Positions 1 to 64,000 of a stretch of DNA of 64,000 nucleotides are shown here, one piece after another. This DNA comes from Eutreptiella sp. 'Long Island Sound 2002' (lineage: Eukaryota > Euglenozoa > Euglenophyceae > Eutreptiales > Eutreptiaceae), in contig OZ038383.1 in the NCBI GenBank assembly GCA_964036045.1, positions 66,469,725-66,533,724 on the forward strand, read 5' to 3'. Both the position numbers and the translations under genes were made by a program. Position 1 is the first letter of the stretch; each line of letters starts with the position of its first letter. The notes under the pieces were generated by a model, which saw nothing but the letters and a program-made list of their open reading frames with translations, did not search any database and was not told the DNA's origin.

Positions 1-904
1 GGCTAGCGTTGACACACCTCCCAAAATGCCCCCTAAGGTGAGATAACCCTTGGGTACCACACGCCGGGGCTCAGGTTCGAGGGCGGGATCCTCAAAGAGC
101 AACAAATGACATTTGTATGGCGCCTCATTTTGCACGATTTGGCGCTCAAAGCATGGACGGTGTGATGGAACAACTGGGTGCAGTAGTTCAACTCAAGAGT
201 ATCACAGACTAGGCTCAAACTCCCTAGACAAGGGGCGCTCAGGGCAGAAGCTACAGCAGCTTGGTCAGGTGAGACCGCTAAATCTCCGCACCGCGCAGGG
301 GTTTTCCATGGCAGTTTTATGCTGCTCTTTGGGGTTCGGTGAGGTTTAAACAATGTTGCTGTGCACCGTAGGTTGTGCACTAGGGCTTTGTCTAAGCCTG
401 GGGTATGGTGTGAACTAGAGTTTTTTTTGGCATGCGTGCCTTACCTACCCTCAAGGTGCCCCCCCCACTAGTGGTAGCCACAATGCTATGGGCCGATGTT
501 TGCAAGACAGGGTGGTGCTTAGCATGTCTCTAGAACCTCCAAGTCACACACGTGCCCACTAGCGCGGAGCCTTGTAAGACTCCTATGGTGCCCCCTCTAG
601 GGGCCGCACTCTAGGGGCCGCAGAGTCTTCGGCTAGCCATTTCCATTGAAGGTCCAGCCCATGTGCCCCTTCAGGCAGATAAGACTAGCACGGTGTCATG
701 TTAGCGGCTGGAGCTTGTAGGCTACCACACTCATAGTCTCCGGGCGGCCTCAGTGTTGGCCCCCCCTGCCTCGTCGCCAATGCTCGGAGCACCTGGCATA
801 CACTACCCACCCCACCAAAAACGCATAGGTACTTCCGGACCCCGTGGCGGGCCAGGTGCGGCCCAACCCTTAGACCCAACGTGCCCTCCCCTCCCCCTCC
901 AAGG
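1..904. other. Low-copy sequence, no gene recognised
   Basis: I read both strands and found no protein family, tRNA or rRNA here. Open frames are short (the longest is about 115 codons, minus strand 33-380) and have no recognisable motif. There is a short T run at 421-428 and a C run near 462-468. The segment looks like intergenic or intronic DNA. Confidence 0.5.
595..622. repeat. Perfect 14-bp tandem duplication
   Basis: CTCTAGGGGCCGCA occurs twice head to tail (595-608 and 609-622) with no mismatch. It is a simple local slippage or short tandem duplication, and no function can be inferred. Confidence 0.85.
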
Positions 905-1110
905 CCCTAGGCTGTTAGGAAAGTGGCGTCCTCTAGTTGCTAAGGAAATTGGACTTGATCCCTTTGCAGCCCCTTGTCTAGGCCGTCCAAAACGTTCCTT
1001 GGACAATTTTGCGGACAATTTTGCGGTACCTTGTCTCGGCCTTTAGGACAGTGGCCTTGACAACTTTGTAGCACCTCGTCTAGGCCCTCAAAAAAGTGGC
1101 CTTGACAGTG
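905..1110 (+). repeat. Degenerate ~45-bp tandem repeat, about four copies
   Basis: The words CCTTGTCTAGGCC (972), CCTTGTCTCGGCC (1029) and CCTCGTCTAGGCC (1074) mark successive copies. Each is followed by a version of a gtggcCTTGACAA segment. The spacing is 57 and 45 bp. The extra 12 bp in the first interval is an internal duplication of ACAATTTTGCGG. A more diverged copy can be read upstream around 905-950. The copies are too diverged to be recent. Confidence 0.55.
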
Positions 1111-1945
1111 GAGCGTGGACCAACCGGTCCGGTCCACACCCAACCAACCCGCCCACACTAAGCCTCTCACTCACTCCCCCCAAGTTATGGGAGTGAGCAA
1201 TAGCACCGGGACAGCGACAGCTTAGCTTGAGGCTTTGCAACCCTCAGTCGCATGACACGGCACATAACTACGTGGCCCCACTGGGCTCTGGAGCACACAC
1301 TGGTGGCACATACCTAGGCCCCACCACAGGGTTTTGGTGTAGCAAACCCCTGAAACAACTTTTTTTTGCCTGAGTATGCTGCGTGCCACTGATGGGTAAC
1401 CCCCCAGCCCTGTGTTACATTTCCCACATCAGTGGTGAGCACCCTCCAAACTACACTGCTTTGGGAAAGGCTTTGTGTGGAGCATGCCGGCTCTGGCATA
1501 GGAGGGGCGACAAGGGGCAGAAGCAGCCCTTGAGAGCAGAGGGACAACCGTTGCACTCTCACCTAGGAAAAACAATTTTCCCCGGCTCGGCTGTGGGGCT
1601 AGCTGTGCAGGCTCCCCACCTGTCGCATTTTTTTTTGAACCTGCTCCCTCCACCCAATGGGTGGACAACCACCCCACCTATCCATGAGCAGAGGATTCCT
1701 GCTCAAAAGGTGAACAGGTGTTTACACCCAGAAGTACATTCAGCCTTTATGGCACCTGCCCCCCCCTTCAGGTTCACACACACAGGCACGGCAGTGTCTC
1801 TCTTGCTTATGCTGGGCAGGCTCTGGGGGCTTTCATCAGTCCAGCAGGCCTTGGGACTGGACATTGAGGTCAGTCCGTACCAGTTGTGTCTGGCAGGGAC
1901 GAGCTGTGACCTTGGGAACCTTGAATACCGATGGAGACCGTGTCT
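1111..1945. other. Low-copy sequence, no gene recognised
   Basis: A plus-strand frame is open through most of this segment (about 1383-2120), but its translation has no domain I recognise and runs straight into the CAACC microsatellite. A real upstream exon of the oxidoreductase found at 2342 would be expected somewhere to the left. I searched for its FAD-binding motif (Arg-x-Tyr-Ser) and did not find it. Confidence 0.4.
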
Positions 1946-1990
1946 CAACCCAACCCAACCCAACCCAACCCAACCCAACCCCACCCACCC
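1946..1990 (+). repeat. (CAACC)n pentanucleotide microsatellite
   Basis: Seven uninterrupted CAACC units (1946-1980) run into a CCACCCACCC tail. The motif is telomere-like in composition, but it is short, interstitial and a pentamer, so it is most simply a microsatellite. On the plus strand it would be C-rich in an intron or upstream flank of the oxidoreductase exon. Confidence 0.9.
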
Positions 1991-2341
1991 ACACCACCCC
2001 TCTGGAACACTCCCCCTCCGCTCACCAACAACAATGTTCCTTTGGGTCATTTTTGATACACCCACTTCTGGTTCCCAGACCCCCCCCCCCCCACCCCCTT
2101 CAAGCACAGGCCTGCTGTGATGCCTGTTTTACCACCTCTTTCCTTGACCTTGGCAGTGGTTGCGCAAGGGGTGTGTGTGGTTATGGCTTGTATTTTCACC
2201 CACAACGCCCCTGCCCCTGGCCTTGCAGGCGTCGACGTGGGTGTGTGCATGGGTCCCACCCTCACCCCAACTCACCCCCAGCCACTAACGGCATGCTCAC
2301 CCTCACTTGCAACGGCACCCCCAATTTGTGTGCATCCGCAG
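1991..2341 (+). other. Probable intron upstream of the oxidoreductase exon
   Basis: This stretch is C-rich, with a 13-base C run at 2080-2092 and several CCCCA/CACCC clusters. It ends in CATCCGCAG, a good 3' splice acceptor immediately before the conserved coding block. The same frame stays open to the left, but its translation is Pro/Thr/Ala-rich low complexity with no similarity to the FAD-binding half of the enzyme. I therefore read it as intron, not exon. Confidence 0.5.
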
Positions 2342-2665
2342 GTCTCATTCGTGCCCATTGTCAACCCTCTGTTCCATCACCCATGGGATACCATGACCCC
2401 CATCATCATGATTGGGGCAGGAACGGGTATTGCGCCTTTCCGTGGGTTCTGGCAGGAGCGCATGGTAATGGTGGAGCATGGTGAGAAAATGGGTGAGTGT
2501 GTGCTCTTGTTTGGGTGTCAGCGTCGGGACACCGACTTTTTGTTTGAAGACGAGATTAATGCGGCCGTGGAGGCTGGGGCTATCACGCATTTCCTTCCTG
2601 CATTATCCCAGCAGCCTGGGATTCCCAAGACCTATGTGCAGGATCTTATACTGCAGAACAAAGAG
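2342..2665 (+). CDS. Exon of a P450-reductase-like FAD/NADPH flavoprotein (FNR superfamily), partial
   Basis: This 324-bp, phase 0/0 exon encodes 108 residues of the NADPH-binding lobe found in cytochrome P450 reductase, P450-BM3-type fusions, nitric oxide synthase, sulfite reductase and protist pyruvate:NADP oxidoreductase. These enzymes pass electrons from NADPH through FAD to an acceptor. Visible motifs in order: an entry strand with NPLFHHP; PIIMIGAGTGIAPFRGFWQER (first conserved block, with GAGTG at 2414-2428 where many relatives have GPGTG); LLFGCQRRDTDFLFEDE, with FGC at 2510-2518; and PKTYVQDLI near the end, the family's KxYVQ block. The exon is bordered by CGCAG at 2341 and GAG/GTGTGG at 2666. 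The FMN domain, the FAD-binding RxYS motif and the C-terminal CGD and aromatic-tail segment are not seen anywhere in the window. It may be one exon of a gene with distant exons, or an orphan or decayed fragment. The frame itself is intact. The exact family member cannot be decided from this exon. Confidence 0.85.
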
Positions 2666-2811
2666 GTGTGGTTTCCTGTCTCTCAGGGCCTGTGCCATTG
2701 GGTGTACTCCTGCCCCGCTCTCCTTCCCCTTCCTTTTTCATTGTACCCTCATGTTCAGACCACCATGCCATTGCCTCACAGGAGCAGACTGGTCCTGCAG
2801 TCAGCGAATGA
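2666..2811 (+). other. Candidate 116-bp intron and short terminal exon
   Basis: After the conserved exon the sequence goes GTGTGG (2666) to TTGCCTCACAG (2781), a plausible GT-AG intron of 116 bp. If spliced there, the frame continues for nine codons (2782-2808) to a TGA at 2809-2811. That would end the protein before the C-terminal third of the NADPH-binding domain, including the CGD motif. Either the real downstream exon lies elsewhere or the gene is truncated. Unspliced, the frame also stays open to 2872 with no family similarity. Confidence 0.3.
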
Positions 2812-3072
2812 TACCAAAGTAATCCACCTTCCAGTGAGGCATAGCCCAAGCTCCAGGGAGCAGATCGGATGAAAGAGGCAGGGCGCTCTGCAATAATTCA
2901 GCTTTTGGTTTTTTTTATGAGCACCTGTAAGGAGCACCCCTCATGGACCAGGCTAAACAGCCATCAACAATATGTCAGATATCAGTCTTATAATCTAAGA
3001 TAAGGAAGTAAAGACCCCTGTTCGTCAACAATGATTGTCAGAAGTGTATGCCACACAGCAACACACACAAAA
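2812..3072. other. Low-copy sequence, no gene recognised
   Basis: I see no conserved coding block. A run of eight T at 2910-2917 and a short (CA)n stretch at 3059-3069 are the only notable features. The missing C-terminal exon of the oxidoreductase is not here. Confidence 0.4.
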
Positions 3073-3200
3073 GGTTCAGTGGACTGGATTGTGACAGCAG
3101 ATTCAGGTGCCCTTTTAGGAAGACCTGGGCTCAAAACCCAGCTTTGGCACCGTCTAGCTTAGTGAGGGTGACTCATTTTTTGTACTAGGGAGCGCCTTGA
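3073..3200 (+). mobile_element. tRNA-derived SINE-like fragment
   Basis: Two RNA polymerase III internal promoter-like boxes are correctly ordered. GGTTCAGTGGAC (3073-3084) resembles an A box. A complete T-arm-like hairpin at 3125-3141 (CTGGG stem, CTCAAAA 7-base loop, CCCAG stem) resembles a B box (GGTTCAAATCC type). The boxes are about 50 bp apart, as in tRNA-derived SINEs. The body does not fold as a full tRNA cloverleaf, so this is not called as a tRNA gene. Sequence after the B box (CTAGCTTAGTGAGGGTGACT, then AGCGCCTTGAG near 3190) looks like the non-tRNA body of a SINE. I cannot assign a family, and no clear A tail or target duplication was found. Confidence 0.4.
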
Positions 3201-3312
3201 GAAGAGCAAACAGGCCAAGGTCCGTAGTGATGGGCAGAGTTGCAGACCGTAGGAGAGTGCAGACGTAGGAGAGCAGAGAGGCAAAGTTGCAGGCTGTGCC
3301 ATTACCACGCCG

Positions 3313-3373
3313 CCAAGCCAAGTCAAGCCATACCATACCATATCATTCCATGCCATGCCATGCAAGCCATGCC
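3313..3373 (+). repeat. Degenerate CCATA/CCATG pentanucleotide repeat
   Basis: AAGCC, CCATA, CCATG and related 5-mers follow each other through this stretch with small variations. It is a decayed pentanucleotide microsatellite. Confidence 0.75.
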
Positions 3374-3453
3374 TTAGCTAGGCGAGGTGACACGCGCACA
3401 TGTGGGAGCAGGCAAACAGTCTGCTTTAGTGGTAAGCCAGACTGAAAATGCCC

Positions 3454-3470
3454 GGGGGGGGGGGGGGGGG
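3454..3470 (+). repeat. 17-base G homopolymer
   Basis: There is an uninterrupted run of 17 G preceded by CCC. Its length is likely to vary between reads and individuals, and the tract could adopt G-quadruplex-like structure. No gene context is seen. Confidence 0.9.
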
Positions 3471-3895
3471 CAGTCAAAATTTGGTATGGCAAAATGTGAC
3501 AACCAAATTGTACTACATTTGCCATGGAATTTAAGGTCCCAACTCTGAAGTGTCCCACTTCATGTTCTGTCGATGATCATGATCCTGGCAGGTTATGGGA
3601 TGGTTATGGGACGTAGCCGCTTCTTTCATTGTTGCCAATTGCGATTCTTGAGCCTGCCCCAAGTGTCAGCAGTTTGCATCTTCTTTTGTGCATCACCCTC
3701 AAGGATCGCATTGTGGAGCAAGTGCTCAATGTTTTTCTTTGATAGATGACATGCCGTTGATGCTCTGCGCCAGAGAATCTGCAGCAACATCTGTGTCAGG
3801 CGTAAGTCACTTTTTTTTTTTTTGCTGTAAGTCGCATTTTTTTTAGGTGAAAATTGAGTGTGCTACAAAAGACTTGAAAATGTTTGGCACGTGAG
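3471..3895. other. Low-copy sequence with T-rich tracts
   Basis: No gene is recognised. Two related words, GTAAGTCAC followed by 13 T and GTAAGTCGCA followed by 8 T (about 3800-3845), sit next to the inverted-repeat segment that begins at 3896. They appear to belong to the same degenerate family of (G/T)TAAGTYRC-T(n) words. Confidence 0.4.
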
Positions 3896-4160
3896 TTACA
3901 CTTTTTTTGAGACGTGGCCTACACCTAAGAAAAAATGTCGCATTTTGCGATTTTTTGGAAAAAAAATGCGACATATGCTGTTTTTGTTACGCACCCTACG
4001 CTTTTTTAATACGCTACCTATGGCCAAAAGAAAGCGATTTGCGCTTGGTTTTTCAAAAAAAAATGTCTTTACGCTTTTTGTGTTACCTGACCGGCACTTT
4101 TTTTTACCCGCGACCAACGGCACAGAAAAAGCGAGTTCCGCTTGCATAAAAAAAGTGTAA
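3896..4160. repeat. 265-bp AT-rich segment bounded by 13-bp inverted repeats
   Basis: TTACACTTTTTTT (3896-3908) is the exact reverse complement of AAAAAAAGTGTAA (4148-4160). The interior is rich in A8/T8 runs and repeated words such as ACGCTTTTT and TTACGC, and carries a second hairpin at 3936-3973. The form resembles a small foldback or MITE-like element, but the A/T-rich termini make chance pairing easier and I see no target-site duplication. Confidence 0.4.
3936..3973. repeat. Perfect 11-bp stem inverted repeat
   Basis: TGTCGCATTTT (3936-3946) is the exact reverse complement of AAAATGCGACA (3963-3973), with a 16-base loop. It could form a strong hairpin in RNA or a cruciform in DNA. It lies inside the AT-rich inverted-repeat segment. 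Confidence 0.8.
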
Positions 4161-4189
4161 TTTACGCCATAAAAGAAAAAGAGAACACT

Positions 4190-5035
4190 CCACCGTTGAT
4201 TTTGTCCCCGCTCTAAAACGTTGGGGACCCCCCAAGACGGCAAGGGTGATGTAGCCAATCTGCCCTTTTGTGGGCCACTTCTGATTTTGTCACCCCTTCA
4301 CAAGCGTTGGGGACCCCCCATAGGGTGGAGGTGATGTAGCCAATCTAAGGGTGATGTAGCCAATCTGCCCACGGATGGACCACTTCTGATTTGGTTCGCT
4401 CCTCCGAAGCATCGGGGACCCCTCACAACGCCAAGGGTGATGTAGCCAATCTGCACATTTGTGGGCCGCCTGTGATTTTGTCCCCCTTTCGATGCATTGC
4501 GGACCCCCGAGTGGGCAGGTGCGATGTAGCCAATTTGCCCAAGTGTGGGCCAATTCTGATTTTATTCCCTGTTCTGAAGCAGTGGGGACCCCCAATTGCC
4601 CACGTGTGGGCCACTTGTGATTTGGTTCCCTCCTCTCAAGTGTTGCAGATACGCGACGACGGCAAGCGTGGGGTAACCAATCTGCCCACTTGCGGGTCAC
4701 TTTTGATTTTGTCCCCCGCTCTAAAGCGTTGGGGACCTCCCAAGATGGCATGGGTGATGTAGCCAAGTGGCGGGCGTGTGGGCTAGTTCTTATCCCCCCC
4801 CCCCCCCCGCTCTAAAGCGTTGAGGATCCCCGAAGACGGCATTGGTGATATAGCCAATTCTGCCCACAAGTGGGCCACGTCTAGGTCCAACCCCCTCTAT
4901 GAAGTGTTCGGGACCACCCAAATGCTCGGGGTGCTGCAGGCAATCTGTCCACATGTGGGCCACTGGTGATTTGGTCCACCCTTGTGAAGCATTGGGGATC
5001 CCCCAAGACGGCACAGGTGATGTAGCCAATCTCTT
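4190..5035 (+). repeat. Degenerate ~86-bp tandem repeat, about ten copies
   Basis: Successive copies are marked by GTTGGGGACCCCCC-like starts at about 4219, 4306, 4410, 4495, 4580, 4641, 4727, 4818, 4904 and 4989. Each is followed by GGTGATGTAGCCAATCTGCC, a TGTGGGCCACTT block and TGATTTTGTCCCC. Copies differ by substitutions and small indels: the 4306 copy has an internal duplication of GGGTGATGTAGCCAATCT; the 4580 copy lacks about 24 bp; the 4727 copy carries a C run of about 16 at about 4795-4809. Long open frames across the repeat (for example minus strand 4290-4766) follow from the repeat composition. I do not regard them as genes. This is an old minisatellite unrelated in sequence to the large array. 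Confidence 0.9.
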
Positions 5036-5514
5036 AGGAGGCCCATAGTGCCCCCTATCGTTTTAGCGAAAAAGGGGTGATAGGTGGTTTTTTGCGTATG
5101 ATAAAAAAGGGCAAATTTGCATTTTTGCATTAGGCTTGGCTTTGCAAAGGCTAAGACCAGTTGTGTAAGTCATTTTGGGCCTCCATATTGCACATTTTAG
5201 ATTGCTGGCCTTTGCAGAGCGTAGGCTACATGTTATTCCATATGTGCCGACCCCCGTGGCAACATTTGGCCCATACATAAAGTGGTCGAGTGGCCGCATG
5301 ACATGGAGCTGGATGAAATGGTATGTTTTTCCCGCTGCCGTAACCTAGTCAGCCTAAACTTCATCCCAGATTCGTCAGCAAGAAAAGGAATCAAGGATAC
5401 AACGCCTGCATACATGACTGTTGGGCAATAATGAAAGCCACGTGTTGTGATAGGCACCACAGCATCTAGGTGAAATTGCCAAAACGGTGCCTTTATTGGG
5501 ACTTTCAAACAATA
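5036..5514. other. Low-copy sequence, no gene recognised
   Basis: No domain or RNA gene could be identified. A minus-strand frame open across 5233-5544 has no recognisable motif. A/T runs occur at 5080-5130. Confidence 0.4.
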
Positions 5515-5603
5515 TGGGCTCTGCAGAGCCCAACGTTCATACACTGGGTACTTACAGGGTGCATATTATGGTTTCCGTGTTGGCTGGGCTCTGCAGAGCC
5601 CAG
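5515..5603. repeat. Two near-identical palindromes 70 bp apart
   Basis: GGGCTCTGCAGAGCCC occurs at 5516-5531 (perfect palindrome of 18 bp at 5515-5532) and at 5586-5601 (perfect palindrome of 20 bp at 5584-5603). The sequence between them is not repeated. The pair could be the termini of a very short foldback element or duplicated binding sites for a dimeric DNA-binding protein. Confidence 0.85.
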
Positions 5604-6695
5604 ACCTTAACAATGTCCCATTTTGGCCCCTGATGTGTGACATAATAGCAATACGAAAACTGCGGTATTTTGCCGGTGGTATATCAGGGAGTAATGACCA
5701 CCGCGACCCATACTGACCATCTCTGTTTACTGGGACAGTAGATGGTGGTAGGGACGCAGATGGAGTGGCACCCAGCGATGATGCAACATGCACGTGTGGC
5801 AACAAGGAGTACCTGGGTGTGTGTCGATTGTCTAAAGTAGCGGCATTGGGCAGCAGGGAAGTGCGCCAAGGGGGTGGTAGGAGGGAAGTCCTTGGGGGTA
5901 TCGCATTACCAGGCAGGGGCACCGGGGCACTCACGGAACACGTACCAATGCAGTTGATTGGTGTGCAACTCGAGGGAGGGGGGGTTGCTTCTATATGGTA
6001 CATGTGGCAATAGGCTATATTTCGACCGCCCTTCAGTGTGGTGTGCTTCCACAAGTGGTCCAAGCGACCGCATGTGCTGGCGATTAGAGTCGTGCCGATC
6101 AATTCGTGTGAGTGTAGGTTGGTAGGCATCCGGGGGAGGAATTGGCTGAGGATGTGGGATATGGGGATGGGGAGACGACTCAACGGTGGGGGGGGGGGAT
6201 TTTGGATTAGGTGCCGTGTCAGCCCCCCCCTCCCCACCGCGGCCACCAAAGTTTGTTCCAAAGGACCAGCCAACCCCACCAAAGGCCTCCCTCAATGACC
6301 CATTGACTCCAAGGACAATGGAGTTGGTGAGGGACAACAATGGTGGCCAGCGATGGGTCGTGCAATACATGTGGGGGCTTTGTGCGCGGTTCGCTTTGCA
6401 TTGCGGAACCCACATTGCAACCCCCTTGTCACTTGCCCAAATGGGGACGGAATATGCCGGTCCCATTTTCCGTCACACAATGAGGAGCGGGCTGCATTGA
6501 TCCTAGATATGAACATAGTCGCCTCTTCGAAGGCGAGTGTAGCTACAACACGTGTTGTGGTTTCTCCAGTCAACGGGACTGGTAAGGTATAGGTCCTACA
6601 ACCTCATCTCCTTCGGTATCCTGGCCGTCACCCAGCATATCCACCTCCGTATGTCTAACATGTGCGAAATCACCCACGGCTATTGTAAAAAGGAA
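5604..6695. other. Low-copy sequence left of the array; unassigned minus-strand open frames
   Basis: Two overlapping minus-strand frames are open for 238 codons (5566-6282) and 186 codons (5906-6466). Translations are Pro/Ser/His-rich or Gly-rich, with a recurrent SLLP tetrapeptide at four or more places (around 5690, 5805, 5858, 5880). At DNA level this reflects a recurring GGCAxCAxGGAGT-like word. No known domain is visible, both frames lack supporting splice or start context, and a C run and G run (6184-6230) interrupt the region. A coding role is possible but unsupported. The stretch 6560-6695 runs without a clear feature into the first satellite monomer. Confidence 0.3.
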
Positions 6696-7380
6696 ATTAC
6701 CGAGCTGGGTTTACCCTGTCGAGGTTGTACACCACCTTTTAGGGTCCAAGGGTGAGCTACACGTTTTAGCAAGCAGCAGCAGCAAGCAGCAAGGAGGCGC
6801 ACAAAAAGTCCTTGCGACCACACCGTGGCTCAAAACCAGCATCCAAGTAGCTCAAAACGACCGGGGAGGAAAGGCGCATCACCACAAACAAGTTTCGTTG
6901 CGTTTCGAGCCGTCTAGCCCGTTCTACGGCCGATTTAGTGTCCAAAAATGGCCGTTTTTGGGCTGTTTTCGGCTGTTTTCAGGACGATCGTCCTGAAAGT
7001 TCAGGACGATCGCCGCTGCGCCAAGCAGGTGTTTCCGATGAGGGCCGTTGGTTTTTCGTGGCAATTGGGCTATCAAAGGATGGCAAATGGGTGTTCAATA
7101 AGGCGTGTACCACTCCGTGGTGCCACGCTGTGGTCCATTTTGAGGTTAGAATGAGCCGTTTTCCAGCCGTGTTTTTGGACAATCGCCGTAAGCATGGAGG
7201 CAGATCTCCAAAGCAGGCAGTGTTCCCTCCACGGTGATTTCCAATGCGTTACGCAAGACTAGGACCTAGCTCGGACCTAGTTCGAGTCTTGATGGTTACC
7301 GAGCTGGGTTTACCCTGTCGAGGTTTTGCACCACCTATTAGGGGCCAAGGCTGAGCAACACGTTTTAGCAAGCAGCAAGT
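6696..7380 (+). repeat. First monomer and a truncated neighbour at the left array edge
   Basis: The array opens with a diverged class A monomer (AGGTTGTACACC and CAAGGAGGCGC variants). The next monomer is cut short. At 7379/7380 the CAG tract (AGCAGCAAG) joins directly to TCCATTTTGGGG, skipping several hundred bases that the related copy at 9985-10373 retains. The deletion left the downstream part of the monomer in place. Edge copies being diverged and truncated is what unequal exchange predicts. Confidence 0.75.
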
Positions 7381-8409
7381 CCATTTTGGGGTGGTAATGA
7401 GCCGTTTTTGAGCCCTTTTTCACGACGATCGTACTGACCGTGGAGGCACATCTCTAAAGCAAGCAGTCTTTCCTCAACGGTGATCGCCAAGGCGTTACGC
7501 ACGACTAGGACCCAGCTCGGTCCTAGTTCGAGTCTTGATTACCGAGCTGGGTTTACCCTGTCGAGGTTTTACACCACCTTTTAGGGTCCAAGGATGAGCT
7601 ACACCTTTTAGCAAGCAGCAGCAGCAGCAAGCAAGCAGCGGGCGCATAAAAAGTCCTTGCGACCACACCGCGGCTCAAAACCAGCATGCAAGTACCTCAA
7701 AACGACCGGGGAGCCAAGGCGCATCACCGCAAACAGGTTGGTTGCATTTTGAGCCGTCTAGCCCGTTCTACGGCCGATTTAGTGTCCAAAAAAGGCCGTT
7801 TTTCGGCTGCTTTTGGCTGTTTTCACGACGATCGTCCTGAAAGTTCAGGACGATTGTTGGTACGCCAAGCATGTGTTTCCGATGAGGGCCGTTGCTCTTT
7901 CATGGCGATTGGGCTATCAAAGGATGGCAAATGGGTGTTCAATAAGGCGTGTACCATGCCGTGGTGCCACGCGGTTGTCCATTTTGAGGTGAAAATGAGC
8001 CGTTTTCTAGCCGTGTTTCAGGACAATCGCCGCAACCATGGAGGCACATCTGCAAAGCAAGCGGTCTTTTCTCAACGGTGATTTCCCATGCCTTAGGCAA
8101 GACTAGGACCCAGCTCGGTCCTAGTTCGAGTCTTGATTACCGAGCTGGGTTTACCCTGTCGAGGTTTTACACCACCTTTTAGGGGCCAAGGGTGAGCAAA
8201 AGGTTTTAGCAAGCAGCAGCAAGCAGCAGGCGCATAAAAAGTCCTTGCGACCACACCACGGCTCCAAACCGGCATCCAAGTAGCTCAAAACGACCGGGGA
8301 GCCAAGGCGCATCACCGCAAACAAGTTTCGTTGCGTTTCGAGCCGTCTAGCCCGTCCTACGGCCGATTTAGTGTCCAAAAATGGCCGTTTTGGGGCTGTT
8401 TTCGGCTGT

Positions 8410-8431
8410 TTTCAGGACGATCGTCCTGAAA
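8410..8431. repeat. 22-bp perfect palindrome of the satellite monomer (representative copy)
   Basis: The core CAGGACGATCGTCCTG is extended by TTT/AAA on both sides to a 22-bp perfect palindrome centred on GATC. It is followed after a GTT spacer by another half-site, CAGGACGATCG (8435-8445). The module is present in nearly every monomer. Variants include CATAACGATCG (19993), CGGGACGATCGTCTTG (51210, 51798, 52386, 52975) and CTGGACAATCGTCTTG (54148, 55319). Dyad symmetry plus an extra half-site suggests a site for a dimeric protein, or a hairpin in a transcript. Neither is shown. Confidence 0.9.
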
Positions 8432-8686
8432 GTTCAGGACGATCGTTGGTACGCCAAGCATGTGTTTCCGATGAGGGCCGTTGCTCTGTCATGGCGATTG
8501 GGCTATCAAAGGATGGCAAATGGGTGTTCAATAAGGCGTGTACCACGCCGTGGTGCCACGCGGTGGTCCATTTTGAGGTGAAAATGAGCTGTTTTCCAGC
8601 CATGCCTCAAGACAATCGCCGTAACCATGGAGGCACATCTCTAAAGCAAGCGGTCTTTTTTCAACGGTGATTTCCAATGCGTTGGG

Positions 8687-8739
8687 CAAGACTAGGACCC
8701 AGCTCGGTCCTAGTTCGAGTCTTGATTACCGAGCTGGGT
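8687..8739. other. Two overlapping, mutually exclusive hairpins (representative copy)
   Basis: Hairpin 1: CAAGA plus CTAGGACC (8687-8699) pairs with GGTCCTAG (8706-8713) and, after a six-base bulge, TCTTG (8720-8724), with loop CAGCTC. Hairpin 2: ACCCAGCTCGGT (8697-8708) is the exact reverse complement of ACCGAGCTGGGT (8728-8739), with a 19-base loop. They share bases, so only one can form at a time. Both are kept in nearly all monomers. A few copies break one of them, for example GGTGCTAG at 47963, 50331 and 50923, or the 2-bp loss at 17330. If transcribed, the element would behave like a two-state RNA switch. No transcription evidence is available here. Confidence 0.75.
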
Positions 8740-11700
8740 TTACCCTGTCGAGGTTTTACACCACCTTTTAGGGGCCAAGGGTGAGCAACACGTTTTAGCA
8801 AGCAGCAGCAGCAGCAGGCGCATAAAAAGTCCTTGTGGCCACACCGCGGCTCAAAACCGGCATCCAAGTAGCTCAAAAGAACCGGGGAGCCAAGGCGCCT
8901 CACCACAAACAACTTTGGTTGCATTTCGAGCCGTCTAGCCCGTCCTACGGCCGATTTAGTGTCCAAAAATGGCTGTTTTTGGGCTGTTTTGGGCTGTTTT
9001 CAGGACGATCGTCCTGAAAGTTCAGGACGATCGCCGCTGCGCCAAGCAGGTGTTTCCGATGAGGGCCGTTGCTCTTTCATGGCGATTGGGCCATCAAAGG
9101 ATGGCAAATGGGTGTTCAATAAGGCGTGTACCACGCTGTGGTGCCATGCGGTGGTCCATTTTGAGGTAAAAATGAGGCGTTATTGAGCCGTGTTTCAGGA
9201 CAATCGCCGTAAGCATGGAGGCACATCTCTAAAGCAAGCAGTCTTTCTTCAACGGTGATTTGCAATGCGTTACGCAAGACTAGGACCCAGCTCGGTCCTA
9301 CTTTGAGTCTTGATTACCGAGCTGGGTTTACCCTGTCGAGGTTTTACACCACCTTTTAGGGTCCAAGGCTGAGCTACACGTCTTGGCAAGCAGCAAGCAG
9401 CAACAGCAAGCAGCAGGCGCTTGAAAAGTCCTTGCGACCACATCGCGGCTCCAAACCGGCGTCCACGTAGCTCAAAACGACCGGGGAACCAAGGCGCATC
9501 ACCACAAACAAGTTTCGTCGCATTTTGAGCCGTCTAGCCCGTTCTACGGCTTATTTAGTGTTCAAAAAAGGCCGTTTTTGGGCTGTTTTCGGCCTTTTTC
9601 AGGACGATCGTCCTGAAAGTTCAGGACGATCGCCGCTGCGCCAAGCAGGTGTTTCCGATGAGGGCCGTTGTTCTTTCATGGCGATTGGGCTATCAAAGGA
9701 TGGCAAATGGGTGTTCAATAAGGCGTGTACCACTCCGTGGTGCCACGCGGTGGTCCATTTTGAGGTTAGAATGAGCCGTTTTCCAGCCGTGTTTTTGGAC
9801 AATCGCCGTAAGCATGGAGGCACATCTCCAAAGCAGGCAGTGTTCCCTCCACGGTGATTTCCAATGTGTTACGCAAGACTAGGACCTAGCTCGGTCCTAG
9901 TTCGAGTCTTGATGGTTACCGAGCTGGGTTTACCCTGTCGAGGTTTTGCACCACCTATTAGGGGCCAAGGCTGAGCAACACGTTTTAGCAAGCAGCAAGC
10001 AGCAAGCAGCAGCAGCAGCAGCAGCAAGCACCAGGCGCTTGAAAAGTGCTTGAGACCACACCGCGGCTCAAAACCGGCATCCAAGTATCTACAAAGGACC
10101 ATGGAGCCAAGGCGCATCACCACAAACAAGTTTCGTTGCATTTCGAGCCGTCTAGCCCGTTCTACCGCCGATTTAGTGTCCAAAAAAGGCCGTTTTGGGG
10201 CTGTTTTGGGCCGTTTTCAGGACGCTCGTCCTGAAAACTCAGGACGATCGTTGGTTCGTCTCGTAGGCGTTTGCAATGAGGGCCGTTGTTCTTCACTGGT
10301 GATTGGGCTATCAAATGGTGGCAAATGGGTGCTTAATACGGCATGTACCATGCTGTGGTGCCACACGGTGGTCCATTTTGGGGTGGAAATGAGCCGTTTT
10401 TGAGCCCTTTTTCACGACGATCGTACTGACCGTGGAGGCACATCTCTAAAGCAAGCAGTCTTTCCTCAACGGTGATCGCCAAGGCGTTACGCACGACTAG
10501 GACCCAGCTCGGTCCTAGTTCGAGTCTTGATTACCGAGCTGGGTTTACCCTGTCGAGGTTTTACACCACCTTTTAGGGTCCAAGGATGAGCTACACCTTT
10601 TAGCAAGCAGCAGCAGCAGCAAGCAAGCAGCGGGCGCATAAAAAGTCCTTGCGACCACACCGCGGCTCAAAACCAGCATGCAAGTACCTCAAAACGACCG
10701 GGGAGCCAAGGCGCATCACCGCAAACAGGTTGGTTGCATTTTGAGCCGTCTAGCCCGTTCTACGGCCGATTTAGTGTCCAAAAAAGGCCGTTTTTCGGCT
10801 GCTTTTGGCTGCTTTCAGGACGATCGTCCTGAAAGTTCAGGACGATTGTTGGTACGCCAAGCATGTGTTTCCGATGAGGGCCGTTGCTCTTTCATGGCGA
10901 TTGGGCTATCAAAGGATGGCAAATGGGTGTTCAATAAGGCGTGTACCATGCCGTGGTGCCACGCGGTGGTCCATTTTGAGGTGAAAATGAGCCGTTTTCT
11001 AGCCGTGTTTCAGGACAATCGCCGCAACCATGGAGGCACATCTGCAAAGCAAGCGGTCTTTTCTCAACGGTGATTTCCCATGCCTTAGGCAAGACTAGGA
11101 CCCAGCTCGGTCCTAGTTCGAGTCTTGATTACCGAGCTGGGTTTACCCTGTCGAGGTTTTACACCACCTTTTAGGGGCCAAGGGGGAGCAACACGTTTTA
11201 GCAAGCAGCAGCAAGCAGCAGGCGCATAAAAAGTCCTTGCGACCACACCACGGCTCCAAACCGGCATCCAAGTAGCTCAAAACGACCGGGGAGCCAAGGC
11301 GCATCACCGCAAACAAGTTTCGTTGCGTTTTGAGCCGTCTAGCCCGTCCTACGGCCGATTTAGTGTCCAAAAATGGCCGTTTTGGGGCTGTTTTCGGCTG
11401 TTTTCAGGACGATCGTCCTGAAAGTTCAGGACGATCGTTGGTACGCCAAGCATGTGTTTCCGATGAGGGCCGTTGCTCTGTCATGGCGATTGGGCTATCA
11501 AAGGATGGCAAATGGGTGTTCAATAAGGCGTGTACCACGCCGTGGTGCCACGCGGTGGTCCATTTTGAGGTGAAAATGAGCTGTTTTCCAGCCATGCCTC
11601 AAGACAATCGCCGTAACCATGGAGGCACATCTCTAAAGCAAGCGGTCTTTTTTCAACGGTGATTTCCAATGCGTTGGGCAAGACTAGGACCCAGCTCGGT

Positions 11701-11772
11701 CCTAGTTCGAGTCTTGATTACCGAGCTGGGTTTACCCTGTCGAGGTTTTACACCACCTTTTAGGGGCCAAGG

Positions 11773-14124
11773 GTGAGCAACACGTTTTAGCAAGCAGCAG
11801 CAGCAGCAGGCGCATAAAAAGTCCTTGTGGCCACACCGCGGCTCAAAACCGGCATCCAAGTAGCTCAAAAGAACCGGGGAGCCAAGGCGCATCACCACAA
11901 ACAACTTTGGTTGCATTTCGAGCCGTCTAGCCCGTTCTACGGCCGATTTAGTGTCCAAAAATGGCTGTTTTTGGGCTGTTTTGGGCTGTTTTCAGGACGA
12001 TCGTCCTGAAAGTTCAGGACGATCGCCGCTGCGCCAAGCAGGTGTTTCCGATGAGGGCCGTTGCTCTTTCATGGCGATTGGGGCATCAAAGGATGGCAAA
12101 TGGGTGTTCAATAAGGCGTGTACCACTCCGTGGTGCCACGCGGTGGTCCATTTTGAGGTTAGAATGAGCCGTTTTCCAGCCATGTTTCAGGACAATCGCC
12201 GTAAGCATGGAGGCACGTCTCCAAAGCAGGCAGTGTTTCCTCCACGGTGATTTCCAATGCGTTAAGCAAGACTAGGACCCAGCTCGGTCCTAGTTCGAGT
12301 CTTGATTACCGAGCTGGGTTGACCCTGTCGAGGTTTTACACCACCTTTTAGGGGCCAAGGGGGAGCAACACGTTTTAGCAAGCAGCAGCAGCAACAGGCG
12401 AATAAAAAGTCCTTGCGACCACACCGCGGCTCCAAACCGGCATCCAAGTAGCTCAAAACGACCGGGGAGCCAAGGCGCATCACCACAAACAACTTTGGTT
12501 GCATTTCGAGCTGTCGAGCCCGTTCTACGGCCAATTTAGTGTCCAAAAATGGCCGTTTTGGGGGTGTTTTGGGCTGTTTTCAGGACGATCGTCCTAAAAG
12601 TTCAGGACGATCGCCGCTGCGCCAAGCAGGTGTTTCCGATGAGGGCCGTTGCTCTTTCATGGCGATTGGGCCATCAAAGGATGGCAAATGGGTGTTCAAT
12701 AAGGTGTGTACCACTCCGTGGTGCCACGCGGTGGTCCATTTTGAGGTTAGAATGAGCCGTTTTCCAGCCGTGTTTCAGGACAATCGCCGTAAGCATGGAG
12801 GCACGTCTCCAAAGCAGGCAGTGTTTCCTCCACGGTGATTTCCAATGCGTTAAGCAAGACTAGGACCCAGCTCGGTCCTAGTTCGAGTCTTGATTACCGA
12901 GCTGGGTTTACCTTGTCGAGGTTTTACACCACCTTTTAGGGGCCAAGGGTGAGCAACACGTTTTAGCAAGCAGCAGCAGCAGCAGGCGCATAAAAAGTCC
13001 TTGTGGCCACACCGCGGCTCAAAACCGGCATCCAAGTAGCTCAAAAGAACCGGGGAGCCAAGGCGCATCACCACAAACAACTTTGGTTGCATTTCGAGCC
13101 GTCTAGCCCGTTCTACGGCCGATTTAGTGTCCAAAAATGGCTGTTTTTGGGCTGTTTTGGGCTGTTTTCAGGACGATCGTCCTGAAAGTTCAGGACGATC
13201 GCCGCTGCGCCAAGCAGGTGTTTCCGATGAGGGCCGTTGCTCTTTCATGGCGATTGGGGCATCAAAGGATGGCAAATGGGTGTTCAATAAGGCGTGTACC
13301 ACTCCGTGGTGCCACGCGGTGGTCCATTTTGAGGTCCGAATGAGCCGTTTTCCAGCCATGTTTCAGGACAATCGCCGTAAGCATGGAGGCACGTCTCCAA
13401 AGCAGGCAGTGTTTCCTCCACGGTGATTTCCAATGCGTTAAGCAAGACTAGGACCCAGCTCGGTCCTAGTTCGAGTCTTGATTACCGAGCTGGGTTGACC
13501 CTGTCGAGGTTTTACACCACCTTTTAGGGGCCAAGGGGGAGCAACACGTTTTAGCAAGCAGCAGCAGCAACAGGCGAATAAAAAGTCCTTGCGACCACAC
13601 CGCGGCTCCAAACCGGCATCCAAGTAGCTCAAAACGACCGGGGAGCCAAGGCGCATCACCACAAACAACTTTGGTTGCATTTCGAGCTGTCGAGCCCGTT
13701 CTACGGCCAATTTAGTGTCCAAAAATGGCCGTTTTGGGGGTGTTTTGGGCTGTTTTCAGGACGATCGTCCTAAAAGTTCAGGACGATCGCCGCTGCGCCA
13801 AGCAGGTGTTTCCGATGAGGGCCGTTGCTCTTTCATGGCGATTGGGCCATCAAAGGATGGCAAATGGGTGTTCAATAAGGTGTGTACCACTCCGTGGTGC
13901 CACGCGGTGGTCCATTTTGAGGTTAGAATGAGCCGTTTTCCAGCCGTGTTTCAGGACAATCGCCGTAAGCATGGAGGCACGTCTCCAAAGCAGGCAGTGT
14001 TTCCTCCACGGTGATTTCCAATGCGTTAAGCAAGACTAGGACCCAGCTCGGTCCTAGTTCGAGTCTTGATTACCGAGCTGGGTTGACCCTGTCGAGGTTT
14101 TACACCACCTTTTAGGGGCCAAGG
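11773..14124 (+). repeat. 1176-bp dimer duplicated in tandem
   Basis: Two monomers (about 11773-12948) recur at 12949-14124 with a 1176-bp offset. They share the CCTTGTGGCCACACCGCGG, GATTGGGGCATC, GGGTGTTTTGGG and CAACAGGCGAAT variants. The second dimer ends next to the monomer that received the ribozyme-bearing insertion. Confidence 0.8.
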
Positions 14125-14192
14125 GGGGGCCACACGTTTTAGCAAGCAGCAGTAGCAACAGGCGCATAAAAAGTCCTTGCGACCACACGACG

Positions 14193-14388
14193 TTTTTGGA
14201 ATTTTTTTGGAATTTTTTTGGAATTTTTTTGGAATTTTTTTTTGGAATTTTTTTTTTTTGGAATTTTTTGGAATTTTTTTTTTTTTTGGAATTTTTTTTT
14301 TTTTTTTTTTTGGAATTTTTTTTTTTGGAATTTTTTTTTGGAATTTTTCGGAATTTTTTTGGAATTTTTTGGAATTTTTGGAATTTTC
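14193..14388 (-). repeat. Inverted (AAAAAATTCC)-type tail at left end of insertion
   Basis: About 196 bp of GGAA separated by T runs of 4 to 20 bases. It is the reverse complement of the A-rich tails at 14575-14672 and 15051-15112. The termini of the insertion are therefore inverted copies of one low-complexity sequence. Regular A/T runs near helical spacing may also curve the DNA. Confidence 0.9.
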
Positions 14389-14406
14389 TGAGTGTCTATT
14401 TTTTTT

Positions 14407-14446
14407 CGACTGATGAGGGCCTAGTGTTGGGCCGAAACCGGTCTCG
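14407..14446 (+). ncRNA. Hammerhead ribozyme motif, copy 1
   Basis: All conserved core positions are present: CTGATGA (14410-14416), stem II GGGCC/GGGCC with a 7-base loop (14417-14433; outer two pairs G-C, one G-G mismatch, inner two C-G), GAA (14434-14436), then ACCGGT (14437-14442) giving the A15.1-U16.1 pair and stem III, and C17 at 14443. The cleavage triplet is GTC, with predicted cleavage between 14443 and 14444. Stem I is CGA (14407-14409) with TCG (14444-14446). Stem III has no loop and is self-complementary, so a monomer would be poor but two molecules could pair over six bases. Dimer cleavage is known for hammerheads with minimal stem III. Weak points are the short stem I and the stem II mismatch. 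Confidence 0.6.
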
Positions 14447-14590
14447 TTTTTTGGCTTTGTTTGTGGACGCTTGCATGTGAGCCGTGTGTGAAGTAGCCTG
14501 TGACCACCGCTGATTTTCTGATTGAGGACCCCTTCTCAGGATTTTCCGGCGAGGACAAGCTCAAAGCTCATCCCAAAAAATTCCAAAAAA
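14408..14590 (+). repeat. 183-bp direct repeat of the insertion, copy 1
   Basis: Identical over 183 bp to 14884-15066 (offset 476). It begins at GACTGATGAGGG, includes the hammerhead core, a ~130-bp body (GTTTGTGGACGCTTGC, CACCGCTGATTTTCTGATTG, CAGGATTTTCCGGCGAGG) and the start of the A-rich tail. Complete identity implies recent insertion or origin of both copies from one multimeric transcript. Confidence 0.95.
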
Positions 14591-14672
14591 AAAAATTCCA
14601 AAAAAAAATTCCAAAAATTCCAAAAAAATTCCAAAAAAATTCCAAAAAATTCCAAAAAAAAAATTCCAAAAA
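14575..14672 (+). repeat. A-rich (AAAAAATTCC)-type tract, internal
   Basis: About 98 bp of A runs of 5 to 11 bases separated by TTCC. It follows the first direct repeat, as the terminal tract follows the second. It therefore behaves as part of the element's repeating unit and not as a one-off poly(A) tail. Confidence 0.9.
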
Positions 14673-14883
14673 CGCGCACACTGCCAAAATATCATGTGTT
14701 TTGAATATTTGTGAATGCAATTCCTGCGCTATGCACATGTATTTTCAGTGAAGTCAGTGAACCAGATGTATAATACACCAGATGGAACACGCCAGTAAAA
14801 TGACGGATGTCTGCATGTGTGATACACGCAATGATGTGAGATAAAGAATGTCTTTTTGAATATCCTTTGTTATCTCACGCTCA
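14673..14883 (+). other. Unique spacer of the insertion with a strong hairpin
   Basis: About 211 bp between the two ribozyme repeats, with no coding potential. GTGAGATAA (14836-14844) pairs exactly with TTATCTCAC (14870-14878), giving a 9-bp stem just upstream of the second hammerhead core. GCCAAAA near 14682 could pair with TTTTGGC just downstream of each cleavage site and would be a long-range candidate for extending stem I. Confidence 0.6.
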
Positions 14884-14922
14884 GACTGATGAGGGCCTAG
14901 TGTTGGGCCGAAACCGGTCTCG
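14883..14922 (+). ncRNA. Hammerhead ribozyme motif, copy 2
   Basis: Same core as copy 1, shifted by 476: CTGATGA 14886-14892, stem II 14893-14909, GAA 14910-14912, ACCGGT 14913-14918, C17 at 14919, predicted cleavage 14919/14920. Stem I is one pair weaker (A14885-T14920 and G14884-C14921; A14883 faces G14922) because the flanking base differs. Cleavage at both copies would release a 476-nt RNA with one full body, one internal tail and the spacer. Confidence 0.55.
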
Positions 14923-15066
14923 TTTTTTGGCTTTGTTTGTGGACGCTTGCATGTGAGCCGTGTGTGAAGTAGCCTGTGACCACCGCTGATTTTCTGATTG
15001 AGGACCCCTTCTCAGGATTTTCCGGCGAGGACAAGCTCAAAGCTCATCCCAAAAAATTCCAAAAAA
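14884..15066 (+). repeat. 183-bp direct repeat of the insertion, copy 2
   Basis: Identical to 14408-14590. It is followed by the terminal A-rich tract that abuts the satellite at 15112/15113. Confidence 0.95.
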
Positions 15067-15112
15067 TTCCAAAAAAAAATTCCAAAAAAAAATTCCAAAA
15101 AAAATTCCAAAA
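15051..15112 (+). repeat. Terminal A-rich tail of the insertion
   Basis: A runs of 5 to 9 bases separated by TTCC, ending directly at the ACACCGCGG resumption of the satellite monomer. Its position at the right border is as expected for the 3' end of a retrotransposed RNA, although TTCC interruptions show it is not simple poly(A). Confidence 0.85.
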
Positions 15113-15919
15113 ACACCGCGGCTCCAAACCGGCATCCAAGTAGCTCAAAACGACCGGGGAGCCAAGGCGCATCACCACAAACAACTTTGGTTGCATTTCG
15201 AGCCGTCGAGCCCGTTCTACGGCCGATTTAGTGTCCAAAAATGGCCGTTTTGGGGCTGTTTTCGGCTGTTTTCACGACGATCGTCCTGAAAGTTCAGGAC
15301 GATCGCCGCTGCGCCAAGCAGGTGTTTCCGATGAGGGCCGTTGCTCTTTCATGGCGATTGGGCCATCAAAGGATGGCAAATGGGTGTTCAATAAGGTGTG
15401 TACCACTCCGTGGTGCCACGCGGTGGTCCATTTTGAGGTTAGAATGAGCCGTTTTCCAGCCGTGTTTCAGGACAATCGCCGTAAGCATGGAGGCACATCT
15501 CCAAAGCAGGCAGTGTTCCCTCCACGGTGATTTCCAATGCGTTACGCAAGACTAGGACCCAGCTCGGTCCTAGTTCGAGTCTTGATTACCGAGCTGGGTA
15601 AACCCTGTCGAGGTTTTACACCACCTTTTAGGGGCCAAGGGTGAGCAAAAGGTTTTAGCAAGCAGCAGCAAGCAGCAGGCGCATAAAAAGTCCTTGCGAC
15701 CACACCGCGGCTCCAAACCGGCATCCAAGTAGCTCAAAACGACCGGGGAGCCAAGGCGCGTCACCACAAAAATATTTCGTTGCGTTTCGAGCCGTCTAGC
15801 CCGTCCTACGGCCTATTTAGTGTCCAAAAATGGCCGTTTTGGGGCTGTTTTCGGCTTTTTTCAGGACGATCGTCCTGAAAGTTCAGAACGATCGTTGGTA
15901 CGTCAAGCATGTGTTTCCG

Positions 15920-18900
15920 ATGAGGGCCGTTGCTCTTTCATGGCGATTGGGCTATCAAAGGATGGCAAATGGGTGTTCAATAAGGCGTGTACCATGCCGT
16001 GGTGCCACGCGGTGGTCCATTTTGACGTGAAAATGAGCCGTTTTCTAGCCGTGTTTCCGGACAATCGCCGTAACCATGGAGGCACATCTGCAAAGCAAGC
16101 GGTCTTTCCTCAACGGTGATTTCCCATGCCTTAGGCAAGATTAGGACCCAGCTCGGTCCTAGTTCGAGTCTTGATTACCGAGCTGGGTTTACCCTGTCGA
16201 GGTTTTACACCACCTTTTAGGGGCCAAGGGTGAGCAACACGTTTTAGCAAGCAGCAGCAAGCAGCACGCGCATAAAAAGTCCTTGTGACCACACCGCGGC
16301 TCCAAACCGGCATCCAAGTAGCTCAAAACGACCGGGGAGCCAAGGCGCATCACCACAAACCAGTTTCGTTGCGTTTCGAGCCGTCTAGCCCGTCCTACGG
16401 CCGATTTAGTGTCCAAAAATCGCCGTTTTGGGGCTGTTTTCGGCTGTTTTCAGGACGATCGTCCTGAAAGTTCAGGACGATCGTTGGTACGCCAAGCATG
16501 TGTTTCCGATGAGGGCCGTTGCTCTTTCATGGCGATTGGGCTATCAAAGGATGGCAAATGGGTGTTCAATAAGGCGTGTACCATGCCGTGGTGCCACCGG
16601 GTGGTCCATTTTGACGTGAAAATGAGCCGTTTTCTAGCCGTGTTTCAGGACAATCGCCGCAACCATGGAGGCACATGTGCAAAGCAAGCGGTCTTTTCTC
16701 AACGGTGATTTCCCATGCCTTAGGCAAGACTAGGACCCAGCTCGGTCCTAGTTCGAGTCTTGATTACCGAGCTGGGTTTACCCTGTCGAGGTTTTACACC
16801 ACCTTTTAGGGGCCAAGGGTGAGCAACACGTTTTAGCAAGCAACAGCAAGCAGCAGGCGCATAAAAAGTCCTTGCGACCACACCGCGGCTCCAAACCGGC
16901 ATCCAAGTAGCTCAAAACGACCGGGGAGCCAAGGCGCATCACCGCAAACAAGTTTCGTTGCGTTTCGAGCCGTCTAGCCCGTCCTACGGCCGATTTAGTG
17001 TCCAAAAATGGCCGTTTTGGGGCTGTTTTCGGCTGCTTTCAGGACGATCGTCCTGAAAGTTCAGGACGATCGTTGGTACGCCAAGCATGTGTTTCCGATG
17101 AGGGCCGTTGCTCTGTCATGGCGATTGGGCTATCAAAGGATGGCAAATGGGTGTTCAATAAGGCGTGTACCACGCCGTGGTGCCACGCGGTGGTCCATTT
17201 TGAGGTGAAAATGAGCTGTTTTCCAGCCATGCCTCAAGACAATCGCCGTAACCATGGAGGCACATCTCTAAAGCAAGCGGTCTTTTTTCAACGGTGATTT
17301 CCAATGCGTTGGGCAAGACTAGGACCCAGTTGGTCCTAGTTCGAGTCTTGATTACCGAGCTGGGTTTACCCTGTCGAGGTTTTACACCACCTTTTAGGGG
17401 CCAAGGGTGAGCAACACGTTTTAGCAAGCAGCAGCAACAGCAGGCGCATAAAAAGTCCTTGCGGCCTCACCGCGGCTCAAAACCGGCATCCAAGTACCTC
17501 AAAAGAACCGGGGAGCCAAGGCGCATCACCACAAACAACTTTTGTTGCATTTCGAGCCGTCTAGCCCGTTCTACGGCCGATTTAGTGTCCAAAAATGGCT
17601 GTTTTTGGGCTGTTTTGGGCTGTTTTCAGGACGATCGTCCTGAAAGTTCAGGACGATCGCCGCTGCGCCAAGCAGGTGTTTCCGATGAGGGCCGTTGCTC
17701 TTTCATGGCGATTGGGCTATCAAAGGATGGCAAATGGGTGTTCAATAAGGCGTGTACCATGCCGTGGTGCCACGCGGTGGTCCATTTTGACGTGAAAATG
17801 AGCCGTTTTCTAGCCGTGATTCCGGACAATTGCCGTAACCATGGAGGCACATCTGCAAAGCAAGCGGTCTTTCCTCAACGGTGATTTCCCATGCCTTAGG
17901 CAAGATTAGGACCCAGCTCGGTCCTAGTTCGAGTCTTGATTACCGAGCTGGGTTTACCCTGTCGAGGTTTTACACCACCTTTTAGGGGCCAAGGGTGAGC
18001 AACACGTTTTAGCAAGCAGCAGCAAGCAACACGCGCATAAAAAGTCCTTGTGACCACACCGCGGCTCCAAACCGGCATCCAAGTAGCTCAAAACGACTGG
18101 GGAGCCAAGGCGCATCACCACAAACAAGTTTCGTTGCGTTTCGAGCCGTCTAGCCCGTCCTACGGCCGATTTAGTGTCCAAAAATCGCCGTTTTGGGGCT
18201 GTTTTCGGCTGTTTTCAGGACGATCGTCCTGAAAGTTCAGGAGGATCGTTGGTACGCCAAGCATGTGTTTCCGATGAGGGCCGTTGCTCTTTCATGGCGA
18301 TTGGGCTATCAAAGGATGGCAAATGGGTGTTCAATAAGGCGTGTACCATGCCGTGGTGCCACCGGGTGGTCCATTTTGAGGTGAAAATGAGCCGTTTTCT
18401 AGCCGTGTTTCAGGACAATCGCCGCAACCATGGAGGCACATGTGCAAAGCAAGCGGTCTTTTCTCAACGGTGATTTCCCATGCCTTAGGCAAGACTAGGA
18501 CCCAGCTCGGTCCTAGTTCGAGTCTTGATTACCGAGCTGGGTTTACCCTGTCGAGGTTTTACACCACCTTTTAGGGGCCAAGGGTGAGCAACACGTTTTA
18601 GCAAGCAACAGCAAGCAGCAGGCGCATAAAAAGTCCTTGCGACCACACCGCGGCTCCAAACCGGCATCCAAGTAGCTCAAAACGACCGGGGAGCCAAGGC
18701 GCATCACCGCAAACAAGTTTCGTTGCGTTTCGAGCCGTCTAGCCCGTCCTACGGCCGATTTAGTGTCCAAAAATGGCCGTTTTGGGGCTGTTTTCGGCTG
18801 CTTTCAGGACGATCGTCCTGAAAGTTCAGGACGATCGTTGGTACGCCAAGCATGTGTTTCCGATGAGGGCCGTTGCTCTGTCATGGCGATTGGGCTATCA

Positions 18901-19450
18901 AAGGATGGCAAATGGGTGTTCAATAAGGCGTGTACCACGCCGTGGTGCCACGCGGTGGTCCATTTTGAGGTGAAAATGAGCTGTTTTCCAGCCATGCCTC
19001 AAGACAATCGCCGTAACCATGGAGGCACATCTCTAAAGCAAGCGGTCTTTTTTCAACGGTGATTTCCAATGCGTTGGGCAAGACTAGGACCCAGCTCGGT
19101 CCTAGTTCGAGTCTTGATTACCGAGCTGGGTTTACCCTGTCGAGGTTTTACACCACCTTTTAGGGGCCAAGGGTGAGCAACACGTTTTAGCAAGCAGCAG
19201 CAACAGCAGGCGCATAAAAAGTCCTTGCGGCCTCACCGCGGCTCAAAACCGGCATCCAAGTAGCTCAAAAGAACCGGGGAGCCAAGGCGCATCACCACAA
19301 ACAACTTTGGTTGCATTTCGAGCCGTCTAGCCCGTTCTACGGCCGATTTAGTGTCCAAAAATGGCGGTTTTTGGGCTGTTTTGGGCTGTTTTCATAACGA
19401 TCGTCCTGAAAGTTCAGGACGATCGCCGCTGCGCCAAGCAGGTGTTTCCG
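15920..19450 (+). repeat. 1765-bp trimer duplicated in tandem
   Basis: Variants at about 15920-17684 recur at 17685-19449 with a 1765-bp offset. They share the TTTCTAGCCGTG, AAGATTAGGACC, CAACAGCAAGCAGC, TCCAAAAATCGCCG and CCTTGCGGCCTCACC forms. The copy at 17311-17340 has lost two bases in the hairpin, which explains the one odd spacing. Confidence 0.75.
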
Positions 19451-20989
19451 ATGAGGGCCGTTGCTCTTTCATGGCGATTGGGCCATCAAAGGATGGCAAA
19501 TGGGTGTTCAATAAGGCGTGTACCACTCCGTGGTGCCACGCGGTGGTCCATTTTGAGGTTAGAATGAGCCGTTTTCCAGCCGTGTTTCAGGACAATCGCC
19601 GTAAGCATGGAGGCACGTCTCCAAAGCAGGCAGTGTTTCCTCCACGGTGATTTCCAATGCGTTAAGCAAGACTAGGACCCAGCTCGGTCCTAGTTCGAGT
19701 CTTGATTACCGAGCTGGGTTGACCCTGTCGAGGTTTTACACCACCTTTTAGGGGCCAAGGGGGGGCCACACGTTTTAGCAAGCAGCAGTAGCAACAGGCG
19801 CATAAAAAGTCCTTGCGACCACACCGCGGCTCCAAACCGGCATCCAAGTAGCTCAAAACGACCGGGGAGCCAAGGCGCATCACCACAAACAACTTTGGTT
19901 GCATTTCGAGCCGTCGAACCCGTTCTACGGCCGATTTAGTGTCCAAAAATGGCCGTTTTGGGGCTGTTTTCGGCTGTTTTCATAACGATCGTCCTGAAAG
20001 TTCAGGACGATCGCCGCTGCGCCAAGCAGGTGTTTCCGATGAGGGCCGTTGCTCTTTCATGGCGATTGGGCCATCAAAGGATGGCAAATGGGTGTTCAAT
20101 AAGGTGTGTACCACTCCGTGGTGCCACGCGGTGGTCCATTTTGAGGTTAGAATGAGCCGTTTTCCAGCCGTGTTTCAAGACAATCGCCGTAACCATGGAG
20201 GCACATCTCTAAAGCAAGCGGTCTTTTTTCAACGCTGATTTCCAATGCGTTGGGCACGACTAGGACCCAGCTCGGTCCTAGTTCGAGTCTTGATTACCGA
20301 GCTGGGTTTACCTTGTCGAGGTTTTACACCACCTTTTAGGGGCCAAGGGTGAGCAACACGTTTTAGCAAGCAGCAGCAGCAGCAGCGGGCGCATAAAAAG
20401 TCCTTGTGACCACACCGCGGCTCAAAACCGGCATCCAAGTAGCTCAAAAGGACCGGGGAGCCAAGGCGCATCACCACAAACAACTTTGGTTGCATTTCGA
20501 GCCGTCTAGCCCGTTCTACGGCCGATTTAGTGTCCAAAAATGGCCGTTTTTGGGCTGTTTTCGGCTGTTTTCAGGACGATCGTCCTGAAAGTTCAGGACG
20601 ATCGCCGCTGCGCCAAGCAGGTGTTTCTGATGAGGGCCGTTGCTCTTTCATGGCGATTGGGCCATCAAAGGATGGCAAATGGGTGTTCAATAAGGTGTGT
20701 ACCACTCCGTGGTGCCACGCGGTGGTCCATTTTGAGGTTAGAATGAGCCGTTTTCCAGCCGTGTTTCAGGACAATCGCCGTAAGCATGGAGGCACGTCTC
20801 CAAAGCAGGCAGTGTTTCCTCCACGGTGATTTCCAATGCGTTAAGCAAGACTAGGACCCAGCTCGGTCCTAGTTCGAGTCTTGATTACCGAGCTGGGTTG
20901 ACCCTGTCGAGGTTTTACACCACCTTTTAGGGGCCAAGGGGGGGCCACACGTTTTAGCAAACAGCAGTAGCAACAGGCGCATAAAAAGT

Positions 20990-23900
20990 CCTTGCGACCA
21001 CACCGCGGCTCCAAACCGGCATCCAAGTAGCTCAAAACGACCGGGGAGCCAAGGCGCATCACCACAAACAACTTTGGTTGCATTGCGAGCCGTGGAGCCC
21101 GTTCTACGGCCGATTTAGTGTCCAAAAATGGCCGTTTTGGGGCTTTTTTCGGCTGTTTTCAAGACGATCGTCCTGAAAGTTCAGGACGATCGCCGCTGCG
21201 CCAAGCAGGCGTTTCCGATGAGGGCCGTTGCTCTTTCATGGCGATTGGGCCATCAAAGGATGGCAAATGGGTGTTCAATAAGGTGTGTACCACTCCGTGG
21301 TGCCACGCGGTGGTCCATTTTGAGGTTAGAATGAGCCGTTTTCCAGCCGTGTTTCAGGACAATCGCCGTAAGCATGGAGGCACGTCTCCAAAGCAGGCAG
21401 TGTTTCCTCCACGGTGATTTCCAATGCGTTAAGCAAGACTAGGACCCAGCTCGGTTCTAGTTCGAGTCTTGATTACCGAGCTGGGTTGACCCTGTCGAGG
21501 TTTTACACCACCTTTTAGGGGCCAAGGGGGGGCCACACGTTTTAGCAAACAGCAGTAGCAACAGGCGCATAAAAAGTCCTTGCGACCACACCGCGGCTCC
21601 AAACCGGCATCCAAGTAGCTCAAAACGACCGGGGAGCCAAGGCGCATCACCACAAACAACTTTGGTTGCATTTCGAGCCGTCGAGCCCGTTCTACGGCCG
21701 ATTTAGTGTCCAAAAATGGCCGTTTTGGGGCTGTTTTCGGCTGTTTTCAGGACGATCGTCCTGAAATTTCAGGACGATCGCCGCTGCGCCAAGCAAGTGT
21801 TTCCGATGAGGGCCGTTGCTCTTTCATGGCGATTGGGCCATCAAAGGATGGCAAATGCGTGTTCAATAAGGTGTGTACCACTCCGTGGTGCCACGCGGTG
21901 GTCCATTTTGACGTTAGAATGAGCCGTTTTCCAGCCGTGTTTCAGGACAATCGCCATAAGCATGGAGGCACATCTCCAAAGCAGGCAGTGTTTCCTCCAC
22001 GGTGATTTCCAATGCGTTACGCAAGACTAGGACCCAGCTCGGTCCTAGTTCGAGTCTTGATTACCGAGCTGGGTTTACCCTGTCGAGGTTTTACACCACC
22101 TTTTAGGGGCCAAGGGTGAGCAAAAGGTTTTAGCAAGCAGCAGCAAGCAGCAGGCGCATAAAAAGTCCTTGCGACCACACCGCGGCTCCAAACCGGCATC
22201 CAAGTAGCTCAAAACGACCGGGGAGCCAAGGCGCATCACCACAAACAAGTTTCGTTGCGTTTCGAGCCGTCTAGCCCGTCCTACGGTCGATTTAGTGTCC
22301 AAAAATGGCCGTTTTGGGGCTGTTTTCGGCTGTTTTCAGGACGATCGTCTTGAAAGTTCAGAACGATCGTTGGTACGCCAAGCATGTGTTTCCGATGAGG
22401 GCCGTTGCTCTTTCATGGCGATTGGGCTATCAAAGGATGGCAAATGGGTGTTCAATAAGGCGTGTACCATGCCGTGGTGCCACGCGGTGGTCCATTTTGA
22501 GTTGAAAATGAGCTGTTTTCCAGCCATGTTTCAAGACAATCGCCGTAACCATGGAGGCACATCTCTAAAGCAAGCGGTCTTTTTTCAACGGTGATTTCCA
22601 ATGCGTTGGGCAAGACTAGGACCCAGCTCGGTCCTAGTTCGAGTCTTGATTACCGAGCTGGGTTTACCCTGTCGAGGTTTTACACCACCTTTTAGGGGCC
22701 AAGGGGGGGCAACACGTTTTAGCAAGCAGCAGCAGCAGTAGCAGGCGCATAAAAAGTCCTTGCGACCACACCGCGGCTCCAAACCGGCATCCAAGTAGCT
22801 CAAAACGACCGGGGAGCCAAGGCGCATCACCACAAACAACTTTGGTTGCATTTCGAGCCGTCTAGCCCGTTCTACGGCCGATTTAGTGTCCAAAAATGGC
22901 CGTTTTGGGGCTGTTTTGGGCTGTTTTCAGGACGATCGTCGTGAAAGTTCAGGACGATCGCCGCTGCGCCAAGCAGGTGTTTCCGATGAGGGCCGTTGCT
23001 CTTTCATGGCGATTGGGCCATCAAAGGATGGCAAATGGGTGTTCAATAAGGTGTGTACCACTCCGTGGTGCCACGCGGTGGTCCATTTTGAGGTTAGAAT
23101 GAGCCGTTTTCCAGCCGTGTTTCAGGACAATCGCCGTAAGCATGGAGGCACGTCTCCAAAGCAGGCAGTGTTTCCTCCACGGTGATTCCCAATGCGTTAA
23201 GCAAGACTAGGACCCAGCTCGGTCCTAGTTCGAGTCTTGATTACCGAGCTGGGTTTACCCTGTCGAGGTTTTACACCACCTTTTAGGGGCCAAGGGGGGG
23301 CAACACGTTTTAGCAAGCAGCAGCAGCAACAGGCGCATAAAAAGTCCTTGCGACCACACCGCGGCTCCAAACCGGCATCCAAGTAGCTCAAAACGACCGG
23401 GGAGCCAAGGCGCATCACCACAAACAACTTTGGTTGCATTGCGAGCCGTGGAGCCCGTTCTACGGCCGATTTAGTGTCCAAAAATGGCCGTTTTGGGGCT
23501 TTTTTCGGCTGTTTTCAAGACGATCGTCCTGAAAGTTCAGGACGATCGCCGCTGCGCCAAGCAAGTGTTTCCGATGAGAGCCGTTGCTCTTTCATGGCGA
23601 TTGGGCCATCAAAGGATGGCAAATGGGTGTTCAATAAGGTGTGTACCACTCCGTGGTGCCACGCGGTGGTCCATTTTGAGGTTAGAATGAGCCGTTTTCC
23701 AGCCGTGTTTCAGGACAATCGCCGTAAGCATGGAGGCACGTCTCCAAAGCAGGCAGTGTTTCCTCCACGGTGATTTCCAATGCGTTAAGCAAGACTAGGA
23801 CCCAGCTCGGTTCTAGTTCGAGTCTTGATTACCGAGCTGGGTTGACCCTGTCGAGGTTTTACACCACCTTTTAGGGGCCAAGGGGGGGCCACACGTTTTA

Positions 23901-25776
23901 GCAAACAGCAGTAGCAACAGGCGCATAAAAAGTCCTTGCGACCACACCGCGGCTCCAAACCGGCATCCAAGTAGCTCAAAACGACCGGGGAGCCAAGGCG
24001 CATCACCACAAACAACTTTGGTTGCATTTCGAGCCGTCGAGCCCGTTCTACGGCCGATTTAGTGTCCAAAAATGGCCGTTTTGGGGCTGTTTTCGGCTGT
24101 TTTCAGGACGATCGTCCTGAAATTTCAGGACGATCGCCGCTGCGCCAAGCAAGTGTTTCCGATGAGGGCCGTTGCTCTTTCATGGCGATTGGGCCATCAA
24201 AGGATGGCAAATGCGTGTTCAATAAGGTGTGTACCACTCCGTGGTGCCACGCGGTGGTCCATTTTGACGTTAGAATGAGCCGTTTTCCAGCCGTGTTTCA
24301 GGACAATCGCCATAAGCATGGAGGCACATCTCCAAAGCAGGCAGTGTTTCCTCCACGGTGATTTCCAATGCGTTACGCAAGACTAGGACCCAGCTCGGTC
24401 CTAGTTCGAGTCTTGATTACCGAGCTGGGTTTACCCTGTCGAGGTTTTACACCACCTTTTAGGGGCCAAGGGTGAGCAAAAGGTTTTAGCAAGCAGCAGC
24501 AAGCAGCAGGCGCATAAAAAGTCCTTGCGACCACACCGCGGCTCCAAACCGGCATCCAAGTAGCTCAAAACGACCGGGGAGCCAAGGCGCATCACCACAA
24601 ACAAGTTTCGTTGCGTTTCGAGCCGTCTAGCCCGTCCTACGGTCGATTTAGTGTCCAAAAATGGCCGTTTTGGGGCTGTTTTCGGCTGTTTTCAGGACGA
24701 TCGTCTTGAAAGTTCAGAACGATCGTTGGTACGCCAAGCATGTGTTTCCGATGAGGGCCGTTGCTCTTTCATGGCGATTGGGCTATCAAAGGATGGCAAA
24801 TGGGTGTTCAATAAGGCGTGTACCATGCCGTGGTGCCACGCGGTGGTCCATTTTGAGTTGAAAATGAGCTGTTTTCCAGCCATGTTTCAAGACAATCGCC
24901 GTAACCATGGAGGCACATCTCTAAAGCAAGCGGTCTTTTTTCAACGGTGATTTCCAATGCGTTGGGCAAGACTAGGACCCAGCTCGGTCCTAGTTCGAGT
25001 CTTGATTACCGAGCTGGGTTTACCCTGTCGAGGTTTTACACCACCTTTTAGGGGCCAAGGGGGGGCAACACGTTTTAGCAAGCAGCAGCAGCAGTAGCAG
25101 GCGCATAAAAAGTCCTTGCGACCACACCGCGGCTCCAAACCGGCATCCAAGTAGCTCAAAACGACCGGGGAGCCAAGGCGCATCACCACAAACAACTTTG
25201 GTTGCATTTCGAGCCGTCTAGCCCGTTCTACGGCCGATTTAGTGTCCAAAAATGGCCGTTTTGGGGCTGTTTTGGGCTGTTTTCAGGACGATCGTCCTGA
25301 AAGTTCAGGACGATCGCCGCTGCGCCAAGCAGGTGTTTCCGATGAGGGCCGTTGCTCTTTCATGGCGATTGGGCCATCAAAGGATGGCAAATGGGTGTTC
25401 AATAAGGTGTGTACCACTCCGTGGTGCCACGCGGTGGTCCATTTTGAGGTTAGAATGAGCCGTTTTCCAGCCGTGTTTCAGGACAATCGCCGTAAGCATG
25501 GAGGCACGTCTCCAAAGCAGGCAGTGTTTCCTCCACGGTGATTCCCAATGCGTTAAGCAAGACTAGGACCCAGCTCGGTCCTAGTTCGAGTCTTGATTAC
25601 CGAGCTGGGTTTACCCTGTCGAGGTTTTACACCACCTTTTAGGGGCCAAGGGGGGGCAACACGTTTTAGCAAGCAGCAGCAGCAACAGGCGCATAAAAAG
25701 TCCTTGCGACCACACCGCGGCTCCAAACCGGCATCCAAGTAGCTCAAAACGACCGGGGAGCCAAGGCGCATCACCA
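20990..25776 (+). repeat. 2356-bp tetramer duplicated in tandem
   Basis: Four monomers at about 20990-23345 recur from 23346 with a 2356-bp offset. They share CATTGCGAGCCGTGGAGCCC (21081/23437), GGGGCTTTTTTCGG, CTGAAATTTCAGG (21763/24119), CTACGGTCGATTTAG and TTTTGAGTTGAAAATG. Only a few differences are seen, such as GTCGTGAAAG at 22938 against GTCCTGAAAG at 25294. The monomer order within the block (A, A, B, A) is kept. Confidence 0.85.
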
Positions 25777-28700
25777 CAAACAAGTTTGGTTCCATTTCGA
25801 GCCGTCTAGCCCGTTCTACGGCCGATTTAGTGTCCAAAAATGGCCGTTTTGGGGCTGTTTTCGGCTGCTTTCAGGACGATCGTCCTGAAAGTTCAGGACG
25901 ATCGCCGCTGCGCCAAGCAGGTGTTTCCGATGAGGGCCGTTGCTCTTTCATGGCGATTGGGCCATCAAAGGATGGCAAATGGGTGTTCAATAAGGTGTGT
26001 ACCACTCCGTGGTGCCACGCGGTGGTCCATTTTGAGGTTAGAATGAGCCGTTTTCCAGCCGTGTTTCAGGACAATCGCCGTAAGCATGGAGGCACGTCTC
26101 CAAAGCAGGCAGTGTTTCCTCCATGGTGATTTCCAATGCGTTACGCAAGACTAGGACCCAGCTCGGTCCTAGTTCGAGTCTTGATTACCGAGCTGGGTTT
26201 ACCCTGTCGAGGTTTTACACCACCTTTTAGGGGCCAAGGGGGGGCAACACGTTTTAGCAAGCAGCAGCAACAGGCGCATAAAAAGTCCTTGCGACCACAC
26301 CGCGGCTCCAAACCGGCATCCAAGTAGCTCAAAACGACCGGGGAGCCAAGGCGCATCACCACAAACAACTTTGGTTGCATTTCGAGCCGTCGAGCCCGTT
26401 CTACGGCCGATTTAGTGTCCAAAAATGGCCGTTTTGGGGCTGTTTTCGGCTGCTTTCAGGACGATCGTCCTGAAAGTTCAGGACGATCGCCGCTGCGCCA
26501 AGCAGGTGTTTCCGATGAGGGCCGTTGCTCTTTCATGGCGATTGGGCCATCAAAGGATGGCAAATGGGTGTTCAATAAGGTGTGTACCACTCCGTGGTGC
26601 CACGCGGTGGTCCATTTTGAGGTTAGAATGAGCCGTTTTCCAGCCGTGTTTCAGGACAATCGCCGTAAGCATGGAGGCACGTCTCCAAAGCAGGCAGTGT
26701 TTCCTCCATGGTGATTTCCAATGCGTTACGCAAGACTAGGACCCAGCTCGGTCCTAGTTCGAGTCTTGATTACCGAGCTGGGTTTACCCTGTCGAGGTTT
26801 TACACCACCTTTTAGGGGCCAAGGGGGGGCAACACGTTTTAGCAAGCAGCAGCAACATGCGCATAAAAAGTCCTTGCGACCACACCGCGGCTCCAAACCG
26901 GCATCCAAGTAGCTCAAAACGACCGGGGAGCCAAGGCGCATCACCACAAACAACTTTGGTTGCATTTCGAGCCGTCGAGCCCGTTCTACGGCCGATTTAG
27001 TGTCCAAAAATGGCCGTTTTGGGGCTGTTTTCGGCTGTTTTCAGGACGATCGTCCTGAAAGTTCAGGACGATCGCCGCTGTGCCAAGCAGGTGTTTCCGA
27101 TGAGGGCCGTTGCTCTTTCATGGCGATTGGGCCATCAAAGGATGGCAAATGGGTGTTCAATAAGGTGTGTACCACTCCGTGGTGCCACGCGGTGGTCCAT
27201 TTTGAGGTTAGAATGAGCCGTTTTCCAGCCGTGTTTCAGGACAATCGCCGTAAGCATGGAGGCACATCTCCAAAGCAGGCAGTGTTCCCTCCACGGTGAT
27301 TTCCAATGCGTTACGCAAGACTAGGACCCAGCTCGGTCCTAGTTCGAGTCTTGATTACCGAGCTGGGTTTACCCTGTCGAGGTTTTACACCACCTTTTAG
27401 GGGCCAAGGGGGGGCAACACGTTTTAGCAAGCAGCAGCAGCAACAGGCGCATAAAAAGTCCTTGCGACCACACCGCGGCTCCAAACCGGCATCCAAGTAG
27501 CTCAAAACGACCGGGGAGCCAAGGCGCATCACCACAAACAACTTTGGTTGCATTTCGAGCCGTCTAGCCCGTTCTACGGCCGATTTAGTGTCCAAAAATG
27601 GCCGTTTTGGGGCTGTTTTCGGCTGTTTTCAGGACGATCGTCCTGAAAGTTCAGGACGATCGCCGCTGCGCCAAGCAGGTGTTTCCGATGAGGGCCGTTG
27701 CTCTTTCATGGCGATTGGGCCATCAAAGGATGGCAAATGGGTGTTCAATAAGGTGTGTACCACTCCGTGATGCCACGCGGTGGTCCATTTTGAGGTTAGA
27801 ATGAGCCGTTTTCCAGCCGTGTTTCAGGACAATCGCCGTAAGCATGGAGGCACATCTCCAAAGCAGGCAGTGTTCCCTCCACGGTGATTTCCAATGCGTT
27901 ACGCAAGACTAGGACCCAGCTCGGTCCTAGTTCGAGTCTTGATTACCGAGCTGGGTTTACCCTGTCAAGGTTTTAAACCACCTTTTAGGGGCCAAGGGGG
28001 GGCAACACGTTTTAGCAAGCAGCAACAACAGGCGCATAAAAAGTCCTTGCGACCACACCGCGGCTCCAAACCGGCATCCAAGTAGCTCAAAACGACCGGG
28101 GAGCCAAGGCGCATCACCACAAACAACTTTGGTTGCATTTCGAGCCGTCTAGCCCGTTCTACGGCCGATTTAGTGTCCAAAAATGGCCGTTTTGGGGCTG
28201 TTTTGGGCTGTTTTCAGGACGATCGTCCTGAAAGTTCAGGACGATCGCCGCTGCGCCAAGCAGGTGTTTCCGATGAGGGCCGTTGCTCTTTCATGGCGAT
28301 TGGGCCATCAAAGGATGGCAAATGGGTGTTCAATAAGGTGTGTACCACTCCGTGGTGCCACGCGGTGGTCCATTTTGAGGTTAGAATGAGCCGTTTTCCA
28401 GCCGTGTTTCAGGACAATCGCCGTAAGCATGGAGGCACGTCTCCAAAGCAGGCAGTGTTTCCTCCACGGTGATTCCCAATGCGTTAAGCAAGACTAGGAC
28501 CCAGCTCGGTCCTAGTTCGAGTCTTGATTACCGAGCTGGGTTTACCCTGTCGAGGTTTTACACCACCTTTTAGGGGCCAAGGGGGGGCAACACGTTTTAG
28601 CAAGCAGCAGCAGCAACAGGCGCATAAAAAGTCCTTGCGACCACACCGCGGCTCCAAACCGGCATCCAAGTAGCTCAAAACGACCGGGGAGCCAAGGCGC

Positions 28701-31700
28701 ATCACCACAAACAAGTTTGGTTCCATTTCGAGCCGTCTAGCCCGTTCTACGGCCGATTTAGTGTCCAAAAATGGCCGTTTTTTGGGCTGTTTTCGGCTGC
28801 TTTCAGGACGATCGTCCTGAAAGTTCAGGACGATCGCCGCTGCGCCAAGCAGGTGTTTCCGATGAGGGCCGTTGCTCTTTCATGGCGATTGGGCCATCAA
28901 AGGATGGCAAATGGGTGTTCAATAAGGTGTGTACCACTCCGTGGTGCCACGCGGTGGTCCATTTTGAGGTTAGAATGAGCCGTTTTCCAGCCGTGTTTCA
29001 GGACAATCGCCGTAACCATGGAGGCACGTCTCCAAAGCAGGCAGTGTTTCCTCCACGGTGATTTCCAATGCGTTACGCAAGACTAGGACCCAGCTCGGTC
29101 CTAGTTCGAGTCTTGATTACCGAGCTGGGTTTACCCTGTCGAGGTTTTACACCACCTTTTAGGGGCCAAGGGGGGGCAACACGTTTTAGCAAGCAGCAGC
29201 AACAGGCGCATACAAAGTCCTTGCGACCACACCGCGGCTCCAAACCGGCATCCAAGTAGCTCAAAACGACCGGGGAGCCAAGGCGCATCACCACAAACAA
29301 CTTTGGTTGCATTTCGAGCCGTCGAGCCCGTTCTACGGCCGATTTAGTGTCCAAAAATGGCCGTTTTGGGGCTGTTTTGGGCTGTTTTCAGGACGATCGT
29401 CCTGAAAGTTCAGGACGATCGCCGCTGTGCCAAGCAGGTGTTTCCGATGAGGGCCGTTGCTCTTTCATGGCGATTGGGCCATCAAAGGATGGCAAATGGG
29501 TGTTCAATAAGGTGTGTACCACTCCGTGGTGCCACGCGGTGGTCCATTTTGAGGTTAGAATGAGCCGTTTTCCAGCCGTGTTTCAGGACAATCGCCGTAA
29601 GCATGGAGGCACATCTCCAAAGCAGGCAGTGTTCCCTCCACGGTGATTTCCAATGCGTTACGCAAGACTAGGACCCAGCTCGGTCCTAGTTCGAGTCTTG
29701 ATTACCGAGCTGGGTTTACCCTGTCGAGGTTTTACACCACCTTTTAGGGGCCAAGGGGGGGCAACACGTTTTAGCAAGCAGCAGCAACAGCAGGCGCATA
29801 AAAAGTCCTTGCGACCACACCGCGGCTCCAAACCGGCATCCAAGTAGCTCAAAACGACCGGGGAGCCAAGGCGCATCACCACAAACAACTTTGGTTGCAT
29901 TTCGAGCCGTCTAGCCCGTTCTACGGCCGATTTAGTGTCCAAAAATGGCCGTTTTGGGGCTGTTTTGGGCTGTTTTCAGGACGATCGTCCTGAAAGTTCA
30001 GGACGATCGCCGCTGCGCCAAGCAGGCGTTTCCGATGAGGGCCGTTGCTCTTTCATGGCGATTGGGCCATCAAAGGATGGCAAATGGGTGTTCAATAAGG
30101 TGTGTACCACTCCGTGGTGCCACGCGGTGGTCCATTTTGAGGTTAGAATGAGCCGTTTTCCAGCCGTGTTTCAGGACAATCGCCGTAAGCATGGAGGCAC
30201 GTCTCCAAAGCAGGCAGTGTTCCCTCCACGGTGATTTCCAATGCGTTACGCAAGACTAGGACCCAGCTTGGTCCTAGTTCGAGTCTTGATTACCGAGCTG
30301 GGTTGACCCTGTCGAGGTTTTACACCACCTTTTAGGGGCCAAGGGTGAGCTACACGTTTTAGCAAGCAGCAGCAGCAAGCAGCAAGGAGGCGCACAAAAA
30401 GTCCATGCGACCACACCGCGGCTCCAAACCGGCATCCAAGTAGCTCAAAACGACCGGGGAGCCAAGGCGCATCACCACAAACAAGTTTGGTTGCGTTTCG
30501 AGCCGTCTAGCCCGTCCTACGGCCAATTTAGTGTCCAAAAATGGCCGTTTTGGGGCTGTTTTGGGCTGTTTTCAGGACGATCGTCCTGAAAGTTCAGGAC
30601 GATCGCCGCTGCGCCAAGCAGGCGTTTCCGATGAGGGCCGTTGCTCTTTCATGGCGATTGGGCCATCAAAGGATGGCAAATGGGTGTTCAATAAGGTGTG
30701 TACCACTCCGTGGTGCCACGCGGTGGTCCATTTTGAGGTTAGAATGAGCCGTTTTCCAGCCGTGTTTCAGGACAATCGCCGTAAGCATGGAGGCACGTCT
30801 CCAAAGCAGGCAGTGTTCCCTCCACGGTGATTTCCAATGCGTTACGCAAGACTAGGACCCAGCTTGGTCCTAGTTCGAGTCTTGATTACCGAGCTGGGTT
30901 GACCCTGTCGAGGTTTTACACCACCTTTTAGGGGCCAAGGGTGAGCTACACGTTTTAGCAAGCAGCAGCAGCAAGCAGCAAGGAGGCGCACAAAAAGTCC
31001 ATGCGACCACACCGCGGCTCCAAACCGGCATCCAAGTAGCTCAAAACGACCGGGGAGCCAAGGCGCATCACCACAAACAAGTTTGGTTGCGTTTCGAGCC
31101 GTCTAGCCCGTCCTACGGCCAATTTAGTGTCCAAAAATGGCCGTTTTGGGGCTGTTTTCGGCTGTTTTCAAGACGATCGTCCTGAAAGTTCAGAACGATC
31201 GTTGGTACGCCAAGCATGTGTTTCCGATGAGGGCCGTTGCTCTTTCATGGCGATTGGGCTATCAAAGGATGGCAAATGTGTGTTCAATAAGGCGTGTAGC
31301 ACGCCGTGGTGCCACGCGGTGGTCCATTTTGATGTGAAAATGAGCTGCTTTCCAGCCATGTTTCAAGACAATCGCCGTAACCATGGAGGCACATCTCTAA
31401 AGCAAGCGGTCTTTTTTCAACGGTGATTTCCAATGCGTTACGCAAGACTAGGACCCAGCTCGGTCCTAGTTCGAGTCTTGATTACCGAGCTCGGTTTACC
31501 CTGTCGAGGTTTTACACCACCTTTTAGGGGCCAAGGGGGGGCAACACGTTTTAGCAAGCAGCAGCAGCAACAGGCGCATAAAAAGTACTTGCGACCACAC
31601 CGCGGCTCCAAACCGGCATCCAAGTAGCTCAAAACGACCGGGGAGCCAAGGCGCATCACCACAAACAACTTTGGTTGCATTTCGAGCCGTCTAGCCCGTT

Positions 31701-34700
31701 CTACGGCCGATTTAGTGTCCAAAAATGGCCGTTTTGGGGCTGTTTTCGGCTGTTTTCAGGACGATCGTCCTGAAAGTTCAGGACGATCGCCGCTGCGCCA
31801 AGCAGGTGTTTCCGATGAGGGCCGTTGCTCTTTCATGGCGATTGGGCCATCAAAGGATGGCAAATGGGTGTTCAATAAGGTGTGTACCACTCCGTGATGC
31901 CACGCGGTGGTCCATTTTGAGGTTAGAATGAGCCGTTTTCCAGCCGTGTTTCAGGACAATCGCCGTAAGCATGGAGGCACATCTCCAAAGCAGGCAGTGT
32001 TCCCTCCACGGTGATTTCCAATGCGTTACGCAAGACTAGGACCCAGCTCGGTCCTAGTTTGAGTCTTGATTACCGAGCTGGGTTTACCCTGTCAAGGTTT
32101 TACACCACCTTTTAGGGGCCAAGGGGGGGCAACACGTTTTAGCAAGCAGCAGCAACAGGCGCATAAAAAGTCCTTGCGACCACACCGCGGCTCCAAACCG
32201 GCATCCAAGTAGCTCAAAACGACCGGGGAGCCAAGGCGCATCACCACAAACAACTTTGGTTGCATTTCGAGCCGTCTAGCCCGTTCTACGGCCGATTTAG
32301 TGTCCAAAAATGGCCGTTTTGGGGCTGTTTTCGGCTGTTTTCAGGACGATCGTCCTGAAAGTTCAGGACGATCGCCGCTGCGCCAAGCAGGTGTTTCCGA
32401 TGAGGGCCGTTGCTCTTTCATGGCGATTGGGCCATCAAAGGATGGCAAATGGGTGTTCAATAAGGTGTGTACCACTCCGTGATGCCACGCGGTGGTCCAT
32501 TTTGAGGTTAGAATGAGCCGTTTTCCAGCCGTGTTTCAGGACAATCGCCGTAAGCATGGAGGCACATCTCCAAAGCAGGCAGTGTTCCCTCCACGGTGAT
32601 TTCCAATGCGTTACGCAAGACTAGGACCTAGCTCGGTCCTAGTTCGAGTCTTGATTGCCGAGCTGGGTTTACCCTGTCGAGGTTTTACACCACCTTTTAG
32701 GGGCCAAGGGGGGGCAACACGTTTTAGCAAGCAGCAGCAACAGGCGCATAAAAACTCCTTGCGACCACACCGCGGCTCCAAACCGGCATCCAAGTAGCTC
32801 AAAACGACCGGGGAGCCAAGGCGCATCACCACAAACAACTTTGGTTGCATTTCGAGCCGTCTAGCCCGTTCTACGGCCGATTTAGTGTCCAAAAATGGCC
32901 GTTTTGGGGCTGTTTTCGGCTGTTTTCAGGACGATCGTCCTGAAAGTTCAGGACGATCGCCGCTGCGCCAAGCAGGTGTTTCCGATGAGGGCCGTTGCTC
33001 TTTCATGGCGATTGGGCCATCAAAGGATGGCAAATGGGTGTTCAATAAGGTGTGTACCACTCCGTGGTGCCACACGGTGGTCCATTTTGAGGTTAGAATG
33101 AGCCGTTTTCCAGCCGTGTTTCAGGACAATCGCCGTAAGCATGGAGGCACATCTCCAAAGCAGGCAGTGTTCCCTCCACGGTGATTTCCAATGCGTTACG
33201 CAAGACTAGGACCCAGCTCAGTCCTAGTTCGAGTCTTGATTACAGAGCTGGGTTTACCCTGTCGAGGTTTTACACCACCTTTTAGGGGCCAAGGGGGGGC
33301 AACACGTTTTAGCAAGCAGCAGCAACAGGCGCATAAAAAGTCCTTGCGACCACACCGCGGCTCCAAACCGGCATCCAAGTAGCTCAAAACGACCGGGGAG
33401 CCAAGGCGCATCACCACAAACAACTTTGGTTGCATTTCGAGCCGTCTAGCCCGTTCTACGGCCGATTTAGTGTCCAAAAATGGCCGTTTTGGGGCTGTTT
33501 TCGGCTGTTTTCAGGACGATCGTCCTGAAAGTTCAGGACGATCGCCGCTGCGCCAAGCAGGTGTTTCCGATGAGGGCCGTTGCTCTTTCATGGCGATTGG
33601 GCCATCAAAGGATGGCAAATGGGTGTTCAATAAGGTGTGTACCACTCCGTGGTGCCACGCGGTGGTCCATTTTGACGTTAGAATGAGCCGTTTTCCAGCC
33701 GTGTTTCAAGACAATCGCCGTAAGCATGGAGGCACATCTCCAAAGCAGGCAGTGTTCCCTCCACGGTGATTTCCAATGCGTCACGCAAGACTAGGACCCA
33801 GCTCGGTCCTAGTTCGAGTCTTGATTACCGAGCTGGGTTTACCCTGTCGAGGTTTTACACCACCTTTTAGGGGCCAAGGGTGAGCTACACGTTTTAGCAA
33901 GCAGCAGCAGCAAGCAGCAAGGAGGCGCACAAAAAGTCCATGCGACCACACCGCGGCTCCAAACCGGCATCCAAGTAGCTCAAAACGACCGGGGAGCCAA
34001 GGCGCATCACCACAAACAAGTTTGGTTGCGTTTCGAGCCGTCTAGCCCGTCCTACGGCCAATTTAGTGTCCAAAAATGGCCGTTTTGGGGCTGTTTTCGG
34101 CTGTTTTCAAGACGATCGTCCTGAAAGTTCAGAACGATCGTTGGTACGCCAAGCATGTGTTTCCGATGAGGGCCGTTGCTCTTTCATGGCGATTGGGCTA
34201 TCAAAGGATGGCAAATGGGTGTTCAATAAGGCGTGTAGCACGCCGTGGTGCCACGCGGTGGTCCATTTTGAGGTGAAAATGAGCTGCTTTCCAGCCATGT
34301 TTCAAGACAATCGCCGTAACCATGGAGGCACATCTCTAAAGCAAGCGGTCTTTTTTCAACGGTGATTTCCAATGCGTTACGCAAGACTAGGACCCAGCTC
34401 GGTCCTAGTTCGAGTCTTGATTACCGAGCTGGGTTTACCCTGTCGAGGTTTTACACCACCTTTTAGGGGCCAAGGGGGGGCAACACGTTTTAGCAAGCAG
34501 CAGCAGCAACAGGCGCATAAAAAGTCCTTGCGACCACACCGCGGCTCCAAACCGGCATCCAAGTAGCTCAAAACGACCGGGGAGCCAAGGCGCATCACCA
34601 CAAACAAGTTTCGTTGCGTTTCGAGCCGTCTAGCCCGTCCTACGGCCAATTTAGTGTCCAAAAATGGCCGTTTTGGGGCTGTTTTCGGCTGTTTTCAGGA

Positions 34701-37700
34701 CGATCGTCCTGAAAGTTCAGAACGATCGTTGGTACGCCAAGCATGTGTTTCCGATGAGGGCCGTTGCTCTTTCATGGCGATTGGGCTATCAAAGGATGGC
34801 AAATGGGTGTTCAATAAGGTGTGTAGCACGCCGTGGTGCCACGCGGTGGTCCATTTTGAGGTGAAAATGAGCTGCTTTCCAGCCATGTTTCAAGACAATC
34901 GCCGTAACCATGGAGGCACATCTCTAAAGCAAGCGGTCTTTTTTCAACGGTGATTTCCAATGCGTTACGCAAGACTAGGACCCAGCTCGGTCCTAGTTCG
35001 AGTCTTGATTACCGAGCTGGGTTTACCCTGTCGAGGTTTTACACCAGCTTTTAGGGGCCAAGGGGGGGCAACACGTTTTAGCAAGCAGCAGCAGCAACAG
35101 GCGCATAAAAAGTCCTTGCGACCACACGGCGGCTCCAAACCGGCATCCAAGTAGCTCAAAACGACCGGGGAGCCAAGGCGCATCACCACAAACAACTTTG
35201 GTTGCATTTCGAGCCGTCTAGCCCGTTCTACGGCCGATTTAGTGTCCAAAAATGGCCGTTTTGGGGCTGTTTTCGGCTGTTTTCAGGACGATCGTCCTTA
35301 AAGTTCAGGACGATCGCCGCTGCGCCAAGCAGGTGTTTCCGATGAGGGCCGTTGCTCTTTCATGGCGATTGGGCCATCAAAGGATGGCAAATGGGTGTTC
35401 AATAAGGTGTGTACCACTCCGTGATGCCACGCGGTGGTCCATTTTGAGGTTAGAATGAGCCGTTTTCCAGCCGTGTTTCAGGACAATCGCCGTAAGCATG
35501 GAGGCACATCTCCAAAGCAGGCAGTGTTCCCTCCACGGTGATTTCCAATGCGTTACGCAAGACTAGGACCCAGCTCGGTCCTAGTTCGAGTCTTGATTAC
35601 CGAGCTGGGTTTACCCTGTCGAGGTTTTACACCACCTTTTAGGGGCCAAGGGGGGGCAACACGTTTTAGCAAGCAGCAGCAACAGGCGCATAAAAAGTCC
35701 TTGCGACCACACCGCGGCTCCAAACCGGCATCCAAGTAGCTCAAAACGACCGGGGAGCCAAGGCGCATCACCACAAACAACTTTGGTTGCATTTCGAGCC
35801 GTCTAGCCCGTTCTACGGCCGATTTAGTGTCCAAAAATGGCCGTTTTGGGGCTGTTTTCGGCTGTTTTCAGGACGATCGTCCTGAAAGTTCAGGACGATC
35901 GCCGCTGCGCCAAGCAGGTGTTTCCGATGAGGGCCGTTGCTCTTTCATGGCGATTGGGCCATCAAAGGATGGCAAATGGGTGTTCAATAAGGTGTGTACC
36001 ACTCCGTGGTGCCACGCGGTGGTCCATTTTGAGGTTAGAATGAGCCGTTTTCCAGCCGTGTTTCAGGACAATCGCCGTAAGCATGGAGGCACATCTCCAA
36101 AGCAGGCAGTGTTCCCTCCACGGTGATTTCCAATGCGTTACGCAAGACTAGGACCCAGCTCGGTCCTAGTTCGAGTCTTGATTACCGAGCTGGGTTTACC
36201 CTGTCGAGGTTTTACACCACCTTTTAGGGGCCAAGGGGGGGCAACACGTTTTAGCAAGCAGCAGCAACAGGCGCATAAAAAGTCCTTGCGACCACACCGC
36301 GGCTCCAAACCGGCATCCAAGTAGCTCAAAACGACCGGGGAGCCAAGGCGCATCACCACAAACAACTTTGGTTGCATTTCGAGCCGTCTAGCCCGTTCTA
36401 CGGCCGATTTAGTGTCCAAAAATGGCCGTTTTGGGGCTGTTTTGGGCTGTTTTCAGGACGATCGTCCTGAAAGTTCAGGACGATCGCCGCTGCGCCTAGC
36501 AGGTGTTTCCGATGAGGGCCGTTGCTCTTTCATGGCGATTGGGCCATCAAAGGATGGCAAATGGGTGTTCAATAAGGTGTGTACCACTCCGTGGTGCCAC
36601 GCGGTGGTCCATTTTGACGTTAGAATGAGCCGTTTTCCAGCCGTGTTTCAAGACAATCGCCGTAAGCATGGAGGCACATCTCCAAAGCAGGCAGTGTTCC
36701 CTCCACGGTGATTTCCAATGCGTTACGCAAGACTAGGACCCAGCTCGGTCCTAGTTCGAGTCTTGATTACCGAGCTGGGTTGACCCTGTCGAGGTTTTAC
36801 ACCACCTTTTAGGGGCCAAGGGTGAGCTACACGTTTTAGCAAGCAGCAGCAGCAAGCAGCAAGGAGGCGCACAAAAAGTCCATGCGACTACACCGCGGCT
36901 CCAAACCGGCATGCAAGTAGCTCAAAACGACCCGGGAGCCAAGGCGCATCACCGCAAACAAGTTTCGTTGCGTTTCGAGCTGTCTAGCCCGTCCTACGGC
37001 CAATTTAGTGTCCAAAAATGGCCGTTTTGGGGCTGTTTTCGGCTGTTTTCAGGACGATCGTCCTGAAAGTTCAGAACGATCGTTGGTACGCCAAGCATGT
37101 GTTTCCGATGAGGGCCGTTGCTCTTTCATGGCGATTGGGCTATCAAAGGATGGCAAATGGGTGTTCAATAAGGCGTGTAGCACGCCGTGGTGCCACGCGG
37201 TGGTCCATTTTGATGTTAAAATGAGCTGCTTTCCAGCCATGTTTCAAGACAATCGCCGTAACCATGGAGGCACATCTCTAAAGCAAGCGGTCTTTTTTCA
37301 GCGGTGATTTCCAATGCGTTACGCAAGACTAGGACCCAGCTCGGTCCTAGTTCGAGTCTTGATTACCGAGCTGGGTTTACCCTGTCGAGGTTTTACACCA
37401 CCTTTTAGGGGCCAAGGGTGAGCTACACGTTTTAGCAAGCAGCAGCAGCAACAGGCGCATAAAAAGTCCTTGCGACCACACCGCGGCTCCAAACCGGCAT
37501 CCAAGTAGCTCAAAACGACCGGGGAGCCAAGGCGCATCACCACAAACAAGTTTGGTTGCATTTCGAGCCGTCGAGCCCGTTCTACGGCCGATTTAGTGTC
37601 CAAAAATGGCCGTTTTGGGGCTGTTTTCGGCTGTTTTCAGGACGATCGTCCTGAAAGTTCAGGACGATCGTTGGTACGCCAAGCATGTGTTTCCGATGAG

Positions 37701-40700
37701 GGCCGTTGCTCTTTCATGGCGATTGGGCCATCAAAGGATGGCAAATGGGTGTTCAATAAGGTGTGTACCACTCCGTGGTGCCACGCGGTGGTCCATTTTG
37801 AGGTTAGAATGAGCCGTTTTCCAGCCGTGTTTCAGGACAATCGCCGTAAGCATGGAGGCACATCTCCAAAGCAGGCAGTGTTCCCTCCACGGTGATTTCC
37901 AATGCGTTACGCAAGACTAGGACCCAGCTCGGTCCTAGTTCGAGTCTTGATTACCGAGCTGGGTTTACCCTGTCGAGGTTTTACACCACCTTTTAGGGGC
38001 CAAGGGGGGGCAACACGTTTTAGCAAGCAGCAGCAACAGGCGCATAAAAAGTCCTTGCGACCACACCGCGGCTCCAAACCGGCATCCAAGTAGCTCAAAA
38101 CGACCGGGGAGCCAAGGCGCATCACCACAAACAACTTTGGTTGCATTTCAAGCCGTCTAGCCCGTTCTACGGCCGATTTAGTGTCCAAAAATGGCCGTTT
38201 TGGGGCTGTTTTCGGTTGCTTTCAGGACGATCGTCCTGAAAGTTCAGGACGATCGCCGCTGTGCCAAGCAGGTGTTTCCGATGAGGGCCGTTGCTCTTTC
38301 ATGGCGATTGGGCCATCAAAGGATGGCAAATGGGTGTTCAATAAGGTGTGTACCACTCCGTGGTGCCACGGGGTGGTCCATTTTGACGTTAGAATGAGCC
38401 GTTTTCCAGCCGTGTTTCAAGACAATCGCCGTAAGCATGGAGGCACATCTCCAAAGCAGGCAGTGTTCCCTCCACGGTGATTTCCAATGCGTTACGCAAG
38501 ACTAGGACCCAGCTCGGTCCTAGTTCGAGTCTTGATTACCGAGCTGGGTTGACCCTGTCGAGGTTTTACACCACCTTTTAGGGGCCAAGGGTGAGCTACA
38601 CGTTTTAGCAAGCAGCAGCAGCAAGCAGCAAGGAGGCGCACAAAAAGTCCATGCGACCACACCGCGGCTCCAAACCGGCATGCAAGTAGCTCAAAACGAC
38701 CGGGGAGCCAAGGCGCATCACCGCAAACAAGTTTCGTTGCGTTTCGAGCTGTCTAGCCCGTCCTACGGCCAATTTAGTGTCCAAAAATGGCCGTTTTGGG
38801 GCTGTTTTCGGCTGTTTTCAGGACGATCGTCCTGAAAGTTCAGAACGATCGTTGGTACGCCAAGCATGTGTTTCCGATGAGGGCCGTTGCTCTTTCATGG
38901 CGATTGGGCTATCAAAGGATGGCAAATGGGTGTTCAATAAGGCGTGTAGCACGCCGTGGTGCCACGCGGTGGTCCATTTTGATGTGAAAATGAGCTGCTT
39001 TCCAGCCATGTTTCAAGACAATCGCCGTAACCATGGAGGCACATCTCTAAAGCAAGCGGTCTTTTTTCAGCGGTGATTTCCAATGCGTTACGCAAGACTA
39101 GGACCCAGCTCGGTCCTAGTTCGAGTCTTGATTACCGAGCTGGGTTTACCCTGTCGAGGTTTTACACCACCTTTTAGGGGCCAAGGGTGAGCTACACGTT
39201 TTAGCAAGCAGCAGCAGCAACAGGCGCATAAAAAGTCCTTGCGACCACACCGCGGCTCCAAACCGGCATCCAAGTAGCTCAAAACGACCGGGGAGCCAAG
39301 GCGCATCACCACAAACAAGTTTGGTTGCATTTCCAGCCGTCGAGCCCGTTCTACGGCCGATTTAGTGTCCAAAAATGGCCGTTTTGGGGCTGTTTTCGGC
39401 TGTTTTCAGGACGATCGTCCTGAAAGTTCAGGACGATCGTTGGTACGCCAAGCAGGTGTTTCCGATGAGGGCCGTTGCTCTTTCATGGCGATTGGGCCAT
39501 CAAAGGATGGCAAATGGGTGTTCAATAAGGTGTGTACCACTCCGTGGTGCCACGCGGTGGTCCATTTTGAGGTTAGAATGAGCCGTTTTCCAGCCGTGTT
39601 TCAGGACAATCGCCGTAAGCATGGAGGCACATCCCCAAAGCAGGCAGTGTTCCCTCCACGGTGATTTCCAATGCGTTACGCAAGACTAGGACCCAGCTCG
39701 GTCCTAGTTCGAGTCTTGATTACCGAGCTGGGTTTACCCTGTCGAGGTTTTACACCACCTTTTAGGGGCCAAGGGGGGGCAACACGTTTTAGCAAGCAGC
39801 AGCAACAGGCGCATAAAAAGTCCTTGCGACCACACCGCGGCTCCAAACCGGCATCCAAGTAGCTCAAAACGACCGGGGAGCCAAGGCGCATCACCACAAA
39901 CAACTTTGGTTGCATTTCGAGCCGTCTAGCCCGTTCTACGGCCGATTTAGTGTCCAAAAATGGCCCTTTTGGGGCTGTTTTCGGCTGTTTTCAGGACGAT
40001 CGTCCTGACAGTTCAGAACGATCGTTGGTACGCCAAGCATGTGTTTCCGATGAGGGCCGTTGCTCTTTCATGGCGATTGGGCTATCAAAGGATGGCAAAT
40101 GGGTGTTCAATAAGGCGTGTAGCACGCCGTGGTGCCACGCGGTGGTCCATTTTGATGTGAAAATGAGCTGCTTTCCAGCCATGTTTCAAGACAATCGCCG
40201 TAACCATGGAGGCACATCTCTAAAGCAAGCGGTCTTTTTTCAGCGGTGATTTCCAATGCGTTACGCAAGACTAGGACCCAGCTCGGTCCTAGTTCGAGTC
40301 TTGATTACCGAGCTGGGTTTACCCTGTCGAGGTTTTACACCACCTTTTAGGGGCCAAGGGTGAGCTACACGTTTTAGCAAGCAGCAGCAGCAACAGGCGC
40401 ATAAAAAGTCCTTGCGACCACACCGCGGCTCCAAACCGGCATCCAAGTAGCTCAAAACGACCGGGGAGCCAAGGCGCATCACCACAAACAAGTTTGGTTG
40501 CATTTCGAGCCGTCGAGCCCGTTCTACGGCCGATTTAGTGTCCAAAAATGGCCGTTTTGGGGCTGTTTTCGGCTGTTTTCAGGACGATCGTCCTGAAAGT
40601 TCAGGACGATCGTTGGTACGCCAAGCAGGTGTTTCCGATGAGGGCCGTTGCTCTTTCATGGCGATTGGGCCATCAAAGGATGGCAAATGGGTGTTCAATA

Positions 40701-42029
40701 AGGTGTGTACCACTCCGTGGTGCCACGCGGTGGTCCATTTTGACGTTAGAATGAGCCGTTTTCCAGCCGTGTTTCAGGACAATCGCCGTAAGCATGGAGG
40801 CACATCTCCAAAGCAGGCAGTGTTTCCTCCACGGTGATTTCCAATGCGTTAAGCAAGACTAGGACCCAGCTCGGTCCTAGTTCGAGTCTTGATTACCGAG
40901 CTTGGTTTACCCTGTCGAGGTTTTACACCACCTTTTAGGGGCCAAGGGGGGGCAACACGTTTTAGCAAGCAGCAGCAGCAACACGCGCATAAAAAGTCCT
41001 TGCGACCACACCGCGGCTCCAAACCGGCATCCAAGTAGCTCAAAACGACCGGGGAGCCAAGGCGCATCACCACAAACAACTTTGGTTGCATTTCGAGCCG
41101 TCGAGCCCGTTCTACGGCCGATTTAGTGTCCAAAAATGGCCGTTTTGGGGCTGTTTTCGGCTGTTTTCAGGACGATCGTCCTGAAAGTTCAGGACGATCG
41201 CCGCTGCGCCAAGCAGGTGTTTCCGATGAGGGCCGTTGCTCTTTCATGGCGATTGGGCCATCAAAGGATGGCAAATGGGTGTTCAATAAGGTGTGTACCA
41301 CTCCGTGGTGCCACGCGGTGGTCCATTTTGAGGTTAGAATGAGCCGTTTTCCAGCCGTGTTTCAGGACAATCGCCGTAAGCATGGAGGCACATCTCCAAA
41401 GCAGGCAGTGTTCCCTCCACGGTGATTTCCAATGCGTTACGCAAGACTAGGACCCAGCTCGGTCCTAGTTCGAGTCTTGATTACCGAGCTGGGTTTACCC
41501 TGTCGAGTTTTTACACCACCTTTTAGGGGCCAAGGGGGGGCAACACGTTTTAGCAAGCAGCAGCAACAGGCGCATAAAAAGTCCTTGCGACCACACCGCG
41601 GCTCGAAACCGGCATCCAAGTAGCTCAAAACGACCGGGGAGCCAAGGCGCATCACCACAAACAACTTTGGTTGCATTTCGAGCCGTCTAGCCCGTCCTAC
41701 GGCCGATTTAGTGTCCAAAAATGGCCGTTTTGGGGCTGTTTTCGGCTGTTTTCAGGACGATCGTCCTGAAAGTTCAGAACGATCGTTGGTACGCCAAGCA
41801 TGTGTTTCCGATGAGGGCCGTTGCTCTTTCATGGCGATTGGGCTATCAAAGGATGGCAAATGGGTGTTCAATAAGGCGTGTAGCACGCCGTGGTGCCACG
41901 CGGTGGTCCATTTTGAGGTTAGAATGAGCTGCTTTCCAGCCATGTTTCAAGACAATCGCCGTAACCATGGAGGCACATCTCTAAAGCAAGCGGTCTTTTT
42001 TCAGCGGTGATTTCCAATGCGTTGGGCAA
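25777..42029 (+). repeat. Highly homogeneous array core, mostly class A with class B blocks
   Basis: About 28 monomers at mainly 585-596 bp spacing. Many class A copies are almost identical. Class B copies (TTCAGAACGATCGTTGG) appear at about 31127, 34066, 34654, 37008, 38777, 39950 and 41711, usually just after a 596-bp monomer with the AAGGAGGCGCACAAAAAGTCCATGCG variant. A tandem pair with 596-bp offset is seen at about 29945-31130. The stop-creating CCGTGATGCC variant is shared by monomers at 27768, 31895, 32480 and 35423, so it spread by copying. Confidence 0.75.
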
Positions 42030-45000
42030 GACTACGACCCAGCTCGGTCCTAGTTCGAGTCTTGATTACCGAGCTGGGTGTACCCTGTCGAGGTTTTACA
42101 CCACCTTTTAGGGGCCAAGGGTGAGCTACACGTTTTAGCAAGCAGCAGCAGCAACAGGCGCATAAAAAGTCCTTGCGACCACACCGCGGCTCCAAACCGG
42201 CATCCAAGTAGCTCAAAACGACCGGGGAGCCAAGGCGCATCACCACAAACAACTTTGGTTGCATTTTGAGCCGTCGAGCCCGTTCTACGGCCAATTTAGT
42301 GTCCAAAAATGGCCGTTTTGGGGCTGTTTTCGGCTGTTTTCAGGACGATTGTCCTGAAAGTTCAGGACGATCGCCGCTGCGCCAAGCAGGTGTTTCCGAT
42401 GAGGGCCGTTGGTCTTTCATGGCGATTGGGCCATCAAAAGATGGCAAATGGGTGTTCAATAAGGTGTGTACCACTCCGTGGTGCCACGCGGTGGTCCATT
42501 TTGAGGTTAGAATGAGCCGTTTTCCAGCCGTGTTTCAGGACAATCGCCGTAAGCATGGAGGCACATCTCCAAAGCAGGCAGTGTTTCCTCCACGGTGATT
42601 TCCAATGCGTTAAGCAAGACTAGGACCCAGCTCGGTCCTAGTTCGAGTCTTGATTACCGAGCTGGGTTGACCCTGTCGAGGTTTTACACCACCTTTTAGG
42701 GGCCAAGGGGGGGCAACACGTTTTAGCAAGCAGCAGCAACAGGCGCATAAAAAGTCCTTGCGACCACACCGCGGCTCCAAACCGGCATCCAAGTAGCTCA
42801 AAACGACCGGGGAGCCAAGGCGCATCACCACAAACAACTTTGGTTGCATTTTGAGACGTCGAGCCCGTTCTACGGCCGATTTAGTGTCCAAAAATGGCCG
42901 TTTTGGGGCTGTTTTCGGCTGTTTTCAGGACGATCGTCCTGAAAGTTCAGGACGATCGCCGCTGCGCCAAGCAGGTGTTTCCGATGAGGGCCGTTGCTCT
43001 TTCATGGCGATTGGGCCATCAAAGGATGGCAAATGGGTGTTCAATAAGGTGTGTACCACTCCGTGGTGCCACGCGGTGGTCCATTTTGACGTTAGAATGA
43101 GCCGTTTTCCAGCCGTGTTTCAAGACAATCGCCGTAAGCATGGAGGCACATCTCCAAAGCAGGCAGTGTTCCCTCCACGGTGATTTCCAATGCGTTACGC
43201 AAGACTAGGACCCAGCTCGATCCTAGTTCGAGTCTTGATTACCGAGCTGGGTTGACCCTGTCGAGGTTTTACACCACCTTTTAGGGGCCAAGGGTGAGCT
43301 ACACGTTTTAGCAAGCAGCAGCAGCAAGCAGCAAGGAGGCGCACAAAAAGTCCATGCGACCACACCGCGGCTCCAAACCGGCATCCAAGTAGCTCAAAAC
43401 GACCGGGGAGCCAAGGCGCATCACCACAAACAAGTTTCGTTGCGTTTCGAGCCGTCTAGCCCGTCCTACGGCCAATTTAGTGTCCAAAAATGGCCGTTTT
43501 GGGGCTGTTTTCGGCTGTTTTCAAGACGATCGTCCTGAAAGTTCAGAACGATCGTTGGTACGCCAAGCATGTGTTTCCGATGAGGGCCGTTGCTCTTTCA
43601 TGGCGATTGGGCCATCAAAGGATGGCAAATGGGTGTTCAATAAGGTGTGTACCACTCCGTGGTGCCACGCGGTGGTCCATTTTGAGGTTAGAATGAGCTG
43701 CTTTCCAGCCATGTTTCAAGACAATCGCCGTAACCATGGAGGCACATCTCTAAAGCAAGCGGCCTTTTTTCAACGGTGATTTCCAATGCGTTGGGCAAGA
43801 CTAGGACCCAGCTCGGTCCTAGTTCGAGTCTTGATTACCGAGCTGGGTCTACCCTGTCGAGGTTTTACACCACCTTTTAGGGGCCAAGGGTGAGCTACAC
43901 GTTTTAGCAAGCAGCAGCAGCAACAGGCGCATAAAAAGTCCTTGCGACCACACCGCGGCTCCAAACCGGCATCCAAGTAGCTCAAAACGACCGGGGAGCC
44001 AAGGCGCATCACCACAAACAACTTTGGTTGCATTTCGAGCCGTCGAGCCCGTTCTACGGCCAATTTAGTGTCCAAAAATGGCCGTTTTGGGGCTGTTTTC
44101 GGCTGTTTTCAGGACGATTGTCCTGAAAGTTCAGGACGATCGCCGCTGCGCCAAGCAGGTGTTTCCGATGAGGGCCGTTGGTCTTTCATGGCGATTGGGC
44201 CATCAAAGGATGGCAAATGGGTGTTCAATAAGGTGTGTACCACTCCGTGGTGCCACGCGGTGGTCCATTTTGAGGTTAGAATGAGCCGTTTTCCAGCCGT
44301 GTTTCAGGACAATCGCCGTAAGCATGGAGGCACATCTCCAAAGCAGGCAGTGTTTCCTCCACGGTGATTTCCAATGCGTTAAGCAAGACTAGGACCCAGC
44401 TCGGTCCTAGTTCGAGTCTTGACTACCGAGCTGGGTTGACCCTGTCGAGGTTTTACACCACCTTTTAGGGGCCAAGGGGGGGCAACACGTTTTAGCAAGC
44501 AGCAGCAACAGGCTTATAAAAAGTCCTTGCGACCACACCGCGGCTCCAAACCGGCATCCAAGTAGCTCAAAACGACCGGGGAGCAAAGGCGCATCACCAC
44601 AAACAACTTTGGTTGCATTTCGAGCCGTCGAGCCCGTTCTACGGCCAATTTAGTGTCCAAAAATGGCCGTTTTGGGGCTGTTTTCGGCTGTTTTCAGGAC
44701 GATCGTCCTGAAAGTTCAGGACGATCGCCGCTGCGCCAAGCAGGTGTTTCCGATGAGGGCCGTTGCTCTTTCATGGCGATTGGGCCATCAAAGGATGGCA
44801 AATGGGTGTTCAATAAGGTGTGTACCACTCCGTGGTGCCACGCGGTGGTCCATTTTGACGTTAGAATGAGCCGTTTTCCAGCCGTGTTTCAAGACAATCG
44901 CCGTAAGCATGGAGGCACATCTCCAAAGCAGGCAGTGTTCCCTCCACGGTGATTTCCAATGCGTTAAGCAAGACTAGGACCCAGCTCGGTCCTAGTTCGA

Positions 45001-45567
45001 GTCTTGATTACCGAGCTGAGTTTACCCTGTCGAGGTTTTACACCACCTTTTAGGGGCCAAGGGTGAGCTACACGTTTTAGCAAGCAGCAGCAGCAAGCAG
45101 CAAGGAGGCGCACAAAAAGTCCATGCGACCACACCGCGGCTCCAAACCGGCATCCAAGTAGCTCAAAACGACCGGGGAGCCAAGGCGCATCACCACAAAC
45201 AAGTTTCGTTGCGTTTCGAGCCGTCTAGCCCGTCCTACGGCCAATTTAGTGTCCAAAAATGGCCGTTTTGGGGCTGTTTTCGGCTGTTTTCAGGACGATC
45301 GTCCTGAAAGTTCAGAACGATCGTTGGTACGCCAAGCATGTGTTTCCGATGAGGGCCGTTGCTCTTTCATGGCGATTGGGCTATCAAAGGATGGCAAATG
45401 GGTGTTCAATAAGGCGTGTAGCACGCCGTGGTGCCACGCGGTGGTCCATTTTGAGGTGAAAATGAGCTGCTTTCCAGCCATGCTTCAAGACAATCGCCGT
45501 AACCATGGAGGCACATCTCTAAAGCAAGCGGTCTTTTTTCAACGGTGATTTCCAATGCGTTACGCAA
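42030..45567 (+). repeat. 1769-bp trimer duplicated in tandem
   Basis: Monomers at about 42030-43798 recur at 43799-45567 with a 1769-bp offset. They share the GGACGATTGTCCTG, GCCGTTGGTCTTTC and class A-A-B order. The B position differs: the first block has a mosaic B/A monomer (43480) and the second a normal B monomer (45249). Confidence 0.7.
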
Positions 45568-48500
45568 GACTAGGACCCAGCTCGGTCCTAGTTCGAGTCT
45601 TGATTACCGAGCTGGGTTTACCCTGTCGAGGTTTTACACCACCTTTTAGGGGCCAAGGGTGAGCTACACGTTTTAGCAAGCAGCAGCAGCAAGCAGCAAG
45701 GAGGCGCACAAAAAGTCCATGCGACCACACCGCGGCTCCAAACCGGCATCCAAGTAGCTCAAAACGACCGGGGAGCCAAGGCGCATCACCACAAACAAGT
45801 TTCGTTGCGTTTCGAGCCGTCTAGCCCGTCCTACGGCCAATTTAGTGTCCAAAAATGGCCGTTTTGGGGCTGTTTTCGGCTGCTTTCAGGACGATCGTCC
45901 TGAAAGTTCAGAACGATCGTTGGTACGCCAAGCATGTGTTTCCGATGAGGGCCGTTGCTCTTTCATGGCGATTGGGCTATCAAAGGAAGGCAAATGGGTG
46001 TTCAATAAGGTGTGTACCACTCCGTGGTGCCACGCGGTGGTCCATTTTGAGGTGAAAATGAGCTGCTTTCCAGCCATGTTTCAAGACAATCGCCGTAACC
46101 ATGGAGGCACATCTCTAAAGCAAGCGGTCTTTTTTCAACGGTGATTTCCAATGCGTTACGCAAGACTAGGACCCAGCTCGGTCCTAGTTCGAGTCTTGAT
46201 TACCGAGCTGGGTTTACTCTGTCGAGGTTTTACACCACCTTTTAGGGGCCAAGGGTGAGCTACACGTTTTAGCAAGCAGCAGCAGCAACAGGCGCATAAA
46301 AAGTCCTTGCGACCACACCGCGGCTCCAAACCGGCATCCAAGTAGCTCAAAACGACCGGGGAGCCAAGGCGCATCACGACAAACAACTTTGGTTGCATTT
46401 TGAGCCGTCGAGCCCGTTCTACGGCCGATTTAGTGTCCAAAAATGGCCGTTTTGGGGCTGTTTTCGGCTGTTTTCAGGACGATCGTCCTGAAAGTTCAGG
46501 ACGACCGCCGCTGCGCCAAGCAGGTGTTTCCGATGAGGGCCGTTGCTCTTTCATGGCGATTGGGCCATCAAAGGATGGCAAATGGGTGTTCAATAAGGTG
46601 TGTACCACTCCGTGGTGCCACGCGGTGGTCCATTTTGAGGTTAGAATGAGCCGTTTTCCAGCCGTGTTTCAGGACAATCGCCGTAAGCATGGAGGCACAT
46701 CTCCAAAGCAGGCAGTGTTCCCTCCACGGTGATTTCCAATGCGTTACGCAAGACTAGGACCCAGCTCGGTCCTAGTTCGAGTCTTGATTACCGAGCTGGG
46801 TTTACCTTGTCGAGGTTTTACACCACCTTTTAGGGGCCAAGGGTGAGCTACACGTTTTAGCAAGCAGCAGCAGCAAGCAGCAAGGAGGCGCACAAAAAGT
46901 CCATGCGACCTCACCGCGGCTCCAAACCGGCATCCAAGTGGCTCAAAACGACCGGGGAGCCAAGGCGCATCACCACAAACAAGTTTCTTTGCCATTTCGA
47001 GCCGTCTAGCCCGTCCTACGGCCAATTTAGTGTCCAAAAATGGCCGTTTTGGGGCTGTTTTCGGCTGTTTTCAAGACGATCGTCCTGAAAGTTCAGAACG
47101 ATCGTTGGTACGCCAAGCATGTGTTTCCGATGAGGGCCGTTGCTCTTTCATGGCGATTGGGCTATCAAAGGATGGCAAATGGGTGTTCAATAAGGCGTGT
47201 AGCACGCCGTGGTGCCACGCGGTGGTCCATTTTGAGGTGAAAATGAGCTGCTTTCCAGCCATGTTTCAAGACAATCGCCGTAACCATGGAGGCACATCTC
47301 TAAAGCAAGCGGTCTTTTTTCAACGGTGATTTCCAATGCGTTACGCAAAACTAGGACCCAGCTCGGTCCTAGTTCGAGTCTTGATTACCGAGCTGGGTTT
47401 ACCCTGTCGAGGTTTTACACCACCTTTTAGGGGCCAAGGGTGAGCTACACGTTTTAGCAAGCAGCAGCAGCAAGCAGCAAGGAGGCGCACAAAAAGTCCT
47501 TGCGACCACACCGCGGCTCCAAACCGGCATCCAAGTAGCTCAAAACGACCGGGGAGCCAAGGCGCATCACCACAAACAAGTTTGGTTGCATTTCGAGCCG
47601 TCTAGCCCGTTCTACGGCCGATTTAGTGTCCAAAAATGGCCGTTTTTCGGCTGTTTTCGGCTGTTTTCAGGACGATCGTCCTGAAAGTTCAGAACGATCG
47701 TTGGTACGCCAAGCATGTGTTTCTGATGAGGGCCGTTGCTCTTTCATGGCGATTGGGCTATCAAAGGATGGCAAATGGGTGTTCAATAAGGCGTGTAGCA
47801 CGCCGTGGTGCCACGCGGTGGTCCATTTTGAGGTGAAAATGAGCCGTTTTCCAGCCGTGTTTCAGGACAATCGCCGTAAGCATGGAGGCACGTCTCTAAA
47901 GCAAGCGGTCTTTTTTCAACGGTGATTTCCAATGCGTTGGGCAAGACTAGGACCCAGCTCGGTGCTAGTTCGAGTCTTGATTACCGAGCTGGGTCTACCC
48001 TGTCGAGGTTTTACACCACCTTTTAGGGGCCAAGGGGGGGCAACACGTTTTAGCAAGCAGCAGCAGCAACAGGCGCATAAAAAGTCCTTGCGACCACACC
48101 GCGGCTCCAAACCGGCATCCAAGTAGCTCAAAACGACCGGGGAGCCAAGGCGCATCACCACAAACAATTTTGGTTGCATTTCGAGCCGTCGAGCCCGTTC
48201 TACGGCCAATTTAGTGTCCAAAAATGGCCGTTTTGGGGCTGTTTTCGGCTGTTTTCAGGACGATCGTCCTTAAAGTTCAGGACGATCGCCGCTGCGCCAA
48301 GCAGGTGTTTCCGATGAGGGCCGGTGCTCTTTCATGGCGATTGGGCCATCAAAGGATGGCAAATGGGTGTTCAATAAGGTGTGTACCACTCCGTGGTGCC
48401 ACGCGGTGGTCCATTTTGAGGTTAGAATGAGCCGTTTTCCAGCCGTGTTTCAGGACAATCGCCGTAAGCATGGAGGCACATCTCCAAAGCAGGCAGTGTT

Positions 48501-51500
48501 CCCTCCACGGTGATTTCCAATGCGTTAAGCAAGACTAGGACCCAGCTCGGTCCTAGTTCGAGTCTTGATTACCGAGCTGGGTTTACCCTGTCGAGGTTTT
48601 ACACCACCTTTTAGGGGCCAAGGGGGGGCAACACGTTTTAGCAAGCAGCAGCAACAGGCGCATAAAACGTCCTTGCGACCACACCGCGGCTCCAAACCGG
48701 CATCCAAGTAGCTCAAAACGACCGGGGAGCCAAGGCGCATCACCACAAACAACTTTGGTTGCATTTTGAGCCGTCGAGCCCGTTCTACGGCCAATTTAGT
48801 GTCCAAAAATGGCCGTTTTGGGGCTGTTTTCGGCTGTTTTCAGGACGATCGTCCTGAAAGTTCAGGACGATCGCCGCTGCGCCTAGCAGGTGTTTCCGAT
48901 GGGGGCCGTTGCTCTTTCATGGCGATTGGGCCATCAAAGGATGGCAAATGGGTGTTCAATAAGGTGTGTACCACTCCGTGGTGCCACGCGGTGGTCCATT
49001 TTGACGTTAGAATGAGCCGTTTTCCAGCCGTGTTTCAAGACAATCGCCGTAAGCATGGAGGCACATCTCCAAAGCAGGCAGTGTTCCCTCCACCGTGATT
49101 TCCAATGCGTTACGCAAGACTAGGACCCAGCTCGGTCCTAGTTCGAGTCTTGATTACCCAGCTGGGTTGACCCTGTCGAGGTTTTACACCACCTTTTAGG
49201 GGCCAAGGGTGAGCTACACGTTTTAGCAAGCAGCAGCAGCAAGCAGCAAGGAGGCGCACAAAAAGTCCATGCGACCACACCGCGGCTCCAAACCGGCATC
49301 CAAGTAGCTCAAAACGACCGGGGAGCCAAGGCGCATCACCACAAACAAGTTTCGTTGCGTTTCGAGCCGTCTAGCCCGTCCTACGGCCAATTTAGTGTCC
49401 AAAAATGGCCGTTTTGGGGCTGTTTTCGGCTGTTTTCAAGACGATCGTCCTGAAAGTTCAGAACGATCGTTGGTACGCCAAGCAGGTGTTTCTGATGAGG
49501 GCCGTTGCTCTTTCATGGCGATTGGGCTATCAAAGGATGGCAAATGGGTGTTCAATAAGGCGTGTAGCACGCCGTGGTGCCACGCGGTGGTCCATTTTGA
49601 GGTGAAAATGAGCTGCTTTCCAGCCATGTTTCAAGACAATCGCCGTAACCATGGAGGCACATCTCTAAAGCAAGCGGTCTTTTTTCAACGGTGATTTCCA
49701 ATGCGTTACGCAAGACTAGGACCCAGCTCGGTCCTAGTTCGAGTCTTGATTACCGAGCTGGGTTTACCCTGTCGAGGTTTTACACCACCTTTTAGGGGCC
49801 AAGGGTGAGCTACACGTTTTAGCAAGCAGCAGCAGCAAGCAGCAAGGAGGCGCACAAAAAGTCCATGCGACCACACTGCGGCTCGAAACCGGCATCCAAG
49901 TAGCTCAAAACGACCGGGGAGCCAAGGCGCATCACCACAAACAACTTTGGTTGCATTTCGAGCCGTCTAGCCCGTTCTACGGCCGATTTAGTGTCCAAAA
50001 ATGGCCGTTTTGGGGCTGTTTTCGGCTGTTTTCAGGACGATCGTCCTGAAAGTTCAGAACGATCGTTGATACGCCAAGCATGTGTTTCTGATGAGGGCCG
50101 TTGCTCTTTCATGGCGATTGGGCTATCAAAGGATGGCAAATGGGTGTTCAATAAGGCGTGTAGCACGCCGTGGTGCCACGCGGTGGTCCATTTTGAGGTG
50201 AAAATGAGCCGTTTTCCAGCCGTGTTTCAGGACAATCGCCGTAAGCATGGAGGCACGTCTCTACAGCAAGCGGTCTTTTTTCAACGGTGATTTCCAATGC
50301 GTTGGGCAAGACTAGGACCCAGCTCGGTGCTAGTTCGAGTCTTGATTACCGAGCTGGGTTTACCCTGTCGAGGTTTTACACCACCTTTTAGGGGCCAAGG
50401 GGGGGCAACACGTTTTAGCAAGCAGCAGCAGCAACAGGCGCATAAAAAGTCCTTGCGACCACACCGCGGCTCCAAACCGGCATCCAAGTAGCTCAAAACG
50501 ACCGGGGAGCCAAGGCGCATCACCACAAACAACTTTGGTTGCATTTCGAGCCGTCGAGCCCGTTCTACGGCCAATTTAGTGTCCAAAAATGGCCGTTTTG
50601 GGGCTGTTTTCGGCCGTTTTCAGGACGATCGTCCTGAAAGTTCAGGACGATCGCCGCTGCGCCAAGCAGGTGTTTCCGATGAGGGCCGTTGGTCTTTCAT
50701 GGCGATTCGGCCATCAAAGGATGGCAAATGGGTGATCAATAAGGTGTGTACCACTCCGTGGTGCCACGCGGTGGTCCATTTTGAGGTGAAAATGAGCCGT
50801 TTTCCAGCCGTGTTTCAGGACAATCGCCGTAAGCATGGAGGCGCGTCTCTAAAGCAAGCGGTCTTTTTTCAACGGTGATTTCCAATGCGTTGGGCAAGAC
50901 TAGGACCCAGCTCGGTGCTAGTTCGAGTCTTGATTACCGAGCTGGGTTTACCCTGTCGAGGTTTTACACCACCTTTTAGGGGCCAAGGGGGGGCAACACG
51001 TTTTAGCAAGCAGCAGCAGCAACAGGCGCATAAAAAGTCCTTGCGACCACACCGCGGCTCCAAACCGGCATCCAAGTAGCTCAAAACGACCGGGGAGCCA
51101 AGGCGCATCACCACAAACAACTTTGGTTGCATTTCGAGCCGTCTAGCCCGTTCTACGGCCGATTTAGTGTCCAAAAATGGCCGTTTTGGGGCTGTTTTCG
51201 GCTGTTTTCGGGACGATCGTCTTGAAAGTTCAGGACGATCGCCGCTGCGCCAAGCAGGGGTTTCCGATGAGGGCCGTTGCTCTTTCATGGCGATTGGGCC
51301 ATCAAAGGATGGCAAATGGGTGTTCAATAAGGTGTGTACCACTCCGTGGTGCCACGCGGTGGTCCATTTTGAGGTTAGAATGAGCCGTTTTCCAGCCGTG
51401 TTTCAGGACAATCGCCGTAAGCATGGAGGCACGTCTCCAAAGCAGGCAGTGTTTCCTCCACGGTGATTTCCAATGTGTTAAGCAAGACTAGGACCCAGCT

Positions 51501-53439
51501 CGGTCCTAGTTCGAGTCTTGATTACCGAGCTGGGTTTACCCTGTCGAGGTTTTACACCACCTTTTAGGGGCCAAGGGGGGGCAACACGTTTTAGCAAGCA
51601 GCAGCAGCAACAGGCGCATAAAAAGTCCTTGCGACCACACCGCGGCTCCAAACCGGCATCCAAGTAGCTCAAAACGACCGGGGAGCCAAGGCGCATCACC
51701 ACGAACAACTTTGGTTGCATTTCGAGCCGTCTAGCCCGTTCTACGGCCAATTTAGTGTCCAAAAATGGCCGTTTTGGGGCTGTTCTCGGCTGTTTTCGGG
51801 ACGATCGTCTTGAAAGTTCAGGACGATCGCCGCTGCGCCAAGCAGGGGTTTCCGATGAGGGCCGTTGCTCTTTCATGGCGATTGGGCCATCAAAGGATGG
51901 CAAATGGGTGTTCAATAAGGTGTGTACCACTCCGTGGTGCCACGCGGTGGTCCATTTTGAGGTTAGAATGAGCCGTTTTCCAGCCGTGTTTCAGGACAAT
52001 CGCCGTAAGCATGGAGGCACGTCTCCAAAGCAGGCAGTGTTTCCTCCACGGTGATTTCCAATGCGTTAAGCAAGACTAGGACCCAGCTCGGTCCTAGTTC
52101 GAGTCTTGATTACCGAGCTGGGTTTACCCTGTCGAGTTTTTACACCACCTTTTAGGGGCCAAGGGGGGGCAACACGTTTTAGCAAGCAGCAGCAGCAACA
52201 GGCGCATAAAAAGTCCTTGCGACCACACCGCGGCTCCAAACCGGCATCCAAGTAGCTCAAAACGACCGGGGAGCCAAGGCGCATCACCACAAACAACTTT
52301 GGTTGCATTTCGAGCCGTCGAGCCCGTTCTACGGCCGATTTAGTGTCCAAAAATGGCCGTTTTGGGGCTGTTTTCGGCTGTTTTCGGGACGATCGTCTTG
52401 AAAGTTCAGGACGATCGCCGCTGCGCCAAGCAGGTGTTTCCGATGAGGGCCGTTGGTCTTTCATGGCGATTGGGCCATCAAAGGATGGCAAATGGGTGTT
52501 CAATAAGGTGTGTAGCACTCCGTGGTGCCACGCGGTGGTCCATTTTGAGGTTAGAATGAGCCGTTTTCCAGCCGTGTTTCAGGACAATCGCCGTAAGCAT
52601 GGAGGCACATCTCCAAAGCAGGCAGTGTTTCCTCCACGGTGATTTCCAATGCGTTAAGCAAGACTAGAACCCAGCTCGGTCCTAGTTCGAGTTTTGATTA
52701 CCGAGCTGGGTTTACCCTGTCGAGGTTTTACACCACCTTTTAGGGGCCAAGGGGGGGCAACAAGTTTTAGCAAGCAGCAGCAGCAAGGAGGCGCATAAAA
52801 AGTCCTTGCGACCACACCGCGGCTCCAAACCGGCATCCAAGTAGCTCAAAACGACCGGGGAGCCAAGGCGCATGACCACAAACAACTTTGGTTGCATTTC
52901 GAGCCGTCGAGCCCGTTCTACGGCCGATTTAGTGTCCAAAAATGGCCGTTTTGGGGCTGTTTTCGGCTGTTTTCGGGACGATCGTCTTGAAAGTTCACGA
53001 CGATCGCCGCTGCGCCAAGCAGGTGTTTCCGATGAGGGCCGTTGGTCTTTCATGGCGATTGGGCCATCAAAGGATGGCAAATGGGTGTTCAATAAGGTGT
53101 GTACCACTCCGTGGTGCCACGCGGTGGTCCATTTTGAGGTGAAAATGAGCCGTTTTCCAGCCGTGTTTCAGGACAATCGCCGTAAGCATGGAGGCACGTC
53201 TCTAAAGCAAGCGGTCTTTTTTCAACGGTGATTTCCAATGCGTTGGGCAAGACTAGGACCCAGCTCGGTCCTAGTTCGAGTCTTGATTACCGAGCTGGGT
53301 TTACCCTGTCGAGGTTTTACACCACCTTTTAGGGGCCAAGGGGGGGCAACAAGTTTTAGCAAGCAGCAGCAGCAACAGGCGCATAAAAAGTCCTTGCGAC
53401 CACACCGCGGCTCCAAACCGGCATCCAAGTAGCTCAAAA
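45568..53439 (+). repeat. Array segment with mosaic monomers
   Basis: Thirteen monomers, including hybrids that carry class B sequence in the palindrome part and class A sequence downstream (47626, 49991), or class A first and class B at the end (50579, 52932). The GGTGCTAG hairpin variant marks three of them (47963, 50331, 50923). A shared variant with CGGGACGATCGTCTTG in the palindrome runs through 51167-52975, showing local homogenisation. Confidence 0.65.
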
Positions 53440-55785
53440 CGACCGGGGAGCCAAGGCGCATCACCACAAACAACTTTGGTTGCATTTCGAGCCGTCTAGC
53501 CCGTTCTACGGCCAATTTAGTGTCCAAAAATGGCCGTTTTGGGGCTGTTTTCGGCTGTTTTCAGGACGATCGTCCTGAAAGTTCAGGACGATCGCCGCTG
53601 CGCCAAGCAGGTGTTTCCGATGAGGGCTGTTGCTCTTTCATGGCGATTGGGCCATCAAAGGATGGCAAATGGGTGTTCAATAAGGTGTGTACCACTCCGT
53701 GGTGCCACGCGGTGGTCCATTTTGAGGTTAGAATGAGCCGTTTTCCAGCCGTGTTTCAGGACAATCGCCGTAAGCATGGAGGCACGTCTCCAAAGCAGGC
53801 AGTGTTCCCTCCACGGTGATTTCCAGTGCGTTAAGCAAGACTAGGACCCAGCTCGATCCTAGTTCGAGTCTTGATTACCGAGCTGGGTTTACTTTGTCGA
53901 GGTTTTACACCACCTTTTAGGGGCCAAGGGGGGGCAACACGTTTTAGCAAGCAGCAGCAACAGGCGCATAAAAAGTCCTTGCGACCACACCGCGGCTCCA
54001 AACCGGCATCCAAGTAGCTCAAAACGACCGGGGAGCCAAGGCGCATCACCACGAACAACTTTGGTTGCATTTCGAGCCGTCGAGCCCGTTCTACGGCCGA
54101 TTTAGTGTCCAAAAATGGCCGTTTTGGGGCTGTTTTCGGCTGTTTTCTGGACAATCGTCTTGAAAGTTCAGGACGATCGCCGCTGCGCCAAGCAAGTGTT
54201 TCCGATGAGGGCTGTTGCTCTTTCATGGCGATTGGGCCATCAAAGGATGGCAAATGGGTGTTCAATAAGGTGTGTACCACTCCGTGGTGCCACGCGGTGG
54301 TCCATTTTGAGGTGAAAATGAGCCGTTTTCCAGCCGTGTTTCAGGACAATCGCCGTAAGCATGGAGGCACGTCTCTAAAGCAAGCGGTCTTTTTTCAACG
54401 GTGATTTCCAATGCGTTGGGCAAGACTAGGACCCAGCTCGGTCCTAGTTCGAGTCTTGATTACCGAGCTGGGTTTACCCTGTCGAGGTTTTACACCACCT
54501 TTTAGGGGCCAAGGGGGGGCAACAAGTTTTAGCAAGCAGCAGCAGCAACAGGCGCATAAAAAGTCCTTGCGACCACACCGCGGCTCCAAACCGGCATCCA
54601 AGTAGCTCAAAACGACCGGGGAGCCAAGGCGCATCACCACAAACAACTTTGGTTGCATTTCGAGCCGTCTAGCCCGTTCTACGGCCAATTTAGTGTCCAA
54701 AAATGGCCGTTTTGGGGCTGTTTTGGGCTGTTTTCAGGACGATCGTCCTGAAAGTTCAGGACGATCGCCGCTGCGCCAAGCAGGTGTTTCCGATGAGGGC
54801 TGTTGCTCTTTCATGGCGATTTGGCCATCAAAGGATGGCAAATGGGTGTTCAATAAGGTGTGTACCACTCCGTGGTGCCACGCGGTGGTCCATTTTGAGG
54901 TTAGAATGAGCCGTTTTCCAGCCGTGTTTCAGGACAATCGCCGTAAGCATGGAGGCACGTCTCCAAAGCAGGCAGTGTTCCCTCCACGGTGATTTCCAGT
55001 GCGTTAAGCAAGACTAGGACCCAGCTCGATCCTAGTTCGAGTCTTGATTACCGAGCTGGGTTTACTTTGTCGAGGTTTTACACCACCTTTTAGGGGCCAA
55101 GGGGGGGCAACACGTTTTAGCAAGCAGCAGCAACAGGCGCATAAAAAGTCCTTGCGACCACACCGCGGCTCCAAACCGGCATCCAAGTAGCTCAAAACGA
55201 CCGGGGAGCCAAGGCGCATCACCACGAACAACTTTGGTTGCATTTCGAGCCGTCGAGCCCGTTCTACGGCCGATTTAGTGTCCAAAAATGGCCGTTTTGG
55301 GGCTGTTTTCGGCTGCTTTCTGGACAATCGTCTTGAAAGTTCAGGACGATCGCCGCTGCGCCAAGCAGGTGTTTCCGATGAGGGCCGTTGGTCTTTCATG
55401 GCGATTGGGCCATCAAAGGATGGCAAATGGGTGTTCAATAAGGTGTGTACCACTCCGTGGTGCCACGCGGTGGTCCATTTTGAGGTTAGAATGAGCCGTT
55501 TTCCAGCCGTGTTTCAGGACAATCGCCGTAAGCATGGAGGCACATCTCCAAAGCAGGCAGTGTTCCCTCCACGGTGATTTCCAATGCGTTACGCAAGACT
55601 AGGACCCAGCTGGGTCCTAGTTCGAGTCTTGATTACCGAGCTGGGTTTACCCTGTCGAGGTTTTACACCACCTTTTAGGGGCCAAGGGGGGGCAACACGT
55701 TTTAGCAAGCAGCAGCAACAGGCGCATAAAAAGTCCTTGCGACCACACCGCGGCTCCAAACCGGCATCCAAGTAGCTCAAAACGA
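53440..55785 (+). repeat. 1173-bp dimer duplicated in tandem
   Basis: The two monomers at about 53440-54612 recur at 54613-55785 with a 1173-bp offset. They share AGGGCTGTTGCTC, CAGCTCGATCCTAG, TTTACTTTGTCGAG, CACGAACAAC and CTGGACAATCGTCTTG. Confidence 0.8.
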
Positions 55786-58252
55786 CCGGGGAGCCAAGGC
55801 GCATCACCACAAACAACTTTGGTTGCATTTCGAGCCGTCTAGCCCGTTCTACGGCCGATTTAGTGTCCAAAAATGGCCGTTTTGGGGCTGTTTTCGGCTG
55901 TTTTCAGGACGATCGTCCTGAAAGTTCAGGACGATCGCCGGTGCGCCAAGCAAGTGTTTCTGATGAGGGCCGTTGTTCTTTCATGGCGATTGGGCCATCA
56001 AAGGATGGCAAATGGGTGTTCAATAAGGTGTGTACCACTCCGTGGTGCCACGCGGTGGTCCATTTTGAGGTTAGAATGAGCCGTTTTCCAGCCGTGTTTC
56101 AAGACAATCGCCGTAAGCATGGAGGCACATCTCCAAAGCAGGCAGTGTTCCCTCCACGGTGATTTCCAATGCGTTACGCAAGACTAGGACCCAGCTCGGT
56201 CCTAGTTCGAGTCTTGATTACCGAGCTGGGTTTACCCTGTCGAGGTTTTACACCACCTTTTAGGGGCCAAGGGTGAGCTACACGTTGTAGCAAGCAGCAG
56301 CAGCAAGCAGCAAGGAGGCGCATAAAAAGTCCTTGCGACCACACCGCGGCTCCAAACCGGCATCCAAGTAGCTCAAAACGACCGGGGAGCCAAGGCGCAT
56401 CACCACAAACAAGTTTCGTTGCGTTTCGAGCCGTCTAGCCCGTCCTACGGCCAATTTAGTGTCCAAAAATGGCCGTTTTGGGGCTGTTTTCGGCTGTTTT
56501 CAGGACGATCGTCCTGAAAGTTCAGAACGATCGTTGGTACGCCAAGCATGTGTTTCCGATGAGGGCCGTTGCTCTTTCATGGCGATTGGGCTATCAAAGG
56601 ATGGCAAATGGGTGTTCAATAAGGCGTGTAGCACGCCCTGGTGCCACGCGGTGGTCCATTTTGAGGTGAAAATGAGCTGCTTTCCAGCCATGTTTCAAGA
56701 CCATCGCCGTAACCATGGAGGCACATCTCTAAAGCAAGCGGTCTTTTTTCAACGGTGATTTCCAATGCGTTGGGCAAGACTAGGACCCAGCTCGGTCCTA
56801 GTTCGAGTCTTGATTACCGAGCTGGGTCTACCCTGTCGAGGTTTTACACCACCTTTTAGGGGCCAAGGGTGAGCAACACGTTTTAGCAAGCAGCAGCAGC
56901 AGCAGCGGGCGCATAAAAAGTCCCCGCGACCACACCGCGGCTCCAAACCGGCATCCAAGTAGCTCAAAAGGACCGGGGAGCCAAGGCGCATCACCACAAA
57001 CAACTTTGGTTGCAATTCGAGCCGTCTAGCCCGTTCTACGGCCGATTTAGTGTCCAAAAATGGCCGTTTTTGGGCTGCTTTCGGCTGCTTTCAGGGCGAT
57101 CGTCCTGAAAGTTCAGGACGATCGCCGCTGCGCCAAGCAGGTGTTTCCGATGAGGGCCGTTGCTCTTTCATGGCGATTGGGCCATCAAAGGATGGCAAAT
57201 GGGTGTTCAATAAGGCGTGTACCACTCCGTGGTGCCACGCGATGGTCCATTTTGAGGTTAGAATGAGCCGTTTTCCAGCCGTGTTTCAGGACAATCGCCG
57301 TAAGCATGGAGGCACATCTCCAAAGCAAGCGGTCTTTCCTCAACGGTGATTTCCAATGCGTTAAGCAAGACTAGGACCCAGCTCGGTCCTAGTTCGAGTC
57401 TTGATTACCGAGCTGGGTTGACCCTGTCGAGGTTTTACACCACCTTTTAGGGGCGAAGGATGAGCTACACGTTTTAGCAAGCAGCAGCAGCAGGCGGTCC
57501 AAAAGTCGTTGCGACCACACCGTGGCTCAAAATCGGCATCCAAGCAGCTCAAAACGACCGGGGAGCAAAGGCGCATCACCACAAACAAGTTTCGTTGCGT
57601 TTCGAGCCGTCTAGCCCGTTCTACGGCCGATTTAGTGTCCAAAAATGGCCGTTTTTAGGCTGCTTTCGGCCGTTTTTAGGACGATCGTCCTGAAAGTTCA
57701 AGACGATCGCCACTACGCCAAGCAGGTGTTTCTGATGAGGGCGGTTGCTCTTTTATGGCGATTGGGCTATCAAATGATGGCAAATGGGTGTTCAATAAGG
57801 CGTGTACCACTCCGTGGTGCCACGCGGTGGTCCATTTTGAGGTGAAAACAAGCCGTTTTTGAGCCGTGTTTCAGGACGATCGTCCCGACCGTGGAGGCAC
57901 ATCTCCAATGCAAGCAGTCTTTCCTCAACGGTGATCTCGAATGCGCTACGCAAGACTAGGACCCAGCTCGGTCCTAGTTCGAGTCTTGATTACCGAGCTG
58001 GGTTTACCCTGTCGAGGTTTTACACCACCTTTTAGGGGCCAAGGCTGAGCAACACGTTTTAGCAAACAGCAGCAGTAGCAAGCAGCAGCAAGCAGCGGCA
58101 GCAAGCAGCGGGCGCATGAAACGTCGTTGCGACCACACCGCGGCTCAAAACCGGCATGCAAGTAGCTCAAAACGACCGGGGAGCCAAGGCGCATCACCAC
58201 AAACAAGTTTCGTTGCGTTTCGAGCTGTCTAGCCCGTTCTACGGCCGATATA

Positions 58253-58720
58253 GTGTCCAAAAATGGCCGTTTTTGGGCTGTTTTCGGCTGTTTTCAGGAC
58301 GATCGTCCTGAAAGTTCAGGACGATTGCCGCTGCGCCAAGCAGGTGTTTCCGATGAGGGCCGTTGCTCTTTCATTGCGATTGGGCCATCAAAGGATGGCA
58401 AATGGGTGTTCAATAAGGCGTGTAGCACGCCGTGGTGCCACACAGTGGTCCATTTTGAGGTGAAAATGAGCCGTTTTCCAGCCGCATTTTAGGACCATCG
58501 CGACAAGCATCAGCAGGCGCTTAAAAAGTCCTTGAGGCCACACCGCGGCTCAAAACCGGCATCCTAGTAGCTCAAAACCACCACGGAGCCAAGGCGCATC
58601 ACCACAAACAACTTTGGTTGCATTTCGAGCCCTCTAGTCCGTTCTACGGCCGATTTAGTGTCCAAAAATGGCCGTTTTTGGGCTGTTTCCGGCTGTTTTC
58701 AGGACGATCGCCGCTGCGCC
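58253..58720 (+). repeat. Truncated monomer followed by a palindrome-deleted monomer
   Basis: At about 58510 the monomer jumps from GACAAGCAT to CAGCAGGCGC, losing the hairpin region and the start of the CAG tract, so spacing to the next monomer is only 405 bp. In that next monomer, at 58701-58710, the 22-bp segment between two copies of GGACGATCG is missing, an exact deletion between short direct repeats. Confidence 0.75.
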
Positions 58721-61700
58721 AAGCAGGTGTTTCCGCTGAGGGCCGTTGCTCTTTCATGGCGATTGGGCCATCAAAGGACGGCAAATGGGTGTTCAATAAG
58801 GCGTGTACCACTCCGTGGTGCCACGCGATGGTCCATTTTGAGGTTAGAATGAGCCGTTTTCCAGCCGTGTTTCAGGACAATCGCCGTAAGCATGGAGGCA
58901 CGTCTCCAACGCAGGCAGTGTTTCCTCCACGGTGATTTCCAATGCGTTAAGCAAGACTAGGACCCACCTCGGTCCTAGTTCGAGTCTTGATTACCGAGCT
59001 GGGTTGACCCTGTCGAGGTTTTACACCACCTTTTAGGGGCCAAGGATGAGCAAAAGGTTTTAGCAAGCAGCAGCAGCAGGCGGTCCAAAAGTCGTTGCGA
59101 CCACACCGCGGCTCAAAACCGGCCTCCAAGCAGCTCAAAACGACCGGGGAGCAAAGGCGCATCACCACAAACAGGTTTCATGCCGTTTCGAGCCGTCTAA
59201 TCCCGTTCTACGGCCGATTTAGTGTCCAAAAATGGCCGTTTTTAGGCTGCTTTCGGCCGTTTTCAGGACGATCGTCCTGAAAGTTCAAGACGATCGCCAC
59301 TACGCCAAGCAGGTGTTTGTGATGAGGGCCGTTGCTCTTTCATGGCGATTGGGCTATCAAATGATGGCAAATGGGTGTTCAATAAGGCGTGTACCACTCC
59401 GTTGTGCCACGCGGTGGTCCATTTTGAGGTGAAAACAAGCCGTTTTCCAGCCGTGTTTCAGGACAATCGCCGTAAGCACGGAGGCACATCTCCAATGCAA
59501 GCAGTCTTTCCTCAACGGTGATCTCCAATGCGCTACGCAAGACTAGGACCCAGCTGGGTCCTAGTTCGAGTCTTGATTACCGAGCTGGGTTTACCCTGTC
59601 GAGGTTTTACACCACCTTTTAGGGGGCAAGGGTGAGCAACACGTTTTAGCAAGCAGCAGCAACAGCAAGCAGCCGCAAGCAGCGGCAGCAAGCAGCGGGC
59701 GCATAAAAAGTCCTTGCGACCACACCGCGGCTCCAAACCGGCATCCAAGTAGCTCAAAACGACCGGGGAGCCAAGGCGCATCACCACAAACAACTTTGGT
59801 TGCATTTCGAGCCGTCTAGCCCGTTCTACGGCCGATTTAGTGTCCAAAAATGGCCGTTTTGGGGCTGTTTTCGGCTGTTTTCAGGACGATCGTCCTGAAA
59901 GTTCAGGACGATGGCCGCTGCGCCAAGCAAGTGTTTCTGATGAGGGCCGTTGTTCTTTCATGGCGATTGGGCCATCAAAGGATGGCAAATGGGTGTTCAA
60001 TAAGGTGTGTACCACTCCGTGGTGCCACGCGGTGGTCCATTTTGAGGTTAGAATGAGCCGTTTTCCAGCCGTGTTTCAAGACAATCGCCGTAAGCATGGA
60101 GGCGGATCTCCAAAGCAGGCACTGTTCCCTCCACGGTGATTTCCAATGCGTTACGCAAGACTAGGACCCAGCTCGGTCCTAGTTCGAGTCTTGATTACCG
60201 AGCTGGGTTTACCCTGTCGAGGTTTTACACCACCTTTTAGGGGCCAAGGGTGAGCTACACGTTGTAGCAAGCAGCAGCAGCAAGCAGCAAGGAGGCGCAT
60301 AAAAAGTCCTTGCGACCACACCGCGGCTCCAAACCGGCATCCAAGTAGCTCAAAACGACCGGGGAGCCAAGGCGCATCACCACAAACAAGTTTGGTTGCA
60401 TTTCGAGCCGTCTAGCCCGTTCTACGGCCAATTTAGTGTCCAAAAATGGCCGTTTTGGGGCTGTTTTCGGCTGTTTTCAGGACGATCGTCCTGAAAGTTC
60501 AGAGCGATCGTTGGTACGCCAAGCATGTGTTTCCGATGAGGGCCGTTGCTCTTTCATGGCGATTGGGCTATCAAAGGATGGCAAATGGGTGTTCAATAAG
60601 GCGTGTAGCACGCCCTGGTGCCACGCGGTGGTCCATTTTGAGGTGAAAATGAGCTGCTTTCCAGCCATGTTTCAAGACCATCGCCGTAACCATGGAGGCA
60701 CATCTCTAAAGCAAGCGGTCTTTTTTCAACGGTGATTTCCAATGCGTTGGGCAAGACTAGGACCCAGCTCGGTCCTAGTTCGAGTCTTGATTACCGAGCT
60801 GGGTCTACCCTGTCGAGGTTTTACACCACCTTTTAGGGGCCAAGGGTGAGCAACACGTTTTAGCAAGCAGCAGCAGCAGCAGCGGGCACATAAAAAGTCC
60901 TTGCGACCACACCGCGGCTCCAAACCGGCATCCAAGTAGCTCAAAAGGACCGGGGAGCCAAGGCGCATCACCACAAACAACTTTGGTTGCATTTCGAGCC
61001 GTCTAGCCCGTTCTACGGCCGATTTAGTGTCCAAAAATGGCCGTTTTTGGGCTGTTTTCGGCTGTTTTCGGGACGATCGTCCTGAAAGTTCAGGACGATC
61101 GCCGCTGCGCCAAGCAGGTGTTTCCGATGAGGGCCGTTGCTCTTTCATGGCGATTGGGCCATCAAAGGATGGCAAATGGGTGTTCAATAAGGTGTGTACC
61201 ACTCCGTGGTGCCACGCGGTGGTCCATTTTGAGGTTAGAATGAGCCGTTTTCCAGCCGTGTTTCAGAACAATCGCCGTAAGCATGGAGGCACATCTCCAA
61301 AGCAAGCGGTCTTTCCTCCACGGTGATTTCCAATGCGTTAAGCAAGACTAGGACCCAGCTCGGTCCTAGTTCGAGTCTTGATTACCGAGCTGGGTTGACC
61401 CTGTCGAGGTTTTACACCACCTTTTAGGGGCGAAGGATGAGCTACACGTTTTAGCAAGCAGCAGCAGCAGGCGGTCCAAAAGTCGTTGCGACCACACCGC
61501 GGCTCAAAACCGGCATCCAAGCAGCTCAAAACGACCGGGGAGCAAAGGCGCATCACCACAAACAAGTTTCGTTGCGTTTCGAGCCGTCTAGCCCGTTCTA
61601 CGGCCGATTTAGTGTCCAAAAATGGCCGTTTTTAGGCTGCTTTCGGCCGTTTTTAGGACGATCGTCCTGAAAGTTCAAGACGATCGCCGCTACGCCAAGC

Positions 61701-63416
61701 AGGTGTTTCTGATGAGGGCGGTTGCTCTTTCATGGCGATTGGGCTATCAAATGATGGCAAATGGGTGTTCAATAAGGCGTGTACCACTCCGTGGTGCCAC
61801 GCGGTGGCCCATTTTGAGGTGAAAACAAGCCGTTTTTGAGCCGTGTTTCAGGACGATCGTCCCGACCGTGGAGGCACATCTCCAATGCAAGCAGTCTTTC
61901 CTCAACGGTGATCTCGAATGCGCTACGCAAGACTAGGACCCAGCTTGGTCCTAGTTCGAGTCTTGATTACCGAGCTGGGTTTACCCTGTCGAGGTTTTAC
62001 ACCACCTTTTAGGGGCCAAGGCTGAGCAACACGTTTTAGCAAGCAGCAGCAACAGCAAGCAGCCGCAAGCAGCGGCAGCAAGCAGCGGGCGCATAAAAAG
62101 TCCTTGCGACCACACCGCGGCTCCAAACCGGCATCCAAGTAGCTCAAAACGACCGGGGAGCCAAGGCGCATCACCACAAACAACTTTGGTTGCATTTCGA
62201 GCCGTCTAGCCCGTTCTACGGCCGATTTAGTGTCCAAAAATGGCCGTTTTGGGGCTGTTTTCGGCTGTTTTCAGGACGATCGTCCTGAAAGTTCAGGACG
62301 ATCGCCGCTGCGCCAAGCAAGTGTTTCTGATGAGGGCCGTTGTTCTTTCATGGCGATTGGGCCATCAAAGGATGGCAAATGGGTGTTCAATAAGGTGTGT
62401 ACCACTCCGTGGTGCCACGCGGTGGTCCATTTTGAGGTTAGAATGAGCCGTTTTCCAGCCGTGTTTCAAGACAATCGCCGTAAGCATGGAGGCACATCTC
62501 CAAAGCAGGCAGTGTTCCCTCCACGGTGATTTCCAATGCGTTACGCAAGACTAGGACCCAGCTCGGTCCTAGTTCGAGTCTTGATTACCGAGCTGGGTTT
62601 ACCCTGTCGAGGTTTTACACCGCCTTTTAGGGGCCAAGGGTGAGCTACACGTTGTAGCAAGCAGCAGCAGCAAGCAGCAAGGAGGCGCATAAAAAGTCCT
62701 TGCGACCACACCGCGGCTCCAAACCGGCATCCAAGTAGCTCAAAACGACCGGGGAGCCAAGGCGCATCACCACAAACAACTTTGGTTGCATTTCGAGCCG
62801 TCTAGCCCGTTCTACGGCCAATTTAGTGTCCAAAAATGGCCGTTTTGGGGCTGTTTTCGGCTGTTTTCAGGACGATCGTCCTGAAAGTTCAGAGCGATCG
62901 TTGGTACGCCAAGCATGTGTTTCCGATGAGGCCCGTTGCTCTTTCATGGCGATTGGGCTATCAAAGGATGGCAAATGGGTGTTCAATAAGGCGTGTAGCA
63001 CGCCCTGGTGCCACGCGGTGGTCCATTTTGAGGTGAAAATGAGCTGCTTTCCAGCCATGTTTCAAGACCATCGCCGTAACCATGGAGGCACATCTCTAAA
63101 GCAAGCGGTCTTTTTTCAACGGTGATTTCCAATGCGTTGGGCAAGACTAGGACCCAGCTCGGTCCTAGTTCGAGTCTTGATTACCGAGCTGGGTCTACCC
63201 TGTCGAGGTTTTACACCACCTTTTAGGGGCCAAGGGTGAGCAACACGTTTTAGCAAGCAGCAGCAGCAGCAGCGGGCGCATAAAAAGTCCTTGCGACCAC
63301 ACCGCGGCTCAAAACCGGCATCCAAGTAGCTCAAAAGGACCGGGGAGCCAAGGCGCATCACCACAAACAACTTTGGTTGCATTTCGAGCCGTCTAGCCCG
63401 TTCTACGGCCGATTTA

Positions 63417-63899
63417 GTGTCCAAAAATGGCCGTTTTGGGGCTGTTTTCGGCTGTTTTCAGGACGATCATCCTGAAAGTTCAGGACGATCGCCGCTGCGC
63501 CAAGCAGGTGTTTCCGATGAGGGCCGTTGCTCTTTCATGGCGATTGGGCCATCAAAGGATGGCAAATGGGTGTTCAATAAGGCGTGTACCACTCCGTGGT
63601 GCCACGCGATGGTCCATTTTGAGGTTAGAATGAGCCGTTTTCCAGCCGTGTTTCAGAACAACCGCCGTAAGCATGGAGGGGCCAAGGGTGAGCAACACGT
63701 TTTAGCAAGCAGCAAGCAGCAACAGCAAGCAGCCGCAAGCAGCGGCAGCAAGCAGCGGGCGCATAAAAAGTCCTTGCGACCACACCGCGGCTCGAAACCG
63801 GCATGCAAGTAGCTCAAAACGACCGGGGAGCAAAGGCGCATCACCACAAACAAGTTTCGTTGCGTTTCGAGCCGTCTAGCCCGTTCTACGGCCGATTTA
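63417..63899 (+). repeat. Truncated monomer with microhomology junction
   Basis: At about 63676-63681 CATGGAGG joins GGGGCCAAGGGTGAG. The two hairpins and the region between them are deleted, and spacing falls to about 483 bp. The AGG shared by both sides suggests microhomology-mediated loss. Confidence 0.75.
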
Positions 63900-64000
63900 G
63901 TGTCCAAAAATGGCCGTTTTTAGGCTGCTTTCGGCCGTTTTTAGGACGATCGTCCTGAAAGTTCAAGACGATCGCCGCTACGCCAAGCAGGTGTTTCTGA

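Follow-up and report, generated by a model that had tools for sequence, protein, structure and literature searches.

Twin hammerhead-like cores in a satellite array very probably mark an insertion, truncated more than once, from a young family of Penelope-like retrotransposons

Penelope-like elements (PLEs), as described in the passages of PMC3846280 that deal with their structure, possess direct and inverted 5' pseudo-LTRs, form partial tandems and have a tail and microhomology at their junctions. The corresponding passages of PMC11167929 describe an internal start of reverse transcription, a tail and a hammerhead located in the pseudo-LTR at the ORF joint, together with a PLE hammerhead that cleaved only with protein. 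Minimal type I hammerheads of the dimer type in PLE pseudo-LTRs are already known, according to the relevant sections of PMC3846280, PMC11167929 and PMC7761336. For the endonuclease-deficient PLEs of protists and fungi, one passage of PMC3846280 states that they are without the pseudo-LTR organisation. Here we describe a 924-bp insertion in a satellite array with a 588-bp unit which, in our judgement, is very probably a multiply truncated copy of a young PLE retrotransposon family; on this reading the family is new, while the type of element to which it belongs is known.

The window, i.e. the whole stretch of 64,000 nt that was analysed, belongs to a genome of 2.28 Gb. Its first 6.7 kb are unique sequence, with an exon-like stretch of cytochrome P450 reductase type at 2342–2700 (best solved relatives, NADPH-cytochrome P450 reductases) and two GC-rich 91-bp tandem repeats at 4713–4895, similar units being recognisable by eye from about 4200 to 5030; the remainder is a satellite array with a period of about 588 bp. 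Between positions 6696 and 64000, blast against the satellite unit left 14189–15112 as the sole non-satellite stretch of 15 nt or more, and alignment with an uninterrupted satellite unit delimited a clean insertion of 924 bp with ACAC at either edge. The longest ORF listed for the insertion (94 aa) lies mostly inside an array, and there is no long coding ORF. A preliminary description of this DNA had recognised a mobile-element insertion whose two direct repeats each contain a hammerhead core, and this view holds for the insertion so delimited. Its direct repeats (14408–14590 and 14884–15066), which had been described as identical, are so over 183 nt. The features are as follows, L085 being a full-length copy of the element onto whose period other copies were mapped:

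14185–14188 and again 15113–15116 (no strand): ACAC, a 4-bp target-site duplication or, equally, microhomology (satellite alignment)
14189–14387, minus strand: inverted element fragment, comprising tail array and start of the ORF1 leader, which reads (TTTTTGGAA)n on the plus strand (matches to the tail and to L085 2015–2041)
14385–14408, minus strand: 24-nt piece separating copy 1 from the inverted array (96% to L085 1003–1026)
14408–14617, plus strand: pseudo-LTR copy 1, 5'-truncated at the hammerhead core (98% to L085 5487–5692)
14410–14443, plus strand: hammerhead-like core 1 (CTGATGA...GAAACCGGTC), predicted cut 14443/14444, stem I of 3 bp
14575–14672, plus strand: tail array of copy 1, (AAAAATTCC)n, 98 nt
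14673–14883, plus strand: element sequence downstream of ORF2 and upstream of core 2 (the internal region of the preliminary description)
14886–14919, plus strand: hammerhead-like core 2, predicted cut 14919/14920, native 5' flank CACGCTCAGA, stem I of 2 bp
15050–15112, plus strand: tail array of copy 2, (AAAAATTCC)n, about 63 nt, the 3' end of the insertion

In the satellite itself, C(C/T)GATGAGGGCC occurs with TTGGGCC about 20 nt downstream, a combination that resembles the core and stem II of the element and is without GAA (sites at 20627, 47723, 49492, 50088, 55960, 59937 and 62327; the CCGATGAGGGCC form occurs e.g. near 15327). The likeness has a blast E-value of 0.55 and is compatible with chance.

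From the left, the insertion consists of the inverted fragment, the 24-nt piece, the core-truncated copy, the 98-nt array, a second copy beginning at 14673 (14673–15089 matches L085 5276–5693 at 99%) and its array, i.e. of two 5'-truncated pseudo-LTR copies plus an inverted fragment. The array of the latter, approximately 195 nt long, is joined directly to the ORF1 leader. The 24-nt string found at the inverted joint of the window lies outside the element in L085. Positions 14185–14211 also match, at 96%, the reverse complement of L085 2015–2041, and the left ACAC may therefore belong to the element; the 4-bp duplication as proof of LTR-type integration was withdrawn, since the left ACAC also fits an inverted element piece. 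The two predicted cuts are 476 nt apart, as had been noted, and a unit-length RNA of this size had been expected from them. However, the core-to-core distance is 476 nt in the window, 272 nt in the locus L087 and 3,635 nt in full-length copies and, as there are two 5'-truncation points in one insertion, 476 nt is the spacing of two truncated copies and not a replication unit; moreover, neither copy has a stem I long enough for such a release to be expected in silico. The layout, for which no precedent had been known, is accounted for by truncation of a known element type.

A genome search with positions 14407–14925 returned at least 86 matches in the window's own genome, a lower bound, as 40 of 569 first-look candidates were scored. 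Among these matches, ten pairs were 3,635 bp apart and one pair 3,636 bp. Full-length copies have a period of 3,635 bp and the order pseudo-LTR with core, ORF1, ORF2 with reverse-transcriptase motifs, and pseudo-LTR, the pseudo-LTR being composed of the sequence downstream of ORF2, the hammerhead core and a AAAAAATTCC tail. In L085, repeats 3,635 bp apart bound ORF1 (314 aa from the ATG at 2058, a start that we chose) and an intact ORF2 (756 aa, no stop). Further genomic copies keeping the core, for which a search had been proposed, thus exist, and the comparison with PLE terminal repeats proved apt, since in the longer element coding ORFs are bounded on either side by this repeat.

ORF2 carries the motifs FDFTALYTNF, GFSMGTNCAPAWANL and LRFIDDG, which we take to be those of a PLE-type reverse transcriptase. 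Its match to Pfam was weak (RVT_1, E 0.0071, 16.5 bits; cut-off 29.6), ORF1 gave one weak and probably low-complexity match (E up to 1), and no GIY-YIG endonuclease domain was detected in either ORF by Pfam at E up to 1. NCBIfam gave no hit, the comparison of ORF2 with solved structures gave no match, and its single-sequence AlphaFold model had a pLDDT of 35. At least 59 matches to ORF2 are present in the genome (59 scored of 2,780 first-look candidates); among those scored, 40 share the top score at 100% identity, 54 are without a stop and five contain stops. The family is young, though the 40 top matches are in part segmental duplicates, with L085, L086, L105 and L106 having one 3' flank in common. 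Searches of phages and plasmids with the element, and of viral contigs with ORF2, gave no match; a 19-mer of the body matches one viral contig, where the flanks differ.

Twenty-three loci (L085–L107, of which L089 and L107 overlap) were mapped onto the L085 period. The 3' end lies at unit position about 393 in the 22 loci that contain one (in L091 one hit runs to about 403; the sequence of L107 stops before its 3' end), i.e. at AAAAAATTCCAAAAA just upstream of the ORF1 leader, while the 5' ends vary. A full period with a partial upstream copy was found in 9 of the 23 loci (L085, L086, L092–L095, L103, L105 and L106) and head-to-head inverted pairs in two (L096 and L097), an inverted truncated 5' piece being present in the window as well. 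The pseudo-LTRs, the partial tandems, the head-to-head truncated copies and the single internal 3' site all point to a PLE. Flank strings, 31 from 30 loci, were also compared; after omission of L099 and L100 (minus strand, with neither array nor motif) and of two tandem joints (L087:2123 and L114), the tail array with an upstream hammerhead-like motif was present in 27 of 27 strings (25 insertions, L096 and L097 giving two each). It should be noted that L085–L107 were found with a query holding the core, and the presence of the core there is partly due to selection. Seven loci (L111–L117) were fetched via ORF2 alone, and all seven possess the pseudo-LTR; six are among the 27, and the seventh, L114, is the omitted tandem joint.

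The element shares with described PLEs, as far as the structural passages of PMC3846280, PMC11167929 and PMC7761336 extend, direct pseudo-LTRs on both sides of a putative reverse-transcriptase ORF, copies that are partly tandem or truncated at the 5' end, inverted 5' pieces, a fixed tail or reverse-transcription start site, and a hammerhead core with an unstable stem III in the pseudo-LTR. It differs from PLEs in the GIY-YIG domain not found here, in its two ORFs, the (AAAAATTCC)n tail, the almost absent stem I and the extra G before stem II. In the first of these respects it is unlike the endonuclease-containing Penelope/Poseidon type and resembles the endonuclease-deficient Athena/Coprina type. 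In Athena, an ORF precedes the reverse-transcriptase ORF, as it does here; however, unlike the endonuclease-deficient PLEs of protists and fungi as described in PMC3846280, the element possesses pseudo-LTRs, and the insertions read here sit in satellite and other internal DNA. That no GIY-YIG domain was detected although pseudo-LTRs are present counts against the assignment to PLEs, given the statement in PMC3846280 mentioned above.

As a PLE, the element would be propagated by reverse transcription of tandem-copy transcripts from the internal AAAAAATTCCAAAAA site, the array would be built by slippage or repeated copying, and 5' truncation or strand switching would yield pieces like those of the window. 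The core would be the minimal PLE-type motif of the pseudo-LTR which, if working, would act as a dimer via its palindromic ACCGGU stem III; it would cut perhaps only with protein help, and would trim tandem PLE transcripts to unit length.

The most unusual feature is the (AAAAATTCC)n array, which forms the tail at the 3' end of the element. At pseudo-LTR/ORF1 joints it was exactly 15 nt long in 10 of 10 cases (7 insertions after removal of duplicates; at the L107 joint the motif falls outside the matched stretch). At the 27 flanks it ranged from 14 to 68 nt, with 25 nt or more in 15, 16 nt in one, exactly 15 nt in 10 and 14 nt in one (in L112, L113 and L115 the measure ends at a changed base), and in 16 of 27 it was longer than at the internal joint (15 nt). 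The inverted fragment of the window, whose long array sits directly on the ORF1 leader, runs counter to a simple rule, and the array is expanded at many new ends, though not at all of them. This expansion is best accounted for by slippage or repeated copying in the course of synthesis, and the excess over 15 nt suggests that a short template was copied repeatedly, in the manner of telomerase; later slippage of the DNA may be an alternative source of array length. In a more specific scheme, which is speculative and to which we assign a low probability, the reverse transcriptase would begin at AAAAAATTCCAAAAA, about 1.5 repeats of the element's own RNA that would serve as a short template comparable to that of telomerase; it would copy this template repeatedly and then extend into the pseudo-LTR, leaving many insertions with a telomere-like array. 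The upstream core, which by itself does not form stem I, would become active only with the missing strand provided by the array or by a second copy (CCAAAAAACGA can pair with TCGTTTTTTGG, which lies downstream of the cut). Eight nucleotides of the core's 3' flank are complementary to the tail arrays, and equal complementarity was found in none of 312 body or spacer 11-mers and in 6 of 6,958 satellite 11-mers. Outside this scheme, a stem I supplied by the tail array was considered and rejected, as full-length copies have CTCACGCTCAGA and not the array before the core.

Both cores of the window read CTGATGA-G-GGCCTA-GTGT-TGGGCC-GAA-ACCGGT-C. The invariant core bases that had been reported (CTGATGA, GAA, the A15.1/U16.1 pair and H17 in GTC) are all present in each, at 14410–14443 and 14886–14919. 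The spacing, which had been taken as correct, is so only if an extra unpaired G is allowed after A9, in which case stem II has 6 bp; in register there is a G.G mismatch, and in neither window copy does stem II follow directly after A9. An extra nucleotide in a viroid hammerhead core is reportedly the subject of De la Pena and Flores 2001. A proper stem I is absent, copy 1 having 3 bp and copy 2, whose 5' flank is the same as in the other copies compared, having 2 bp. The suggested check with a hammerhead covariance model came out negative: Rfam gave no match at gathering thresholds in the whole window, and for the insertion, searched at E up to 10, it returned no hammerhead.

A generic hammerhead descriptor gave nine hits on one strand of 64 Mb of random sequence matched to the window in dinucleotide composition, none with a stem II of at least 6 bp, none with a palindromic stem III of at least 6 nt and one with a stem I of at least 3 bp. 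In the window, the same descriptor gave two hits, which are the two copies, both with a stem II of at least 6 bp and a palindromic stem III. A core match in one window by chance is unlikely, with the provisos that the descriptor was written after the hit had been seen and that the window is possibly one of many that were read. Elsewhere, the pattern CTGATGAGN{5,30}CGAAACCGGTC matched 2 viral and 73 prokaryote stretches, where about 49 would be expected by chance in 257 Gb (arithmetic with uniform bases), and these matches are near chance level. One of the viral contigs (L001:54–82) combines a core match with a stem II of 4 bp and CCGGT again downstream, and, judged by eye, may represent a separate hammerhead of a phage whose stem III is longer.

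The strongest competing explanation, which we consider unlikely but take seriously, is that the cores are look-alikes or dead relics and that the feature kept is an ordinary hairpin, GACUG/CGGUC plus GGCCUA/UGGGCC, the core match being due to chance or vestigial. Single-strand folding indeed prefers this hairpin around GGCCUA/UGGGCC, at -16.0 versus -9.5 kcal/mol for the hammerhead-like fold in copy 1 and -17.7 versus -7.8 or -7.9 kcal/mol in copy 2, i.e. by 6.5 and about 10 kcal/mol, respectively. For 36 nt the hairpin reaches -14.6 kcal/mol, a value equalled by 4 of 200 shuffles, and the missing stem I and the missing Rfam hit fit the same explanation. However, with its flanks the hairpin is no stabler than shuffles (29 and 54 of 200 as good), the invariant bases match and the motif occupies the known site of PLE hammerheads. 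Furthermore, among the 75 stretches elsewhere that match the 19-base core, stem II has 6 bp or more in two, and none combines this with a stem I of 3 bp.

A second motif in the same genome (L108:4032, at G000:C1:92559531, also seen in L097, which overlaps L108) bears on this question from both sides. It reads CTGATGAG-GCTGT-AGTTT-ACAGC-GAAACGCGTC, lies approximately 600 bp downstream of a copy of this element and is the sole other hit of the CTGATGA...CGAAA...GTH pattern in 231 kb of loci from this genome, overlaps counted. It has the same core and extra G and again a stem III that is palindromic (ACGCGT), with other stem sequences, which argues against a look-alike; its stem I is poor (by eye), and here too the favoured fold is a hairpin closed around stem II (GAC-GC/GCGUC, one bulge). 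The locus L108 also contains, at 46–645, a second reverse-transcriptase fragment, which is 37% identical to ORF2 over 174 aa, keeps GFSMGTN, has FLDD and runs into an inverted tail array; since the identity is only 37%, the genome has at least two such families. Older pseudo-LTRs (L111–L117, 7 of the 19 ORF2 matches below the top score) are neutral evidence as regards the core: four of the seven cores are identical and three are changed (C11.1 to U and A14 to G in L112, two changes in stem II in L113, A15.1 to G in L117), with no compensatory change.

Stem III had been described as self-complementary, and the palindrome is confirmed; because ACCGGT is palindromic, a full stem III is possible only between two copies. 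Both cores were folded as monomer and dimer, as had been advised, and other folds are preferred in either form. In the dimer, whether copy 1 is folded with itself or with copy 2, an ACCGGU/ACCGGU helix of 6 bp arises together with both stems II; the GAUGA of each core is also paired and for this reason the two-molecule fold is no double hammerhead, the energy alone being insufficient. The dimeric hammerheads of newt satellite and avocado sunblotch viroid, in the account given in the relevant part of PMC6155905, are alike in a monomer stem III that is too short, here palindromic, and differ in that their cleavage is proven while that of the present core is putative; palindromic stems III occur in other ribozymes, according to a passage of PMC3088659. 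In our judgement it is likely that the core descends from a hammerhead, and we doubt that it cleaves unaided: descent is argued by context and weakness by structure, the weak stem I suggesting poor or no unaided activity.

Much less probable, to our mind, is a retrozyme, i.e. a small non-autonomous element from which hammerheads excise a 476-nt RNA that is circularised and reverse transcribed by the enzyme of another element. The direct repeats with cores, the ACAC at both ends and the lack of a long coding ORF in the insertion would fit, and the passages of PMC4918200 and PMC7229834 on plant LTR and metazoan non-LTR retrozymes describe similar tandem hammerhead cores in direct repeats, the possible 4-bp duplication being a further likeness to the plant elements. 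However, full-length copies have the same repeats around coding ORFs, and none of the other loci read showed the 476-nt spacing. A search of the window for the plant tRNA-Met primer-binding core TGGTATCAGAGC gave no match with up to two mismatches, and neither this PBS nor a PPT, judged by eye, marks the window as an LTR retrozyme. Nor is there the closed non-coding tandem unit of about 150–450 nt of non-LTR retrozymes, the repeats here flanking a coding element. By comparison with the retrozymes of those same passages (PMC4918200, PMC7229834), the insertion differs in the absence of a closed non-coding unit and of a PBS match, in a stem I of 2–3 bp and in a parent that encodes its own reverse transcriptase. 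The retrozyme reading was set aside after the genome search had found the coding full-length copies. The inverted arrays at both ends and the possible 4-bp duplication would suit a DNA-mediated element of foldback or MITE-like type, its terminal inverted repeats being (TTTTTGGAA)n/(TTCCAAAAA)n. This reading is highly implausible and was set aside because of the fixed 3' end; the tips are asymmetrical (GACGTTTTTGG versus TTTTGG), and an inverted copy occurs in only 2 of 23 other loci, the rest being one-directional and many 5'-truncated, as in retrotransposition.

With the insertion read as a truncated PLE, what had appeared to be a new circular-RNA element becomes a young PLE family with many copies and an unbroken reverse-transcriptase frame (54 of the 59 scored matches without a stop). 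This family keeps the core in its pseudo-LTR though stem I is almost gone, and is a useful case for the protein-dependent cleavage of a PLE hammerhead described in the corresponding passages of PMC11167929.
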